From a bacterium (GTDB taxonomy: Bacteria; CAIWAD01), in the NCBI GenBank assembly GCA_030429345.1, contig JAUIFJ010000008.1, forward strand, positions 1 through 64,000: a DNA stretch of 64,000 bases, read 5' to 3'. Positions within the stretch are counted from its first letter, which is position 1; the number at the start of each line of letters is the position of its first letter. The position numbers and the translations under genes are program-made. A model generated the notes under the pieces. It had not been told where the DNA came from and did not search any database. It saw nothing but the letters and a program-made list of their open reading frames with translations. Positions 1 to 64,000 of the stretch are shown in pieces.

Positions 1-118
1 CGCCCTCGCTGAGGGCCTGGGTGATCGCAGCGGTCAGCGTGGTCTTTCCGTGGTCGACGTGACCGATGGTGCCCACGTTTACGTGCGGTTTGGTCCGCTC
101 GAATTTCTGCTTGGCCAT
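1..118 (-). CDS. tuf: Elongation factor Tu, N-terminal part (cut by window edge)
   Basis: The first 39 codons read [20 protein letters not shown] and then the P-loop DHGKTTL, the invariant start of EF-Tu, the GTPase that carries aminoacyl-tRNA to the ribosome. The rest lies beyond base 1. It is the last visible member of a minus-strand tRNA-Tyr, tRNA-Gly, tRNA-Thr, tuf cluster, the same order as the tyrU-glyT-thrT-tufB part of the E. coli tufB operon. Identity is secure; whether a second tuf copy exists cannot be seen here. Confidence 0.97.
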
Positions 119-175
119 GAAGTACTCCAGATTGTCCGATGGCAGTCGCCCAATGCCCCACGCGGGGAAATCACA

Positions 176-248
176 AGCTCACGACCGGATTTGAACCGGT
201 GACCTCTTCCTTACCAAGGAAGCGCTCTACCGACTGAGCTACGCGAGC
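176..248 (-). tRNA. tRNA-Thr (GGT anticodon)
   Basis: On the minus strand a complete cloverleaf folds: acceptor GCTCGCG/CGTGAGC (one G-U pair), a D arm with GTAGCTCAG, anticodon stem CTTCC/GGAAG closing loop TTGGTAA (anticodon GGT), and a T loop GTTCAAATC. CCA is not encoded. It sits just upstream of tuf and is probably co-transcribed with it. Confidence 0.96.
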
Positions 249-260
249 GGAACAGTCAAA

Positions 261-334
261 AGCGGGAGACGAGGCTCGAACTCGCAACCCTCAGCTTGGA
301 AGGCTGATGCTCTACCAAATTGAGCTACTCCCGC
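261..334 (-). tRNA. tRNA-Gly (TCC anticodon)
   Basis: Minus-strand cloverleaf with acceptor GCGGGAG/CTCCCGC, anticodon stem TCAGC/GCTGA around loop CTTCCAA (anticodon TCC) and T loop GTTCGAGCC. The discriminator base is T, normal for tRNA-Gly. It lies between tRNA-Tyr and tRNA-Thr, only 12 bases from the latter, consistent with one polycistronic precursor. Confidence 0.96.
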
Positions 335-427
335 GAAATCGGCTCCGCGACCTGCGCGGCTCCGGGTGGAAAAGTCCCACTGCCGAACTTCTCCCGACCG
401 GGCGCAGCCGGTCATGATCTCTAAAGA

Positions 428-510
428 TGGTAGGGGAAGGATTCGAACCTTCGTAGGCTGTCGCCGGCAGATTTACAGTCTGCTCCCTTTAACCACTCGG
501 GCACCCTACC
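428..510 (-). tRNA. tRNA-Tyr (GTA anticodon)
   Basis: Minus-strand class II tRNA with acceptor GGTAGGG/CCCTACC, anticodon stem GCAGA/TCTGC around loop CTGTAAA (anticodon GTA), a long variable arm typical of bacterial tRNA-Tyr, and T loop GTTCGAATC. It is the promoter-proximal tRNA of the tuf cluster. Confidence 0.96.
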
Positions 511-778
511 TTCGTGCGAACGCAAGCGTTCGCCTCTGAGTTTTGCTGCGCAAAACTCTCTGCGAGTGGAGACGCAATTGGGGCGCCACCTCTCGCCAGA
601 CATTCAGAAAGCGCGATAACAGCAACCAGGGGCATCACTTCAATCGCGCCTTGAAACTTCAACGAGCAGGCTTCCGGGTACCGGGTTATCCGTTAGTGGG
701 GAATAACCGCAAGCTGAATTCCTGTGCCGGGTCGACCTCTTCCGGGTCGAATTCAGGCAGCGAAAGCCAAGACCTGCT
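511..778. other. Leader of the tRNA-tuf cluster, no gene
   Basis: No gene is supported here. Two strong inverted repeats are visible: CGAACG/CGTTCG at 517-532 and GAGTTTTG/CAAAACTC at 538-558, both immediately upstream of tRNA-Tyr on the transcribed minus strand, so they may be processing hairpins of the precursor. The remainder is GC-rich sequence without a recognisable RNA fold. Confidence 0.5.
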
Positions 779-807
779 AGGTTAGCGGATTGCCGAAACA
801 AAGTCAA
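779..807 (-). promoter_or_regulatory. Sigma70-type promoter of the tRNA-tuf cluster
   Basis: On the minus strand a -35 box TTGACT (802-807) is followed after exactly 17 bases by a -10 box TAACCT (779-784). This places transcription start near 771 and points towards tRNA-Tyr. It is one of the best consensus promoters in the window, as expected for a stable-RNA operon. Confidence 0.75.
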
Positions 808-843
808 TAGAGCCCTGTCCCGAAGGCCGCAAAAAAGACGCGC

Positions 844-3369
844 CTACTTGATCGCCAGCGAAACGACGCGCGGACTGACGCGTTTGCCAAAGCGCAGGCT
901 GCCGCTCTCCAGCAGGGCCTGCACCTTGGGGTGCGCCTTGGCCTGCTCCAGCACCTGCTCGTCGGCGGCATCCGCGGCGACGGTCAGGGTGCCTCGCACC
1001 TTGCCGTTGACCTGGATCGCCACTTCCACCTCGTCCACCTTGCAGAAATCCTCGTTCCACTCGGGCCAGGGGTGGAAGGCCAGCGTCCCCGCCTGCCCCA
1101 TCCGCCCCCACAATTCTTCCGCAAGGTGCGGCGCAAAGGGGGCCAGCAGGACCAGGAAGGTCTCCGCCAGCGCCTTCGGCAGCTCCTTCATCTTGTAGAG
1201 GGCGTTCGTGTACTCCATGAGGCGCGCGATGGCCGTGTTGAACTTGAGCTCCTCCAGGTCGCGTGTGACACTGCGAATGGTCGCATGCTGCAGGCGCAGC
1301 TGGTCCTTGTCGAGGTCCACGTTCCGAATGGCCGTGTTCAGTTCCCCATCGCGGTCGATCCACAGATTCCAGACGCGTTTGAGAAAGGAGTGGCAGCCCC
1401 GGATCCCGTCGTCGGACCAGGGCTTGTCGCGATCCAGCGGCCCCATGAACATCTCGTAGAGCCGGACCGAATCCGCGCCGTACTCCCGCACCATGTCGTC
1501 CGGGTTGACCACGTTGTAGCGCGACTTGCTCATCTTCTCGATCTGGGTCGCGACCTCCTCGCCGCTCTCGCGGACGACCCAGGTGCCGTCGCGCTTTTCC
1601 ACCTGCTCGCGCAGATAGTACTTCCCCTTGGCATCCCGGTAGCTCTCGCCAAGGATCATGCCCTGGTTGAAGAGCTTCTGGAAAGGCTCCTTCGTGTGGA
1701 CAAGCCCCAGGTCGTAGAAGACCTTGTGCCAGAAGCGCGCGTAGAGCAGGTGCATCACCGCGTGTTCGGCGCCGCCGACATAGAGGTCCACCGGCATCCA
1801 GTACTGCTCCGCTTCCTGCGACCAGGCCTCCCGGCTGTTGCGCGGGTCGATGAAGCGCAGGAAATACCAGCAGGAACCCGCCCAGTTGGGCATGGTGTTG
1901 GTCTCACGCAGCAGCAGCTCGCCCGTGTCCGGATCGCGCACTTCCAGCCAGTCCTTCGCGCGGCTCAGGGGCGGAGACCCGTCCTCGGCGGGCTTGAACT
2001 CGTCCAGCACGGGCAACTCGACCGGCAGGTCGCCTTCGGGCACCGGCACGACCCTTCCGTCCTTGCCGTGCAGCAGGGGAAAGGGCTCGCCCCAGTAGCG
2101 CTGCCGGCTGAAGAGCCAGTCGCGCAGCTTGTAGTTGATTTTTCCGCGGCCCGCGCCCTGCTCCTCGAGCCAGGAGATGATGCGCGCCTTGGCCTCCGGC
2201 ACCTTCAGGCCGTCGAGCAGGCCCGAGTTGACGAGCACGCCCTCCTCGTTGTCCGTATACGCTTCCTGTGTGACATCACCGCCGCTGACCACCTCGACGA
2301 TCGGCAGGTTGAATTGTGTGGCAAAGTCCCAGTCGCGGGAATCGTGTCCGGGAACGGCCATGATGGCGCCCGTGCCATAACCGCCGAGCACATAGTCGGC
2401 GATCCAGATGGGCACCTTCTCCCCATTCACCGGATTGACGGCATAGGCGCCCGTGAACTCTCCGGTCTTTTCGCGGTTCTCGTCCCGGCGATCCACATCG
2501 CTGCGGGACTCGGCCTGTCGCACATAGGCCTCGACAGCCTCCCTGCAATCGGCAGTCACGACCTGTGACACAAGCGGATGCTCGGGCGCCAGCACGCAAT
2601 AGGTCGCCCCGAAAAGGGTGTCCGGACGGGTCGTGAAGACGACGAACTCCTGCCCGCCTCCGTCGACGCGGAAGGTCACTTCGGCGCCCTCGCTGCGTCC
2701 GACCCATTCGCGCTGCATGGTCTTGACCCCCTCGGGCCAGTCCAGCTCGTCCAGATCGTCGATCAGGCGCTGGGCGTACTCCGTGATACGCAGCATCCAC
2801 TGGCGCATCTTGCGCTTCTCGACGGGGTCGCCCGTCTCCACGTAGCGGCCGTCCTTGACCTCTTCGTTGGCCAGGACGGTCCCGACGGCAGGACACCAGT
2901 TCACCGGCACTTCGGCCGTATACGCCAGGTCCTTCTCGTAGAGCTTCAGGAAGATCCACTGGGTCCAGCGGAAGTATTCCGGGTCCGTGGTGGAGAACTC
3001 GCGGTCCCAGTCGTAGGACAGGCCCAGGGACTTGATCTGGCGGCGGAAGGTGTTGCAGCTGTCCTCGGTCACGCGCGCCGGATGCAATCCGCTGCGCTCG
3101 GCATAGCGTTCCGTGTTCAGGCCGAAGGCGTCCCAGCCCATGGGGCGTAACACATTGAATCCGCGCATGCGCCGCCAGCGGGCCAGGATGTCCGTCGCCG
3201 TATACCCTTCCGGGTGGCCCATGTGCAGGCCGGCGCCCGAAGGGTAGGGAAACATGTCGAGGATGTAGTACTTGGGCTTGTCGGGATCGATCTCGACCCG
3301 GAAGGTCTTTTCCTTCTCCCAGTGGTCCTGCCAGCGTTTTTCGATGGCCTGGTGATCGTAGCGGGCCAT
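844..3369 (-). CDS. leuS: Leucine--tRNA ligase
   Basis: Class I aminoacyl-tRNA synthetase charging tRNA-Leu in the cytoplasm; 841 residues, close to the usual 800-880. Visible landmarks are the HIGH-type motif HMGH at residues 49-52 inside [16 protein letters not shown], the CP1 editing-domain motif [12 protein letters not shown], and KMSKS near residue 610. The C-terminal domain ends at a TAG. An in-frame upstream extension exists, but the ATG at 3369 is chosen because AGGAGG lies just before it and the protein then begins MARYDHQ, the normal LeuRS start. It lies downstream of tRNA-Pro and its terminator on the same strand. Confidence 0.98.
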
Positions 3370-3419
3370 GGCCCCCTCCTGCGCGTTTCCTCCACGGTTC
3401 GGGCCGCGGAGTCCAGAAA

Positions 3420-3478
3420 TAAAAAGGCCCACGGAACGACGGCTGCAGGCGACCTGCTTTCCGTTGCTTCCGTGGACC
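3420..3478 (-). terminator. Intrinsic terminator between tRNA-Pro and leuS
   Basis: On the minus strand the arms GGTCCACGGAA and TTCCGTGGGCC (3468-3478 and 3426-3436) enclose an inner hairpin GCAGG-TCG-CCTGC, followed by TTTTTATTT. This is a convincing rho-independent terminator after tRNA-Pro. Because it lies in the leuS leader it could also act as an attenuator; no T-box core was recognised. Confidence 0.7.
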
Positions 3479-3524
3479 CTCGGTCCATCCGGTCAAAACC
3501 ATAGGTCGGGAAACCGGCGGACAA

Positions 3525-3598
3525 TCGGGGCGACTGGATTCGAACCAGCGACCTCTCGCTCCCGAAGCGAGCGCTCTACCGGGCTGAGCCACGCCCCG
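3525..3598 (-). tRNA. tRNA-Pro (CGG anticodon)
   Basis: Minus-strand cloverleaf: acceptor CGGGGCG/CGCCCCG, anticodon stem CTCGC/GCGAG around loop TTCGGGA (anticodon CGG), T loop GTTCGAATC. CCA is not encoded. It has its own upstream promoter and downstream terminator. Confidence 0.96.
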
Positions 3599-3618
3599 CG
3601 CCAAAAACGCAAGCCCTG

Positions 3619-3647
3619 AAGGTAGAATTTGCAGCGGGGTCAGACAA
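3619..3647 (-). promoter_or_regulatory. Sigma70-type promoter of tRNA-Pro
   Basis: On the minus strand TTGTCT (3642-3647), a 17-base spacer and TACCTT (3619-3624) precede the tRNA 5' end by 20 bases. The spacing is ideal, the -10 box is only moderate. Confidence 0.5.
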
Positions 3648-3830
3648 GAGGCAAACCTGCAAAACCTGAGCCCTCCAGGAGCAGTGGAAGCCGTTACTCC
3701 GAATGGTTTGGGCCGGGCGGGTGTCCAATATCCTTCAGGCTGTTCAGGAACCAACAACCCGCCAGGACAGCCGCCACTCCTGACACAAATCAAATAATTG
3801 GAAAACCGGGCCTTAGAATCAGAATGAAGC

Positions 3831-3846
3831 TGGTCTGAATTTTGCT
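3831..3846 (+). promoter_or_regulatory. Possible sigma54-type promoter for the 4001 gene
   Basis: TGGTCTGAATTTTGCT has the invariant GG and GC spaced by ten bases and a good -12 box (TTGCT), but the -24 box departs from TGGCAC at three positions. It would give a leader of about 140 bases to the ATG at 4001. The rest of 3599-4000 holds no gene; a small hairpin GGGAC/GTCCC (3962-3975) lies just before the ribosome binding site. Confidence 0.3.
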
Positions 3847-4000
3847 TGATCGCTCTTGCTATCGCTTTGTCGCGCAGACACAATTCATACACATGCACAA
3901 GGTATACCGACCAGGAAGTCTCCCGGTCGGCTGAGTCGAGTTCATAACGGTTCTAACGGATGGGACAATCGTCCCCCTTGACTTATCAAGAGGAGTAACC

Positions 4001-6475
4001 ATGAAGAAACAGCTTGTCGTGACTTCCACTTTGCTGGCCCTGGCATCCGCCAGCTTTGCGGCCGTGGTGTCCGACCCCATCGCTCACCCGTCGAGCGCGC
4101 AGGGCCAGGTGATTCCGATCACCGTCATCGACAACGGCGTCCGCAAGGACGTGACCACCGATGACGAGTCCTACGACTTCGACGCCGACAACGGTGGCTG
4201 GTCGAGCTTCGGCACCGGTCTGCAGAACGACACCTGGCATGTGGAAGCGGTCAGCCCGACCCATCCCGCCAACACGGATGTCTGGTGGAGCGCCGACGCC
4301 TCCGTCGGCGGCTACCTTAGCAGCAGCTTCGTCTACCTGCAGACGCCCGCCATCGACCTGAGCGGAGCCGACGGCGCCAGCCTGAGCTTCGATCTGTACC
4401 ACGCCTGCGAAGCTCCGGGCGGCGAACCCGAAGGCTACGACAGCTGGGACGGCTGCAATGTCTGGGTCTCCACGGACGGCGGCTCGACCTGGGCCGTTGC
4501 GACGCCGACCAGCCCGGCCTACAACGGCGCCAGCTCCTTCGCCTTCGGCAGCGAGTTCGGCATGGGCCCCGGCATTCCCCAGTGGACCGATACCGCCACA
4601 GGCTGGCAGGCCGCCAGCTTCGACCTGAGCGCCTATGACGGCGAGAACGACGTGCGCGTGCGCTTCGTCATGTGCGCCGACCCCGGTTTCGACTACATCG
4701 ACGACAACACCATGACCGGCATGCAGGTCGACAACATCGTCGTCGACGATGGCTCCGCCGCCAGCACCGTGGTCTGGGCCGATGACGGCAGCAGCAACAC
4801 CGGCGGCGCTGCCGAAACCGGTTTCCACGTTTATGGCGACGAGTGGATGTACAGCGCCTCCGGCGGCAACCCTGACGGTCACTGGGTCTGCGACGACGCC
4901 GCCAACCTGGGCTGCTACATCGCCAGCCCCAACATCGCCATCACGCCTCCGGCCCGCATCACGGTCACCGCGGACATCTTCTGCGACATGCCGGACCAGG
5001 ACGGTGACGATGACGGTTTCCTGGAAGACTATTTCCACGTGGAGTATTCCACGGACATGGGCGCCACCTGGGTCACCATGTATTACGACTATGCTCGTGA
5101 AGGCATTGCCGCCGGTTTCGCCACCTGGGACGAGGACGATCTCTTCAATGGCAGCTCGATCCTGACCCTGCCCACCGAGACCGACTTCATGCTCCGTTTC
5201 CGCATGACCACTGACGACAACGACGATGGCGGCGACGGCACCGGTCTGCATGTGGACAACGTGGTCATCACCACGGCCAGCGTGCCCCTGAACGATCTGG
5301 CGATCACCAAGGCCTGGTTCGACTACCCGCGCGTGGAAGGCTACACCATCCTGCCGAAGGTCGAGATCAGCAACCTGGGCGCCGAGCAGGCAGTCAACGT
5401 GCGCGCCAACTGGACCGTCTACCAGGACAGCGTCGGCGGCCCCGTGGCCCATGCCAACAGCTTCGCCATTTTTACCGCCCAGACCGTCGACGGCCTGAGC
5501 AGTGTCCGCACCGAAATGCTGGCTACCAACCCGGCTCTTTTCCAGTGGGTCCCCAGCGCTCCGGGCAACTACGTCGCGGTGCTATATCCCAATACCTCCG
5601 GCGTGCCGGGTGGTTGGACCGAGGAAGACACCAGCAACGACACCCTGCAGGTCGCCATCACCGTGCAGGAAGACAACGTTGGCTTCCTGCGCTATGACAG
5701 CGGCTTCAGTTCGGGTTGGAGCCTGGCCCAGGATGCCGCGGAAGCCACCGCGTACATGGTCCGTTTCGATCCGCTGGAGCTTTCTGTCACTGGCCAGGCG
5801 GATCCGGATGAATACGCCTATGACGGCGAGTTCCTCAACATGCATCTGTACGGCATGAATGCCGATGATGAAGTCACGATCGTCGTCCATGACGAAGGCG
5901 CCGACGACATGACCATTGGACCTCTGCTGGCACAGTACACGACCACGATTAGCGGTCCGGATGACTTGAATCCCAACATCATGAACCGCTACATCGGCAC
6001 CTTCCCCAATCTGAAGTGCCGCACCACCCCGGTCTGGATCGGCGTGCGCGCCAATCCCAACAACGACACGGGCGTTGTGGGTCTGAGCGAGGACAACGGC
6101 GGCCCCTATTGGGAAGGCCACACCTACATCTATGACTACACGGATGACAGCACCAGCGAATTCCCCGGCGACCTGCGCTTCTTCATCCAGATCGGATGGG
6201 GCACGGCGGCGGACCTTCCCTTCGACCTGGTCGTGAATGCCGAGACGATCTACGATCCCAACGCCACGGTCTCCCTGAGCTGGAACAGCCCCGGACCGGT
6301 CGACGGATACACCATCCACCGCAGCACCGACGCCTTCTTCACGCCTGACGGCGCGAACCAGGTGGCCGACGTGGACCAGTTCACCACCAGCTACACCGAC
6401 GACGCCAGCGTCGCCGGCAGCAAGTACTACTACAAGGTGGTCGGCTACAACGGCGTCTGCCCTGCCATCGACTAG
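4001..6475 (+). CDS. Secreted adhesin-like protein with jelly-roll domains
   Basis: 824 residues with a clear signal peptide (MKKQLVVTSTLLALASASFA), preceded by AAGAGGAG at good spacing. After the leader come two related beta-rich modules: residues about 45-260 (DFDADNGGW, LSFDLYHAC, MQVDNIVVDDG) and about 265-430 (GTGLHVDNVVIT). They resemble the choice-of-anchor J / MAM-like family of secreted proteins. A CARDB-like region follows (LNDLAITKAWFDYPRV), and the C-terminus is fibronectin-III-like (GYTIHRSTDAFF, YYYKVVGYNG). No C-terminal sorting module was seen, so it may be released or rely on another anchor. The protein is very acidic and Asp-rich, consistent with calcium-stabilised folds. 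Substrate unknown. Confidence 0.85.
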   Translation: MKKQLVVTSTLLALASASFAAVVSDPIAHPSSAQGQVIPITVIDNGVRKDVTTDDESYDFDADNGGWSSFGTGLQNDTWHVEAVSPTHPANTDVWWSADASVGGYLSSSFVYLQTPAIDLSGADGASLSFDLYHACEAPGGEPEGYDSWDGCNVWVSTDGGSTWAVATPTSPAYNGASSFAFGSEFGMGPGIPQWTDTATGWQAASFDLSAYDGENDVRVRFVMCADPGFDYIDDNTMTGMQVDNIVVDDGSAASTVVWADDGSSNTGGAAETGFHVYGDEWMYSASGGNPDGHWVCDDAANLGCYIASPNIAITPPARITVTADIFCDMPDQDGDDDGFLEDYFHVEYSTDMGATWVTMYYDYAREGIAAGFATWDEDDLFNGSSILTLPTETDFMLRFRMTTDDNDDGGDGTGLHVDNVVITTASVPLNDLAITKAWFDYPRVEGYTILPKVEISNLGAEQAVNVRANWTVYQDSVGGPVAHANSFAIFTAQTVDGLSSVRTEMLATNPALFQWVPSAPGNYVAVLYPNTSGVPGGWTEEDTSNDTLQVAITVQEDNVGFLRYDSGFSSGWSLAQDAAEATAYMVRFDPLELSVTGQADPDEYAYDGEFLNMHLYGMNADDEVTIVVHDEGADDMTIGPLLAQYTTTISGPDDLNPNIMNRYIGTFPNLKCRTTPVWIGVRANPNNDTGVVGLSEDNGGPYWEGHTYIYDYTDDSTSEFPGDLRFFIQIGWGTAADLPFDLVVNAETIYDPNATVSLSWNSPGPVDGYTIHRSTDAFFTPDGANQVADVDQFTTSYTDDASVAGSKYYYKVVGYNGVCPAID

Positions 6476-6511
6476 TTCCCGCGCGGTGATACACCGCCAG
6501 AGTTCGTACAC

Positions 6512-6547
6512 AAAAAAGGCCCCGCTGCGAATGCAGCGGGGCCTTTT
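6512..6547 (+). terminator. Intrinsic terminator after the 4001 gene
   Basis: Perfect stem GGCCCCGCTGC / GCAGCGGGGCC (6518-6528 and 6533-6543) followed by TTTT and preceded by six As, so it could work in both directions. It lies 40 bases after the TAG of the secreted-protein gene. Confidence 0.9.
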
Positions 6548-6580
6548 CCGTTTCCGGTGTGCTACACGGTGGATCCCTGT

Positions 6581-6922
6581 GCCCCGGGTGGGGTCCGTGT
6601 GACGGGTGGAATCACCGACACGGGCGGATCACGCCGCAATGGGTGGGGCCGTCGTCGCGGGTACGATCCGTCGTCGCATGGAATCAACGATCCGGGTGGG
6701 GCCGCCGTCGCTCCGTTTGGAATCACCGCCCCCGGTGGATCCGCCATGGGTTGGGCCGCCTCAACGGTTGCGATCCGTCGTCGCGGGGAATCGCCGAAAC
6801 GGGTTGGGCCGACGTTCCGATGGAACCATCGCCCCCGGTGGAACCGCCATGGGTTGGGTAGACGCCGTGGGTTGGGGTGGCCGGCATGGGTATGGCCAAC
6901 GTCGTGGGTGGGGCCGACGCCG
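6581..6922. repeat. Tandem repeat block A1, period about 107 bp
   Basis: Units beginning GGGTGGGG or GGGTTGGG start at 6586, 6694, 6801 and 6906, giving spacings of 108, 107 and 105. Each unit splits into two related halves of about 53 bp, each beginning GGGTNGGGCCG and containing GGAATC(A/G)CCG. Every frame is open for long stretches but the predicted peptides are low-complexity, so I read the block as non-coding. It is followed directly by the first palindromic element. Confidence 0.8.
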
Positions 6923-7052
6923 CCCCGGACTGAAGCCCGGGGCTATCGTTCGACGCCCCCTGGCGGGAGCGATGATCGTAGACAGTGAAGAAATACCCGC
7001 ACACTCGTCCCGAAGGGGCGAAGACAGCTAGCCCCGGGCTTTAGTCCGGGGC
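6923..7052. repeat. 130-bp palindromic (MITE/REP-like) element, copy 1
   Basis: Terminal inverted repeats of 23 bases (CCCCGGACTGAAGCCCGGGG plus CTA, and its near-perfect complement ending GTCCGGGG, one mismatch) flank a core with inner GC-rich inverted segments (CGCCCCCTGGCGGG and CCCGAAGGGG). No open frame or transposase is inside. The form matches non-autonomous elements of the MITE or REP/RAYT kind, but no RAYT gene is in this window. Confidence 0.75.
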
Positions 7053-7103
7053 GGAGGCGGGTGGATGCAGAGGGATCACAACAACCCGCCAAACGGAAAC
7101 ATT

Positions 7104-7447
7104 GCCCCGGGTGGGGTCCGTGTTCCGGATGGAATCACCGACACGGGCGGATCACGCCGCAATGGGTGGGGCCGCCGTCGCGGGTGCGATCCGTCGTCGC
7201 ATGGAATCAACGATCCGGGTGGGGCCGACGCCGCCCCGTTTAGAATCACCGCCCCCGGTGGATCCGCCGTGGGTTGGGCCGCCTCAACGGTTGCGATCCG
7301 TCATCGCGGGGAATCGCCGAAACGGGTGGGGCCGACGCCGCCCCGTTTGGAATCACCGCCCCCGGTGGATCCGCCATGGGTGGGGCCGCCTCAACGGTTG
7401 CGATCCGTCGTCGCGGGGAAACGCCGAAACGGGTTGGGCCGACGCCG
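7104..7447. repeat. Tandem repeat block A2, period 107 bp
   Basis: A second copy of the array, offset 523 bp from A1, with unit starts at 7109, 7217, 7324 and 7431 (spacings 108, 107, 107). Units are more alike here than in A1: the 7217 and 7324 units differ at only a few bases. Block plus palindrome therefore appears to have been duplicated as one 0.5-kb segment. Confidence 0.8.
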
Positions 7448-7576
7448 CCCCGGACTGAAGCCCGGGGCTATCGTTCGACGCCCCCTGGCGGGAGCGATGA
7501 TCGTAGACAGTGAAGAAATACCCGCACACTCGTCCCGAAGGGGCGAGGATTGATAGCCCCGGGCTTTAGTCCGGGG
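7448..7576. repeat. 130-bp palindromic element, copy 2
   Basis: Near-identical to the copy at 6923-7052, differing mainly before the right arm (GAGGATTGAT against GAAGACAGCT). Its right terminal repeat supplies the last codons and the TAA stop of the ubiE gene, which starts on the other side. Confidence 0.8.
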
Positions 7577-8327
7577 TGGGGGCGGAGGCGGAGGCGGCGC
7601 TCCTGGTGCCGACGAATATGGAGCTGATGCCGAGGGTCAGGTCGATGCAGCGGGCGTTCGTGAAGCCGCGAGCGCGCATCCAGCCCAGGAAGGTATCGCG
7701 CGCCGGGAAGGCCTCCACGGAATGGGGCAGGTAGGTGTAGGCCTCCGCGTCGCCGGAGATCAGCGCGCCGATGCGCGGCAGCACGTGCTTGAAATAGAGG
7801 CCGAAGAGCCGGTTGAGCAGCGGATTCGGAATGCCCGCCAGCTCGAGGATCACCAGCCGACCGCCCGGTTTCAGCACGCGGGCGCATTCGCCGAGCGCCT
7901 TTTCCTTGTCCGGGAAATTGCGAATGCCGAAGCCGATGGTCACTCCGTCGACACAGGCATCGGGCAGCTCCAGCTGCTCCGCGTCGCCCTGCAGGCAGCG
8001 GACCCGCTCTCCCTGTGGCCAGCCTTCCGCCTTCTGCGAGAGGATCTCGAGCATCTTGGGCGCCAGGTCCAGGGCGATCACCTGGCGGGGCCCGTGTTTC
8101 AGGATCTCGCGGGCATAGTCCCCGGTGCCCGTGGCCAGGTCCAGGTAGTCCTCGCCGGCTTTGACTCCCAGCAGGCGCACGGCCTTGCGCCGCCAGAGCA
8201 CATCCATTCCCCCGCTCAGCAGGTGATTGAGCAGGTCGTAGCGCCCGGAAATCCGGTCGAACATCTCGCGGACGCCGCTCTTGCGTTCCTCGCCCTTCAG
8301 GCCGACCAGTTCGGGTCTGCCGCCCAT
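7566..8327 (-). CDS. ubiE: Demethylmenaquinone/ubiquinone methyltransferase
   Basis: 253 residues of the UbiE/MenG family, an S-adenosylmethionine-dependent C-methyltransferase of quinone biosynthesis. Visible motifs: RYDLLNHLLSGG near the N-terminus, the SAM-binding DLATGTGDYA, VTIGFGIRNFPDKEKALGE, and LKPGGRLVILE. The ATG at 8327 follows AAAGGAGA. The normal fold ends at about FVGTRSA; the last dozen residues (SAASASAPTPD) are encoded by sequence running into the neighbouring palindromic element, where the stop codon lies. In an FCB-like organism the substrate is more likely demethylmenaquinone (MenG), but this cannot be decided from the sequence. Confidence 0.93.
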   Translation of the reverse strand: MGGRPELVGLKGEERKSGVREMFDRISGRYDLLNHLLSGGMDVLWRRKAVRLLGVKAGEDYLDLATGTGDYAREILKHGPRQVIALDLAPKMLEILSQKAEGWPQGERVRCLQGDAEQLELPDACVDGVTIGFGIRNFPDKEKALGECARVLKPGGRLVILELAGIPNPLLNRLFGLYFKHVLPRIGALISGDAEAYTYLPHSVEAFPARDTFLGWMRARGFTNARCIDLTLGISSIFVGTRSAASASAPTPD

Positions 8328-8549
8328 CGCGTCTCCTTTGTGTCACACCCGTCAAGCGGCTGACCTGCCGGACAGCATCCGGACGGATCAACCATCCGGC
8401 TCAAAGCCGGACAACCTGCCCCCGCGTTGGCACGGGAGTTGTATACATGTCCTCAACGGACCTCGAAACCGAGAACCGGAAAAGCGCCGCCCGATGCCGT
8501 GGCCGGAAGTCCCGGTCACGGCCGGGTACGCGGCGAATCCGCCCGGGGC

Positions 8550-9302
8550 CTAGTTTCCCAGGGCTTCCAGCCGCTCGCGGGCCTGTGCCTGCAGCAATGG
8601 ATCACGGTGATCCGTCGCCGGCAGCGCGACGGCGCGCCGGTAGTGTTCCCGCGCCTCCGCGGGGCGCTTAAGCCCTTCCAGGGTCTCCCCCAGCTCGAAG
8701 TGGGCGAAGACCCAGTCCGGGGAGAGCCCGACGGCTCGTTGCAGGTGTTCCAGCGCCAGCTCGTTGCCGCCCTCGGGCAATTCGCCGTAGAGCGTCTCGG
8801 CCACCTTGCGCAGGAACCAGGACAGGTTCGCCATTTCCCGGTAGTAGCGCCCGATCAGGCCGTGGGCCCTCGCGTTGTCCGTGTCCAGTTCCAGCGCCCG
8901 CAGGGCCTCCCGCTCGATGCCCTGGGAGAGTTCGACCTTTTCCCTGCCGCCGGCAAAGAGCGCGCGACGCCCCAGGGCCAGCGCCCGGTAATAATGGGCC
9001 ATGCTGCGCTCGTCACAGGATTTCAGCAGCTCCCGGCTGCTCTGCAGGGCGGCGTCGAAGCCCTGTGCGGCCTCGTCCTCGCGCCCGGCATCCATGGCCT
9101 CCTCGGCCAGGTTGATCTGCGCGCGCACCCGGGCTTCCTGCAGGGCGCAATCCTCCGGATTGCGCTGCAGGGCCAGCTCGGCCAGCTCCAGCTGGGCCTG
9201 CATGGCTCCGACGGCCTCCAGGCTGTCCAGTGTCGTACGCGTGTCTGCCACGGCAGTCGTGATCCAGGCAAGCCAGAGCACACACAGGATGCGGGTCGTC
9301 AT
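8550..9302 (-). CDS. Exported TPR protein (RMDN-like)
   Basis: 250 residues. The ATG at 9302 is chosen because AGGAGG precedes it and it opens a signal peptide (MTTRILCVLWLAWITTAVA). The body is helical repeat: ALELDTDNARAHGLIGRYY, then EMANLSWFLRKVAETLYGELP and AVGLSPDWVFAHFELGETL. That pattern is shared with bacterial relatives of the RMDN/FAM82 TPR family. It starts 9 bases after the stop of the PBP1A gene, so it is probably the third gene of an lpxH-pbp-TPR operon; a periplasmic role in envelope assembly is only a guess. Confidence 0.8.
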   Translation of the reverse strand: MTTRILCVLWLAWITTAVADTRTTLDSLEAVGAMQAQLELAELALQRNPEDCALQEARVRAQINLAEEAMDAGREDEAAQGFDAALQSSRELLKSCDERSMAHYYRALALGRRALFAGGREKVELSQGIEREALRALELDTDNARAHGLIGRYYREMANLSWFLRKVAETLYGELPEGGNELALEHLQRAVGLSPDWVFAHFELGETLEGLKRPAEAREHYRRAVALPATDHRDPLLQAQARERLEALGN

Positions 9303-9310
9303 GGAACCTC

Positions 9311-11425
9311 CTAGTAGTCGTAGCGATGCACGCTGCAGCTGGTCAGCGGCCGGTATTCGCGCAGGAAGAGCTCGCTCGTGCGACCGGGACACAGCGGACC
9401 GGCCTTCTCCATGGTCTCCTTGCAGAGTTCCACGCGGACCACCGACTCTGGCAGCTCGAAGCCTTCCCGTTCCACCAGGCCGGCGTCGTGGATGCGATGC
9501 ATCACCTGCGCCCAGACCGGCAGGGCCGCGCGGCCGCCGCTCTGGCCCTCTCCCAGGCGGTAGAGCGGATTGTCCATGCCGACCCAGACGCCCATGGCGA
9601 GACGCGGCGTGTAGCCGACGAACCAGGCGTCCGTATACAAATTGGTCGTGCCGGTCTTGCCCGCGGCCGGAGCGTTGAACTTGTACTTCCAGCGTGCGCT
9701 CCCGCCGGAACCGCGATCGATCACCGTGCGCAGCATGTCGGAGGTGATCGCCGCCACGCCTTCGCTGACGGCGACGCGCGAGCGGGCACGGTGCTGGTAG
9801 ATCAGGTTCCCGCGCCGGTCCTCGATGCGCTCGATGCTGTAGGGCTGCGTCCAGACTCCGTGATTGGCAATGCAGGCATATGCGCTGACCAGCTCGATCG
9901 GCAAGACGCCGCTGCTGCCCAGGGCCATGGTGTAGTCGGTCTCGATGCGTGTCGTGATTCCCAGGCGCCGGGCCATCTCGACCACCAGCCGCGGGGGCAC
10001 GATCTCCATCAGCAGGCGCACGCTGACCAGGTTGTAGCTGAACTGCAGGCCCTCGCGCAGCGTGGTCAGGCCGCCCCGGCTGTCGTCGTAGTTCTGCGGC
10101 GTCCAGCGGCGGCCGTCGCTCTCCTCGACGACCACGTCCTGGTTGAGCACGCGGGTGCTCGGTCCGTAGCCGTTCTCGATGGCCGTCATGTAGAGCACGG
10201 GCTTGAAGGCGCTGCCCGGCTGGCGGCGCGATTGTGTGACACGATTGTACTTGCTGTCCTCGAATTCGCGTCCGCCGATCATCGCCCTGACGGCGCCGCT
10301 CGACGGATCCAGCGCCACCAGGGCGCCCTGGGCGTGCAGGCGCTCGCGCAGCAGCTCTTCCACGTAGAGCGAGTCTTCTTTCAGCGAATCGAGCTCGGCG
10401 CGGGTCCAGGTGGAGTCGGTCATCCAGTGCCAGTCTTCCCAGTCGTGCTCCAGGAAGCTCGCGCGGGCGCTCTCGTCGAGCAGCGGCAGCCAGCCCTGCA
10501 TCACGGAATCGGCGTGCTGCTGCACGGCCAGGTCCAGGGTGGTGTGGATGCGCAGCCCGTCGCGGTAGATGTCGACGCCCAGCTTCTCCTGCAGCTCGCC
10601 CAGTTCGATGCGCACGTTCTCGCTGAAGTAGGGCGCCTTGAGCCCCGCCTCGTGGGCCGTATACTCGCGGTCGGTGAGCGGACTGGCCTCCGCCCGCTGC
10701 CGCTGCTCCTGCGTGATCCGTCCGTCCTGTTCCATCAGGCGCAGCACGGTGGCGCGTCGGCGGCGGGCGGCCTCTTCCCTGAAGAAGGGGCTGTAGTTGG
10801 CCGGCGCCTTGAGCAGGCCGACCAGCATCGCCGCCTCGTGCAGGCGGATCTCGCTGACATCCCGTCCGAAATAGCGCCGGGAGGCAAGCTGGACCCCGTA
10901 GGCCCCGTGGCCGAAATAGGCCTGGGTCAGGTACATCTCGAGGATCTCGTCCTTCGAGTAGGCGCGCTCGATCTGGATCGCGGTCAGCATCTCGCGCAGT
11001 TTGCGTGTGATGCTTTTTTCGCTGCTCAGGTAGAGGTTGCGCGCCAGCTGCTGGGTGATCGTCGAGGCGCCCTGGACGTAGCTCATCTGCCGAATGTCCA
11101 CCAGCAGCGCGGCGACCACACGCTGCGGATCAATGCCCCAGTGGCTGCGGAAGCGGCGGTCCTCCGTGGCGATCAGCGCGTCTACGAGATGCGGCGGAAT
11201 GCGCGACAGCGGCACGAAGGAACGCTTCTCCTCGAAGAACTCGCCCAGGGGCTCGCCTCCGGAGGCGTAGACCTGGGAACTGAGCAACGGCCGGTAGCGC
11301 TCCAGCTGTTCGAGCGGAGGCAGGTCGCGGGCAAGCCAGAGCAGCAGCAGGGCCGCCAGGCTCAGCAGGAAGAGCAGGGCGCTGCCGCCAAGGAAGAGCG
11401 TGAGACGGGCGCGGCTGAGGTTCAT
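9311..11425 (-). CDS. mrcA: Penicillin-binding protein 1A, bifunctional
   Basis: 704 residues. A single N-terminal membrane helix (residues 8-32) is followed by a GT51 transglycosylase domain with catalytic Glu in ATEDRRF (Glu88) and the QGASTITQQLARN motif, then a transpeptidase domain with SAFK (Ser near residue 402), SYNL and KTGTT near residue 590. It polymerises and cross-links peptidoglycan in the periplasm. The start overlaps the stop of lpxH by four bases (ATGA). All catalytic motifs are intact. The symbol follows E. coli PBP1A; ponA is used elsewhere. Confidence 0.95.
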   Translation of the reverse strand: MNLSRARLTLFLGGSALLFLLSLAALLLLWLARDLPPLEQLERYRPLLSSQVYASGGEPLGEFFEEKRSFVPLSRIPPHLVDALIATEDRRFRSHWGIDPQRVVAALLVDIRQMSYVQGASTITQQLARNLYLSSEKSITRKLREMLTAIQIERAYSKDEILEMYLTQAYFGHGAYGVQLASRRYFGRDVSEIRLHEAAMLVGLLKAPANYSPFFREEAARRRRATVLRLMEQDGRITQEQRQRAEASPLTDREYTAHEAGLKAPYFSENVRIELGELQEKLGVDIYRDGLRIHTTLDLAVQQHADSVMQGWLPLLDESARASFLEHDWEDWHWMTDSTWTRAELDSLKEDSLYVEELLRERLHAQGALVALDPSSGAVRAMIGGREFEDSKYNRVTQSRRQPGSAFKPVLYMTAIENGYGPSTRVLNQDVVVEESDGRRWTPQNYDDSRGGLTTLREGLQFSYNLVSVRLLMEIVPPRLVVEMARRLGITTRIETDYTMALGSSGVLPIELVSAYACIANHGVWTQPYSIERIEDRRGNLIYQHRARSRVAVSEGVAAITSDMLRTVIDRGSGGSARWKYKFNAPAAGKTGTTNLYTDAWFVGYTPRLAMGVWVGMDNPLYRLGEGQSGGRAALPVWAQVMHRIHDAGLVEREGFELPESVVRVELCKETMEKAGPLCPGRTSELFLREYRPLTSCSVHRYDY

Positions 11426-12204
11426 GCCTTCTCCTTCGGGCGGAGCAAGGGGGTGCCATCGGCATGGGAGGCGTGTTCCGGGGCAGCGTAGTGCAACAGG
11501 AGCTCTTCGCCGTCCCAGCGCAGCCAGCCCCTGGAGGCATGCTGGAAGGGCGGCAGCACGATCGCCAGGCGGCCCTCGACTTCATGCCGCACGAAACGGT
11601 GGGCGTGCCCCATCAGCAGCAGGTCGTCGCCCGGAGCCATCAACTGCTCCATGGCCAGGGAGAGGTAGCGGCGCGTGAAGGCCTCGTCCCAGGCGTGGCT
11701 GCGGTCGCGGCTGCCGCTGCGGTCGGCCAGGGCCATGCCGGCATCCGGATGCAGCCAGCGGAAGAGCGTGTAGGACACGGGATTGCGGATCCCCTTCCTC
11801 AGCAGGCGGTAACCGCGGTCGGAGGGGTCGAGGCCGTCGCCGTGATGCATCACGAGTCCAAGATCGCCCAGGCGATCGCGGTCCGGTTCGCGGTGCAGAG
11901 TCGCGCCGATGGTCTCTTCCAGGAATCCCTCCAGACGGAAATCGTGGTTGCCGGGAAAGAGGTGCAGGGGGCAGCCGGCGCGCCCAAGGGATTCGAGCAC
12001 CCGCAGCCAGCGGAAGTGCCGTTTGGGGATCACCTGCTTCCATTCGTACCAGAAATCGAAGAGATCCCCCAGCACCCAGAGCGAAGCGCCTTCGGCCACC
12101 ACGCGTCCGCAGAGCTCCTCGAAGGCGCGCAGCTTGGCCGCTTCGTCGGAATCCTGGCGGATTCCGGCGTGGATGTCGGCGACGAAATAGCGCGGAGCGG
12201 TCAT
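11422..12204 (-). CDS. lpxH: UDP-2,3-diacylglucosamine diphosphatase
   Basis: 260 residues of the calcineurin-like metallophosphoesterase fold with all metal-binding motifs in order: DIH (residues 10-12), GDLFDFW, GNHD, HHGDG and GHAH. FDFWYEW after the GD motif and the LLRKGIRNPVSYTLFRWLHP stretch are typical of LpxH, which removes UMP from UDP-diacylglucosamine in lipid A synthesis at the inner membrane. It therefore supports a lipopolysaccharide-bearing outer membrane. It overlaps PBP1A by four bases, coupling an envelope-lipid and a cell-wall gene. Confidence 0.9.
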   Translation of the reverse strand: MTAPRYFVADIHAGIRQDSDEAAKLRAFEELCGRVVAEGASLWVLGDLFDFWYEWKQVIPKRHFRWLRVLESLGRAGCPLHLFPGNHDFRLEGFLEETIGATLHREPDRDRLGDLGLVMHHGDGLDPSDRGYRLLRKGIRNPVSYTLFRWLHPDAGMALADRSGSRDRSHAWDEAFTRRYLSLAMEQLMAPGDDLLLMGHAHRFVRHEVEGRLAIVLPPFQHASRGWLRWDGEELLLHYAAPEHASHADGTPLLRPKEKA

Positions 12205-12230
12205 TTGGGCGCTGGCTTCCTGGCTTGGGG

Positions 12231-12253
12231 GCCGGACGCGATCCGCGTCCGGC
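12231..12253. terminator. GC-rich hairpin between lpxH and the hybrid kinase
   Basis: Perfect 10-bp stem GCCGGACGCG / CGCGTCCGGC with a three-base loop. It lies downstream of the kinase stop (the kinase ends at 12298 on the minus strand) and upstream of lpxH. There is no U-run, so termination would be weak or rho-assisted. Confidence 0.35.
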
Positions 12254-12297
12254 GGCCTTGTGGCAAGCCGGAAAGGTGGGAATTCGGGGGCTGAGTG

Positions 12298-15200
12298 TCA
12301 GCTCTGGGGCTGCAGGCGAAACGCGGAGTCGCCGGCCCAGTGGCGCAGCTTTTCCTGCACCACCTTGGGATGGACGGGCTTGGTGATGAAGTCGTTCATT
12401 CCGGCCGCCATGCAGCGTTCCTGGTCTTCCTTCATGGCGTTGGCGGTCATCGCAAGAATCACGGGCTGCTGCTCCGCGGGAATCTCCGCGCGAATCAGGC
12501 GCGAGGACTCCAGTCCGTCCATCACCGGCATCTGCATGTCCATGAAGACCAGCTGGTAGGGGGAAGCGGAGCCGGCCTGTCCCTGGATCATCTCGAAGGC
12601 TTCCAGGCCGTTCTGCGCCAGATCGGCCCGGTAGCCCAGCTTCTCCAGCATGCGCAGGGCCACCTTCTGGTTGACCCGGTTGTCCTCGACCAGCAGGATC
12701 CGCAAGGGGATCCGTTCTCCCAGCTTGCGCGCCCCCTCGGAGGAGTCCGCCTGCGCACTCGAGGGCTTGCGCCGTTCCAGCCCCAGGGCGTCCAGCACCC
12801 TGGAAATCAGTTGCCTGCGCCGGCAGGGCCTGGGAATCACGCTGTGGAACAGGCCGAACTGCCTGGATTCGCGGGAATTGTCCGCGCGACCGCGGCTCAG
12901 GTGGATCAAGGGCGGCAGGGTGCCTGTCTGGAAGGCCTTCAGCAATTCCAGTTTGCCGCGTCCGGGAGGAATCGCCCGCTCAAGACACAGAAGGACCAGG
13001 TCGCAGTCCGCGCGATCCGGCAGCTTCATCACCTGGTCTTCTTCCAGGGGCACCTGCACGCAGGAAGCACTCCAGCCTTGCAGCTCGTTTTCAAGATGCT
13101 GCAGCAGGACGGGCGGGCCGCCGACCAGCTGGATGCGCTTGCCTTGCAGCAGGGACAGGGAACGGCGGTCACGCCCCCTTCGCGCTTCCCGTGAAGGCCG
13201 AAGGGGATGAGTGAAGCGGAAGACGCTGCCGACGCCCTCTTCGCTGTCGACCCCGATGACTCCGCCCATCATTTCGACCAGGCTGCGGCTGATCGACAGG
13301 CCGAGGCCGGTGCCGCCGAACTTGCGCGTCGTGCTGGAATCCGCCTGGCTGAAGGACTGGAAGAGCCGGGTCATCGCCTCTTCCGAGATGCCGATGCCCG
13401 TGTCTTCCACTTCGAAGACCAGCTGTCCCCCGTCCTCTTCCGGCGGACGGATCCGAAGGCGGACATGCCCCTGCCGGGTGAACTTGATGGCATTGCCGGC
13501 CAGGTTCAGCAACACCTGGCGCAGCCGGACCGGATCCGTGTCGATGTGGCTCGGCAGGGTGTGATCCATCTCGAAGAGCAGTTCCAGGTCCTTGTCCAAG
13601 GTGTTCGACTTGAGCAGGTCGAGCACGCTTTCGCAGAGATCGCGCAGGTCGACGGCTCGGGATTCCAGGTCGACGCGGCCGGCCTCGATCTTGGAGAAGT
13701 CGAGAATGTCGTTGATCACGGTGACCAGGGCGTCGCCGCTCTGCTGGATCGTGTTCAGCAGGTCGAGCTGCTCGTGATCCAGCGAAGTCTCCATCAGCAT
13801 GTGCGTCATGCCGATGACGCCGTTCATCGGCGTACGGATCTCGTGTGACATCATCGCCAGGAAGTCGGACTTGGCTTTCAGCGCCTGTTGCGCCTCGTCC
13901 CGGCTGGATTTCAGGTCCTGCTCGTTCCTCCGCCGATCCGTGATGTCCCGCACCAGGAAGATCACATGCTCGTCATGCAGCGGACGCAACCGGGCCTCGA
14001 AGAAACGAAGCTCGCCCTTCAGGGGAACATCGAACTCGAAGTCCTGCTCCTTCTGGTGTTTCCTGGCCCGCTCGAGGGCTTGAAGGACCTGGGCGCTCAG
14101 GGCTGGAGGAAGCACCTCCTCCACATGCTGCCCGATGAAGTTCTCAGGATCCGCCAAAAGCTGCTCCCGGCTTTCGGCGTGGTAGTCCTGGAAACGCCCT
14201 TCCGCGTCGAGCTTGAAGAACAGGTCGGGCAGCGCCTCGATCACGCAGCGCAGCTCTTCGCTGGTGTCCCGGAGTTCTTTCTGCTCCTGCAGCCGCTCGC
14301 TGATGATCTCCGTGAAGACCAGGCTGCCGCCGATCTCGCCGTCGGCCTGGCGCCAGGGACGGGCCTGCCAGCTGATCCACTCCGGCCCGCGACCGGGAAA
14401 GTCGAGCTGCACCGCGGCCTCTTCGCAGGAACGGCCCTCCATGGCGGCGGCATGGATTTCCGCCAGGACATCCTTCTGCACGGGAATCAGCTCCCCGTGG
14501 GCCTTGCCCATCCAGTCCCGCCCCTGCAGGCGATACTCGTTGAGCCAGCGCAGGCTGGCCATCCTGTACTTCTGCTCCCGGTCGAACATGGCCATGCTGG
14601 CCGGGGCGTGCAACACGAACTCGCGCAGCAGGCCTTCGCTGTCGCGCAGGCGTTCCTCGACGGCGTGACGCTCGCTGATGTCCTGTCCGGCCAGGAAGCT
14701 GATGTCGCGCTCCACGTCGGCGATCAGCTCCCACTGTATCACAAGAACCTTGCCGGAAGCCAGGGGCAGTCGCCCGGTGAAGCGTGTCGGCCGCCGCGTG
14801 CGACGTGCCTCCTCCAGCTTGCGCTCGGCAAACCTGCGATCGTCCTCATGCAACAGCGAGCACCAGGTCGGCGGAGTATCCGGGTCCAGGTCGATCCCCG
14901 CCGTTTCCTTCCAGTAGCGGTTCCCGACGACCAGGCGTCCCCGGGAATCCAGGTCGCCCAGGAAGGCCGCGCTCAGGTCGAAGAAGCTCTGGTGCCGGTG
15001 CAGCAGCTCTTCCCGCTCTTCGTTCAGCCTTTCCAGTTCCAGGAAACGGTTCAAGGTATTGGCGAACTGGTCCAGCAGGTCCTCGAGCAGGCTTCCCTGC
15101 AGGGGGCAACTGCCGCTGCAGCCGCCGGCCAGCAGCACGGCCCGTTTTCCCCTGCCAGCCTCCAGCGGAAGCGAGAGGAGAAGCGACTCCGCGGGAAGGG

Positions 15201-16443
15201 CGTGTCGATTCTTCTCTTCGAGCACGGGATAGCGGGGTTCGGAACGCTGGAAGGCGGCCTCGGCCATCTCGAGCAGGCTCTTGCCCGGGGGCAGCTCCCC
15301 GCTGCCCTGCGCCTCGCAGGAATCCCGCAGGAAGGTGCCCATGCCCTCCCCCTGCACGATCAGCGCGCACCAGCCGAGGGGCAGGCTGTCGAGCAGCTGG
15401 ATCAGGACGGTGTGGATCACATGGGCCGAGGTGCCGCTGGCGTGGTTCGTCACCTGGAGCAGCGCCTTGAGCCTTTGGCTGTACTCTTCCTGGGCCAGGC
15501 GCTGGACGCGCAGGGTCTCCTCGCGCGACTTGAGTTCCTGCAGGTCGTCAATGCGCACAAGCAGCAGGGGACTGCCGTTGAGGCGCATGTTCTCGTAGTG
15601 CACGCGCGCGTGGAAGTTCTCGCCCTGTGGCTTGCGCAGGCTGCATTCGAACTGCGCCAGGGAAGGGCCGCCGGCATCCGACCAGCTGGCACGGCCATGG
15701 CTCTCCCGTGATACGAATTCGTCCAGGGTGCGCCCGGCTCCCGGGGGAAGGGCGAAGAGATCGCGCGCCCGCTCGTTGTGGTGCAGCACCCTGGACGTCG
15801 CCGGATCCACCAGCAGGATCGCCTGGCTGGAATGGTGATACACTCCCCGCATCAGGCGCTGGTTCAGTTCGCGGTGGCGGGTGGAACGGATCCGCATGGA
15901 ATTGTATACATAGAGGAAAACCGTGAACAGCACCCAGGGCAGCAGGAAATCCAGGCGTTCGCGTGCCAGGGCCATGCCTCCGTCCACCAGCATTGCGCAG
16001 GCTCCATGAAGCGCCAACATCAGGAAGGCATGGAGGGCAAGGTGGAGTGGACGCCGAAGCGCCAGTCCAACGGCCACTGCCACCAGGACTGAATTCGTCA
16101 GGCCGGAGTTCGGCAATCCCCAGGTCCAGGCCAGGTAGGACACATAGCTGCTGTAGAGCACCATCGCGCCGAAGAACCAGACGTGGAAACGCCGGCGAAA
16201 GGGGCTGTTCCGGCGAGTCGCGGCGAGGAGGAAGAAACCGATCAGCAGGAAGACTGCTCGCACAGCGAGGAAATCTTCCTTGCCCTCGACCGACGAGAGC
16301 AGGTACATGAGCACCTGCAGCAGACAAAAAATAGCCAGCAGCGCCCGCAGGAATCCCGTCTCGCTTCTGCGAAGGAGATTCGGGCGGGAATCCAGGGAAA
16401 GAATCGCCTGGAAGTCCTGGGCATCCTGTGGTCGTTCCTGCAT
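12298..16443 (-). CDS. Membrane hybrid sensor histidine kinase with four PAS domains
   Basis: 1381 residues. Order: about six N-terminal membrane helices (to about residue 185), PAS (HSSQAILLVDPATSRVLHHN), a GAF-like stretch, three further PAS-type domains (SFFDLSAAFLGDLD; LHAPASMAMFDREQ; VIEALPDLFFKLDA), a HisKA domain with phospho-acceptor His in MSHEIRTPMNG near residue 866, and an HATPase domain with GTGLGLSIS. Next comes a receiver-like domain without the acceptor Asp, then a canonical receiver (VFMDMQMPVMDG, Asp near residue 1300). A TTG at 16515 would extend it but lies in a hairpin after the previous gene, so the ATG at 16443 is preferred, although no good ribosome binding site precedes it. 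No output domain, so signalling must pass to another protein. Ligand unknown. Confidence 0.9.
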   Translation of the reverse strand: MQERPQDAQDFQAILSLDSRPNLLRRSETGFLRALLAIFCLLQVLMYLLSSVEGKEDFLAVRAVFLLIGFFLLAATRRNSPFRRRFHVWFFGAMVLYSSYVSYLAWTWGLPNSGLTNSVLVAVAVGLALRRPLHLALHAFLMLALHGACAMLVDGGMALARERLDFLLPWVLFTVFLYVYNSMRIRSTRHRELNQRLMRGVYHHSSQAILLVDPATSRVLHHNERARDLFALPPGAGRTLDEFVSRESHGRASWSDAGGPSLAQFECSLRKPQGENFHARVHYENMRLNGSPLLLVRIDDLQELKSREETLRVQRLAQEEYSQRLKALLQVTNHASGTSAHVIHTVLIQLLDSLPLGWCALIVQGEGMGTFLRDSCEAQGSGELPPGKSLLEMAEAAFQRSEPRYPVLEEKNRHALPAESLLLSLPLEAGRGKRAVLLAGGCSGSCPLQGSLLEDLLDQFANTLNRFLELERLNEEREELLHRHQSFFDLSAAFLGDLDSRGRLVVGNRYWKETAGIDLDPDTPPTWCSLLHEDDRRFAERKLEEARRTRRPTRFTGRLPLASGKVLVIQWELIADVERDISFLAGQDISERHAVEERLRDSEGLLREFVLHAPASMAMFDREQKYRMASLRWLNEYRLQGRDWMGKAHGELIPVQKDVLAEIHAAAMEGRSCEEAAVQLDFPGRGPEWISWQARPWRQADGEIGGSLVFTEIISERLQEQKELRDTSEELRCVIEALPDLFFKLDAEGRFQDYHAESREQLLADPENFIGQHVEEVLPPALSAQVLQALERARKHQKEQDFEFDVPLKGELRFFEARLRPLHDEHVIFLVRDITDRRRNEQDLKSSRDEAQQALKAKSDFLAMMSHEIRTPMNGVIGMTHMLMETSLDHEQLDLLNTIQQSGDALVTVINDILDFSKIEAGRVDLESRAVDLRDLCESVLDLLKSNTLDKDLELLFEMDHTLPSHIDTDPVRLRQVLLNLAGNAIKFTRQGHVRLRIRPPEEDGGQLVFEVEDTGIGISEEAMTRLFQSFSQADSSTTRKFGGTGLGLSISRSLVEMMGGVIGVDSEEGVGSVFRFTHPLRPSREARRGRDRRSLSLLQGKRIQLVGGPPVLLQHLENELQGWSASCVQVPLEEDQVMKLPDRADCDLVLLCLERAIPPGRGKLELLKAFQTGTLPPLIHLSRGRADNSRESRQFGLFHSVIPRPCRRRQLISRVLDALGLERRKPSSAQADSSEGARKLGERIPLRILLVEDNRVNQKVALRMLEKLGYRADLAQNGLEAFEMIQGQAGSASPYQLVFMDMQMPVMDGLESSRLIRAEIPAEQQPVILAMTANAMKEDQERCMAAGMNDFITKPVHPKVVQEKLRHWAGDSAFRLQPQS

Positions 16444-16514
16444 GAAAGGGGTATCGGCAGGCGAAGGGAGCGGATTGCGGGCAGGCCTGCCCGGAAAGGC
16501 GACTGCTGCAAGCA

Positions 16515-16541
16515 AAGGATCCGCCTGGAAGCCGGATCCTT
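16515..16541 (-). terminator. Hairpin after the 16552 gene
   Basis: Perfect 9-bp stem AAGGATCCG / CGGATCCTT with a 9-base loop, 10 bases after the TGA of the unknown gene on the minus strand. The downstream tract (TTGCTTGC) is only mildly T-rich. Confidence 0.45.
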
Positions 16542-16551
16542 CAGCGGGGCT

Positions 16552-17796
16552 TCAGGGTGCGGATCCGGGGAAGAGGCGGCCTGGATCCGGGGGTGCCAGT
16601 TCGCGCAGCAGACGAGGCCAGCCGCCTCCAGAGGCCGGAGGCACCCATTCCTGCAGCAGGCCACCACCAGTGGGCGAGCCCAGGGCCGTGCCTTCTTCCC
16701 GCCCGGCAAGGGCATGCTGCAGGAAGAGCGCAAGCAGCTCGGACACCAGGGCCAGCTCCAGCGGAGGTTCCAGCCCGCAGAGTTCGGGGGGCAGGCCGCC
16801 GGAGGGCCACTGGGGAAGTTCTCCCGCATCCGCCCCTTCCTGCAGCTCGAGCAGGCGCAGCAGGCGCGCCACGCGGCGGGCCGGCAGAAGCCCCGCGCCA
16901 TCCGCTTCCGGCAGATCCAGCAGCCGGCACCAGGCGGGATCCGCGAGGCGGTTCGCCAGCAAGCGCCCCAGGCTGCGCGGCAGCGGGTCCTGCTCATCCG
17001 CGTAGACCGAGGCTTCCTGACCGCCGAGATGCGGCAGCAGGGCGCGTCCGAGAAGGTCGAGCCTGGAGGCCAGGCCATTGCGTGCAGCCGGACGAAGCAG
17101 TGTGCCGGACAGCCCCCGCCGGCAAAGCGGGAGCATGCATTCGAGCGGCCTGGATTCCAGCGGGGCCTGAGGATCGAGCCCCAGCAGGTCCAATAGATCG
17201 CGGCAGAGCTGCATCTCGCGGGCTGGAGAGAACTGCGGAACCTCCAGTTCAGGCGCCAGGCGCGAAACCTCCTCCTGCAACGCGCCCCCCTGCAGGATGG
17301 CTTTCAGCTGTTCGCGCAAGGGATTCAGCCAGCTGGCGTCGATCTGCAGCATCTGGCGGCGCAGCTCTCCTCCGTCCGTGAAGCCTCCCTTCTCGGCCAG
17401 CGAACGCCAGTCGATCTGCAGCTCCTGCCAGTCGCGCGCCAGGGCCTCGCGGCTCTCCGGGGAAGGCGACAGCATCTGGCGACAGGCAAGGCCCAGCAGC
17501 TCCTCCCTCTTCAGGGCCCATGCCGTCGCCGCGGCGGGATCGATCTGCCATGGAAGGAGGCGGCGCTGCATCTCCTCCAGCCGCTCGGACAACTCCTCGT
17601 CCTCGATGGGCTCCAGCAGGATTTCCAGCAGGGTTCCGCAGGCCGATTCGGCCAGATCGGCCGGCAGGCGCAGGGCGGGCGCACCACTTGCTTCGCCCTG
17701 CCAGGCCCGGTCCAGCCAGGCCTCGTGGCGCAGGCGGCAGTCCAGCAAGTCCTCTTCCCAGTTGTCGGCGAAGGCGCGGATTTCGTCGATGATCAT
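16552..17796 (-). CDS. Protein of unknown function, coupled to FAD reductase
   Basis: 414 residues, not recognised. Leu- and Glu-rich, predicted almost entirely helical, no signal peptide or membrane span. Examples are AESACGTLLEILLEPIEDEE and ARRVARLLRLLELQEG. A much longer in-frame extension exists but runs through the neighbouring gene; the ATG at 17796 overlaps the TGA of the FAD reductase by four bases (ATGA) and has CAGGA upstream. The coupling suggests a shared process with the reductase. Codon use resembles the neighbours. Confidence 0.75.
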   Translation of the reverse strand: MIIDEIRAFADNWEEDLLDCRLRHEAWLDRAWQGEASGAPALRLPADLAESACGTLLEILLEPIEDEELSERLEEMQRRLLPWQIDPAAATAWALKREELLGLACRQMLSPSPESREALARDWQELQIDWRSLAEKGGFTDGGELRRQMLQIDASWLNPLREQLKAILQGGALQEEVSRLAPELEVPQFSPAREMQLCRDLLDLLGLDPQAPLESRPLECMLPLCRRGLSGTLLRPAARNGLASRLDLLGRALLPHLGGQEASVYADEQDPLPRSLGRLLANRLADPAWCRLLDLPEADGAGLLPARRVARLLRLLELQEGADAGELPQWPSGGLPPELCGLEPPLELALVSELLALFLQHALAGREEGTALGSPTGGGLLQEWVPPASGGGWPRLLRELAPPDPGRLFPGSAP

Positions 17797-19268
17797 TCCT
17801 GCGTGTCCTTTCCGGCGCTGTTGCCTTGACCTGCCTGAAGCTCGCGCAGCAGGCGGCGGGCGGCCTGGATCAGGGGATCGACCGCCGGTCCCAGGCGCGG
17901 CGTGTAGGCCAGGTCCAGCGCTTCGAGCTCCTGCAGGCCCAGGCCCGCCCCCAGCAGGGCGACCAGGGCATTGATGCGCAGGGCGCCTTCGCCCTGGCAG
18001 AGCAGCGCTCCGCCGCGCAACTGCCCGTCCTGCCGCGCCTCGAGGCGCAGGCGCAGGCGGCGCGTGTCTCCCACATGGCCGCTCAATGGATAGTTTCCCT
18101 GCCAGGCCAGCCGACCCGATGCGCCCGCCGGGCTGGGGGCCGACACTGCCGGTAGCTGGGCCCCGAGCAGCCCGCTGCCTTCCCTCGCGACCTTGGACTC
18201 GGGCGGTCTTTCCGACCAGAGACCGTCCTTCATTTCCAATGGCGAATCGAAGCGGCCGCAGCGGGCGGCCTCCAGGCCCAGGGCCTTGAGAATCATGGTC
18301 GCCTGCGGCAGCGGAGTCTTCAGTCCGGCGTCGGCGGCGGCGTTGGCTCCGGCGACGCGGCCCGCTCGACGGGCGTCCAGGGCCTGCGGATTCCAAAGCA
18401 GCCCTTCTCCCCGCGGCAGGACGCGGCAGCAGCAGTCTCCTGCGGCCCAGATCCCCGGCAGGCTCGTGGCCTGCTCGTCATTGACGACCAGGGCTCCCCG
18501 CTCATCCTGCCGCAAGACTCCGGAGGGCAGGAAGTCCGTTGCGGGAAGGATTCCGGCACAATGCACCAGCGCGCCGCTCCGCTGGGTATCCCCGTCGCTC
18601 GTGTGCAGCAGCCAGCCCTCCGCCGTCCGCCGGGCTTCCCGCAGTGCTGTCCGCGGGCGGTAGTCGCAGCCCGCTGTCGCCAGGGCATTCGCAAAGGCAT
18701 CGCCGACGAAGGAGGGCCAGTCGGAAAGCGGCCGCGCCCCCTGTTCGAGCAGCAGGATCTTCCGGCCGCTGCCGGCCAGGGCGTCGACCACTTCCAGCGC
18801 CACGCTGCCCGCTCCGATGAGCGCAATGCGGGTGGATCTGGCGAGAGCCTGCTTCAGCTGTCGCAGTTCCTCGATGCTGCGCAGGGCCGGAACGCCCTCC
18901 GGCAGGGAATCGAGACGGCGGGGGCGCGCGCCGCTCGCAATCACCAGCCGGTCGTAGTTCAGGCTGAAAGGGTGCGAGCGCTCCCGCAGGCCTTCGACGG
19001 TTCGGGCGGAAGCGTCGAGCCGGGCGACCCGGTGTTGGAAGAGAATCCGAATCCCCCGCTCGGCAAAGAAGGCGGGATCGCGCAGAAGCAGATCCTCCGC
19101 CTGGCGCTGCGGATCGCCCAGGTTGTAGGGCAGATCGCAGTTGCTCCAGGAGGCGGCATGCGAAGCCTCGAGCACGGTGATCTCCAGCCGGGAATCCCGC
19201 CGACGCGCCTCGAGAGCGGCACTCAAGCCCGCCGTGTTGGCTCCCAGGATCAACAGTCCGGCATGCAT
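17793..19268 (-). CDS. FAD-dependent pyridine nucleotide-disulfide reductase (CoA-disulfide reductase type)
   Basis: 491 residues. N-terminal FAD-binding ILGANTAGLSAA, then SNCDLPYNLGD, where the Cys corresponds to the single redox Cys (NC-LPY) of the CoA-disulfide reductase/NADH oxidase/persulfide reductase family. NAD(P)-binding IALIGAGSVALEVVDAL and FAD-contact IWAAGDCC follow. The C-terminal part has YTPRLGPAVDPL, the counterpart of the YAPP motif of that family. Likely role: reduction of CoA or low-molecular-weight disulfides or persulfides. The ATG at 19268 follows GAGAGGA. It overlaps the unknown 414-residue gene downstream. Confidence 0.85.
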   Translation of the reverse strand: MHAGLLILGANTAGLSAALEARRRDSRLEITVLEASHAASWSNCDLPYNLGDPQRQAEDLLLRDPAFFAERGIRILFQHRVARLDASARTVEGLRERSHPFSLNYDRLVIASGARPRRLDSLPEGVPALRSIEELRQLKQALARSTRIALIGAGSVALEVVDALAGSGRKILLLEQGARPLSDWPSFVGDAFANALATAGCDYRPRTALREARRTAEGWLLHTSDGDTQRSGALVHCAGILPATDFLPSGVLRQDERGALVVNDEQATSLPGIWAAGDCCCRVLPRGEGLLWNPQALDARRAGRVAGANAAADAGLKTPLPQATMILKALGLEAARCGRFDSPLEMKDGLWSERPPESKVAREGSGLLGAQLPAVSAPSPAGASGRLAWQGNYPLSGHVGDTRRLRLRLEARQDGQLRGGALLCQGEGALRINALVALLGAGLGLQELEALDLAYTPRLGPAVDPLIQAARRLLRELQAGQGNSAGKDTQE

Positions 19269-19514
19269 TGTCTTGCTTGTCCTCTCTCCCGTGGCCCGCA
19301 GAAGCCCTTCTCCTGCTTTCCTATCTTCGAAACCATTCGCCACACGGCTCTGTCCCGAATGTACGAAGCCCGGTCGCAGCAGGAGCGCCGGGACCTCCCG
19401 CGGCCAGGGACACGGCATGCGGCGGACGCCCGTCTCCTACGACTACGAATAGATTCCGCGGCGGCCCATGGGTCCGTCGTGTGACAACCAGCAGACACCA
19501 GCTTCCGGGGTCCC

Positions 19515-20936
19515 ATGTTCCTTTATCGCTTTCTGCCCCTGCTCCTGCTCGCGCCTGCCGCGGGCGCCGCCGACTTCCGCTCCATCCTCGACAGTTTCAA
19601 CCGCTTCGCCTGGGGCGTGCCGATGATCGTCCTGCTGGTCGGCACGGGCCTCTATCTCAGCCTGCGTTTCGGATTGATCCAGATCCGCGGCTTCCGGCAT
19701 GGCGTCGATGTGCTTCGCGGGCACTACGACGACCCCGACGATCCCGGGGAAATCAGCCATTTCCGCGCCCTCTGCACGGCGCTCTCGGCGACCATCGGCA
19801 CGGGCAACATCGTCGGCGTGGCGGCGGCGATCACCCTTGGCGGCCCCGGGGCCGTCTTCTGGATGTGGATCACGGCCCTGGTCGGCATGGCGACCAAGTT
19901 CACCAGCTGCACGCTGGCCGTGCATTATCGCCATGTAGACGCGCAGGGCGAGAGCCGCGGCGGCCCCATGCATTACATCGTGCTCGGCATGGGCCGACAG
20001 TGGCGCTGGCTGGCGATGGCCTTCGCCTTCTTCACCATCGTCGCCTCCTTCGGCGCGGGCAACATGTTCCAGGCCAACAACGTGACCACCAACCTCTACG
20101 CCCTGCTCTACGGCCGCGAGGCGGAGGTCAGCCAGGGTTTCCGGGCGCTGATGGCCGTACTGCTGGCGGCGGGCGTGGGCGCGGTCATCCTCGGCGGCCT
20201 GCAGCGCATTGCCAGTTTCTCGAGCCGCATCGTTCCCCTGATGGTCGTGCTCTACGTGGCCGCGGCCCTGGTCATCATCCTCGGCAACCTGGCCGAAGTG
20301 CCTGCGGCGCTGGGCACGATCTTCAGCCACGCCTTCCACGCGCCCGAATCGGTGGCCGGCGGAGTGGTCGGCGGCGTGATCCGCCAGGGCGTGGCCCGCG
20401 GCGTCTTCAGCAACGAGGCCGGCCTGGGCAGCGCCGCCATCGCCCACGGGGCGGCGCAGACCAGCGAGCCGGTGCGCGAAGGCCTGGTCGCCATGCTGGG
20501 CCCCTTCATCGACACGATTCTCGTCTGCACCATGACGGCGGTGGTGATCGTGCTGACCGGAGCCCACGAACAGGGCGCGGAGGCCGGCCTGGTCACCAGC
20601 ATCGCCTTCGAGCGCGGCCTGGACGGCAGCGGCTTCATCGTCAACCTGGGAATCATCCTCTTCGCCTTCTCGACCACCATCAGCTGGAGCTACTACGGCG
20701 ACCGGACGGCGGATTTCCTCTTCGGCCCGAAGGCCGTCAAGCCCTACCGCGTCGTATACACGCTGATGGTCGCCGTCGGCTGCCTGATCCAGCTCGACAC
20801 GGTGCTGGCCATCAGTGATACAACCAACGGCTTCATGGCCCTGCCCAACCTGATCGCCCTGCTGGTGCTCAGCCCGGTGGTGGCGAAACTGACGAAGGAC
20901 TACTTCCGGCGCATGAAGGAAGCCCCGCGTCCATGA
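19515..20936 (+). CDS. Sodium:alanine/glycine symporter (AGCS family)
   Basis: 473 residues with about ten to eleven membrane helices. Family landmarks are FGLIQIRGFRHGV, LSATIGTGNIVGVAAAI, GGPGAVFWMWITALVGMATK, GGPMHYI and FSNEAGLGSAAIAHGAA. These identify the AGCS (DagA/AlsT) sodium-coupled amino acid carriers of the inner membrane. The first 20 residues look like a cleavable or anchoring leader. It shares an ATGA overlap with folC; no clear Shine-Dalgarno precedes its own ATG. Confidence 0.93.
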   Translation: MFLYRFLPLLLLAPAAGAADFRSILDSFNRFAWGVPMIVLLVGTGLYLSLRFGLIQIRGFRHGVDVLRGHYDDPDDPGEISHFRALCTALSATIGTGNIVGVAAAITLGGPGAVFWMWITALVGMATKFTSCTLAVHYRHVDAQGESRGGPMHYIVLGMGRQWRWLAMAFAFFTIVASFGAGNMFQANNVTTNLYALLYGREAEVSQGFRALMAVLLAAGVGAVILGGLQRIASFSSRIVPLMVVLYVAAALVIILGNLAEVPAALGTIFSHAFHAPESVAGGVVGGVIRQGVARGVFSNEAGLGSAAIAHGAAQTSEPVREGLVAMLGPFIDTILVCTMTAVVIVLTGAHEQGAEAGLVTSIAFERGLDGSGFIVNLGIILFAFSTTISWSYYGDRTADFLFGPKAVKPYRVVYTLMVAVGCLIQLDTVLAISDTTNGFMALPNLIALLVLSPVVAKLTKDYFRRMKEAPRP

Positions 20937-22261
20937 GCGCCTTCGACCCCGCGTGGTACAACACCATCGACCAGGTGTATCACTACGGCTGGTCGGCGCG
21001 CAAGCTGCTGCGCATCCGTCTGCTCAGGCGCAGCATCGCCGGCTTCTGGCCCGGGGGGCATCCTTCGAGACTGGTCCACGTGGCCGGCACCAACGGCAAG
21101 GGCAGCGTCTGCCGCATGCTGCAGGCGGCGCTGGCGGATCACGGCGGCTGCCTGGCCTGGGTCAACCCGCATCTCTTCGACTGGGGCGAGCGCTTCCGCC
21201 TGCCGCAGGGCCTGGCGCCCCGCGAGCACATTGTCCGCATCTGGGAGGAGCGCGTCCTGCCGCACAGTCTGGATCGCGCCGAGGCCAATACTGAACACGC
21301 CCTGACTTTCGCCGAGGCGGGCATCCTGATCGCCCTGCACCTGGCGGCGGATCACGGCCTCCCTTTCGCCGTCTTCGAGACCGGCGTCGGCGGACGATAC
21401 GCCCCGACCATGGCCATCGATCCCGCGCTCTGCCTGCTGAGCAACGTGGGCCGCGACCATCCCCTGACCCTGGGCAGCTCGCCCTGGCAGGTGGCGCTGG
21501 AAAAGGCGGGCATCGCGCGCCCGGGGGTTCCCTTCCTGAGCATGGAAGACGGGGAAGCCGAGGTCTTTGTCAGACGGACGGCGGTCGAGCTCAAGGCGCG
21601 CTACAAGGGGCTGGGCGAGAAGGACCGGGAGCAGGTGGCGCAGCTGCTCGGCAAGACCTCTGAGCCGAAGAGGCGCCACTGGTTCTCCAATGCCGCCCTG
21701 GCCCTGGAGGGCGCGCGGGCCCTGGTGCCGGACCTGGACCCGGGCAAGGCCCTGGAGGCCATGCGGAAGATGCCGCCGCTGGAAGGGCGCTTCGCCGAAA
21801 TGCGGCCCGGCGTTGTTGTAGACGTGGCGCACAACGCGGACAAGCTCGCCGCCCTGGCGGCGGACCTGCGGGCAGCCTTTCCGGGGGAACGCTTCCGTTT
21901 CCTGCTCGGGATCAGCCGCCAGCGGAAGGCCGCGGAGATCTTCGCGCCTCTCTTCGAGCTGGCCCTGGAAATCGTGCTGACGGAAGCTTCCTACGCCGGC
22001 CAGGATCCGCTGGGCGTGCGCAGGGAACTGCAGGACGCGGGTCTGGCCTGTCCGCTGCGCGTCCTTGCGGATCCCGCCGAAGCCCTGAATCGGCTGGAGG
22101 GGGAGAAGGGCGCGCGCATCGTGATCAGCGGAAGTGCCTATACGGTGGATCAGGCCCTCAACCCCGACCCCTTCCTGAAACAGCTGAACCGCGAGTTCGG
22201 TCGGCGCGGAAACAGCCCGGAGCTTGGCACAGATCAATCCGCAAGCGAGCGGAAGAGCTAG
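20933..22261 (+). CDS. folC: Folylpolyglutamate synthase / dihydrofolate synthase
   Basis: 442 residues of the Mur-ligase fold. The P-loop HVAGTNGKGSV (about residues 49-59), the NPHLFDWGERFRLPQ counterpart of the SPHL-ER(I/F) loop, ETGVGGRYAPT, VGRDHPLTLG and VVVDVAHNADKLA are all characteristic of FolC. FolC adds glutamate to folates and usually also makes dihydrofolate. It overlaps the AGCS symporter by four bases. Confidence 0.9.
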   Translation: MSAFDPAWYNTIDQVYHYGWSARKLLRIRLLRRSIAGFWPGGHPSRLVHVAGTNGKGSVCRMLQAALADHGGCLAWVNPHLFDWGERFRLPQGLAPREHIVRIWEERVLPHSLDRAEANTEHALTFAEAGILIALHLAADHGLPFAVFETGVGGRYAPTMAIDPALCLLSNVGRDHPLTLGSSPWQVALEKAGIARPGVPFLSMEDGEAEVFVRRTAVELKARYKGLGEKDREQVAQLLGKTSEPKRRHWFSNAALALEGARALVPDLDPGKALEAMRKMPPLEGRFAEMRPGVVVDVAHNADKLAALAADLRAAFPGERFRFLLGISRQRKAAEIFAPLFELALEIVLTEASYAGQDPLGVRRELQDAGLACPLRVLADPAEALNRLEGEKGARIVISGSAYTVDQALNPDPFLKQLNREFGRRGNSPELGTDQSASERKS

Positions 22262-22317
22262 ATTCGTCGCCGTTGAATCTCTGTCCGGCCCTGCCGGATC
22301 CATGCTGCGAGACAACC

Positions 22318-23217
22318 ATGTTCCATACCCTGATCGCCAACACGGTCCCGCTGATGCCGAAGCGCCTGGTGGGGCATCTCTCCCGCCACTACATCGCCGG
22401 GCCGGTACTCGACGATGCCATTCGCACGGCCCACGAACTGGAAAGCGAGGGCTGCCGCTTCACCATGGATGTGCTGGGAGAGAGCATCTCCAGGGAGAGC
22501 GAGGCCCGCGCCTACGGTCGGCAGTACCTGCAGGTGCTGGACCGCATTCATGCCGAGGGCCTGGACTGCAACGTCAGCATCAAGCCGACCCAGATGGGCC
22601 TGGGGCTGGACCCGGCGCTCTGCCGGGAGATCTACGGGGAGATCGTCTCACACGCTGCCTCGCTGGGCAACTTCGTCCGCGTGGACATGGAAGACACGCC
22701 GTATACGGACCTGACCCTCGAGCTGCAGGCAGGGCTGGAAAGGCAGCACCCGGGCCACACGGGAGTCGTGATCCAGGCCTACCTGCGGCGCACGGACAGG
22801 GACTTGGGCGAACGCATCCTGCCCGCGAAGACCAATGTGCGGCTCTGCAAGGGCATCTACCGGGAACCGCTTCAACTGGCCTACCACGACCGCCAGGAGG
22901 TTCGCGACAACTTCCTGCACCTGCTGCGCCGCCTGCTGGAGAACGGCAACTACGTGGGCATCGCGACGCATGACAAGGTCCTGGTGGAAGGTGCCCGGCA
23001 GCTCATCGAGGAACTGGGCCTGCCCCCAACAGCCTGCGAGTTCCAGATGCTGCTCGGCGTGCTCCCCGACCTGCGCCGCGAGATCCTGGCCGCGGGCCAC
23101 AAACTCCGCGTATACATTCCCTTCGGCGAGGCCTGGTTCGCCTACTCGACCCGCCGGCTGAAGGAGAACCCTTCGCTGGTCTCGCATTTCATGCTGGGGT
23201 TGTTCCGGAAGCATTGA
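22318..23217 (+). CDS. Proline dehydrogenase (monofunctional)
   Basis: 299 residues, the size of short bacterial PRODH enzymes, FAD-dependent TIM barrel oxidising proline to pyrroline-5-carboxylate. Motifs: FTMDVLGESI, NVSIKPTQMGL, RVDMEDTPYT, RLCKGIYREP, FQMLLGV and RVYIPFGEAWFAYSTRRLKENP near the C-terminus (proline/FAD contacts). The ATG at 22318 is chosen over an upstream in-frame ATG at 22273 because homologues begin at about this point. No partner P5C dehydrogenase is in the window. Confidence 0.9.
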   Translation: MFHTLIANTVPLMPKRLVGHLSRHYIAGPVLDDAIRTAHELESEGCRFTMDVLGESISRESEARAYGRQYLQVLDRIHAEGLDCNVSIKPTQMGLGLDPALCREIYGEIVSHAASLGNFVRVDMEDTPYTDLTLELQAGLERQHPGHTGVVIQAYLRRTDRDLGERILPAKTNVRLCKGIYREPLQLAYHDRQEVRDNFLHLLRRLLENGNYVGIATHDKVLVEGARQLIEELGLPPTACEFQMLLGVLPDLRREILAAGHKLRVYIPFGEAWFAYSTRRLKENPSLVSHFMLGLFRKH

Positions 23218-23339
23218 CCGTCTCCGCGGGTTGGCGGAGCTCTCGCGGTTGGGAACCGGCTCCGCGGGTTGGCACCCGCGGCTACTATTCCGTCGCCCCC
23301 GCGAAGGCGGGGGCCTGTCTTTCGCCCCGCCTCCAGGTA
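23218..23339. terminator. Intergenic hairpins after proline dehydrogenase
   Basis: Convergent spacer with CCGCGGGTTGGC-type repeats (23224, 23261) and a perfect stem GCCCCCGC / GCGGGGGC (about 23299-23318) followed by CTGTCTTT. It probably ends transcripts from one or both sides. No gene fits. Confidence 0.4.
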
Positions 23340-26138
23340 TTATTCGCTCACCTTCCCCAGCCAGGGTTCAATAACATAGAAGATCTTGCCTTCCTGGACC
23401 TGGCCGTAATACACGGGTTGGGTGACTGTTTCGACCAGGTTCTCCGGCCGCAGGACATCGAAGGCATCCGTGCTGCTGTAGACCCGGTAGGACGGGCTGA
23501 CCGGAATGCCGTTCTGCGTGTACTGTACGGGCTGCCAGGTCAGCAGGGGTTCGTCGCCCTCGATCATCGGCGAGGGCTGCAGGTCGAAAATCGGCGCCGG
23601 CAGCTCGGGTTCGAAATAGGGCTGGCCGCTGCTGCCGCCCAGGTCCGCCAGACCGATCACGGACTGCGGATCGAACCAGTAGCAGTAGCGGGCGTCTACA
23701 CTCGCCAGCGGATCCTGGTTGCGCAGGGCGGCCTGGCCGCATTCGACAAAATCGCTGTTGGAGACGCGGACGGCGGCCGCTCCCCGGAGCACGTCCAGTG
23801 CCAGGATGTTGCCCTGGAAATGGCAGGAATCCATGAGAACCTCGAGCGGATTCTCGATCAGGACGGCTGTCGCGTTGCACAGAAACAGGCTTTCGTCCAC
23901 CTGGAGGCGGCTGTCTTCGACGTGGATCAGGGCCTCATCGCTGGAACTGAAACTGCTGCGCTGGATCACGGCCTCCGCGCCTTCCAGCAGATGCAGAAGG
24001 GTTTCATTCCCCTTGAGAAGACAGTTGCTGGCGCTGAATGCGGCACCCTGCAGTACGATACCCTCTCCGTCGACCATCCAGCTGTCGACGAGCTCCAGCC
24101 GCTGTTCGGGCCCGAAGACCAGGGGCTGTTGCAGTCCCGTGATCAGGGTATTCTCCAGGCGCAGACTGGCACCTGCGGCGGGCTGCAGGGAGAGTTTGTT
24201 CAGCACCCAGCTAAGCCCTGAAGGCGGAGAAGTGAGATTCTGCGCCATGGGCGCCTGCTGCCCTTTCAGCAGGAGGGATCCCCTCAGGTGCAGATCCAGC
24301 AAGGGGCCAAGAATCTGGCTGCCTGTGCGAAATTCCAGACGGGCTTCCTTTTCGACAGTCACGCTGCCCTGCAAGTCCAGGATGCCCTCCACCCGCACCT
24401 GGCCGCGCCCCAGGGAAAAGCCTGCTCCCTTCCACTGGGCCTCTTCGGGCAGCAGCAAGGTATCCTGCACCAGCAGACGCCCTTCCAGCCAGCCGCCGGC
24501 GAAGGTGCCCGCCGGAAGTGGCCGCGCATAGCGCTGGCTGTTGCCGCCCTCGCCCAGGGCCTTGTTCAAAGGCATCTTTCCGCCCGCCGTACTCCAGGAG
24601 TTGAGACGCCCTGCGGAATCCTGCAGCAGGAGTTCCGCCTGGCCGTCCTGGTCCAGGTCCCAGACGCGAAGGCCGGAAAGGGGCAGGCCCGCCAGGTACC
24701 AGGAATCAAGCAGTTGGCCGTCGGCGGCGAAGACTTTGACCTGGCCGTAAAAATGCTCGGGATGTTTGACATGGGTCAGCAGGACGAGGTCCGTACTGCC
24801 GTTGCCGTCCCAGTCCATGGCAAGCGGAGCCTGGACAGAACGTTCCCCAGATGCCAGGTCCGGAGCCTGGAACGCGGCACTGTATTCGCCGGTGGAGCCC
24901 TCCAGGATCCGAAGCTGACCATGAAGGTCGGGATGCCAGGAACAGAGCAGGATTTCCTGTCCCCCTTGCCCGTCCAGGTCGACCAGTGTCGGGCGGGAGG
25001 CCAGCTCCAGCTCGAGATCTCTCGTCCACAGCGTTCCCGAGGCGTCCAGGGCGATCAGCCTGTCGCCGGTCTGCAACAGCAGATCCGCCGACGCATCCCC
25101 GTTCAGCTCGCCGCTGGCAAGGGCGAAAGGCACGCGGTCGCCGAAGGAAGCCGCGGGCAGGGCCGTGCCGCTTTCGCAGTCGACGCGGAATAGAAGGGCC
25201 TGGCTGCTGGCGCTGTCGTGGATCGCGCACCACAGTTCGTCGCTCCAGTCCCCGTCCAGATCCGCGAGGCAGAGCTGTGCCGTGTAATACAGGGAGGTGA
25301 CGGGAAGAGTGAGTTCGTGCAGGAGCTGCAGGTCGCCGTCGCTGATACTCAGCAGCAGCGAGGAGTCCAGGCTCTCGGTCCAGGCCAGCCGCTGCTCGCC
25401 GGAAAGGGTGCGCCAGCCAACCAGTTCCGAAGACGGACTGCCCTGCAGGTCGATACGCTGCAGCAGCGCGCCATTGCCGGAGAGCAGCGCCATGTACCGC
25501 TCGCCGAGGAGGGCGATGCCCGGCCCGTCGGAGCTTGCCACACGCTGGGGACTGGCTCCGCTGTATACGCTGATATCGTGTCGGGCGAGGTCTACGGGAA
25601 AACCCGCGGGAACCGATCCCTCAGGGCCAAGAGCATGCAGCATGCTGGATCCGGCACGCAGAACCTGCCCTTCGGCGGGCTGCGCCCAGACCACTCCCTG
25701 CCGATCCAGCCAGGGCGTCGGCAGGGCGTTCAGCCCCTGGATCTCACGCGCTTCTCCCACGGGGAAACCCCCGACCTGTTCGCGGCCGACCAGAATGTCG
25801 ACGGGCGGCAGGGCAAAACTGCCGCCTGCAGGCAGGGCGATGGAAAGACGCCAGGGCCCAGGTGCGAGAGGACCGACCGAGAGGGTTTCGGAGGGATCCA
25901 GCGCTCCCTGGCCGACGTGGAGCGTGTCCACTTCCAGGGTGGCGCGATTTTCCGCCAGCAGGACCCAGGCCTGGTCTTCGATTGCCGGAATGCTGGCCCG
26001 GAACTCGATCCATTCGGGACTCAGGCTGCGTGCCGGCGGAGACTCGATCCAGGCGCTGTTCCGCTCCTGGGCAAGCGCGAGTCCGGCAAGCCCGAACACG
26101 GCGATCACGCCGCAGAGTTTCGCTTGCAGCTGGATCAC
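23340..26138 (-). CDS. Secreted FG-GAP / right-handed beta-helix protein
   Basis: 932 residues. The GTG at 26138 follows GGAGG and overlaps the TGA of the sigma54 activator by four bases (GTGA); it opens a signal peptide (IQLQAKLCGVIAVFGLAGLALA). The middle holds FG-GAP/VCBS-type calcium-binding repeats (DLDGDWSDELW, DLDGQGGQEILL, DWDGNGSTDLVLL, DLDQDGQAELLL). Residues about 640-840 form beta-helix-like turns (LENTLITGLQQPLVF, SNSDFVECGQAALRN). The end is fibronectin-III-like (YRVYSSTDAFDVL). Probably an exported surface or extracellular protein; binding partner unknown. Its coupling to a regulator is unusual. Confidence 0.8.
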   Translation of the reverse strand: MIQLQAKLCGVIAVFGLAGLALAQERNSAWIESPPARSLSPEWIEFRASIPAIEDQAWVLLAENRATLEVDTLHVGQGALDPSETLSVGPLAPGPWRLSIALPAGGSFALPPVDILVGREQVGGFPVGEAREIQGLNALPTPWLDRQGVVWAQPAEGQVLRAGSSMLHALGPEGSVPAGFPVDLARHDISVYSGASPQRVASSDGPGIALLGERYMALLSGNGALLQRIDLQGSPSSELVGWRTLSGEQRLAWTESLDSSLLLSISDGDLQLLHELTLPVTSLYYTAQLCLADLDGDWSDELWCAIHDSASSQALLFRVDCESGTALPAASFGDRVPFALASGELNGDASADLLLQTGDRLIALDASGTLWTRDLELELASRPTLVDLDGQGGQEILLCSWHPDLHGQLRILEGSTGEYSAAFQAPDLASGERSVQAPLAMDWDGNGSTDLVLLTHVKHPEHFYGQVKVFAADGQLLDSWYLAGLPLSGLRVWDLDQDGQAELLLQDSAGRLNSWSTAGGKMPLNKALGEGGNSQRYARPLPAGTFAGGWLEGRLLVQDTLLLPEEAQWKGAGFSLGRGQVRVEGILDLQGSVTVEKEARLEFRTGSQILGPLLDLHLRGSLLLKGQQAPMAQNLTSPPSGLSWVLNKLSLQPAAGASLRLENTLITGLQQPLVFGPEQRLELVDSWMVDGEGIVLQGAAFSASNCLLKGNETLLHLLEGAEAVIQRSSFSSSDEALIHVEDSRLQVDESLFLCNATAVLIENPLEVLMDSCHFQGNILALDVLRGAAAVRVSNSDFVECGQAALRNQDPLASVDARYCYWFDPQSVIGLADLGGSSGQPYFEPELPAPIFDLQPSPMIEGDEPLLTWQPVQYTQNGIPVSPSYRVYSSTDAFDVLRPENLVETVTQPVYYGQVQEGKIFYVIEPWLGKVSE

Positions 26139-28078
26139 GGGTTGGCCTCCTTCTCGCTTTCTCCCCCGCTCCGGCCGCGTTGCTTGCGGCTGCGGATGCC
26201 GTACTTGGAGATCTTGTACTTCAGGGCGCGGAAACTCAATCCCAAGTCCCGCGCCGCCAGCTCCCGGTCCCCCGCCCGGATCTGCAGGGCATTGCGGATC
26301 AGGCGGATTTCCAGTTCGCGCACTGTCTCTTCCAGGCTCTTGCCCTCTTCCAGCGGTACCACGGGCCAGGCCTTCCCTTCCAGGGGTGGACACTCCGTCG
26401 ACGAAGGGGACACAAGCCCCATGTCCTGCGGCCGGATCTCGCGCCGAGCCACCTGCGCTCCGCGCGCCACCGCGTTCTTCAGTTCGCGGACATTGCCCGG
26501 GAATCCGTACTGGTTCAGCACCTGCAGGGCTTCCGCGGAAAACTCGAGCCGCTTGCCCCACCTGCGGTTGAGGCGGTCCAGTTCGCTGACGGCAATGAAA
26601 TAGATGTCTTCGCGACGATCCTGAAGGGGGGGGAGATCGATGCGGAAGGCACTGATGCGCATCAACAGGTCCTTGCGGAAGGCGCCATTGGCCACCAGCT
26701 CCGCGGGGTCCCGATTGGTTGCGCTGATGATCCGCGCGGAAGAATATCGCGTCTTCGCGCTTCCCATGGGGGAAAATTCTCCGGTCTCCAAAAATCGCAG
26801 CAGCTTGGGCTGGATGGAGAGGGGCATGTCCCCGATCTCGTCCAGGAAGAGGCTTCCCTTTTCCGCCAGCTCGACCAGCCCCTTGCGATCCTCTGTCGCG
26901 CCCGTGAAGGCGCCTTTCACGTGACCGAACAGCGTGCTTTCGAAGAGGCCTTCGGGGATCGCCGGGCAGTTCACGGGCACGAAGGGCGCCGTGGCCCGGA
27001 CACCGGCCGAATGCAGCGCGCGCGCTACCAGTTCCTTGCCGGTGCCGGTCTCGCCGATCACCATGACCGGCAGTTCCGAGCCGGCCAGGGCCTCGATCTC
27101 GCGGATGATGCGGCGCATGTTCTCGCTGACCGCCACCATGCCGTGACTGCGGATCAGGGTTTCCGCCAGGGGGAAGGGGTCCGAATCCTGGGGATGATCG
27201 TCCTTGAGGATTTCCTGGCAGGTTTCCCGCACCCAGGTGTTGTCGCTGTCATAGCGGCGACAGAATTCAAGCGCTTCCTGGGCCAGGGCGGCGGCCTCGC
27301 CGTGCTGGCCTTCCTGTTGCCGGATGCGTGCCATGTTGCCCAGAATCAGCGGCAGGCGGTGAGGCAGGTCGTGGCGACGCGCCAGGTCCTGGGCCTTGTC
27401 GAAATAGATCCAGGCCTGTCCGGGCTGCTGCTGCTCCTGCAGCAGGGTGCCCATGTTGAATTCGATGCGCAGACGCCGTTCGGGGTCCTCGCCCGCCAGC
27501 TGGCGGGCCTCTTCCAGGTGAACCAGGGCCTGGGGAAAGCGATCGCGGGCATAGTCGAGGACGGCCTGGTTGACGAGCAGATCCGCCTGCTCCTCCTCCA
27601 GTCCGATTTCCCGGGCCATGCCCAGCGCGCGGGCGATTTCCGCTTCGGCCTTGTCGTGTTCGCCCAGGGAGGTGTGCAGGGAGGCCAGCAGGTTGATCAT
27701 GCGGACCTGCTCCTCCGGACGGAAAGAGAGACCGCGATCCAGCACTTCGCGATAGAACTGCAGCGCCGTGCGCTTCTCGCCCAGGCGACGAGTCGCCAGA
27801 CCGGCGTTCATCAGGGCCTTGTGCGCCGTCTCCTGCAGTTGAGAACGATGTTCGGGATTCCGGCACGCGCGATACACCTGGAAGTAGAGTTCACGTGCTT
27901 CACGGTTCCTGCCGGCGCCGAGCAGCGCATTCCCTTTGACCAACAGCAGACGTGCATGGCGCAAAGGGTTGTTTTCCCGAGACAGTTCCTCCTGGAGAGA
28001 ACGGAGACACTCTTCGTATCGCCGTTCACTCAGCAGGGAGACCGCCGGGTGTCGTGATATGTCGTGGCTGTCAGACAA
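26135..28078 (-). CDS. Sigma54-dependent transcriptional activator with TPR sensor domain
   Basis: About 647 residues. The N-terminal half is tetratricopeptide repeat (ARLLLVKGNALLGAGRNREA, HKALMNAGLATRRLGEKRTA, IEFNMGTLLQEQQQPGQAW). The AAA+ domain has Walker A GETGTGKE near residue 341, the GAFTGA loop that contacts sigma54 (VKGAFTGATEDR), Walker B LFLDEIGD and FPGNVRELKNAVARG. A Fis-type helix-turn-helix ends the protein (AARDLGLSFRALKYKISKYGI). There is no receiver or PAS domain, so the TPRs probably sense a protein or peptide. The start is uncertain: no ATG lies near the first TPR; TTG at 28078 is the shortest choice and GTG at 28171 is possible. Confidence 0.88.
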   Translation of the reverse strand: MSDSHDISRHPAVSLLSERRYEECLRSLQEELSRENNPLRHARLLLVKGNALLGAGRNREARELYFQVYRACRNPEHRSQLQETAHKALMNAGLATRRLGEKRTALQFYREVLDRGLSFRPEEQVRMINLLASLHTSLGEHDKAEAEIARALGMAREIGLEEEQADLLVNQAVLDYARDRFPQALVHLEEARQLAGEDPERRLRIEFNMGTLLQEQQQPGQAWIYFDKAQDLARRHDLPHRLPLILGNMARIRQQEGQHGEAAALAQEALEFCRRYDSDNTWVRETCQEILKDDHPQDSDPFPLAETLIRSHGMVAVSENMRRIIREIEALAGSELPVMVIGETGTGKELVARALHSAGVRATAPFVPVNCPAIPEGLFESTLFGHVKGAFTGATEDRKGLVELAEKGSLFLDEIGDMPLSIQPKLLRFLETGEFSPMGSAKTRYSSARIISATNRDPAELVANGAFRKDLLMRISAFRIDLPPLQDRREDIYFIAVSELDRLNRRWGKRLEFSAEALQVLNQYGFPGNVRELKNAVARGAQVARREIRPQDMGLVSPSSTECPPLEGKAWPVVPLEEGKSLEETVRELEIRLIRNALQIRAGDRELAARDLGLSFRALKYKISKYGIRSRKQRGRSGGESEKEANP

Positions 28079-28211
28079 AAGGTTGCAGGATGCGGCCGGG
28101 GCCGCGTTCAATTGGTTCGGCAGGAGGAAAATGGGGAAGCGTCCAACTGGATGCAAGAGAAAAGGAGGCACCCGGGATTCGCCGCTCGCGCATGAACAAG
28201 CGCGGCAAGGA

Positions 28212-28709
28212 CTAGGTCTGCAGCGACTCGTTCCAGGTCTTGAGTTGCGCCAGATGACTGCGGGCCAGGCTGCGTGCCGCACGGAACTCGTCGACAAACC
28301 CGCTGTCCGCGAACAGTTCTTCGAGTCCCTGGCACAGGGTCTGGAACTGCTCTTCCAGCTGAAGCAGGTGCAGAAAGCGCTTGCGACGCTGGCGCCCCCG
28401 CCGGAAGAGACGCGGCGGACGTTCGCGGATTGTCTGCAGGCGGTTCAGGCCGCTGTTCTCGAGCAGCGCCTGATGAGCTCCAGCCTCCGCCAGCGAGCCG
28501 GAGTCGATGCTGCCAAGCCGACGGCGGAAGAGGCTTTGCAGGTCTCCCTTTTCCTGGTGCAGGGCTTCCAGGTCCCGTCTCATCTCTTCGTCCAGGACCA
28601 GCCGCCGGCAATCCATAAGCGCACGGCGACCGGCGCGCAGGTGCAGGGTCGCCAGCAGGCAGCCCTCCAGTGGCGACAAGCGGCTGTCCAGGCTCAGGGC
28701 TTCGCTCAT
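28212..28709 (-). CDS. Small helical protein of unknown function
   Basis: 165 residues, not recognised. Starts MSEALSLDSRLSPLEG; predicted to be long helices with many Arg, Leu and Glu (LEALHQEKGDLQSLFRRRL, RRGRQRRKRFLHLLQLEEQF), possibly a coiled-coil adaptor. No signal or membrane segment. The ATG overlaps the TGA of the hydrolase gene by four bases. Confidence 0.7.
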   Translation of the reverse strand: MSEALSLDSRLSPLEGCLLATLHLRAGRRALMDCRRLVLDEEMRRDLEALHQEKGDLQSLFRRRLGSIDSGSLAEAGAHQALLENSGLNRLQTIRERPPRLFRRGRQRRKRFLHLLQLEEQFQTLCQGLEELFADSGFVDEFRAARSLARSHLAQLKTWNESLQT

Positions 28710-29692
28710 GCAAGGCTCTCCGAATCCAGGAAGGCACAGCAGGCGGCAACTCCGCGATCGGTGGCCAGGAATTCCCCGTGAGGCATGGGGCGCTGCGGAC
28801 TGCCCAGAATGCGCCGCGGCCAGGGACAGGATGGGGGTCGTGTGACAGAAACCAGCAGGCGGCCGTCGCCCTTCAGGCTGGTCCGCGGCGCGCCCTCCAC
28901 GGAAGAGATGGTCGGCACGCCGCTGCCGGCCAGGATCAGGGCCTGGCGCGGATGGCTGCGAAAGAGCTGCCAAAGGGCCTTGCGTCGACGCAGCATGGCG
29001 CGGCGCGCCTGGGCCAGCAGGAGCTGGAACTGGAGACGCTCGGCATGGCTGGGTGGAAAATCCCGCGGCCAGGCCTGCTTGCGCAGCCAGTCTCCCAGCG
29101 GCGGCGGACAACCGGGTCCCGGCAGAAGGTGATAGAGGGCCGGAAAGCTGCGCGCCAGGGCGGAATCATACTGTCTTTCCGCTTCGTCCTCGCTTCCGCC
29201 GCAGTCACGGCCGTCCCGCAGCAGGGAGACAATGTCCAGGCTCCCGCAGAAGGGCGGAGTGACGAAGACGATCCGTTCCAGCTGTTCAGGCCGCAACAGG
29301 CCGCAGGCGAGAGCTTCCAGCAGGATCTGCGATCCCATGCTGTGGCAGACCACATCCACGCGATCGAGCACCTGCAGCTCGCCCCGGATCGCTTCCAGGG
29401 CCTGTTCCGGAGCCAGCCGCCAATCCCAGCAGGGAGCGATCAAGCGGCTCTTGCCGCGACGATCTTCCAGGAAGGGGCCATACAGACTGTCTTCCACCGG
29501 ACCCGCTCCAATACGGACACCTCGTTCGCGGGGAAGGGCGCGTCCGTTGGCGCAGATGCGCAGTGCAAGGGCTTCGGCGCCGGGGCGGAACTCCTGCTCC
29601 AGGTTCCAGAGCAGGGTCTCGCCGCCCGTCCTCTTGCGCACAAGAGCGGAACCGCGAATGCCATGCAGGAAAAGCAAAGGGGGTCGTGGCAT
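28706..29692 (-). CDS. Alpha/beta hydrolase, lipase-like
   Basis: 328 residues. LLFLHGIRGSALVRKR supplies an oxyanion-type HG motif, VDVVCHSMGSQILLEAL contains the nucleophile elbow (CHSMG in place of GHSMG), and VTPPFCGS follows strand 6. A candidate catalytic His is in MPHGEFL near the C-terminus. The arrangement is like LCAT/PGAP1-type lipases (WDWRLAPEQ). No signal peptide, so it is probably cytoplasmic. Substrate unknown. Translationally coupled to the small helical gene downstream. Confidence 0.75.
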   Translation of the reverse strand: MPRPPLLFLHGIRGSALVRKRTGGETLLWNLEQEFRPGAEALALRICANGRALPRERGVRIGAGPVEDSLYGPFLEDRRGKSRLIAPCWDWRLAPEQALEAIRGELQVLDRVDVVCHSMGSQILLEALACGLLRPEQLERIVFVTPPFCGSLDIVSLLRDGRDCGGSEDEAERQYDSALARSFPALYHLLPGPGCPPPLGDWLRKQAWPRDFPPSHAERLQFQLLLAQARRAMLRRRKALWQLFRSHPRQALILAGSGVPTISSVEGAPRTSLKGDGRLLVSVTRPPSCPWPRRILGSPQRPMPHGEFLATDRGVAACCAFLDSESLA

Positions 29693-29837
29693 GAATCCGG
29701 ATCGCTAGAGGTGAAAGCATTCCTGTCGAATGCGGTCCTGAACGGGGAAGGATATAGCATTTCCCTCCCGACCGGAAGGTGCAACTCCCGGAATCCGGAC
29801 TTTGCTCCCGATGGGAGTCAGAAAGCGGGCGAAAATC

Positions 29838-30452
29838 CTACCAGTCCACTTCCGGACGGGTGGTCAGTTCCTGGAATTTTTCCTCGATCAGCTCTTCGCG
29901 GCGCTCCAGGCGCAGTTGCAAGGAGTTTTCCAGTTCGTCCAGTTCTTTCTTCAGCCCTTCGAATTCAGCCTGTTTCAGTTGCTGCCGCAGATCGAAGGCG
30001 CGGGTCAGGGCCTGGCGCAGTTCGGTTTCGGCCTCCTGCCGCTCGACGCCCTGGCTGTCACGCACACGCTCTCCCAGCCGACGCACCGTGCTGCGCAGGG
30101 CGATCTCATCAATCTGCACCTGGAAACGGGCCGGATCCTCCTCGCGCATCGCCATCAGGCGACGCACTTCCGTGTGCAGCTCGCGGGCCTTTTCGCGAAA
30201 GGTCTCCGGGTCCGCGGCGCGCAGCCGTTCCAGGCGGCTGAAGCGATCCGGGAAATGCTCTCGAATGAACTGGAACTCCTGGTGGCTGAGTCCAGGAGGG
30301 CCTTCCTGCTGCAGTCCCGGATTCCTGCGAAAACGCCCCTGCGCTTCCACGGCGCTCTCGAGTCCCACCAAGAGGAAGGACAAGGTGAAGAGGACCAGCC
30401 AGCGGCGGATCCGGCCCTTGTTCCTGTGAGTGAAAGCAGTCGTCGGCTGCAT
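29838..30452 (-). CDS. Periplasmic helical protein (Spy/CpxP- or DUF3106-like)
   Basis: 204 residues with a signal peptide (RWLVLFTLSFLLVGLESAVEA), then charged helices (LSHQEFQFIREHFPDRFSRLERLR; RQEAETELRQALTRAFDLRQQLKQAE). Size, charge pattern and position behind an ECF sigma and an anti-sigma gene match periplasmic stress or metal-sensing partners of the Spy/CpxP/ZraP sort. GGAGGAAATC precedes the ATG at 30452. Confidence 0.65.
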   Translation of the reverse strand: MQPTTAFTHRNKGRIRRWLVLFTLSFLLVGLESAVEAQGRFRRNPGLQQEGPPGLSHQEFQFIREHFPDRFSRLERLRAADPETFREKARELHTEVRRLMAMREEDPARFQVQIDEIALRSTVRRLGERVRDSQGVERQEAETELRQALTRAFDLRQQLKQAEFEGLKKELDELENSLQLRLERREELIEEKFQELTTRPEVDW

Positions 30453-30475
30453 GATTTCCTCCCGCGCGTCGCCGG

Positions 30476-31069
30476 CTAGAAGCGGCTGAAGTCTTCGCGC
30501 AGATTGCTCAATTCCTCGGAGAGAGCCTGCATGCGCTCGTCTCCGATTTCGAATCCTTCAATGCGGTCCAGTTCCGCCAAGTCCTCCAGCGCGTCCCAGG
30601 AAGCGTCCTCCTGCTCGACTCGCGGCAGTTCCCGGAGTTCGGCGGACCAGAGTTCGTGCAGCGCCGGCTGCTCCTGGAAGCCGCGCACCGCGGTCAACAG
30701 CACGACCGCCGCCGCGGCCATGCTTCCGAATAGCGTGAAAAAGCGGGCGCCGCGATCCGGCCGCAGCCGGCGCAGGCTCCTGTCGGCAAGCCCGGCCGGG
30801 GCTTTGGTTGTCGGCCAGGCATGCTGGAGGGCGCGATAACGCAATTCCAGCAGCATCTCTTCCCCGCCGTCTTCCGGTGGCCGGAAGGCCGGCGGCTCGA
30901 CCTGGGCTGCCGGCCAGTGCCGGGCCAGCTGATCCAGGTCCGCGGCGGCGCGGCAATGCCGCAGGGTCTTTTCCGCCAGCCCTTGCGGAGCGCGGCTCGC
31001 GGGCCAGGCGCAGGCAAGCGCGGAAAAACCCTTCTCCAGCGGACGGCTATCGGGTGCTTGCGGTTTCAT
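30476..31069 (-). CDS. Putative membrane anti-sigma factor
   Basis: 197 residues with one membrane helix (FFTLFGSMAAAAVVLLTAV, near residues 108-127), a cytoplasmic N-terminal part and a periplasmic acidic tail. It overlaps the end of the ECF sigma gene by 23 bases, the usual arrangement for a cognate anti-sigma factor. The N-terminal part holds two copies of one motif: AWPASRAPQGLAEKTLRHCR and AWPTTKAPAGLADRSLRRLR. No zinc-binding HxxxCxxC motif was found. Confidence 0.65.
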   Translation of the reverse strand: MKPQAPDSRPLEKGFSALACAWPASRAPQGLAEKTLRHCRAAADLDQLARHWPAAQVEPPAFRPPEDGGEEMLLELRYRALQHAWPTTKAPAGLADRSLRRLRPDRGARFFTLFGSMAAAAVVLLTAVRGFQEQPALHELWSAELRELPRVEQEDASWDALEDLAELDRIEGFEIGDERMQALSEELSNLREDFSRF

Positions 31070-31625
31070 AGCCCTGTTTCTCGAAATACATGCGAATGCG
31101 CGCCACTGCGCGGTGCATGCGGGCGAGGATCGTTCCCAGCTTCTCGCCCCGCGTGTCGGCGATTTCCTGAAAGGTCATGCCGGTTTCCAGCCTCAGCAGC
31201 ACCAGGTCCCGCATGGCGTCCGGCAGCTGGTCGACGGCGGCCACCAGCGTTTCCGCCGTGTCCTTCCGCTGCAGCCAGCGATCCGGAATCCAGTCCCCGG
31301 AAGGGTCGGCAAGGCCTTCGATGCCTTCATCCCCGTCCTCCTCCTCGAAGCGCTTGAGGCGGCTTTGCCGACGGCGGCTCAGGTCCACGCACAGATTTCC
31401 GGCAATGGTGAAGAGCAGGCTCTTGAAGCGGCTGCGCTCGTCATAGGTTTCCAGCTGCCGCACCATGCGCAGGAAGGTTTCCTGGAACAGGTCCTCGGCG
31501 TCTTCCCGGCTGCGGGTCATGCGCAGCAGGTAGCCGAAGAGCATATGCTGATAGCGCTGGATCAGTTCACCCAGTGCCGCCTGATCACCCTGCCGGTGCC
31601 GATCTATGAGAGCCGCGTCTGTCAT
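31047..31625 (-). CDS. ECF-family RNA polymerase sigma factor
   Basis: 192 residues. Region 2: ALGELIQRYQHMLFGYLLRM, DAEDLFQETFLRM, FKSLLFTIAGNLCVDLSRRR. Region 4: VDQLPDAMRDLVLLRLETGM, TFQEIADTRGEKLGTILARM. These identify an extracytoplasmic-function sigma factor. A TTG at 31637 is possible but the ATG at 31625, 7 bases after GAGG, is preferred. It heads a three-gene sigma, anti-sigma, periplasmic-protein set. Confidence 0.93.
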   Translation of the reverse strand: MTDAALIDRHRQGDQAALGELIQRYQHMLFGYLLRMTRSREDAEDLFQETFLRMVRQLETYDERSRFKSLLFTIAGNLCVDLSRRRQSRLKRFEEEDGDEGIEGLADPSGDWIPDRWLQRKDTAETLVAAVDQLPDAMRDLVLLRLETGMTFQEIADTRGEKLGTILARMHRAVARIRMYFEKQGYETASTR

Positions 31626-31654
31626 CCTTTGCCTCAAACGCCCCCAGGCCGGAT

Positions 31655-32650
31655 TTATTGCCCGTGAAACTCCCGCGCGCTGGCGAGAACGGCTTTTCGC
31701 GCGTCGGCCGGCGGGCGCCAGCCGCTGGCCAGCAGTTTCGAGATGTCGCTGTAGTAGCCGCTGCCGCTGAAGCCGGCGACGGTCTCGCGGCTCAGGGGAA
31801 AGGGTATGCCGCGGGCGCGCAGGACATCTCCCAGCTGGCCCAGCACCTTCAAGGGGAACGCGGGCAGGGCGATCCGCCGCCCCTGGTGGCCAATGGCCTG
31901 CTGGATCCAGTCCTGGACCTGGGCCATGCTCGGACAGGGATCGTCGCGCACCAGGAAGGCGGCCTCCGTCCCTCCGGCCGCGCCTGCCTTCTGCTCGAGC
32001 AGGTACAGAAGGGCGTGGACCAGGTGTTCACGCCGGATCACGTTGAAGCAGGAGCGGCCGCCGCCGGCGCGCAGGTAGCTCGGAGCGGCCATCATGCGCA
32101 TCAGCCGCGCGGCGCTGCTGTGGGCATTGGGATCGGCGCCGTGGATCACGCCGGGGCGCAGGGTCAGCAGGCGTGTCCGGCCCCAGTCCAGCCGGGCCAG
32201 CTCCTCCTCCGCCCGCGCCTTGCTTTCGCCGTAGAGCGACACGGGCCGGAAGGGGAAGTCCTCCCGCAAGGGCGCTTCCTCGCTCCCGATCGGTCCGTGG
32301 GCGCTGACCGTGGAGAAAAAGACGAAACACTCCGCGCCGGCCCCGATGGCCTGGCGGGCCAGGTGCATCACGGCTTCCGTGTTGACGCGCAGGTAGGTCC
32401 GGCGATCCACGCGGGCATTTCCCAATAGGGCCGCCATGTGGATCACCGTGTCGCCGGCGGAGACCACGGCGGGCGCTTCGCCCTGCCGCATGTCCCATGT
32501 CTCACACCGGCAGGATGCCGCTTCCGGCAGCTGGCGGCCTAGGCGCGCCGGATCACGCCCCAGCAGGAAGAGCTCCTCGCCGCGCTCCAGCAGGGGCGGC
32601 AGGAGCGCGCGGCCCAGGAAGCCGCCGGCGCCGCTCAGCACGAAGGCCAT
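31655..32650 (-). CDS. NAD-dependent epimerase/dehydratase (extended SDR)
   Basis: 331 residues. N-terminal SGAGGFLGRAL nucleotide-binding loop, VIHMAALLGN, catalytic Ser/Thr region VFFSTVSAHG, and YGESK with the catalytic Tyr and Lys. GRSCFNVIRREHLVHAL is the substrate-side segment of extended SDRs. Probably acts on a nucleotide sugar or sterol-like alcohol; substrate not decidable. The start codon abuts the stop of the aminopeptidase gene with no spacer. Confidence 0.82.
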   Translation of the reverse strand: MAFVLSGAGGFLGRALLPPLLERGEELFLLGRDPARLGRQLPEAASCRCETWDMRQGEAPAVVSAGDTVIHMAALLGNARVDRRTYLRVNTEAVMHLARQAIGAGAECFVFFSTVSAHGPIGSEEAPLREDFPFRPVSLYGESKARAEEELARLDWGRTRLLTLRPGVIHGADPNAHSSAARLMRMMAAPSYLRAGGGRSCFNVIRREHLVHALLYLLEQKAGAAGGTEAAFLVRDDPCPSMAQVQDWIQQAIGHQGRRIALPAFPLKVLGQLGDVLRARGIPFPLSRETVAGFSGSGYYSDISKLLASGWRPPADARKAVLASAREFHGQ

Positions 32651-33985
<1,335 letters not shown>

Positions 33986-34072
33986 CTCATCCCTTTCGAT
34001 CGAACTCGTTCTCGACGTCGCCATCGATACCGTCACATGCTTTTGTATCACCCATTCGCGGGCGACGGCCCT

Positions 34073-34756
34073 TCAGCCTTCCCAGGTCCTTCCGTAAAAC
34101 GGCGGGATCACCTTCCTCAGGTGCGCGAAATGGATCGGCAGGCCCTTGCGGCGGAAGAGCTCCTCGAACTCGGTGCGCGGGCTGGAGGCTGCCAGCGGAC
34201 TGTGATCCAGGTCGGGGCCGGCCTCCAGCAGCTCCAGGTTCTGCGGTCGTCCGGCCAGCAGTTCCTCCCAGGCCGCCGGCTCGTCGCTCTTGAAGCGCAG
34301 CTCGCCCCCCGGTGCCAGCAGGTCCTGGATCATCCAGAGCATGCGCTCGCCGAAGAGGCGCCGCCGCCGGCTGGTCTCGGATGGCCAGGGGTCCGGAAAG
34401 TTCATGTAGACGCGATCCAGCTCGCCTTCGCGGAAGACGCGGGGAAGCACCTCCGCGAACTCGCAGAGAACGCGGAAACCGCCTTCCGCCCCGCACTGGC
34501 GCAGCTTGTTGCGCGCTGTCACACAGCGGTCCGGCTTCAGCTCCAGGCCGAGCAGTCCGGCCTCCGGGTGCCCGGCGCGCAGCTGCGATAGGAAGGCGCC
34601 GCGACCGCAGCCGATCTCCAGCCAGAGCCTTTCGCGCTGCAGCTCCTTTCGCCAGCGGCCGCGCAGCGGCTCCAGCTCCGCCAGCCCGACGAGGATCTCT
34701 CCCGGATAGCGGGTCACATTGCGCTTGTGGATCTTGTGCACCCGCGGTCGGGCCAT
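34073..34756 (-). CDS. trmB: tRNA (guanine-N7)-methyltransferase
   Basis: 227 residues. SAM-binding LEIGCGRGAFLSQL, the family signature MNFPDPWP, and TEFEELF near the C-terminus identify TrmB, which makes m7G46 in tRNA. LGLELKPDRCVTARNK binds the cofactor's ribose. Length is normal. It lies upstream of pepP on the same strand with an 87-base gap. Confidence 0.95.
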   Translation of the reverse strand: MARPRVHKIHKRNVTRYPGEILVGLAELEPLRGRWRKELQRERLWLEIGCGRGAFLSQLRAGHPEAGLLGLELKPDRCVTARNKLRQCGAEGGFRVLCEFAEVLPRVFREGELDRVYMNFPDPWPSETSRRRRLFGERMLWMIQDLLAPGGELRFKSDEPAAWEELLAGRPQNLELLEAGPDLDHSPLAASSPRTEFEELFRRKGLPIHFAHLRKVIPPFYGRTWEG

Positions 34757-34903
34757 GGCGGATCTCCTCTTCCTCCGACTCCGTCAAGCTACTTGTGAAC
34801 AGGCGATTGGACAACGCGCGGCCCGCGGCCCCTGTTTCATCGCCGCCTGCCATTCGCCAAACTATGGCACGGACCGGAGAGGCCCGTCGAAGAAGGACTG
34901 CTC

Positions 34904-36676
34904 GTGCTGGCACGATTCCGCCATCCATTCCTCATCAAGCGCTGGTTTCGCAACCGGGAGCGGAGCGAGTACGGGCTGACCGTGTTCTACGCCGTGCTGA
35001 TCGGCGGAGCCGTGGGCGTGGTCGGCGCGCTTTTCTACCGGGCCCTGCTGCTGGTGCAGCAGCTTTTCTTCCGCGCCGACGAGACCGGCTTCGACCAGCT
35101 GCACTGGCTGACCCTGCTGCTGGTGCCCGTGGCCGGCGGCGTGATCCAGGCGGCCATAACGCGCCTGGCGCCGGAAACGGCGGCCCGCAAGGGCGTGGTC
35201 GAAGTAATGAAAAGCCTGCGTCTGCGGCAGGGCGTGATCCGCGGAAGCACGACCCTGTTCCACATGGTGGCCCCGGCGATCAGCATCGGCACGGGGGGCA
35301 GCGTGGGACCGGAGGGACCGGCCTGCCAGCTGGGCGCCGGCATCGCCTCGCGCCTGGGGCAGCTCTTCCAGGTCAGCCCGGCCCGGCTCAAGGTGATGGT
35401 CGCCGCAGGCAGCGGAGCCGCCATCTCGGCCATCTTCAATGCTCCCCTGGGGGGCGTCTTCTTCGCCCTGGAAATCATCCTGCTCAACGACCTGAAGGAA
35501 GTGACCTTCGGCGTGCTGATCCTGGCCAGCGTCGTGGCCAACGTGGTCTCGCACGCCATCCTGGGCGGCCACACCATTTTCGCCATTCCGGAAGTCGCCG
35601 TGGCCAGCGCGGCCCAGCTGCCTTTCTTCCTGCTGCTGGGCATTCTGGGCGGACTGGTCTCGGTGGGGTTCATGCGCTGGTCGGGGTGGCTGGCCAGCCT
35701 GGTCTGGGGCAAGTGGCGCAAGGTGCCGCGCTGGATCTTCCCGCCCCTGGCCGGCCTGCTGCTGGGGTTGACGGCGCAGTTTCATCCCGAAATCCTCGGC
35801 GTCGGCTACCACGGCATCCAGCAGATGCTGGACGGCCAGGTCCTGCTGCTTGGTGCGGCGGTCCTGCTGGTCCTGAAAATCCTCCTGACCGCGACCACGG
35901 TGGAACTGGGCGGCTTCGGCGGCACCTTCGCGCCGAGCCTCTTCATCGGCGCCATGCTGGGCGGCTTCTGCTCCCAGGCCCTCGCCCTGGCGGGGTTCGA
36001 GATCCAGCCGGCCCTCTGCATCCTGGCCGGCATGGGCACGGTGCTGGCCGGCATCAACGGGATTCCGCTGACGGCCTTCCTGCTGCTGCTGGAGATCACC
36101 GGCAACTACAGCCTCGTCCTGCCGATGATGATCAGCGTCAGCGCGGCGACGCTCGTGATCCAGTTCGTGGTCCACGAGCGCTCGCTCTACATCTACAAGC
36201 TGAAGAAGGCGCACTTGTATACGGAAAAGGACGGCACGGCCGAACTGGCCGAGACCAGCGTGCGGGAGCTGATCGACGAGACGCGCCCGATGGTCCCGGA
36301 GGACGCTGCGCTGAAGGACGTGATCCACCTCTTCGGCGAGCTGGACCTGAAGGACCTGGTGGTGGTCGACAAGGAGCAGCGCATACGCGGCATGCTCGAC
36401 TTCGCCGACCTGCGGCACATCATCAGCGAACCGGAGACGCTTCGCATCCTGCGCGTGCGGGAACTGGTGACGCCGACCGCCGTGATCCACCCCGAGACCA
36501 GCCTGGTCGAGTTCATCGAGGCCGCCCGCGAGGCGCACACGGACTACCTGCCGGTCCAGGACGCCGAAGGCCGCCTCTGCGGCATCGTCTTTTCCAGCAC
36601 CGTGACGCACAGCGCCCAGGCGATCCTGCGCCGCAGCCAGCTGGAGAAGGAAAGCAATCGCTGGGTCTTCAAGTAG
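34904..36676 (+). CDS. ClC-family chloride channel/transporter with CBS pair
   Basis: 590 residues. The membrane domain has the selectivity-filter motifs GTGGSVGPEGP (with the gating Glu, near residues 129-139) and GGFGGTFAPSLFIGA; NAPLGGVFFALEI is the helix after the first filter loop. Two CBS domains (about residues 445-580; DLKDLVVVDKEQRIRGML, HTDYLPVQDAEGRLCGIV) form a cytoplasmic nucleotide-sensing tail. Start is GTG at 34904, 7 bases after AAGGA. Presence of the gating Glu leaves both channel and proton antiporter possible. Confidence 0.93.
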   Translation: MLARFRHPFLIKRWFRNRERSEYGLTVFYAVLIGGAVGVVGALFYRALLLVQQLFFRADETGFDQLHWLTLLLVPVAGGVIQAAITRLAPETAARKGVVEVMKSLRLRQGVIRGSTTLFHMVAPAISIGTGGSVGPEGPACQLGAGIASRLGQLFQVSPARLKVMVAAGSGAAISAIFNAPLGGVFFALEIILLNDLKEVTFGVLILASVVANVVSHAILGGHTIFAIPEVAVASAAQLPFFLLLGILGGLVSVGFMRWSGWLASLVWGKWRKVPRWIFPPLAGLLLGLTAQFHPEILGVGYHGIQQMLDGQVLLLGAAVLLVLKILLTATTVELGGFGGTFAPSLFIGAMLGGFCSQALALAGFEIQPALCILAGMGTVLAGINGIPLTAFLLLLEITGNYSLVLPMMISVSAATLVIQFVVHERSLYIYKLKKAHLYTEKDGTAELAETSVRELIDETRPMVPEDAALKDVIHLFGELDLKDLVVVDKEQRIRGMLDFADLRHIISEPETLRILRVRELVTPTAVIHPETSLVEFIEAAREAHTDYLPVQDAEGRLCGIVFSSTVTHSAQAILRRSQLEKESNRWVFK

Positions 36677-36692
36677 CTCCCGCGAGGCCCGT

Positions 36693-39600
36693 CTATTCCA
36701 GCGCCGCCGTGATCCGGTAGAAACGCGGGCCTTCCGTGACCGCTTCCGTGTAGCTTTCCTGGGTCACCGAGGCCAAGGCCTGCCACTCCGCCGGGAACCT
36801 GGCGGCGGGGGAATCGGCGGCGTAGACCGTGTAGACGAAGGTGCCCTGCGGCACCGCTGGCAGGGCATCCCAGGACAGGTTCAGCTGCTGGCCGTCGCTC
36901 TGCGCCGCCAGGTTCTGCGGTGGCAGCAGCGGCCGGAAGCTGTTGATCGCGGACCAGTCCGAAACCAGGCCCTCGCTATCCAGGGTCCGTAGACGGTAGT
37001 GGTGAAGCCGCCCCTCTTCCAAAGCCATGCCCACATCGCTGTAGGTCCTGCCCGGGTCCGAGATCTCCGTCCAGAGCGGCGCGGCGAAAATCGCGCTGCT
37101 GTCCAGCTGGATCTCGTAGCGCAGGGCGTCTGCCCCGTCCTCCGCGTCTTCCGCGTTGGCCCAGCCGATGCGAGGCAGCAGGCTGAAGACGGGCAGCCCG
37201 CCGGCGGGGTTGAAGCCTTCCTGCGGCGGAAGAGGCGCCGCATTGCCGTTGCTGTATACGAAGCTGGCCGGCGCGTCGCCGAAGCGCGTCTGGCGCCAGG
37301 CATCCGCGTAGAAGGGCTGTACGCGCCAGTAGTGCGGCTGATCCTCTCCGTATACGGCGGGATCGGCCAGTTCGTCAAGGGTCACGGAGAGCGCGATGTC
37401 ACGCGCGGCGGGCGACTGGAAGGCCAGCAGCGTGTCCACGAGCACCGTGGCGAAAAGACTGTCCGACGAGACCTGCAGTCGATGCGAAGCCGTGCCAAGG
37501 AAATCGCGCAGCTCCCAGCTCAGTCGGCCGTCGGCCTGCAGCAGCGGTTCGTTCTGCAGCCAGAGATCCGCTTCCGTGGAACTCAGGTCCACCTGCAGCG
37601 AGGTCCTCGCCGAGGCCTGCCGGGCACCGTCGATGGCAACCATTTCCAACTCGAAGAGACGGACTTCCTGGGCCAATGGCGCATCTGCACCCCGCACGGA
37701 AGGCAGGCGCCAGCTGGTCTCGTTGAAGGCATTGCCCGGTGCAGAGTGGAAGCGCGTGCCGTCCGAAAGTCCCGGCAGGGAGACCAGGGTTTCGCCGTTG
37801 AGGGACAGGCCGAAGGCGTGTTCCATCTGCGCGGCAGGCGTCTCCGCGTCCAGGCCTGCATCCCAGCCCAGTGCGAGGCCATCCATGGTCTGTGTCAGCT
37901 GCAGGTTCGTCGGCGGCAAGGGCGCCTGGTTGACGCCGGGCCACTGGTTGAGCACCACCTGTGCGCGTGATACACCCAGCGAATCCGGCCCGATGAAGAG
38001 GGCGTCCAGGTCCCCGTCGCGGTCCAGGTCGATCCAGCTCGCATCCAGCAGGGGATCCTCGGCGCTCCCCAGGCGCAGGCCCGTGTCCTGGAGGCTTCCG
38101 CCCCGGTTCAGGTACAGGCGGGCACTGCGGTTCTCGTTCAGGGGCTTGCCGGCGATCAGCAGGTCCAGGGCGCCGTCCAGGTCGGCATCCCCCAGGTCGC
38201 AGCCCGCTTCCCGCCATTCGCCGAAGGCATGGGGCACCTGGGCGTATACACCGCCCTGGTTCTCCAGGCGCCAGCCTTCGTTGCCGCCGAGGCCCAGGAT
38301 GTCCGCGTCGCCGTCGCCGTCCAGGTCCGCTATGCGGGCGTCGCCGTCGAAGGAAAGGGGCACGGGCAGGGTGGTCTGATCCAGCTGGCCGTCGTCCTGG
38401 AAGAGGGCGTAGCTTCCACTGCTGTCGAGGCCGAAACCGAAGAGCAGCAGATCGGCATCGCCGTCGCCGTCCAGGTCCCCGCTGCGCGCGCGGCCCTGGA
38501 TGGCTTCGGGCAGAAGCAGTCCGGAATGAACCAGGGAGCCTTCCCGGTTCCAGTAGAGCTGGCTCCGCCAGCCGGAACCATCGATGGAGCCGGTCATCAC
38601 CAGGTCCTCGCTCCCGTCGCCGTCCAGGTCCGTCCACAGGACGGAGCCGTGTACGGAGCCGGGAAGCTGCTGCCCCGAATCGATCAGCAGGCCCTCCTGG
38701 TTGAGATACAGACGTGTGACATAGACCGCGTTGGTTCCGCCGAAGGTCGTGTCCCCGCTGACCAGCAGATCCAGGTCCCCGTCCCGGTCCACGTCCGACC
38801 AGGCGGCGCTGCCGCTTTCCACGGCCAGCAGCTCCTGCCCCGGCAGGAAGGCGCTGCCCGAATTGAGGTAGAGGCCCCCGACCAGTTGTGATCCGTCATC
38901 CCCGGCGACGAAGAGGTCCAGGTCCCCGTCCCCGTCCACGTCACCGGCGGCATGGCAGGCCCTCTGCAGTGCGGGAAGGCCCCAGTCCTCCTGCACGAAC
39001 CAGGGCGTCGTGCGGAAACTCCAGGCGCCGTCTTCCGTGATCCCCTCGAAGAACTGCCCCATGCCGTCCTGCAGGGCATCCGCGTCGACCTGGACTTTGT
39101 ATTCCGCATCGAACTCCGCGGGCGCGGGCAGGTCTGCGATCACGCGGTTGCCGTCGTAGTCGAGCGAAAGCGCCGGGAAGGAGTGGAGCAGGCTGTCGTC
39201 CTCCACGCGCAGCAGGTGGATCGATCCTGAGCCGGGCTGCATCGCCGTGTCGAATTCCAGCTCCAGCGAATGCATCACCGGAACCTCGAGGGCACCCGGC
39301 ATCGGCGAAAGGGCCAGCAGGCCATCCCGTGTGTCACGCGCCACCATGAACTGCCCTTCCTCGCCGAAGGCATTGAAGGCGATCCGATCGGCCGCCTCGT
39401 CCAGGGCTGTTCCACGGGCCGCCTCGCTCCAGCCGCCAGCGGATCCGGCGTCTCTCTGCAGCCAGCGGAAATCCGAAGGCGGAAGCGCCAGGTCCGGAGC
39501 ATCGATGCCCTCGCCGACCATGACACGCGGGATGAGCTCGTAGCTGCCGCCGTTGTAGTGGCGAAGGACCCAGAGCTGCTGGTCATAGTCCTGGTCCAGC

Positions 39601-40448
39601 GGGCTGCCCTGGTTCGGTGGTTCCGAAAGGTGTGTGACAACCAGTTCCGGGGATCCGGTCGTGCTTTCCACGCCCAGGAGAATGCCCAGGGCAGGCAGTG
39701 CGTGTTCGCTCGCGGAGGCAAGGTCCAGCAGCGCGCTCTGGCCCCCGCCGATGGACAGGGTGCTTTCGATTCGGCCGGTTCCGTTCTCCAGCTGGCCGTC
39801 ATTGCTGCCGGCATTGTCCAGCAGGATGCTGCCGCTGCCGTTGCCCTGCCAGTAGCCGGTCAAACCGTTTTCTGATCCCACAAGGGTCCGGTGCATGTCC
39901 AGTCGCAGCTGCTCTTCCGTGCGGGCCACCGTCCAGAGTTCGATCTCGTCCAGTTGGCCTTCCAGCAGATCCGTGCTGATGCTGCCATAGCGCCCAAGGC
40001 TCCAGGTATCCGAGGACAGGAAGCTGTAGTTCGCCGTATGCAGACCCAGCAATTCACCATCCATATAGAGGTAGCCCAGCGAGCCGGAACGCACATAGCT
40101 CACCTGTACCCAACTGCCCACCGGAACGGAACCGGCAAGGATCTCCTGACTCTGGAAGGCGCCCTCGTAGACGGCCAGGCGGTTCTGGAAGCCGAAGAGT
40201 CCTTCCGCGCAGACCAGCACTCGCCCGTTGACCGAGAACAAGGCCGCCCGTTCCCCGTGAGGCAGGTTGGCTGGCAGGCGCAGCCAGGCGCTCCAGGTGA
40301 AGGTGTCCTCCCCGGCCATGCTTCCGGAAACCGTGGAGAGGTCCACGAAGTCATTGATGCCGTCGAAGTCGAGGCAACTGCCGGGAAAATCGTCGGCAGC
40401 GCCGGCGGTCGAAGAGCCTAGAAACAGGCTGAGCAGCAGGGTGAACAT
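36693..40448 (-). CDS. Large secreted LamG / FG-GAP repeat protein
   Basis: 1251 residues. The ATG at 40448 (GGAG upstream) opens a signal peptide (MFTLLLSLFLGSSTAGA). Residues about 25-215 are a LamG/concanavalin-like domain (CLDFDGINDFVDLS, FTWSAWLRLP, YLYMDGELLG, GQLDEIELW). A Big_5/SbsA-type Ig domain follows (LEFDTAMQPGSGSI). Then come at least seven FG-GAP calcium loops, e.g. DVDGDGDLDLFVAGDDGS, DLDGDGSEDLVMTGS, DLDGDGDADILGLGGN, DLDRDGDLDALFIG, and finally fibronectin-III-like modules. A carbohydrate- or integrin-like adhesin is likely. No sorting module is obvious at the C-terminus, which ends in an FN3 strand. Confidence 0.85.
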   Translation of the reverse strand: MFTLLLSLFLGSSTAGAADDFPGSCLDFDGINDFVDLSTVSGSMAGEDTFTWSAWLRLPANLPHGERAALFSVNGRVLVCAEGLFGFQNRLAVYEGAFQSQEILAGSVPVGSWVQVSYVRSGSLGYLYMDGELLGLHTANYSFLSSDTWSLGRYGSISTDLLEGQLDEIELWTVARTEEQLRLDMHRTLVGSENGLTGYWQGNGSGSILLDNAGSNDGQLENGTGRIESTLSIGGGQSALLDLASASEHALPALGILLGVESTTGSPELVVTHLSEPPNQGSPLDQDYDQQLWVLRHYNGGSYELIPRVMVGEGIDAPDLALPPSDFRWLQRDAGSAGGWSEAARGTALDEAADRIAFNAFGEEGQFMVARDTRDGLLALSPMPGALEVPVMHSLELEFDTAMQPGSGSIHLLRVEDDSLLHSFPALSLDYDGNRVIADLPAPAEFDAEYKVQVDADALQDGMGQFFEGITEDGAWSFRTTPWFVQEDWGLPALQRACHAAGDVDGDGDLDLFVAGDDGSQLVGGLYLNSGSAFLPGQELLAVESGSAAWSDVDRDGDLDLLVSGDTTFGGTNAVYVTRLYLNQEGLLIDSGQQLPGSVHGSVLWTDLDGDGSEDLVMTGSIDGSGWRSQLYWNREGSLVHSGLLLPEAIQGRARSGDLDGDGDADLLLFGFGLDSSGSYALFQDDGQLDQTTLPVPLSFDGDARIADLDGDGDADILGLGGNEGWRLENQGGVYAQVPHAFGEWREAGCDLGDADLDGALDLLIAGKPLNENRSARLYLNRGGSLQDTGLRLGSAEDPLLDASWIDLDRDGDLDALFIGPDSLGVSRAQVVLNQWPGVNQAPLPPTNLQLTQTMDGLALGWDAGLDAETPAAQMEHAFGLSLNGETLVSLPGLSDGTRFHSAPGNAFNETSWRLPSVRGADAPLAQEVRLFELEMVAIDGARQASARTSLQVDLSSTEADLWLQNEPLLQADGRLSWELRDFLGTASHRLQVSSDSLFATVLVDTLLAFQSPAARDIALSVTLDELADPAVYGEDQPHYWRVQPFYADAWRQTRFGDAPASFVYSNGNAAPLPPQEGFNPAGGLPVFSLLPRIGWANAEDAEDGADALRYEIQLDSSAIFAAPLWTEISDPGRTYSDVGMALEEGRLHHYRLRTLDSEGLVSDWSAINSFRPLLPPQNLAAQSDGQQLNLSWDALPAVPQGTFVYTVYAADSPAARFPAEWQALASVTQESYTEAVTEGPRFYRITAALE

Positions 40449-40483
40449 CTGGTCTCCACTAAAAAAGTCCGCAGGGCGCAACA

Positions 40484-40512
40484 ATTATGACAATTCTTGC
40501 AGAATCTGGAAA
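40484..40512 (-). promoter_or_regulatory. Possible extended -10 promoter for the LamG/FG-GAP gene
   Basis: Minus strand TGTCATAAT (extended -10, CATAAT at 40484-40489) with TTTCCA 17 bases upstream; start would be near 40477, 29 bases before the ATG at 40448. The spacer 40449-40762 is strikingly AT-richer than its surroundings. Confidence 0.35.
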
Positions 40513-40589
40513 GGTTGATATTCTTGGACTTGGTGGGCCCTTCGAGCGGGAAAGCGTCGGATATCGGACAAACGCGCTTTCTGCACTTT

Positions 40590-40611
40590 TTGTCAATTTT
40601 ATTCTTGACAA
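40590..40611. promoter_or_regulatory. Operator-like inverted repeat in a divergent promoter region
   Basis: Perfect 7-bp arms TTGTCAA and TTGACAA around TTTTATTC lie midway between the divergent genes at 40448 and 40763. Each arm also looks like a -35 box. The position suits a regulator that controls both secreted-protein genes. Confidence 0.4.
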
Positions 40612-40762
40612 GGTTGTCGTGATGTCTTTTCTTGGCCGCCGTCGTCAGGGAGAACCGGACCTTGCCCGGACCGATCAGTTTCGCCCCGACCGACAGCCCG
40701 AACCTGCATTGTGAAACCACATCGGCTTCCAGGTGAAGCCAAGGAAAGGAGCGCGAAAGCGT

Positions 40763-41656
40763 ATGCGTATCTCTCTGACTGCCCTTCGTACACTCGCCGG
40801 CCTGGTTTGTCTCACCGCTGGAAGTGTTTCTGCCGCGACACTGGTCGGCAGCGACCTGACTTTCACTTCCGCCACCGAGCTCGAACCCTACCAGATCCCC
40901 GCCGGGCTGGACGCGGTGGACCTCTATGACTATTCCGACTGGAGCAACAACAGCATGTTCCCCGCCCGCAACGAGGTCGTGGTGCTCTTTGCCCAGGACG
41001 ACCAGGGCGACTACAGCATCAGCGTGATCGTGGACAAGATCAACGACGGCAGCGGCGGCCACCTGGAACTGAACATCACCGGCGCCATCGATGGCGCGAT
41101 CACGGAAATGGACGATGACAACGACAGCTTCGCCTTTGATCCGGTGACCGGCGTCGGCACGGTGGTCTGGAACTGGAATTCCTGCTGCACCGACGGCCTG
41201 GTGCTCGAGTTCGGCGCGCAGATGCCGGAGAACCTCTGCCTGGAGTTCATGAATGCCCAGGGCCTGAACGACATGCGCTTCTGCGGCATGAACCCCGGCA
41301 CCAGCAACTGGCTGGAGCTGACGGACATGGATCCCTGCGAAACGATCTGTGTGACAACCAGTCGCCAGACCAGCGACGCCGTCGAGCATGCCGGCGACTT
41401 CGCCCTGCAGGGCAACTGGCCGAACCCCTTCAACCCGAGCACGACCATCGCCTTCAGCGCCGCCGAGACCGGCCCCGTGCAGTTGAGCGTATACGACCTG
41501 CAGGGGCGCCTGGTCAGCACCCTGGTCGACGGCATGGTCGCCCGCGGCGAGCACAGCGTGATCTTCGACGCGGCCGGACTGTCCAGCGGCACCTACCTCT
41601 ACCGCCTTGAAAGCGCCGCCGGCATCGAGACCCGCCGCATGACGCTGATCAAGTAG
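40763..41656 (+). CDS. Secreted protein with C-terminal FlgD-like/type IX-type sorting module
   Basis: 297 residues with a signal peptide (MRISLTALRTLAGLVCLTAGSVSA). The body is beta-rich (LVGSDLTFTSATELEPYQIP, HLELNITGAIDG) and has six or more Cys (NSCCTDG, CEFIC-like DPCETICVTT). The last 85 residues form an all-beta module with NWPNPFNPSTTIAFS, LSVYDLQGRLV, GLSSGTYLYRL and a terminal MTLIK, the pattern of the Por-secretion/FlgD-Ig C-terminal domains. The ATG at 40763 is chosen because it opens the signal peptide; GTG at 40733 is an alternative. Function of the body unknown. Confidence 0.82.
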   Translation: MRISLTALRTLAGLVCLTAGSVSAATLVGSDLTFTSATELEPYQIPAGLDAVDLYDYSDWSNNSMFPARNEVVVLFAQDDQGDYSISVIVDKINDGSGGHLELNITGAIDGAITEMDDDNDSFAFDPVTGVGTVVWNWNSCCTDGLVLEFGAQMPENLCLEFMNAQGLNDMRFCGMNPGTSNWLELTDMDPCETICVTTSRQTSDAVEHAGDFALQGNWPNPFNPSTTIAFSAAETGPVQLSVYDLQGRLVSTLVDGMVARGEHSVIFDAAGLSSGTYLYRLESAAGIETRRMTLIK

Positions 41657-41673
41657 ACGAAACACAAACTGCC

Positions 41674-41690
41674 TGCCTGTCAGACAGGCA
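41674..41690. repeat. Short palindrome after the 40763 gene
   Basis: TGCCTGTC-A-GACAGGCA, 8-bp arms, directly before the main terminator. Probably part of the same 3' structure. Confidence 0.4.
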
Positions 41691-41730
41691 AGCCCGTCTT
41701 CCCGAAGCGGTCTGGGAAGACGGGCTTTTC
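41690..41730 (+). terminator. Intrinsic terminator of the 40763 gene
   Basis: Perfect 13-bp stem AGCCCGTCTTCCC / GGGAAGACGGGCT (41691-41703 and 41714-41726) followed by TTTTC. Strong and well placed, about 35 bases after the stop codon. Confidence 0.92.
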
Positions 41731-41768
41731 AATAAGGAAGCAGCCGCAGGCTGCAATACAATCAAAAA

Positions 41769-41949
41769 TCCCGCGGCAAGACCGCGGGAACTGCCAGGCA
41801 CATCCACACCCTGTCCCAAGCCCCACCCGCGGCAAGACCGCGGGAACCGCGTGCATCGTAAACAACTGTCCTCCCGCCGGACCGGCTCTCCCCCACAGCT
41901 CACCCCTGTACGCGACAAGCGCCCAGGATCCCGTGGTCAAGCCACGGGA
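41769..41949. repeat. Three copies of a short palindrome
   Basis: TCCCGCGG-CAAGA-CCGCGGGA occurs at 41769-41789, its core again at 41826-41844, and a variant TCCCGTGG-TCAAG-CCACGGGA at 41929-41949. All have the form 8-bp arms around a 5-base loop and lie in the convergent spacer before the decarboxylase stop. No gene is visible in 41731-41982. They look like REP-type or terminator-derived hairpins. Confidence 0.65.
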
Positions 41950-41982
41950 CGACAAGGCAAGGCGTCGGAAAGCGGAAGCGAA

Positions 41983-43206
41983 TCAGACCAGCAGGCGCTC
42001 GAGGAAATCGCCGCGCAGGCAGTGGTTCATGCTCATTGCCGATGCATAGCCGCCGGCGTTCAGCAGGGCCACGATGTCCCCTTCCTCGACGGGAGGCAGG
42101 AGCTCGTCCCGGGCCCAGATATCCAGGGCCTCGTTGATGTTGCCGGCAAGGGTGACACAGCGCGCATCGCCCTCCCGCAGGATACAGGGAGCGGGCTGGC
42201 AGGGCAAATCGTAGTACACCGGCTCCGGTGCCAGGTTGAAGCCCCCGTTCAGGCCGACGAAGCAGGTATCCCGCTTGAGCTCCACCGTGTTCACTTCGAG
42301 CAGCAGGGCGCCGGCATCCTTGACCAGGTAGTCTCCGGGTTCGACGCGCACCTCGATGCGCCGCCCTCCCAGCGCTTTCGGGGAGAGTTGCCGCTGGATC
42401 GCCCGCGCCCAGGCCCCGAGATCGAGCTCCAGGTCTCCGGGACGATGCGGCACTCCGAGCCCGCCGCCGATGTTGAAACGCTCTACATCCGGCGCGCGTC
42501 GAAGGAACGCCGCCCCGGCGGCCAACGCCTCTTCCCAGGCACCGACCTGCTCCTGCAGGAAACCGCTGCCCACATGCATGTGCAGGGCACGGACAGGCAG
42601 GTCCCGTTCCCGCGCAAGATCCAGCGCTTCCCCGAAAGCATCCTCGTAGAGACCGAATTTCGTCGTCGCCCCACCCGCATAGCGTAGGCGTTCGTTGTCC
42701 CCGTAGCCCACGCCCCTCCCGGGATTGATCCGCAGGCCGATCTCGCGGCCCGGAGCCAGTTCCCCGAAGCGACGGATGGCACTCAGCGAGTCCAGGTTGC
42801 AGAGCAGGCGCGTGTGACGGGCCAGGATCTCCAGGTCGGCGGCGGAGAGGTTTCCGGCCGTGAAGGACAGGTGCTCCTGGCGGAATCCGCAGGAAAGGGC
42901 CAGCTGGAGTTCGCCGGGAGAGCAGAGATCCAGCCCGGCGAGCCCCGTGGAACGGATGTGGCACAAGAGCGGCTGGAATCGGTTGGCCTTCATGGCGTAG
43001 AACACGCGGAAGGGCATCCCCGTGGCGGACAGGGCCTCGTGGAGCAGGCGCAGCTTGCGGCTGATTCGCGCCGCGCTGTAGACGAACAGCGGCTTCCCGG
43101 CGCAGCGCGCCAGGGGCTCCAGGTCGTGGCCGCCGAGCGCCAGGCGTCCGCTCGAGTACTTCAGGTCTTCCCGTTGCCACCAGTATGGGGGCGAAGAGGC
43201 AGTCAA
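41983..43206 (-). CDS. Fold-type III PLP-dependent decarboxylase (DAP/ornithine decarboxylase-like)
   Basis: 407 residues. PLP Lys in FYAMKANRFQP (Lys73), LHMHVGSGF, FNIGGGLGVP for the phosphate loop, RVEPGDYLV, and GGYASAMSMNHCLRG near the end. These match the alanine-racemase-fold decarboxylases of DAP, ornithine or arginine type. The usual C-E-S-x-D active-site loop of DAP decarboxylase is replaced by WARDELLPPVEEGD, so the substrate is open. The TTG at 43206 is chosen because AGGAGG precedes it and it overlaps the TGA of the SET gene by four bases (TTGA). Coupling to a methyltransferase is unusual. Confidence 0.85.
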   Translation of the reverse strand: MTASSPPYWWQREDLKYSSGRLALGGHDLEPLARCAGKPLFVYSAARISRKLRLLHEALSATGMPFRVFYAMKANRFQPLLCHIRSTGLAGLDLCSPGELQLALSCGFRQEHLSFTAGNLSAADLEILARHTRLLCNLDSLSAIRRFGELAPGREIGLRINPGRGVGYGDNERLRYAGGATTKFGLYEDAFGEALDLARERDLPVRALHMHVGSGFLQEQVGAWEEALAAGAAFLRRAPDVERFNIGGGLGVPHRPGDLELDLGAWARAIQRQLSPKALGGRRIEVRVEPGDYLVKDAGALLLEVNTVELKRDTCFVGLNGGFNLAPEPVYYDLPCQPAPCILREGDARCVTLAGNINEALDIWARDELLPPVEEGDIVALLNAGGYASAMSMNHCLRGDFLERLLV

Positions 43207-43682
43207 CCCGCCTCCTCGAGGCGATCCGCCAGGTAGAAGAGTCCCTCGCCGTTGACCCGCTCCTTGCGCCCCGCGATCCAGCCGCGGCAGTTGGCGGCGC
43301 CGCAAAGGCAGTGGAACTGGGCGTAGAGCTCGTCTTCGGTGCTCGCGTAGTCCATGGTCAGCAGGCTGTCCGGCGGAATGTCCTCCAGCGCCCAGACCTC
43401 GAACTCCTGCATGTCCACGTATACGTTCGGAGCGCAGCTGTGCGCCAGGTAGCCCGCGAAATACAGGTCGAGCACGTGCAGGTTGGGATTGAGCTGCAGG
43501 CTGTGCTGCGTGCGGTAGGGAACGATCAGGCCCGTGAAACGGGCGATCAACTCCCCGCGGGCATGGCCCGTATTGGTGTATACGGCCTTGCCCTTTCCGC
43601 CTTCGCGCTCGGCGACGGTGAACTGCTCGCGGGACGGAAAATCGTGCCCCTCCTCGAGGGGCGCGTCGGGGTAGAGAAGCAT
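43203..43682 (-). CDS. SET-domain methyltransferase with post-SET cysteine motif
   Basis: 159 residues. A compact SET core: GKAVYTNTGHARGELIARFTG at the front, LAHSCAPNVYV (residues 79-89) as the NHSC-x-PN motif, LTMDYAS for the catalytic Tyr region (Tyr112), then CLCGAANC (Cys125, 127, 132), exactly the CxCx4C post-SET zinc motif that pairs with Cys83. Such proteins transfer methyl from SAM to lysine side chains; the target here is unknown. The ATG at 43682 has AGGA just before it. Short for a SET protein and without extra domains. Confidence 0.85.
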   Translation of the reverse strand: MLLYPDAPLEEGHDFPSREQFTVAEREGGKGKAVYTNTGHARGELIARFTGLIVPYRTQHSLQLNPNLHVLDLYFAGYLAHSCAPNVYVDMQEFEVWALEDIPPDSLLTMDYASTEDELYAQFHCLCGAANCRGWIAGRKERVNGEGLFYLADRLEEAG

Positions 43683-43819
43683 TGTCCTGCCCAAAGTGGG
43701 GAATCGCCCAGGCGGCGACTCCGGTTGATCGGAAAGCGGCACAAGTCCGCACCAACAAACGAACCACTCCAGGCTTGTTGGCATGCGAGGCATGCTGCGG
43801 CGCCCCTGGAAGAGCGGCG

Positions 43820-43847
43820 AATATACTCAGGAAGAAAGGATAATCAA
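43820..43847 (-). promoter_or_regulatory. Sigma70-type promoter of the SET-decarboxylase pair
   Basis: Minus strand TTGATT (43842-43847), 16-base spacer, TATATT (43820-43825). Transcription would start near 43812, about 130 bases before the SET gene. AT-rich sequence here stands out from the surroundings. Confidence 0.6.
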
Positions 43848-43864
43848 GCGCTCTCAACCAAAAA

Positions 43865-44710
43865 TCACCGTACCAGCGTCAGACGGCGGACCTGGCGGGA
43901 TCCTTCGGGCCACTCCGCCAGCAGGAGGTAGGTCCCCCGGGCCAGGTCCGCTGTCGGGATCCGCCCGGTCGTGCTCTCGCCTTCCAGCCCGCGAACACGG
44001 CGTCCCAACAGATTGTAGAGCACCACCCGCTTCAGGGGAACCGGGCTTTCAAAGCGCAAGGATCCGCGTAGCGGGTTCGGACCCAGGCTCAGCTCGGGGG
44101 CCGAACGATCCATGGTCCGGATCGACGTGACGGGCGTGTCACGCAGACCGCCGACCGCGTCCAGGTCGAAGCTCAAGCCATCCCCGTTCAGGTCCCGCAG
44201 GCGCAGGAAGCGCGCCTCCTGCAGGCCGACATCCGCCAGGTCGAAGAGGTCCCCGCCCATTTCCACGGAACCGGGATCCGCGCTGCCGTCCACGGGTTGC
44301 AGGCCGGCCAGCCCCGTTCGCGCCAGGCTGTCCCAGGGCATGATCTGCCAGGCCTCGCCGTCCTCGCTGAGCGCCAGTTCCGCCGGTTCCTGCCACAGGT
44401 TGTCCGGGTTGCCGCCCACGCGGAACACGTTCTCGCAGACGCGCAGATCCGGGCCGGGCTGGTCATGAATCACATTGTCGAGGAAGGCGAGCACGATCCA
44501 CCCGCCGTCCCCCAGGCTGAGCAGCTCCTCTTCCGCGGCAGCGGGAGTCGTCGGGCTCGCAAGGGGGTCGGGGGGACCGAGCACGTTCGCCGGCAGGAAG
44601 TCCTGGCCGAAGCCCGCGCCTTCGCCGTAGACGACCTCGACGACGGCGTCGGCCCAGCGATCTGCCTGCAGGGGAGCGCAGGCCAGCAGCAGGGGCAGCA
44701 GGATGCGCAT
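43865..44710 (-). CDS. Secreted surface protein in the B12-riboswitch operon
   Basis: 281 residues with a signal peptide (MRILLPLLLACAPLQA). The body VEVVYGEGAGFGQDFLPANV, GDGGWIVLAFLDNVIHD, LSEDGEAWQIMPWD, FDLADVGLQEARFLRLRD and LSFDLDAVGG looks like a beta-sandwich discoidin-like domain. I have seen this pattern in cell-surface proteins next to cobalamin genes, but that is recollection. The last 80 residues are a FlgD-like sorting module (LGPNPLRGSLRF, VVLYNLLGRRV, GTYLLLAEW). ATG at 44710 overlaps the upstream stop by one base; GTG at 44713 gives a GTGA overlap. Confidence 0.8.
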   Translation of the reverse strand: MRILLPLLLACAPLQADRWADAVVEVVYGEGAGFGQDFLPANVLGPPDPLASPTTPAAAEEELLSLGDGGWIVLAFLDNVIHDQPGPDLRVCENVFRVGGNPDNLWQEPAELALSEDGEAWQIMPWDSLARTGLAGLQPVDGSADPGSVEMGGDLFDLADVGLQEARFLRLRDLNGDGLSFDLDAVGGLRDTPVTSIRTMDRSAPELSLGPNPLRGSLRFESPVPLKRVVLYNLLGRRVRGLEGESTTGRIPTADLARGTYLLLAEWPEGSRQVRRLTLVR

Positions 44711-45924
44711 CACTCGGCCGCGCCGAAGAAGGGATCCGCGTGGCGGATCACGCGGAAAAAGGCCCTTCCGTTCTCGAGGGGAAGCGTATACGAAAGCTCC
44801 GTGCTCCAGTCGAAGGTCATCCAGTCCCCCGCGTCGAGAGCCGGGCGCCGCTGCAGTTCGAACCCGTCCCCCGGGCTGCCCTGCCAGGCAAGTTCCAGCA
44901 CTGCGCCGGAGCTGGCGATCTCCAGATCCGGCCCGGCGGAAGGCGCGGCGAAGCAGAAGTGGATCACGGAGTCCTCCAGCGGGATCGTCTGCAGGGTCGC
45001 CCCCTCCGCGTCCAGGCGGAGCACGTTGCTGCCGCTGCTGGTGTAGAGGCCGCCCTCGTGGAAGACATTCGTCCCGCCGCCGGGAGCGAAGGGCCCCGAA
45101 GAGGAATGTGTCACCACCCTGTCGACAGCGTCCCAGCGGTAGACGCCGGCCTGGCTGCCCCAGGGATCGCCGCTGTAGACGAAGCGCTCGCCGTCGCCGG
45201 CCAGGCTGCCGGGGTGGCTGCCCAGCTGCAGGGTGTCCAGCGGCGCCAGGCTGCCCGCGTCAAGGCCGTGCACCTGGCCGACTCCGTCGCTCCAGTTGCC
45301 CGTGCAGAGCACATCCAGCCTTGAGCCGGTCTGCCAGAGGGCCTGCGGGTTCTCCAGGGTCGGCACGAAGGAGACGCTCAGCGAAGGCCATTCGACCACC
45401 GCCAGCCGCGTGCCGCTGCCGAAGCCCGAATCGCAGACCAGCAGGCGGTCTTCCTGCATCCACATGCCCTGGGGAGTGGCCGCGGACAGGGGGACCTCCT
45501 GCAGCAGGCCGGCAGGCCCCAGCACGGCCAGGGTCCCGGCGACCAGGTTGCTGACGCAGACGCGGTCCGTGTCCAGGGCGATCACATCCCAGGCGTTGGC
45601 CCCGGAGACGGCGGAGGTCGCGAAACGCGCTTCCGCCAGCGGATCCCCCGCCTGCTGCCAGGCCAGGGCCTGTGCGAGGTCGAGCAGAATCAACTCGTCG
45701 CTGCCCGAGTCGACGATCATCAGGGTATTCTGGATCACGCGCACGCGGTTTGGCAGCATGAGGTCGACGGGCAGGCTGTGCAGGACCCCGTCGTCGTGTC
45801 GCACGAGCTGCGGTTCGCTGTAGCCGCGCAGGGCGAAGAGTGCGGACTCTGCAGGGAGCTCCGCGGCGACTGCGAACAACAGTCCTGTGCCTGTCAATGC
45901 TTGAGGGATGGTTTTCTTGAACAT
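44710..45924 (-). CDS. Secreted YncE-like beta-propeller, BtuG-like candidate
   Basis: 404 residues. AGGAGG precedes the ATG at 45924; the N-terminus (FKKTIPQALTGTGLLFAVAA) is a signal peptide. Repeated blades read TLMIVDSGSDELILLDLAQ, RVCVSNLVAGTLAVLGPAG, RLLVCDSGFGSGTRLAVVEW, RLDVLCTGNWSDGVGQVHGL and FVYSGDPWGSQAGVYRWD, the style of YncE/YVTN propellers. Lying directly behind a cobalamin riboswitch, it is a good candidate for a B12-capturing surface propeller like BtuG of Bacteroides; that role is inference. The C-terminus is FN3/lipase-like without a clear sorting module. Confidence 0.83.
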   Translation of the reverse strand: MFKKTIPQALTGTGLLFAVAAELPAESALFALRGYSEPQLVRHDDGVLHSLPVDLMLPNRVRVIQNTLMIVDSGSDELILLDLAQALAWQQAGDPLAEARFATSAVSGANAWDVIALDTDRVCVSNLVAGTLAVLGPAGLLQEVPLSAATPQGMWMQEDRLLVCDSGFGSGTRLAVVEWPSLSVSFVPTLENPQALWQTGSRLDVLCTGNWSDGVGQVHGLDAGSLAPLDTLQLGSHPGSLAGDGERFVYSGDPWGSQAGVYRWDAVDRVVTHSSSGPFAPGGGTNVFHEGGLYTSSGSNVLRLDAEGATLQTIPLEDSVIHFCFAAPSAGPDLEIASSGAVLELAWQGSPGDGFELQRRPALDAGDWMTFDWSTELSYTLPLENGRAFFRVIRHADPFFGAAE

Positions 45925-45926
45925 GT

Positions 45927-45947
45927 GACCTCCTGGAAAGGAGGGTC
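45927..45947 (-). promoter_or_regulatory. Hairpin sequestering the ribosome binding site of the propeller gene
   Basis: On the minus strand GACCCTCC / GGAGGTC close around TTTCCA, pairing the AGGAGGT ribosome binding site three bases before the ATG. It lies just after the cobalamin aptamer and would serve as a translational off-switch. Confidence 0.55.
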
Positions 45948-45999
45948 CGGCAGGAAGAGCCCACGGAGGGCGACCTCCCGTCCCGCACCCCGTGGGACT

Positions 46000-46200
46000 G
46001 GCGATGACGGACAGGGCAGGTCTACTGGCTTCCGGGTCACTCTCGGGAATGCCTTCCCGCGGCCAGGGCCGCAGTGGCGTCGGGAATCCGGGCGGATTCC
46101 GTCCATTCCTTCGTCGCCGGTCACAGTGGCGGGGGCCGCTCCCGTGTCTCACGGGATTCCCTCTTCGGCTTTCCGTCCGGACGCGCATCACGACCGGCGC
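46000..46200 (-). promoter_or_regulatory. Cobalamin riboswitch
   Basis: On the minus strand the conserved core reads GAGGGAATCCCGTGAGACAC, then GGGAGCGGCCCCCGCCACTG and TGACCGG (46119-46160), followed at 46015-46031 by the B12 box AAGCCAGTAGACCTGCC. Both match the adenosylcobalamin riboswitch consensus closely. It faces the propeller gene at 45924. The outer limits are approximate. Confidence 0.93.
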
Positions 46201-46322
46201 GGAAGAGCAACCGCTGTCCGCAATTTCTAGATTCTTGCCGGCGGAACAGGCCGCCGACGCGCAAAGAAGGGGAAAAGAGGCTTGAGGATCAAGACGCCGC
46301 ACAAACGGACCCGGGACAGGTT

Positions 46323-47189
46323 TTGAACGCTCTCGCCCTGGGGCTGACCCTGGCCAGCGCGCTGGGCTGGGCCTCGCTGGACGCGCTGAGGAAGCAGCTC
46401 GGCGGCCGGCTGGAGGCCTCCCTGGTCGTCATCTGGATCAGCCTGGGAACGGTTCCCGTCTTCCTGCTCTGGCAGATCGCGGAAGGCATGCCCCGTATCA
46501 CCCCGGGCTATCTGCTGCCCGGCCTGGCCTGCGCCTTCTTCAACCTCTTCGCCAACGTGCTCTTCGTGCGCAGCGTCAGCCTCTCCCCGATCAGCCTGAC
46601 CGTGCCCCTGCTGAGTCTCGTGCCCGCCTTCACCCTGGGCGCGGGTTCCGTGCTGCTCGGCGAATGGCTGCCTCCCCGGGCCCTGGCCGGCATGGCCCTG
46701 GTCGTGATCGCCAGCATGGGCCTGTTCCATGGCCGGGGACGCCGCAACCCGCTGGCGGCATTGATGAACGAGCCCGGCGCTCCCCTGATGGTGCTGGTCG
46801 CCATCTGCTGGGCGATGACCGCCGTGCTCGACAAGCGCAGCATGGAGCACGCGGACACGCCGCTGCATGCCCTGCTCCAGAACCTGCTGGTGGGAGGCGG
46901 CCTGGTCCTCTACCGGCGCCTTCGCGGGCGTGAGACACCCCTGCCGGATCGCAGGGAAAGCCTCTGGCTGGTCGGCGCCGTGCTGGCCGGCGGAGCGGGC
47001 CTGGGCTTCCAGCTGCTGGCGATCCAGTATACGCTGGTCAGCCTGATGGAGACGGTCAAGCGGGTCGTGGGGCTGGTCGCCGCGCTGCTGGCCGGGCGAC
47101 TGCTCTTCGGGGAACGGATCACGGTGTCACAAATCCTGGCCGTGGCGCTCCTGGCAGGGGGACTCTGGATGATGCTGGGCGGCAGCTAG
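46323..47189 (+). CDS. EamA-family (DMT) membrane transporter
   Basis: 288 residues, ten membrane helices in two EamA halves (LALGLTLASALGWASLDALR; PGAPLMVLVAICWAMTAVLD). FVRSVSLSPISLTVPLLSLVP and IQYTLVSLMETVKRVVGLVA are the equivalent helices of each half, the latter followed by LLFGERI. Start taken as TTG at 46323, where membrane homology begins; the reading frame stays open for 250 bases further upstream but over the riboswitch region. Substrate unknown (drug/metabolite superfamily). Confidence 0.82.
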   Translation: MNALALGLTLASALGWASLDALRKQLGGRLEASLVVIWISLGTVPVFLLWQIAEGMPRITPGYLLPGLACAFFNLFANVLFVRSVSLSPISLTVPLLSLVPAFTLGAGSVLLGEWLPPRALAGMALVVIASMGLFHGRGRRNPLAALMNEPGAPLMVLVAICWAMTAVLDKRSMEHADTPLHALLQNLLVGGGLVLYRRLRGRETPLPDRRESLWLVGAVLAGGAGLGFQLLAIQYTLVSLMETVKRVVGLVAALLAGRLLFGERITVSQILAVALLAGGLWMMLGGS

Positions 47190-48064
47190 GACGATTCCGC
47201 GGCGGGTTCTTCCGTCTGCATCAGGCTTCGCTGCACGTCGAGCACGTTGGCCTCGGCCTCCTTGAGCAGCGTGGGCAGGTCCTCCGCGTTCAGCTTCAGC
47301 AGATCCCAGGTTCCCGACTGCAGGGGCGGCACGCGGGACTCCCCGCTGTTGCCGACCTCGATGCAGTGCGCCAGGGCATCTGCCACATGGATCACGGCCA
47401 CGTGGTCCTTGTTGCGGCTCGCCAGTTCGGGAAAGTGGTGGAACTCCAACGCGTCGATCAGGCTCGGCGGCAGGCCCCAGCTGCGGAAGAGCTCCGCGCC
47501 GACCTGGGCGTGCGTGAAACCGATCTGGTCGTGTTCCACCTTGTTGAGGGAATGCTTCGAGGCCCGCGCGAAGAGCAGGGCCTTGCGGAACTCGACGGGC
47601 ATCGAGGCCATCATCAGGACGCGGCCGATGTCGTGCAGCAGCCCGCCGACGAAAGCGTGTTCCACGTCCGGGATCTCGGCCATGGTGGCCAGTTCGCGAG
47701 CGAGCAGGCCGGTGAGCACGCTGTGCTTCCAGAACTCGTCCATCACGATCAGGTCCTGGGGCAGGCGGTTGAACATGCGCACGACAGAGGTGCTGAGCGA
47801 GATCTCGCGCAGCTGGTGCACGCCGACGACCGTGATCGCCTTGCTGACCGTCGCCACCGAGGAGCCCTGTCCGTAGTACGCGCTGTTGCTCTGCTTGAGC
47901 AGACGCGCCGTCAGGGATGGATCACGACTGATCACGCGGGCCATGTCCATGGCGCTGCTCATCGGACTGTTGATCACCGTGAGCAGCTTCAGGTGCAGTT
48001 CGGGCATGGTGGCCAGCTGGCCCATGCTGTCGACGACTTCCCTTGCCGTTCTCGGTGGGTTCAC
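47186..48064 (-). CDS. HDOD-domain signalling protein
   Basis: 292 residues. LATMPELHLKLLTVINSPMS, ARVISRDPSLTARLLKQSNS and GVHQLREISLSTSVVRMF are typical HDOD helices; FVGGLLHDIGRVLMM keeps the HD pair, and AQVGAELFRSWGLPPSLIDAL, IHVADALAH complete the fold. HDOD proteins act in motility, stress and c-di-GMP-linked signalling without an established enzyme activity. GTG at 48064 follows GGAGGAGAAG and overlaps the upstream stop by four bases (GTGA). It converges on the EamA gene with a 4-base overlap. Confidence 0.9.
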   Translation of the reverse strand: MNPPRTAREVVDSMGQLATMPELHLKLLTVINSPMSSAMDMARVISRDPSLTARLLKQSNSAYYGQGSSVATVSKAITVVGVHQLREISLSTSVVRMFNRLPQDLIVMDEFWKHSVLTGLLARELATMAEIPDVEHAFVGGLLHDIGRVLMMASMPVEFRKALLFARASKHSLNKVEHDQIGFTHAQVGAELFRSWGLPPSLIDALEFHHFPELASRNKDHVAVIHVADALAHCIEVGNSGESRVPPLQSGTWDLLKLNAEDLPTLLKEAEANVLDVQRSLMQTEEPAAESS

Positions 48065-48420
48065 GCCTTCTTCTCCTCCCGTTGCACCGCGATGTGGTCC
48101 AGGCGGTCCAGGCAGAAGTAGTACATGTGCTGGATCAGCATGTCCTCGGGGTCGTTGAGGGCGAAGAGATCGTGCAGGTGGTTCTCGTTGGCGCGGTGCT
48201 GATCGACCTGCAGCTCGGTGAGATCGACCTCGCTCCAGTGTTTCTCGTCGTCCTGGCCGCTGACGATGTGCACGACGCTGATCTTCCACTGGCGCAGCAG
48301 ACGCAGGTGGGAATCGCCCAGCTCGATGCCTTCGGGCAGCAGGAAGCGCCCGCGATCATCCTTCACGTCCTTGCTGAGGACCATTCCGATTTCCAGGTCT
48401 TCGACCAGTTTGCGCGCCAT
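48061..48420 (-). CDS. Small protein like the N-terminal domain of HD-GYP proteins
   Basis: 119 residues. VEDLEIGMVLSKDVKDDRGR, FLLPEGIELGDSHLRLLRQW and KISVVHIVSG follow the domain that commonly precedes HD-GYP/HDOD modules (L-x2-GM-x2-DV-x3-G-x2-LL-x2-G). Here it is a free-standing gene, coupled by GTGA overlap to the HDOD protein, so the two probably form one split signalling protein. Confidence 0.75.
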   Translation of the reverse strand: MARKLVEDLEIGMVLSKDVKDDRGRFLLPEGIELGDSHLRLLRQWKISVVHIVSGQDDEKHWSEVDLTELQVDQHRANENHLHDLFALNDPEDMLIQHMYYFCLDRLDHIAVQREEKKA

Positions 48421-48507
48421 GCCGTCCTTTCCACCACTGCCTTCTCAGGGTCCCGCAGGAGAGACTCGTCCTGTTCCTATCGGCGCGGCAAAGGCGGTCA
48501 TTGACCC

Positions 48508-48780
48508 CTAGTGGTGCTCCAGACGATCATCCGGCATGACATAGGTCCCCACCCGGGAGCGCTTGAATGCTTCCAGGTCCTTGCGGCAGAGGCGATGCGT
48601 GGTCAGCAGTCCGGCAAAACTGGACAGGGACACCCCGATGAACATCGCCAGCACGGCCGTCAGCCCCATTTCCAGGGCGAAAAGCACCGTCCCCAGGAAC
48701 ATGCTCAGGGCAAAGCAGAGCAGGAAGACGGCAAAGCCGATGAAGCGGTGCAGGCCGCGGGGGCGGAAGTCCTCGTTCAT
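48508..48780 (-). CDS. Small membrane protein, unknown
   Basis: 90 residues with two membrane helices (FIGFAVFLLCFALSMFLGTV; LTAVLAMFIGVSLSSFAGLL) and a basic cytoplasmic end (RLCRKDLEAFKRSRVG). No family recognised. The ATG overlaps the stop of the PhzF-like gene by four bases. Confidence 0.75.
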   Translation of the reverse strand: MNEDFRPRGLHRFIGFAVFLLCFALSMFLGTVLFALEMGLTAVLAMFIGVSLSSFAGLLTTHRLCRKDLEAFKRSRVGTYVMPDDRLEHH

Positions 48781-49577
48781 TTTTCCTCCCCGGACAGGTG
48801 AAACCGCCCTTCAATAACCTTCAGGGCGCGGCCGCGCAGCAGGACGCGGTCTCCTCTACTTTCGCATTGCAGGCGGCCCTCTCGAGCACTCACTTGCCGC
48901 GCCTCGAGCAGGGTGCGGCCAAGGCGATCCGCCCAGCAGGGAGTGAGCAGGCAGTGGGCCGCCCCAGTGACAGGATCCTCGTCGATGCCGGCCAGGGGAG
49001 CAAAGAAGCGGCTGACGAAGTCGCAGTCCTTGCCGGGGGCCGTGACGATCGCCCCATGGCCGTAACCGAGCGCTGCAATGGCGGCGATATCCGGACTCAG
49101 CGCACGAATCTGCTCTTCGGTCCGGAAGAAGGCGACAAGTTCCGTACCCATTCGACATGCGTGGGGCCTGGCGCCCAGCGCCACCTCAAGCCCCGTCGGG
49201 ATGTCGATCGGGCGGGAAGACCGGGAGGGGAAGTCCATTTCCAGTCCGCGATCATGTCTGACAACGCGCAGCTCCCCGCTCAGGGTGTCGAAGCGGACCT
49301 CGGGCCATTCGGGATGCCGTTCTTCCAGGATACAGGTCGCCGCTGCCAGGGTGGCATGCCCGCAGAGGTCGACCTCCAGGGTCGGGGTGAACCAGCGCAG
49401 GCCGTAGCGGCCATCTCCCATCGGCAGCAGGAAGGCGGTTTCCGAGAGATTGTTCTCCGCGGCGATCGCCTGCAGCAGGGCGTCAGGCAGGGCCTCCTCC
49501 AGCAGGCAGACGGCCGCGGGATTTCCGCGGAAGACTTCCTCCGCGAAACTGTCGTACTGGTAAAAAGGCAGACTCAT
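48777..49577 (-). CDS. PhzF-family isomerase/epimerase
   Basis: 266 residues of the diaminopimelate-epimerase-like PhzF fold. GNPAAVCLLEEALPD, ENNLSETAFL with the general-acid Glu46, RWFTPTLEVDLCGHATLAAA and DEDPVTGAAHCLLTP are the family signatures. PhzF proteins outside phenazine clusters have varied or unknown substrates, and no phenazine gene is nearby. Paired with the small membrane protein by overlap. Confidence 0.9.
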   Translation of the reverse strand: MSLPFYQYDSFAEEVFRGNPAAVCLLEEALPDALLQAIAAENNLSETAFLLPMGDGRYGLRWFTPTLEVDLCGHATLAAATCILEERHPEWPEVRFDTLSGELRVVRHDRGLEMDFPSRSSRPIDIPTGLEVALGARPHACRMGTELVAFFRTEEQIRALSPDIAAIAALGYGHGAIVTAPGKDCDFVSRFFAPLAGIDEDPVTGAAHCLLTPCWADRLGRTLLEARQVSAREGRLQCESRGDRVLLRGRALKVIEGRFHLSGEEK

Positions 49578-49660
49578 TCAACCTCCGCTGGCTCAGGCTG
49601 CAATGGGGACGCGACAGGCACGCCTCTTCATCCGCAGGGCAAAAAGCAGGACTGCGGGCA

Positions 49661-49692
49661 AAGAAAAAACCCTTGTCCGAAGACAAGGGTTT
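49661..49692 (-). terminator. Strong intrinsic terminator upstream of the PhzF gene
   Basis: Minus strand AAACCCTTGTC-TTCG-GACAAGGGTTT (49667-49692 with UUCG tetraloop) followed by TTTCTTT. It ends a transcript that comes from upstream of the PhzF gene, 85 bases before its start. Confidence 0.93.
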
Positions 49693-49796
49693 CATCCCAT
49701 CGGTTCCCGGTCAGCCCCCCACGAGTGCCCGGCAACCAGCGCCCAAACCCGGAAGGGTGGCGCAACAAGCTGTGGTGTTCAGTCTACCCCAGACGC
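49693..49796 (-). ncRNA. Candidate small RNA of unknown type
   Basis: On the minus strand a sigma54-like promoter (49807-49822) and a strong terminator (49661-49692) delimit an RNA of about 135 bases with no convincing reading frame. It contains GC-rich segments able to pair (CCACCCTTCCGGGTTTGG; GGTTGCCGGGCACTCGTGG; GACCGGGAACCG) and an outer ATCCC/GGGAT pairing. No match to 6S, SRP, tmRNA or RNase P was recognised. It could also be a long attenuated leader of the PhzF operon. Confidence 0.4.
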
Positions 49797-49806
49797 AGGG
49801 ATTCAT

Positions 49807-49822
49807 GGCAATCCGTATGCCA
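49807..49822 (-). promoter_or_regulatory. Sigma54-type promoter of the candidate small RNA
   Basis: Minus strand TGGCATACGGATTGCC: TGGCA and TTGC with GG-N10-GC spacing, two deviations in the -24 box. Start would fall near 49796. The upstream part of this spacer (49823-49959) is AT-richer and holds nothing else recognisable. Confidence 0.45.
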
Positions 49823-49959
49823 CCTTATGCTAGTCATTGGATTTAAACCACTTGGGATTTGAGGAAATCCATAACATTGTTTAGGGTGTGAAACTTCGCC
49901 CAGTATCCGGCACTGTCTCAGCTTTGAATTGCCTGTGCGCCTGACCGATTCCGCACAGC

Positions 49960-50316
49960 TCACTCATCCCCCGGACGGGGAGATCTGCGGCCGCGCTTGA
50001 GTTCGCCACGCTTCTTCTTTTCGTCCAGGATCTTCCTCTGCACCCGGGGAGGCCGTTTGCGCGAGACAACCCGGGGCCGACGCACCTTTCTGCGATCCTC
50101 CAGCTGCTCCGCCAGGCGATCCAGGGCGAGACGCAGGTTCCGGTGCTGACTGCGTTCCTCGTCACAACGGACCCGCAGCCCGGTCGGCCGGTGAATCAGC
50201 ACGATGCAGCTTTCGGTCCGGTTGCGGTGCTGCCCGCCCGGTCCTCCGCCGACGCTGCGCTGCACCTCGCACTCCTTCAGCAGGCGGCGGCGGGCTTCGC
50301 TGGAGGGATCATTCAT
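49960..50316 (-). CDS. GGQ-domain peptide release factor-like protein (ArfB/YaeJ type)
   Basis: 118 residues. VQRSVGGGPGGQHRNRTESC carries the GGQ loop that triggers peptidyl-tRNA hydrolysis on the ribosome; LRVRCDEERSQHRNLRLALD continues the release-factor domain 3. A basic tail (RVQRKILDEKKKRGELKRGR) resembles the ArfB/ICT1 tail that enters the empty mRNA channel of stalled ribosomes. It lacks the anticodon-reading domains of RF1/RF2. ATG at 50316 follows AAGG and overlaps the upstream stop by eight bases (ATGAATGA). Confidence 0.87.
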   Translation of the reverse strand: MNDPSSEARRRLLKECEVQRSVGGGPGGQHRNRTESCIVLIHRPTGLRVRCDEERSQHRNLRLALDRLAEQLEDRRKVRRPRVVSRKRPPRVQRKILDEKKKRGELKRGRRSPRPGDE

Positions 50317-51985
50317 CGCCTTCGACGGCCTCCACGCGGTACCAGCGGCGCCCGGCTGAAAGGGCTCCCTCATCCCGCCAGATCAGATTGCCGGTTTCCT
50401 CGAGCAGTGTCGCCTCCCCCGGAACGAACCAGGGTTCCGTGGAGCCGTATACGCGATAGAACAGTGCCTCCGGCTGCGCGGTCCACTCCAGCAGGAGATC
50501 GTGCGCCTCCACGCCCAGGGTCAGCTGGAGATCCTCCGGAGCGGCAGAGGGATGAAAGACCCAGAGGCTGTCGACCGCCGCGCCGGCTTCTCCCTCGGCC
50601 AGAAAGCGGAGCAGCGCCGGCGAAGGCGTGTTCGCCTCCGGTAGCCAGAGCAGGCTGTCGCCGATCTCCGAAAACAGGCCCGGGCCCTGCGTCTGGATGT
50701 CCAGGGCGGAGCCGGAACGAAAGCGCCGGGCGGGCTGCAGCCACAGGCTGTCCCCCACGTCCAGCCGAATCCAGCTTTGCTGCAGGGCCAGCTGCAGGCC
50801 GATCAGGCTGTCCAGGCGGAAGGGCGTGAAATGGACCGTGCCGTAGGCGCCGTCGCTGTCGTCGTTGATGCGCTCCTCGATGGCCGTGGAATCCGCTTCG
50901 TTCCACCAGTTGCCGCGGGCCTGGATCGCCTGGGAGGTGTTGTTGAAGAGCTCCATGTGTGTGCCATTGTTCCCGTTTCCGCCGAAGGCGTTGTTGCCGG
51001 GATCCTCCGGCTGTCCCAGGTCCGGATCACAGGCGGAGGTCACCGTGACACCCCAGTCGTTGTTCGCGATCCAGTTGCCGCGGAAGACGGGCGCGGCCGA
51101 GCTGTTGATGTTGACGCCGCTGCCGCCCAGCAGGGGATCCTGGTAGCGGTTGTCGTGGATCCAGCAGTTCTCCAGCCTCCCCAGGGCGCCGCTGCCCTGG
51201 ATCACGACGCCGCTGCGGAAGGCCCGGATCTCGCAGGACTCGAGCAGCGGGTCGCCGGACATCCAGAGCGAGAAGCCGCTGGCCGGATTGGAGGGACCCA
51301 GCCCCTCGAGCAGACAATAGGCCAGGCGCGGGCTGTTGCTGCCCTGGATGCCGACGGAAACGGCGTTGCGCGGAGAGGCGGCTTCGCTGTTGTTGCCCTG
51401 GATCAGGCAACGATGCAGGACCGGGGAACTGGATCCTGTCGCCTCGACCCCGTAGCGGACGTTGTCGCGGATCGCCGTGTGCGCGACGATCGGATCCCCG
51501 CCCAGGAAACAGTGCAGGCCGCTGCCGAAATTGTGATGCAGGTCGGCGAAGGAGACACGGGGCGCGCAGCCCAGCACGGACAGGCCCCGGTCGGCGTGGG
51601 CGATCTCGATGAAGCGCAGCTCGCTTGCGGGACTCTCGTCGAGCACCAGCCCGGCCCAGGCGCCCGGCTGGCCGTTCTGCGCGGCCAGGACGACCGGCTG
51701 CCAGGGTGTCCCGTCCGCCAGGAGCACGCCATGGACGCGCAGTTCGACCTCGCCCGTCGTGTCCGTGCAGAGAATGCCGCTGCCCGCGGGAAGCCTCAGC
51801 GTGTCCCCGGCGGAAATCGTGATCGAGGCCTCGAGCAGGAAAGACGGTGTCACACCGCTGAACGCGCCCCCGGAGAGGGCGGCCAGCGCTTCCGGATCCA
51901 GGGCCGAACCGTCGCCCGGGCTGGTCCAGTCGGCGTGAGACATTCCCGCCAGCAGCAGAATCGGAATCCAGGCGCCTCGCATCAT
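50309..51985 (-). CDS. Secreted right-handed beta-helix protein
   Basis: 558 residues, signal peptide MMRGAWIPILLLAGMSHA. Residues about 60-370 show the beta-helix repeat (LRFIEIAHADRGLSVLGCAP, VSFADLHHNFGSGLHCF, HTAIRDNVRYGVEAT, HRCLIQGNNSE, RLENCWIHDNRYQDP, FRGNWIANNDWGVTV), as in NosD/pectate-lyase-like proteins. The C-terminal part is FN3-like (LLLEWTAQPEALFYRVYGST). No catalytic residues of polysaccharide lyases were identified. ATG at 51985 overlaps the tricorn-like gene by four bases. Confidence 0.83.
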   Translation of the reverse strand: MMRGAWIPILLLAGMSHADWTSPGDGSALDPEALAALSGGAFSGVTPSFLLEASITISAGDTLRLPAGSGILCTDTTGEVELRVHGVLLADGTPWQPVVLAAQNGQPGAWAGLVLDESPASELRFIEIAHADRGLSVLGCAPRVSFADLHHNFGSGLHCFLGGDPIVAHTAIRDNVRYGVEATGSSSPVLHRCLIQGNNSEAASPRNAVSVGIQGSNSPRLAYCLLEGLGPSNPASGFSLWMSGDPLLESCEIRAFRSGVVIQGSGALGRLENCWIHDNRYQDPLLGGSGVNINSSAAPVFRGNWIANNDWGVTVTSACDPDLGQPEDPGNNAFGGNGNNGTHMELFNNTSQAIQARGNWWNEADSTAIEERINDDSDGAYGTVHFTPFRLDSLIGLQLALQQSWIRLDVGDSLWLQPARRFRSGSALDIQTQGPGLFSEIGDSLLWLPEANTPSPALLRFLAEGEAGAAVDSLWVFHPSAAPEDLQLTLGVEAHDLLLEWTAQPEALFYRVYGSTEPWFVPGEATLLEETGNLIWRDEGALSAGRRWYRVEAVEGDE

Positions 51986-54900
51986 TCACCTCCCAGTTGT
52001 TGCAGCAGGTCCGCGGTGGCCGCTTCCAGCTGGCGGTCGATGCCGCGCGCCAGTTCGCCGGGCAGGTTGTCGACCTGCAGGTCCGGATGCAGCGGCTGGT
52101 TCTCCAGGTACTGCCCGCGGTTGTCTCTCTGTCCGACCTGGGGAATGCCGAAACCCAGGGTTCCGCTCCAGGCGTGCTCCCACCAGACCGCCGTGCCCGT
52201 GCCCGCCATGGGCATGCCGACCAGCCGCGCCAGGCCCATTTCCCTCATGGCATGAGGGAAAATGTGCGAATCGCTGTAACAGCTCTCGTCGACCAGGACC
52301 ACCACCGGGCGATTCCAGCGCGCCCAGGGTTCCTCGCCGATCACGCGCTCTCCGGGCGGGACCACGTTGCGGTAGAGCCGCCGGCCGGAGAAGAACTCGA
52401 CGAGATCATCCGTCAGGAAGCCGCCCCCGTTGCCGCGCACATCGACCACCAGGCCCTCGCGGCCGGCGTGTTCCCCCAGCGCGCGCGAGAAGAGTTCGCG
52501 AAAACCGGGATCCTCCATGGCCGGGATGTGCACATAGCCCAGGCGGCCGCCGGAAAGGCTGTCGACCCGCGCCGTGTTACCCCGGACCCAGCGGTGATAC
52601 AGGGCCTGGCGTTCCTTGCGGACCGTCCAGGGACGCAGTGTGCTACGCCCTTCGTGTCCTTCCCTGGAGCGCCAGCCCACCTCGACCAGCCGGCCCGCGC
52701 TTCCCTGCAGGGCACGCCACAGGTCTCCCGCCTGCCGCAGGGGCTGCCCGTCGGCGGAGAGCAGCCGGGCACCGGGCGGAAGAGCCTGGCCCGGGCGGGC
52801 GGCCGGGCCGTCGGGCAGCACTTCCGTGATCCGCAGCATGCCGTCCTCTTCGGCCGCCAGCAGCACGCCGAGCAGCCCGGTCTCCGTGTCGGCCCCGCTT
52901 CCGCCCAGCGCGTAGGCGCCGGTGTGGGAGGCATCCAGTTCCCCCAGCACTTCGCTGAGCAGTTCCGCCAGACCCCTGGCCGTGTCCACGTGCGGCAGGA
53001 AAGCCTTGTAGCGTGCGGCGAGCCCTTCCCAGTCCCGCCCGTGCAGGTCCTGGTCATAGAAGCGGTCGCGGACCTGCAGTCTCACATGCTCCCAGAGGGC
53101 TTCGCGCTCGCGCGCCTCCGCCAGGCGCAGGCCGGCAGGCCAGGCCTGGAAGTCCTCCTCTTCCCCGTCCAGGCCGGCCCTGTGGAAGCCTTCGCCTGTA
53201 AGAATGTATACATGCTCCTGCCCGGCGTCGAGAGCCAGTCTTCCTCCCCGCTCCAGGTCCAGGGGCAGCAGCATCTCGAAGCGGTCCTCGCGCGGCTCGA
53301 TCTTCCACAGGTTGATCGACTCGCCGAAGCGGGCCAGGGCCAGGATCGTTTCGCCTTCGTCTACAACCAGGTAATCGTAGATGCCTCCCGACACGGGAGT
53401 CATGCGGCGCAAGCGATCGCGCGCCAGGTCCGGCTCGAGTCCCGGAGTGTCCGCCGGGGCAGGCCGGGGCGAGAACAGGCCGCGCTTCTTCTTCGGGCGA
53501 GCCAGGCTGTCTGCCTGCTCCAGCTGCAGCAGGCGGCGATGGCTTTCCGCGTCCATCCGGCTGCGTTCCCAGTCTTCCGCCGTCAGCGAGGCGCGGAAGA
53601 GGTCGTAGACGCCGCCGGCCCCGCCATGCGTGCGCAGTCCCAGCCGGTCGCTCAGCCAGTAGAGCGCTTCCCCGTCGGCATCGAAACGCGGGTGCAGATC
53701 CTCGTAGCCCGACTGGCTGAGGTTGCGGCGATCGCCCGTTTGCGAGTCAAGCAGCCAGACTTCGTCGCTCCAGCGATCCGGCGCAATGGCGACACACAGC
53801 AGCCAGCGTCCGTCGGGCGACCAGTCGAGCTCCGGCGCCGCATCCGTGTAGCGGTAATTGCTTTCCGCCGGGAGCAGCACGCGAGGGGCCTCGGGCTTCT
53901 GCAGATCGAGTAGATGAACGCCGCTGCGGCGGGCACCGTAGGCCAGCGCCTTCCCGTCGGGCGACCAGCGCGGACCCAGCGGCTGCTCGCCGGCAGGCCC
54001 CAGGTCCTCGATCCGGATGGAAGCGGCCAGCAGCCATCCCCCTTCGCTCGCATCGTAGCGCGCCAGCTTGAGGCGCCAGTTTCCCGGCTCACGCGAGACG
54101 AAGACCAGGCTGTCCCCACCGGGAGAGAAGGCGGGATCCCGCTCTTCCCAGGGCGTATCCGTCAGGCGGCGCGCCTCGCCGCTTTCCGCGGACACCAGGA
54201 AGATCTCTCCGCGGCGACAGACCGCCAGGTCCTCTCCCGTCGGACAAAGCGCCGCGTCGGAACCATCCGCCTCGAGCAGTTCGAGGCGCTCTCCCCGGGC
54301 GGGCAGCCAGCCCTGCAACGGAAGGCGTCGCCCTTCGCCGGAAGGCGACAGGAGCCGGATCTCCCCGTCGTAGACGTAGCACAGGGTTCCGTCCTCGGCG
54401 CGGGAGGGGAAGCGCACGGGACTGTCCTCGTGATGCGTGACCTGCCGCGCCCCCTCCGCCGTGTGATGCCACAGGTTCAGGGTCCCCGAGGCCTCGCTCA
54501 GGCAGTACCAGCCGCCCGCGCCGTCGGGCAGCGGCGCCAGGTCCTCGCCGGCGTCGGGCGTGAGACGCCTGTGCTCGCCGCCATCCGCCGGCGCAAGCCA
54601 GATGTCGCGGGTCACCGCGCTGCGGTGGTGCTTTCGCCAGGGATCCTCGATGCCTTTCAGGTCCTCGTAGAGCAGGCTGCCGTCGGCCAGGCGGCTTGCC
54701 CGGCGGGCCGGTGTATCCAGCAGCCGCCGCAGGCGGCCGTCCGCGAGACGCAGGCCATAGAGCTCGCCGCTGGTTCCCAGGGGCGCGAGCGCGCAGGCGC
54801 TGCCGGTTCCGCGTCGGCTGCTGAAGAGAACCTCGCCATCATGTGTCACCTGCCAGGGGCGATCGTCCGCCTCGTGCCAGGTCAGGCGGCGCGTTGTCCC

Positions 54901-55206
54901 GCTCTGCAGATCGAGTGTATACAGGTCCAGGTTGCCGCAGCGGTCGCTGGCGAAGACCAGCCCCTTGCCGTCCGGCGTCCAGCAGGGATCGCCGTCGAAG
55001 GCCTTGTCCCGCGTCAGGGGCTGCAGGATTCCGTCCTCCACGTCCGCCAGGCAGATTTCGCCTCGCCAGCGACAGGCGATGCGCGTGCCGTCGGGGCTCA
55101 GCGCCACGTCGCGCAGCCAGCGCGCGGACTCGCCCTCGGCGGCAGGAGAGCTGGATGAAAAGACCAGGGCCAGCAGGAAGACGGCCAGCGGGAAATGGGC
55201 AGGCAT
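51982..55206 (-). CDS. Exported tricorn-like protease (S41 family)
   Basis: 1074 residues. Signal peptide (HFPLAVFLLALVFSSSSPA). Residues about 30-600 are two WD/TolB-type propellers (VALSPDGTRIACRW, PCWTPDGKGLVFASDRCGN, PAFSPGGDSLVFVSREPGN, PELDWSPDGRWLLCV). A C1 domain with DASHTGAYA (Ser-His near residue 757), a PDZ (LLSADGQPLRQAGDLWRAL) and an S41 core (VVDVRGNGGGF; VDESCYSDSHIFP with nucleophile Ser and Asp near residue 974) follow. Catalytic positions match tricorn protease, but unlike the archaeal enzyme it is exported. It heads a coupled operon. Confidence 0.92.
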   Translation of the reverse strand: MPAHFPLAVFLLALVFSSSSPAAEGESARWLRDVALSPDGTRIACRWRGEICLADVEDGILQPLTRDKAFDGDPCWTPDGKGLVFASDRCGNLDLYTLDLQSGTTRRLTWHEADDRPWQVTHDGEVLFSSRRGTGSACALAPLGTSGELYGLRLADGRLRRLLDTPARRASRLADGSLLYEDLKGIEDPWRKHHRSAVTRDIWLAPADGGEHRRLTPDAGEDLAPLPDGAGGWYCLSEASGTLNLWHHTAEGARQVTHHEDSPVRFPSRAEDGTLCYVYDGEIRLLSPSGEGRRLPLQGWLPARGERLELLEADGSDAALCPTGEDLAVCRRGEIFLVSAESGEARRLTDTPWEERDPAFSPGGDSLVFVSREPGNWRLKLARYDASEGGWLLAASIRIEDLGPAGEQPLGPRWSPDGKALAYGARRSGVHLLDLQKPEAPRVLLPAESNYRYTDAAPELDWSPDGRWLLCVAIAPDRWSDEVWLLDSQTGDRRNLSQSGYEDLHPRFDADGEALYWLSDRLGLRTHGGAGGVYDLFRASLTAEDWERSRMDAESHRRLLQLEQADSLARPKKKRGLFSPRPAPADTPGLEPDLARDRLRRMTPVSGGIYDYLVVDEGETILALARFGESINLWKIEPREDRFEMLLPLDLERGGRLALDAGQEHVYILTGEGFHRAGLDGEEEDFQAWPAGLRLAEAREREALWEHVRLQVRDRFYDQDLHGRDWEGLAARYKAFLPHVDTARGLAELLSEVLGELDASHTGAYALGGSGADTETGLLGVLLAAEEDGMLRITEVLPDGPAARPGQALPPGARLLSADGQPLRQAGDLWRALQGSAGRLVEVGWRSREGHEGRSTLRPWTVRKERQALYHRWVRGNTARVDSLSGGRLGYVHIPAMEDPGFRELFSRALGEHAGREGLVVDVRGNGGGFLTDDLVEFFSGRRLYRNVVPPGERVIGEEPWARWNRPVVVLVDESCYSDSHIFPHAMREMGLARLVGMPMAGTGTAVWWEHAWSGTLGFGIPQVGQRDNRGQYLENQPLHPDLQVDNLPGELARGIDRQLEAATADLLQQLGGE

Positions 55207-55354
55207 GGGACCTCGCGGAAGAAGCGAACACAGGCATATCGACTGCGGGCGAAGCTACCAAATGCGTCCAGCGGGGGCCAGCAGCAAAGCCCGACCGCGA
55301 GCTTTTTGCTATCTACGAGCTTCCGTTCAACCCACAATCCACAGGAGATTCCGC

Positions 55355-56500
55355 ATGAGCCAGCCCCTGACCCTGCTCAGCGAGGAAGAACAGCTTTTCT
55401 ACGATACCGTCCGCGAATTCGCGCGCGAAAGCATCGCGCCCCTGGCCGGCCCCATGGACCAGGCCGGAGAACTGGATCCTTCGATCCGTCCCCAGCTTTT
55501 CGAAATGGGCCTGATGGGCATCGAGATCCCGGAAGAGCACGGCGGCGCCGGCTGCAGCTTCTTCATGAGCATCCTGGCCATCGAGGCCCTTTCCACCGCC
55601 GATCCCGCCGTGGCCGTGGTCGTCGACGTGCAGAACACCCTCGTCATCAATGCCTTCCTGCGCTGGGGCAGCGAGGACCTGAAGCAGCGCTACCTGCCCC
55701 GGCTGGCGGAAAGCAAGGTCGGCGCCTACGCCCTGTCGGAAGCCGGCAGCGGCAGCGATGCCTTCGCCCTGGCCGCCCGTGCCACACAGGACGGCGAGGA
55801 CTGGATTCTCAACGGCCAGAAACTGTGGATCACGAATGCCCGCGAGGCGGATGCCTTCATCGTCTTCGCCAACGTGGATCCGGAGGCCGGCTACAAGGGA
55901 ATCACGGCCTTCATCGTCGACCGCGACATGCCGGGTTTCACGGTCGGCAAGAAGGAGGACAAGCTGGGCATTCGCGCCAGCTCCACCTGCGAACTGGTGC
56001 TGAAGGACTGCCGCGTGCCCTCGGCGAACATCCTGGGCGAGGTCGGCAAGGGCTACAAGGTGGCCATCGAGACGCTCAACGAGGGACGCATCGGCATCGG
56101 CAGCCAGATGGTCGGCCTGGCCGCCGGAGCGCTTTCGTATACAAAGGACTATGTCAACGAGCGCAAGCAGTTCGGCCGTCCGATCAGCTCCTTCCAGGGC
56201 CTGCAGTTCCAGATCGCCCAGGCCGAGACGGACCTGGAAGCCGCCCGCCTGATGGTCTACAATGCCGCGCGCCTCAAGGACGCCGGCAGGGATTTCCTCA
56301 AGGAAGCCGCCATGGCCAAGCTCTTCAGCAGCCAGGTGGCCCAGCGCGTGAGCAGTCTCTGCGTGGACCTGCTCGGCGGCTACGGCTTCACGAAGGAATA
56401 CCCGATCGAGAAGTTCTTCCGCGACGCCAAGATCGGGTCGATCTACGAGGGCACCAGCAACATGCAGCTGGCCACCATCGCCAAGAAGGTGCTCGGCTGA
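55355..56500 (+). CDS. Acyl-CoA dehydrogenase
   Basis: 381 residues, normal length. ACAGGAG precedes the ATG. AYALSEAGSGSDAFAL and WITNAREADAFIVFA bind FAD, RKQFGRPISSFQGLQFQIA follows, and SIYEGTSNMQLATIAK holds the catalytic Glu (near residue 366) in the short-/medium-chain position. Closest in pattern to butyryl-CoA-type dehydrogenases of beta-oxidation or anaerobic fermentation. No ETF genes are nearby. Confidence 0.95.
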   Translation: MSQPLTLLSEEEQLFYDTVREFARESIAPLAGPMDQAGELDPSIRPQLFEMGLMGIEIPEEHGGAGCSFFMSILAIEALSTADPAVAVVVDVQNTLVINAFLRWGSEDLKQRYLPRLAESKVGAYALSEAGSGSDAFALAARATQDGEDWILNGQKLWITNAREADAFIVFANVDPEAGYKGITAFIVDRDMPGFTVGKKEDKLGIRASSTCELVLKDCRVPSANILGEVGKGYKVAIETLNEGRIGIGSQMVGLAAGALSYTKDYVNERKQFGRPISSFQGLQFQIAQAETDLEAARLMVYNAARLKDAGRDFLKEAAMAKLFSSQVAQRVSSLCVDLLGGYGFTKEYPIEKFFRDAKIGSIYEGTSNMQLATIAKKVLG

Positions 56501-56603
56501 TTCCGTGATCCATGCGCCGCGCCGCCTTTCCCCTGCAGGAGAGGCGGCGCGGCCTGTCCCACCCCTGTTGGACCTTTTCCGGCACACAGCCGCAAAGGAC
56601 ACC

Positions 56604-58388
56604 ATGCCGGATTCCACCCCGCCCCCAGCACCCTCCCGGACAGAAGTTCTCCCCTACTACCTGCAGGATTTCCGCCGCGTATACCGGACCGTGATCGAGC
56701 TCGACCGGGCGCTGCTCTCCCCGAAGGAGCGCGAAGACCTGGCGCGGCTCCTGGCCCTGGGCCTGCCGGCGCAGGCCCTGCTGCTCCGTTTCCATGGCCG
56801 TCGCCCCGAATGGCTCGCCGCCTCCGGTCTGTGCTACAAGGAGATTCCCGACACGGCAGCGGCCCTGCGCGAGCTCGAAGAGGCCGCTTTCCTGCATCGC
56901 TGGAATCCGCAAGACGGCCTGCCCGAGGGGCTGCTGGCCTGCCTCAAGCGCAGGGACTGCCTGGCGCTCCTCGGCAGGGGGCGTGACACAGGGCGCCTGC
57001 CGGAACTGCGCACGGCCCTGCTCGAACGCGGTCCGCGGGAGGCGGATGCCTCCGTGTTGCGTGACTGGTGGCGCTTCGAGGCGCGTCTGCTGCTGGACAC
57101 GGTCCTACTGCTCTTCTTCGCCAATCGCCGCCAGGGCCTGGAAAGCTTCGTCATCGAGGCCCTGGGGCATCTGCGTCATCCTCCGGTCCGCGTATCACGA
57201 GTGCGACTCTTCCGCTCCCTGGACGAGCGGGTGCATTTCCAGGCCCTCGCCTCCCTGCGGGACGAACTGGAACAGGACCTGGCGGACGACGGCCTCCGGG
57301 AAACGAAACTGGAAACCGCCGTGGAACGTGCCCGCAGCCGTCCTCCGCGCGACGGGAACTGGTCTCCGGGGGACCGGCTGCTCGACGCAGCCGCCGAGGG
57401 CATCCAGGTCCTGCGCTGCGCCTGGCTCGAGCAGCAGGAAGACCCGGCCGCGGCAGGCCGGGAATGGATCACCCTGCTCGAGCAGTCCCCGCGACGTCGC
57501 ACGCGCGAACACGCCCTGCGCCGCGCCCTGATCCTGGGGGTCCGGGCGGGCGAAGCGAAGGACCTCCGCCAGTGCCTGGCCCTGTGTGACACCGGACTCG
57601 GCGCGGACGAAGGACAGTCGCCGGCCTTCCGGCAGGAACTGGAACGGCGCCGGTCACGCCTGCAGAAGAAACTGGGCCACGCGGTGATCCCGGCCTCCCG
57701 CTGGCGCTCCGCCGAGGTCCTGGAACTGGAAGCGCCGCGCAACAGGGAACAGGCCGGCCGCGCCTGCTGGGGCTGGAAAGGGCAACAGACGGTCGAGGAC
57801 TGGGTGCTGGAGCAGGTGCTGCAGGCGGAAGGCGGCCTGGGGGGCCACCTGGAGAATGCCCTGCCGAGAGCGCTGCTGGCGCTGCTGGCCTGGCCGATCC
57901 TTCACGCGCCCCTTCCCGGGGCCTTTCTGCACCCCTTCCAGGCGGCACCGCTGGACTGGGGATCGGAAGGCTTCGCCGATCGCCGGCGCAGCCTGATCGA
58001 GCGCACCCTGCGCGCCGTGGGCGAAGGACGCGCCCCGGAGATCGCCCGTGACACACTTCGTCGGCGCGACGGGTATCACAGCGCCTTCATCCAGTGGGAA
58101 ACCCTGGACCGTGAACTGCTGATGCAGCTGATCGGGGGCTGGCCGCCCCGCTCTCTCGCCGGAATCCTGCGGCTGCTGCTCGAGCAGCCCGCGTACTGGA
58201 GGCGCGGCTTTCCGGATTTGAGCCTCGTCGATCGCGGCGGACATCCGTGCTTCATCGAGGTCAAGGGCCCCGGGGACAGCCTGCGGCCGGAACAGGAGCA
58301 GTGGATCGATCGGCTGTTGGGGGAGGGGCTGAAGGTGCGCCTCTGCCGCGTGCGGGAGCAGAGGGAACCATCGCCAGAGGCAGTGTGA
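56604..58388 (+). CDS. FAN1-type structure-specific nuclease (VRR-NUC)
   Basis: 594 residues. The N-terminal YYLQDFRRVYRTVIELDRAL and ARLLALGLPAQALLLRFHGR match bacterial FAN1 proteins. Helical repeats follow. The nuclease region has HLENALPRALLALLAWPILH, PGAFLHPFQAAPLDW, then the VRR-NUC PD-(D/E)xK core GFPDLSLVD and CFIEVKGPGDSLRPEQ (residues about 536-560). FAN1 cuts 5' flaps and unhooks interstrand cross-links. ATG at 56604 follows AAAGGA. Active-site residues look complete. Confidence 0.93.
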   Translation: MPDSTPPPAPSRTEVLPYYLQDFRRVYRTVIELDRALLSPKEREDLARLLALGLPAQALLLRFHGRRPEWLAASGLCYKEIPDTAAALRELEEAAFLHRWNPQDGLPEGLLACLKRRDCLALLGRGRDTGRLPELRTALLERGPREADASVLRDWWRFEARLLLDTVLLLFFANRRQGLESFVIEALGHLRHPPVRVSRVRLFRSLDERVHFQALASLRDELEQDLADDGLRETKLETAVERARSRPPRDGNWSPGDRLLDAAAEGIQVLRCAWLEQQEDPAAAGREWITLLEQSPRRRTREHALRRALILGVRAGEAKDLRQCLALCDTGLGADEGQSPAFRQELERRRSRLQKKLGHAVIPASRWRSAEVLELEAPRNREQAGRACWGWKGQQTVEDWVLEQVLQAEGGLGGHLENALPRALLALLAWPILHAPLPGAFLHPFQAAPLDWGSEGFADRRRSLIERTLRAVGEGRAPEIARDTLRRRDGYHSAFIQWETLDRELLMQLIGGWPPRSLAGILRLLLEQPAYWRRGFPDLSLVDRGGHPCFIEVKGPGDSLRPEQEQWIDRLLGEGLKVRLCRVREQREPSPEAV

Positions 58389-58412
58389 CACGCTTTCCGC
58401 CAATCCGGGAAC

Positions 58413-59408
58413 TCAGCGCCTGGAGAGCTTTTCCACCAGCTTGTATCCCCGCCTGGCCAGGGCCAAAAGCAGCGGATGCCAGACGCGCATGCGCCGCAGC
58501 ACGCGGATCTGCTCGCCCCCGAAGCGGCGCTTGAATTCCGCCGGTCCGTAGACCTGCCCTTCCCGGCCGGCGCCGCCGAAATCGAAGGTGTGACATCCCA
58601 GCTCGCAGAGTTCGCGCAGGATGCGGTCGACCAGCCAGGGGCCGGCCTGGCTGCCCCTGTGATCCGGGTCGTCGCCCGTATACCAGTCGATCACGTAGCC
58701 CTTGTAGATCAACTCGATGCGCACATTGATCGCCCGTTCCCGCTTCGGACACTCGGCCAGGTAGATCCGGGCCATGTCCTGGGGTATCAGTTCGCGCATC
58801 ACGGCCTTCAGCAGGACGCGCGGCAGGGCGGGCGCCCCGACACGGCGGGCGGTCGCGCTCAGCAGCTCGTGTACGCGGCCCAGTTCCTCTTCGCCGCGCA
58901 GCCTGCGCAGGCGCAGGCCGCTGTCCTCCGCCTTGCGCAGGTTGCGGCGCATGCTGCGGCTGTAGCGCTCGCGCAGGGTCTCGTAGCCCTGCTCGAGATG
59001 CAGGATGTAGTTCCGGTGTCCGTCAATGCGGAAGCCCGCGTCGCCGAAATGCGAAGCCGCTTCCGGGTGGAAAAGCTCCAGGTAGAGCATGCGCCGTCCC
59101 AGCCGGCGATCGATGGCCCGCAGCAGGGCGCGCTCCACCTCCTCGTCCTCTACCAGCAGGTCCGCGGGACAGAAACCCTTGCTCCCCAGCAGGGGCAGGG
59201 GCAGGAGCTTGTCCTCGATGATCACCGCCAGGCCGCAGAGCATCCCTTCGCGACGCGCCTGGAAAAGATGCAGCGGAATCTCGGCCACTCTCAGGGTGCG
59301 GACGAATTCGGGGCTGTGGTAGATGGACGCCCGGGGCATGGCCTGCAGCAGCGTCTGCCACTCCTCCGCTCCGGGGGGTCCCTCGAGGATCTGGATTCGT
59401 TCGTTCAC
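58413..59408 (-). CDS. FemAB/GNAT-like acyltransferase
   Basis: 331 residues. YHSPEFVRTLRVAEIPLHLF near the front, YSRSMRRNLRKAEDSGLRLR and GYVIDWYTGDDPDHRGSQAG, FDFGGAGREGQVYGPAEFKRRF near the end match the duplicated GNAT fold of the FemAB/MprF-like and exopolysaccharide-linked acetyltransferases. GTG at 59408 is preferred; an in-frame upstream extension to 59519 is low-complexity. Position beside rfbC hints at surface polysaccharide or peptidoglycan modification. Confidence 0.78.
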   Translation of the reverse strand: MNERIQILEGPPGAEEWQTLLQAMPRASIYHSPEFVRTLRVAEIPLHLFQARREGMLCGLAVIIEDKLLPLPLLGSKGFCPADLLVEDEEVERALLRAIDRRLGRRMLYLELFHPEAASHFGDAGFRIDGHRNYILHLEQGYETLRERYSRSMRRNLRKAEDSGLRLRRLRGEEELGRVHELLSATARRVGAPALPRVLLKAVMRELIPQDMARIYLAECPKRERAINVRIELIYKGYVIDWYTGDDPDHRGSQAGPWLVDRILRELCELGCHTFDFGGAGREGQVYGPAEFKRRFGGEQIRVLRRMRVWHPLLLALARRGYKLVEKLSRR

Positions 59409-59533
59409 CTGTTTCCCATCCCTGGCCCCTCGCGCATCGGAGGGCCTGTGCCCTATTGTCGGGTTTTCGGTACTGTCATGCCATTCCTGACTGCATCCGG
59501 GATTGCTAGTTTCCGGCACTGAAAGGAGAGCAC

Positions 59534-60088
59534 ATGCAGGTCGAATCCCTGGACCTTCCGGAGGTCAAGCACATCCGCCCGGCGGTATACGGCGATTCAA
59601 GGGGCTTTTTCATGGAAGCCTGGAACCTTCGTCGCTTCGCGGAACACGGCCTGCCGACCGAGTTCGCGCAATTGAATCACAGCCGCTCAGGCAAGGGAAT
59701 CCTGCGCGGCATGCATCTGCAGGTCCACCGGCCCCAGGGGAAACTGGTTCGTGTCCTGGCAGGAAAGGTCTTCGATGTCGCCGTCGATGCGCGCCCGGAT
59801 TCGAAGACCTTTGGTCGCTGGTGCGGTCGCACCCTGGACGCGGCAGATCCCTCCTGGCTCTGGATTCCGGAAGGCTTTGCCCATGGATTCTGCGTCCTCG
59901 GCGAAAGCGCGGACTTCGAATACCTGTGCACGGCCTACTACGACAAGGAGGACGAAGCGGGATTCCGCTGGGATGATCCGCAGGTCGGCATCGAGTGGCC
60001 GATCAGCGAACCGGTCCTCTCCGACAAGGACCGCCAGGCCCCCAGCCTGGACGGGCTTCTCCCCCGCCTTCGCCAGGCCAAGGCTTGA
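59534..60088 (+). CDS. rfbC: dTDP-4-dehydrorhamnose 3,5-epimerase
   Basis: 184 residues, the family's usual size. DSRGFFMEAWN, LNHSRSGKGILRGMHLQ (catalytic His61), VFDVAVDARPDSKTFGRW, WIPEGFAHGFCVL and the Tyr in ADFEYLCTAYY identify RmlC/RfbC of dTDP-rhamnose synthesis. AAAGGAGAG precedes the ATG. Other rml genes are not in the window. Confidence 0.93.
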   Translation: MQVESLDLPEVKHIRPAVYGDSRGFFMEAWNLRRFAEHGLPTEFAQLNHSRSGKGILRGMHLQVHRPQGKLVRVLAGKVFDVAVDARPDSKTFGRWCGRTLDAADPSWLWIPEGFAHGFCVLGESADFEYLCTAYYDKEDEAGFRWDDPQVGIEWPISEPVLSDKDRQAPSLDGLLPRLRQAKA

Positions 60089-60167
60089 CACTTCCCGCTA
60101 CGAGTTGAATATTGCCCGTGATGACCGCCAGCGGCACCATGCCGTTCGTGGTCCATGATACACGCAT

Positions 60168-60208
60168 GTTGCCCGCAGGGCAACTGCAGAGCGGCTGCTT
60201 GCAGCCGC
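60168..60208 (+). other. Two perfect hairpins before the TPP riboswitch
   Basis: GTTGCCC-GCA-GGGCAAC (60168-60184) and GCGGCTGC-TT-GCAGCCGC (60191-60208). They lie between rfbC and the aptamer and may terminate rfbC transcription, though U-runs are lacking. Confidence 0.4.
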
Positions 60209-60290
60209 ACGGTGTAGGGGTGCCTGAAAAGGCTGAGATCACACCCTTTGTACCTGATCCGGGTAATGCCGGCGAAGGAAACAACCGGTT
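60207..60290 (+). promoter_or_regulatory. TPP (thiamine pyrophosphate) riboswitch
   Basis: GGGGTGCC, GGCTGAGA, ACCC, ACCTGATCCGGGTAATGCC and GGCGAAGGAAAC appear in order and spacing, the conserved THI-box segments of the TPP aptamer. It faces the TonB-dependent receptor at 60379. The 90 bases after it hold a near-palindrome (GGACAGGCATGCCTGGTCC, 60349-60365) close to the GGAGG ribosome site, a possible expression platform. Confidence 0.95.
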
Positions 60291-60378
60291 CGATTTGTCT
60301 CACCGCTTGCATTCACCCCGCTCATCCATTGACCGACGGCCCGGCAGGACAGGCATGCCTGGTCCCACTGGAGGTTTC

Positions 60379-62928
60379 ATGCATTCCCTTTGCGGGCAGC
60401 TGTTGTTCCTGCTGCTTCTCGCCCAGGCGGCCCTGGCGGGCCGGATCGAGTTTCGTGTGACAGACGAGAGCGGCCGCGCCCTTCCGGGCGCCACCATCCG
60501 GCTGGTTCCGGCCAACGGAGCGCCCCTGCTGGGGAGCAGCGACCGCCAGGGACGCTTCAGCGCGGAAGCACCCGGGGGCCCGCTGGAGTTGCGCGTGACA
60601 CACATCGGCTACACCGACCACAGCGACCTGGTCGAGGCAGGGGACCTGGGGCGGATCACGCTGGTTCCGCGCCGGGTCAGCCTGGGCGAGGTCAAGGTGG
60701 TCACCGGCCGTGCGACATCCGGGGAGGCGGTCAGCCGAAGCAACCTGGACCGGGAGGAGCTGAGTCTTCGCAATGCCGGCCAGGACCTGGCCACCCTGCT
60801 CGAGGGGACGCCGGCCCTGCTGACCACGAGCTACAGCGGCCTGAACCAGGGCTACAACGACATTCGCCTGCGCGGATTCGACCAGAAACGCATCGAGGTC
60901 CTGCTGAACGGAGTGCCGGTCAACGATCCCGAGGACCACTACGTCTACTGGGTCAACCTGATGGACATGGGCTCCAGCCTGGAGGACATCCAGATCCAGC
61001 GGGGCACCGGCACGGCGGTCTTCGGGGCCAACAACTTCGGCGGCACGGTCAACATGGTGACACAGGAGAGCCGCGAGGGCGGCTTCCGGGTCGAAGGAAC
61101 CATTGGAAGTCATGGCACACGTCGCGAATCCGTCCAGTGGGCCAGCGGGCTGGTCGACGGACGCTGGATGCTCGACGCCCGCTACAGCCAGGTCAAGACG
61201 GACGGTTTCCGCGAGCGCTCGGACAGCGACAGCCGGGGGGTCGCCCTATCGGGAACACGGCTCTTCGGCGAAAGCGGGAAACTGCGCCTGTCGCACTACA
61301 GCGGTCGCGAGCTGACGCGCGTTGCCTGGGACGGGATCCCCATGGAAACGCTCGAAGCCGGAGACCGTACACAGAACAACTACGCCGCCTACCCGAACAG
61401 CGTGGACGACTTCCGCCAGCCGCAGACCCAGGTGCAGTTCGACTGGCAGTTCGACGACGGCACGCGCCTCGACCTGCTGCTGTATCACGTGAACGGAGAC
61501 GGCTTCTACGAGACCATGAAGACCGGGGAGGACCTGGTCGACTACGGCTTCCAGCCCTGGACCGGCTGGGACGCGGAGGCCGACACGACCGTGGAGATCG
61601 GCGAGAGCGACATCGTCAACCGGCGCTGGATCCGCAAGCACCAGAACGGCCTGGGCCTGGGCCTGAGCCGGCCCGCCCTGGGCGGCGTGCTGCGCGGCGG
61701 TCTCAACGGATGGCTCTACCGCGGGGAGCATTTCGGCGAGGTCCTGTGGGGCAACCGCCTGCCGCCCGACAGCCCTCCCGGGGGGCGCTACTATACCCAT
61801 TTGTCGCACAAGACGCGCGTCTCCCCATGGCTGGGCTACAGCCGTTCCCTGCGGGAGGGCCTGCAGGCCACACTGACCCTGAACCTGTCCTACACCGACT
61901 ACGAGCTGGAGCAGCGGCCCGACGGGAACTTCGGCGGCGCGGACCTGCACTCCCTGCAGGCCGACCACCTGCTTGGCGGGGGTGCCCTGGGGCTCAGCTG
62001 GAAGGCGCGGCCGGAGGTCACCGTATACGGCGGCATCGGCTACAGCGCGCGCGAGCCGAGCCGCAGCGAGTACTGGCAGGCCTGGCAAGGGCCCGACGAC
62101 CTGGGGGCGGTCCCGGCCTTCCGGACCGTGACCGTGCGCGCGGACGGCAGCCGGCACTGGGAGGATCCCCAGGCCGAACCGGAAACCGTCCTGGACCTGG
62201 AGGCGGGGGTCCGCTGGGAAAGGGAGGACCTGGCGCTCTCGGCAAATCTGTATCACATGATGCTCAGGGACGAGATCATCCTCTTCGGCGGCTTCGACGA
62301 GGAGAGCCCGATCCGCGGCAATGCCCCGCGCAGCCACCACAGCGGCCTGGAAATCGAGGCGGCCTGGCGTCCCCTGCGCCTGCTGCAGGTCGGGGGGAAC
62401 GCGGCCTTCAGCCGCAACCGCATCGACGAGCTGACCGTCTACAGCACGCGCTACAATGCCGACTGGTCCAGCGAACTGGTGGCCCGCGACTTCGCCGGCA
62501 ACCCCATCGCCCTGAGCCCCGAGCTCCTGCTCAACGGCTGGGTGCGTGTGACGCCGCTTCCCTCCCTGCGCATTCGGCCCCGCGTCCAGGTCGTCGGCGA
62601 GCAGTACCTGGACAACAGCGGGAACGACGGCTTCTACGAGACCGCCGGATTGATCGACCCGGGCTTCGGCAGCGTGTCCTCGCTTCCCTATACCAAGAAG
62701 CTCGACGGCTACACCCTGCTGGGACTGGACGCCGACTGGCGCCTGCCGCTGAAGGACGGCCTGCGGCTGGAACTGGGGCTGAAGATCGACAACCTGCTCG
62801 ACGAGGACTACGAAACCAGCGGCTACTGGAACGACTGGGCAGAAGGCCCCGGCGGCTATCGTCCCCAGCCCGAACTGTATCCCGCGGCGGGGCGGAGCTG
62901 GCTCACGACGCTCGCACTGCACTTCTGA
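60379..62928 (+). CDS. TonB-dependent receptor, probable thiamine transporter
   Basis: 849 residues. GGAGG precedes the ATG at 60379; signal peptide CGQLLFLLLLAQAALA. A carboxypeptidase-regulatory-like domain (FRVTDESGRALPGATIRLVP) precedes the plug (NDIRLRGFDQKRIEVLLNGV, IQRGTGTAVFGANNFGGTVN) and a 22-strand-type barrel ending ...LTTLALHF with the C-terminal Phe needed for outer-membrane insertion. Control by a TPP riboswitch makes a thiamine or thiamine-precursor substrate likely, as known for riboswitch-linked receptors in Bacteroidetes. A typical TonB box could not be pinned down. Confidence 0.92.
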   Translation: MHSLCGQLLFLLLLAQAALAGRIEFRVTDESGRALPGATIRLVPANGAPLLGSSDRQGRFSAEAPGGPLELRVTHIGYTDHSDLVEAGDLGRITLVPRRVSLGEVKVVTGRATSGEAVSRSNLDREELSLRNAGQDLATLLEGTPALLTTSYSGLNQGYNDIRLRGFDQKRIEVLLNGVPVNDPEDHYVYWVNLMDMGSSLEDIQIQRGTGTAVFGANNFGGTVNMVTQESREGGFRVEGTIGSHGTRRESVQWASGLVDGRWMLDARYSQVKTDGFRERSDSDSRGVALSGTRLFGESGKLRLSHYSGRELTRVAWDGIPMETLEAGDRTQNNYAAYPNSVDDFRQPQTQVQFDWQFDDGTRLDLLLYHVNGDGFYETMKTGEDLVDYGFQPWTGWDAEADTTVEIGESDIVNRRWIRKHQNGLGLGLSRPALGGVLRGGLNGWLYRGEHFGEVLWGNRLPPDSPPGGRYYTHLSHKTRVSPWLGYSRSLREGLQATLTLNLSYTDYELEQRPDGNFGGADLHSLQADHLLGGGALGLSWKARPEVTVYGGIGYSAREPSRSEYWQAWQGPDDLGAVPAFRTVTVRADGSRHWEDPQAEPETVLDLEAGVRWEREDLALSANLYHMMLRDEIILFGGFDEESPIRGNAPRSHHSGLEIEAAWRPLRLLQVGGNAAFSRNRIDELTVYSTRYNADWSSELVARDFAGNPIALSPELLLNGWVRVTPLPSLRIRPRVQVVGEQYLDNSGNDGFYETAGLIDPGFGSVSSLPYTKKLDGYTLLGLDADWRLPLKDGLRLELGLKIDNLLDEDYETSGYWNDWAEGPGGYRPQPELYPAAGRSWLTTLALHF

Positions 62929-62952
62929 AGAGCCGGCACACGCCCCAATGCA

Positions 62953-62982
62953 AGCGCCCGGTTCCGCAAGGAACCGGGCGCT
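62953..62982 (+). terminator. Hairpin terminator of the TonB receptor
   Basis: Perfect 13-bp stem AGCGCCCGGTTCC / GGAACCGGGCGCT around GCAA, then TGTCTTCC. Stable stem, weak U-run. Confidence 0.7.
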
Positions 62983-63058
62983 GTCTTCCCCCCTTGGCCG
63001 GCGGATGCAAACCCCCTGGGATCGGCCGGCTTGGTCAACACACACACATTCTCGAGGA

Positions 63059-63364
63059 TCAGTTGATGCTGTAGGACAACACGCGGAAGCAGAGCCGCTG
63101 CTGTCCGTCCAGTTGCACAGAGGCATCGCTCTGGCAGCTCAGGGCCAGCTGTTCGCCGGGGTACAGTTCCGTCTCGCCGCGGAAGTTGACCAGCACCACG
63201 CAGTTGCCCATGTGGAGCTCGAAGAGACTCTGCCGCAGGCGACGGCCCAGCGTGCCACACAGCTGGCAGGGCGCCTTGAACGGGTTCAGCTGCTCGATGC
63301 TGCCTCCCGGCAGAAGCAGGCGGCGTTCCACGCGCGCCATCAGTGCTTTCAGCCTCTTGCCCAT
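63059..63364 (-). CDS. Small protein, unknown, behind a sigma54-type promoter
   Basis: 101 residues, no signal peptide. ARVERRLLLPGGSIEQLNPF, then CQLCGTLGRRLRQSLFELHM, NCVVLVNFRGETELYPGEQL, ALSCQSDASVQLDG: a mostly beta second half with five Cys, including CQLC. No family recognised; a PilZ-like barrel is one possibility but its RxxxR motif is not evident. GGAGG lies 6 bases before the ATG. Confidence 0.72.
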   Translation of the reverse strand: MGKRLKALMARVERRLLLPGGSIEQLNPFKAPCQLCGTLGRRLRQSLFELHMGNCVVLVNFRGETELYPGEQLALSCQSDASVQLDGQQRLCFRVLSYSIN

Positions 63365-63401
63365 GATGTCCTCCTGACTCCACTTCTTCGGTCAGGGGAA
63401 T

Positions 63402-63417
63402 TGCCAAGTCCGTGCCA
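63402..63417 (-). promoter_or_regulatory. Sigma54 (-24/-12) promoter of the 63059-63364 gene
   Basis: Minus strand TGGCACGGACTTGGCA matches TGGCACGrnnnTTGCW at all but one fixed position with GG-N10-GC spacing. Start near 63390 leaves a 26-base leader to the ATG at 63364. The best sigma54 site in the window. Confidence 0.7.
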
Positions 63418-63528
63418 GTTCTTTCAGTGATTCCATCTGCTTGTTTTTTCAACATATGGATTGAAAGGGGGCAGGCGGGATGGTGGATCTGGACCAGGAG
63501 GGTCCGGGGGAAATCCCCCATTGCGGTG

Positions 63529-64000
63529 CTATAGATGGCGGTCCGTCGGGTTCACCGGCCCCAGCCGCTCCAGCGGCCAGTAGCGCAGCAGGGCCGGGCC
63601 GATGATTTGCTCGCCGCGGACAGGTCCATAGAAGCGGCTGTCGGCGGAGTTGGGGCGATTGTCGCCCAGCAGGTAGTATTCGTCCACTCCCAGGCGAAGA
63701 GCAGGTTGAGTGGCTAGCCCGGGAACGCTCCGGCTGTTTGGCGAGGCGGGTGCCAGCCCGTGCCATTGATCCAGTTCCCTGTCCCCGTCGATCAGCACCC
63801 GGTGGTCCCGCACCTCGACGATCTCTCCCGGCAGGCCGATCACGCGCTTGACGAAGTATACGCCGGGATCGTCGACTCCCCGATGTACGACAATCGCGCC
63901 GCGCTCCGGCCTCCAGTGGCTGGCCCGGCTTACGAGAATGTGGTCATCCACCTGCAGCGTGGGCTGCATGCTCCCGGAGGGAATGCGATAGGCCTGGGCG
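63529..64000 (-). CDS. lepB: Signal peptidase I, N-terminus cut by window edge
   Basis: About 157 residues visible. AQAYRIPSGSMQPTL holds the catalytic Ser, VYFVKRVIGLPGEIVEV the catalytic Lys region, and YYLLGDNRPNSADSRFYGPV the conserved box D/E of type I signal peptidases, which remove leader peptides from exported proteins. The membrane anchor lies beyond base 64000. A short insert (HGLAPASPNSRSVPGLATQP) separates boxes C and D. Confidence 0.95.
   Translation of the reverse strand, partial: AQAYRIPSGSMQPTLQVDDHILVSRASHWRPERGAIVVHRGVDDPGVYFVKRVIGLPGEIVEVRDHRVLIDGDRELDQWHGLAPASPNSRSVPGLATQPALRLGVDEYYLLGDNRPNSADSRFYGPVRGEQIIGPALLRYWPLERLGPVNPTDRHL

Follow-up and report, generated by a model that had tools for sequence, protein, structure and literature searches.

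What would a cobalamin riboswitch control when the two genes behind it encode exported proteins, and no receptor gene stands beside them, in a bacterium that is not known to be in Bacteroidetes? We addressed this question in the window, by which we mean the whole 64,000-nucleotide stretch of contig JAUIFJ010000008.1 (assembly GCA_030429345.1) that was analysed. A first-pass annotation, made from the letters alone, had proposed that the locus may be a free-standing, sorted B12-capture module built around a propeller resembling BtuG, a protein which has been described as exclusive to Bacteroidetes (PMC6143338). The features on which our analysis rests are the following.

45999..46230, minus strand: cobalamin riboswitch aptamer (RF00174), from cmscan and alignment
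45929..45944, minus strand: candidate expression platform, a CCUCCU-UUCC-AGGAGG hairpin over the Shine-Dalgarno of the propeller gene, from sequence and fold
44710..45924, minus strand: exported BtuG-like seven-bladed beta-propeller, 404 aa, from the ORF, AlphaFold2, Foldseek and profile matches
44935..45846, minus strand: propeller domain proper, residues 27-330, net charge -20, from pLDDT (mostly >90) and charge
44713..44934, minus strand: C-terminal extension of the propeller protein, residues 331-404, pLDDT <50 and without a confident model
43865..44710, minus strand: exported BtuH-like protein with sorting tail, 281 aa, from the ORF and AlphaFold2 (pLDDT 89.7)
44111..44659, minus strand: BtuH-like domain, residues 18-200, from Foldseek, profile match, hhalign and conservation
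43868..44089, minus strand: predicted C-terminal sorting domain resembling T9SS type A, residues 208-281, from Foldseek and a sub-threshold Por_Secre_tail match

The riboswitch is real. It was placed by cmscan at 46230-45999 on the minus strand with a score of 91.7 bits (E 1.9e-21; gathering score 31.5), the RF00174 model is covered at full length (1-189/189) above the curated cut-off, and the conserved elements GCCACUG and AGCCAG..AGACCUGCC are present; the interval given in the first-pass annotation ends 30 bases inside it. A whole-genome search of the 4.24 Mb assembly (98% complete) found this one cobalamin riboswitch. About 75 bases separate it from the start of the propeller ORF (45924-44710, minus strand), which has AGGAGG upstream. 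As had been noticed earlier, the two coding sequences overlap, by exactly one base, the TGA of the propeller (44712-44710) running into the ATG of the second ORF (44710-44708). A divergent EamA transporter gene lies upstream of the operon, a weak terminator-like site is found at the end of the second gene, and the SET-domain gene that comes next in the same direction has a promoter-like site ahead of it, so that the unit appears to consist of two genes. The riboswitch probably governs both, consensus promoter sites being weak evidence in themselves. BtuB is not encoded within the two-gene operon, as the first-pass annotation had said, and neither is any other TonB receptor. The CCUCCU/AGGAGG hairpin is suggestive, but only suggestive, of a platform that hides the Shine-Dalgarno of the propeller gene, its stability being about that of shuffled sequences (z -0.15).

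The propeller protein matched no Pfam or NCBIfam model and, in a single-sequence search, no PDB entry, BtuG included. Its AlphaFold2 model, based on an alignment of 42 homologues, has pLDDT mostly >90 over residues 27-326, with ~28 strands that make up seven blades, which bears out the fold proposed earlier. When the model was compared by Foldseek with 350,542 PDB chains, ranks 1-16 were all BtuG (entries 8okv, 8blw, 8bmz, 8bai, 8ptf, 8bmy, 8ptd, 3dsm, 8bmx, 8p97, and 8bn0; E 5e-13 to 2e-11), followed by an archaeal YVTN surface-layer propeller and AztD, and the TMt against single-domain BtuG chains was 0.70-0.76. The suspected likeness of the 44710-45924 product to BtuG is supported by the predicted structure. 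A profile of the propeller family matched BtuG (8blw, 8ptd, 8p97, 8bmx, 3dsm) over the full length with E 1e-52 to 1e-33, and E. coli YncE partially with E 5.5e-15; its top score went to the repetitive archaeal 1L0Q, via repeat matching. When conserved residues that might contact the corrin were sought, N59, N110, and N192 came out as conserved. The N-terminal region has no Cys and hence no lipobox, and the protein is without a sorting tail. Like BtuG2 (BT1954), BtuG3 (BT2095), and BtuG1 (BT1490) of Bacteroides thetaiotaomicron, it is an exported acidic seven-bladed propeller under a cobalamin riboswitch, with a net charge of -20 where BtuG2 has -18 (PMC10404256). It differs from them in sequence (9-15% identity with BtuG), lacks the lipobox, and has no btuB next to it, although a btuB-adjacent propeller is found in many homologous loci and on another contig of the same genome.

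The second protein likewise gave no PDB match in a single-sequence search, BtuH included. By Foldseek, its best PDB match was 8blw_B (BtuG1 of B. theta; E 3e-5, probability 1.00) with a poor global superposition (rmsd 10.8), as is expected where just one domain corresponds. The best PDB match of a profile of 43 homologues was again 8blw_B, at residues 430-497 (E 2e-4), which fall inside the B12-binding H-domain of BtuG1; the C-terminal extension of BtuG1 is homologous to BtuH2 (PMC10404256). This 68-residue fragment, used as a query, recovered BtuH2 (7biz) at 1.3e-8, and hhalign aligned the second-protein family with two BtuH fragments at E 2.6e-6 (probability 88.7), against E 0.24 for the propeller profile as a negative control. 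In BtuH2, Asn399 contacts the phosphate and Phe401 the lower ligand (PMC8941943). The EN-x-F motif of the second protein aligns with the GNAF motif of BtuH2, the N399/F401 numbering being inferred from chain position; E93 and N94 are invariant (N94 in 43/43 rows) and F96 is conserved (35/43), while the remaining contacts (Tyr510, Trp511, Trp577, His476, Gln333) are not alignable. The model and the profiles together identify a BtuH-like domain that is distantly related to BtuH, and the second protein can no longer be viewed as merely a sorted partner of the propeller.

The sorting module claimed for this protein stands as a T9SS-type C-terminal domain by fold (RemA-CTD 8gl6, TMt 0.82; mirolase CTD 8qb1, rmsd 2.0), though it stays below the Pfam and NCBIfam sequence cut-offs for Por_Secre_tail (15.7 of 27 bits and 17.1 of 23 bits, respectively). 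Elsewhere in the window, at 40733-41656 on the plus strand, a further exported protein has a T9SS tail that clears the curated cut-off, an indication that the lineage uses such sorting. Compared with BtuH2 (7BIZ) and the H-domain of BtuG1/BtuGH, the window protein is related by fold and profile, has a putative Asn-x-Phe site that aligns with N399/F401, and belongs to a family whose members are paired with, or fused to, a BtuG-like propeller in matching order; it differs in being highly divergent and in having a T9SS-type tail in place of the PKD domains and the lipid anchor. Since the propeller has neither a lipobox nor a linked btuB and the relation of the second protein to BtuH is distant, the window proteins are BtuG-like and BtuH-like, not BtuG or BtuH proper.

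The NCBIfam model NF033170 (LIC_13355 family lipoprotein) was matched by 18/18 scanned members of the second-protein family (best E 1.1e-19), and by the window protein at E 0.01 only. In a tree of 79 second-protein domains, the window sequence has a long branch and no nearest neighbour with support; the sequences near it are unclassified or come from Electryoneota and Fermentibacterota. BtuJ/DUF4465 proteins are exported, have a jellyroll fold, bind cobalamin, and are encoded in B12-riboswitch loci (PMC13398666); assignment of the second protein to DUF4465 was rejected, as a Pfam scan gave no match in any of six family members.

We then estimated how often this arrangement recurs in other bacteria. 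Counted at E <1e-15, the second protein is encoded in 33 of 386 genomes, and in 28 of these a same-strand cobalamin riboswitch lies ≤7 kb upstream of its gene (25/30 when the three rows used to build the profile are excluded), where chance would give ~0.2% per genome; in the other five, the riboswitch is on a different contig (two) or absent (three). A separate scan of named genomes, which overlaps in part with the 33-genome set, gave 80 loci, with the same riboswitch placement in 42 of the 50 checked. The pair recurs under B12 riboswitches in >10 bacterial phyla, and BtuG-/BtuH-like proteins under such riboswitches were found in Fermentibacterota, KSB1, Calditrichota, Ignavibacteriota, Chlorobiota, Gemmatimonadota, Zixibacteria, Sumerlaeota, Myxococcota, and others. 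The homologues are linked very consistently to cobalamin riboswitches and BtuB-like receptors across many phyla. Of the two outcomes named in the first-pass annotation as telling against its proposal, a propeller without a B12 pocket or cobalamin binding and close homologues tied to unrelated ligands, neither was encountered. For the pattern scan, alignment A4 proved too diverse, and the closer set A6 took its place. For the sister genome G001, a match lying 6 kb away from the riboswitch looked spurious and was left out. Apparent propeller matches in some long proteins, among them a neighbour of the C65 TonB receptor, were due to the sorting tail shared in the profile and were rejected.

The architectures are diverse. 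The receptor-less order of riboswitch, propeller, and second protein, as in the window, was seen in about ten Fermentibacterota loci, where this BtuB-less two-gene form is usual, and in G011/L167; several Fermentibacterota genomes carry a receptor behind a second cobalamin riboswitch elsewhere in the genome. In G318 and G113, the order of the pair is reversed. Thirteen genes from KSB1, Calditrichota, Zixibacteria, Gemmatimonadota, and unclassified bacteria are fused, with the propeller N-terminal and the second domain C-terminal, which is the order in BtuG1 and in B. theta BtuGH, and usually with a sorting tail; here the riboswitch is followed by a BtuB-like receptor and then the fusion. Another architecture runs riboswitch, propeller, second protein, receptor, and in G024, G018, and G020 the receptor occurs with the propeller and btuFCD. 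In G002 and G003, of the same family as the source genome, a riboswitch lies directly ahead of a BtuB-like receptor.

If the window operon has no receptor of its own, one might be supplied from elsewhere in the genome. On contig C11 (L079:8944-12953), a BtuB-like receptor gene overlaps that of a BtuG-like lipoprotein propeller with the lipobox LLAAC, after which comes a gene for a corrinoid adenosyltransferase of the PduO type (PF01923, E 3e-55). No riboswitch was found at that locus. A second receptor, on C5, beats that of C11 on the BtuB profile (280 vs 163 bits) and lies near a protein with haem-binding-like CxxCH motifs; we regard both as candidates and favour C11 as partner because of its genomic context. 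The description of the module as free-standing accordingly holds for the operon and not for the organism, which has this unlinked receptor with its own BtuG-like lipoprotein. The genome encodes MetH and methylmalonyl-CoA mutase and lacks CbiC, and the host appears to be without corrin synthesis. It should therefore depend on uptake and looks like a cobamide user that imports. No FecCD/BtuC-type permease was found in the 98% complete assembly; the single FecCD match was judged by sequence to be a ZnuB-like metal permease. At 60206-61047 (plus strand) of the window, a TPP riboswitch (69.6 bits) lies ~430 bases ahead of a TonB plug domain, and the protein behind it is, by analogy, likely a thiamine receptor like one in Caldithrix abyssi.

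From homology and context, we consider it likely that the operon encodes a B12-repressible surface cobamide-capture pair which feeds an unlinked receptor. When intracellular cobalamin is low, a riboswitch of this class would permit expression of both genes, probably via a freed Shine-Dalgarno. The BtuG-like propeller and the BtuH-like jellyroll-type protein would be exported, and the T9SS-type tail of the latter would direct it to the cell surface, probably by way of a T9SS. Both would bind cobamides and hand them over to a BtuB-like TonB receptor encoded elsewhere, probably that on C11. The proposal that this may be a sorted B12-capture module outside Bacteroides is supported by fold, profiles, and linkage, with the correction that the sorting tail is on the second protein only.

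Conceivably, cobamide binding is confined to one protein of the pair, and its partner has a structural role, docking on the surface or the receptor. The operon does vary in this direction, since in Sumerlaeota-like genomes (G016, L117; G164, L115) the second protein is the sole gene under the cobalamin riboswitch, and several other genomes have the propeller and a BtuB-like receptor without the second protein. Nevertheless, each domain of B. theta BtuGH binds cobalamin on its own (PMC12751083), and the residue aligned with the phosphate-contacting Asn of BtuH2 is invariant in 43/43 rows, which makes a single binder unlikely, if the most serious of the alternatives. Cobalamin riboswitches also regulate cobalt transport and B12-independent isozymes, and the pair could in principle be B12-regulated for a different purpose, for instance to obtain cobalt or a precursor of cobalamin, or for surface adhesion. 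In keeping with adhesion, the related Leptospira LIC_13355 was reported to bind laminin and plasminogen (PMC11891782). The homology, however, is specifically to BtuG and BtuH, the linkage is to BtuB-like receptors and in places btuFCD, and the absence of CbiC makes cobalt for B12 synthesis an unlikely need; we judge this reading improbable. That chance alone placed a propeller of the general YncE-like type and a sorted protein with no relation to it behind the riboswitch, beta-propellers and T9SS tails being common and a second T9SS-tailed protein being present in the window, is contradicted by the same pairing under the same riboswitch in many phyla, fusions included, against the chance expectation given above, and can be given hardly any credence.

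The proposed surface cobamide-capture pair lies outside the published Bacteroidetes range. In a full-text search that covered few subscription papers, BtuG or BtuH under cobalamin riboswitches was not found reported from elsewhere; the B12-riboswitch operon of Caldithrix abyssi was described with BtuB and BtuF, the propeller being unmentioned (PMC5317091). As the proteins occur together, separately, order-swapped, or fused, surface B12 capture looks general among uncultured bacteria. The analysis also offers a function hypothesis for a family without one, including the Leptospira protein currently called an adhesin, which was studied as such with B12 unmentioned (PMC11891782). We tentatively suggest, as a reading somewhat less likely than not, that BtuG/BtuH-type capture is ancient, FCB-wide and beyond, and no speciality of Bacteroidetes, that the LIC_13355-type domain represents a major family of B12-binding surface proteins that has gone unrecognised, and that it can work without an adjacent receptor and, in some lineages such as two Sumerlaeota-like genomes, without a detectable TonB receptor, no TonB plug domain having been detected in G016 and G164. 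Two further loci were recorded in the course of the survey. An Aegiribacteria genome (G392) carries the riboswitch-propeller-second protein operon twice (L148, L188), and a riboswitch-receptor-propeller operon includes a small exported protein (L041:8918-9268, minus strand) that is DUF4430/transcobalamin-like by eye.
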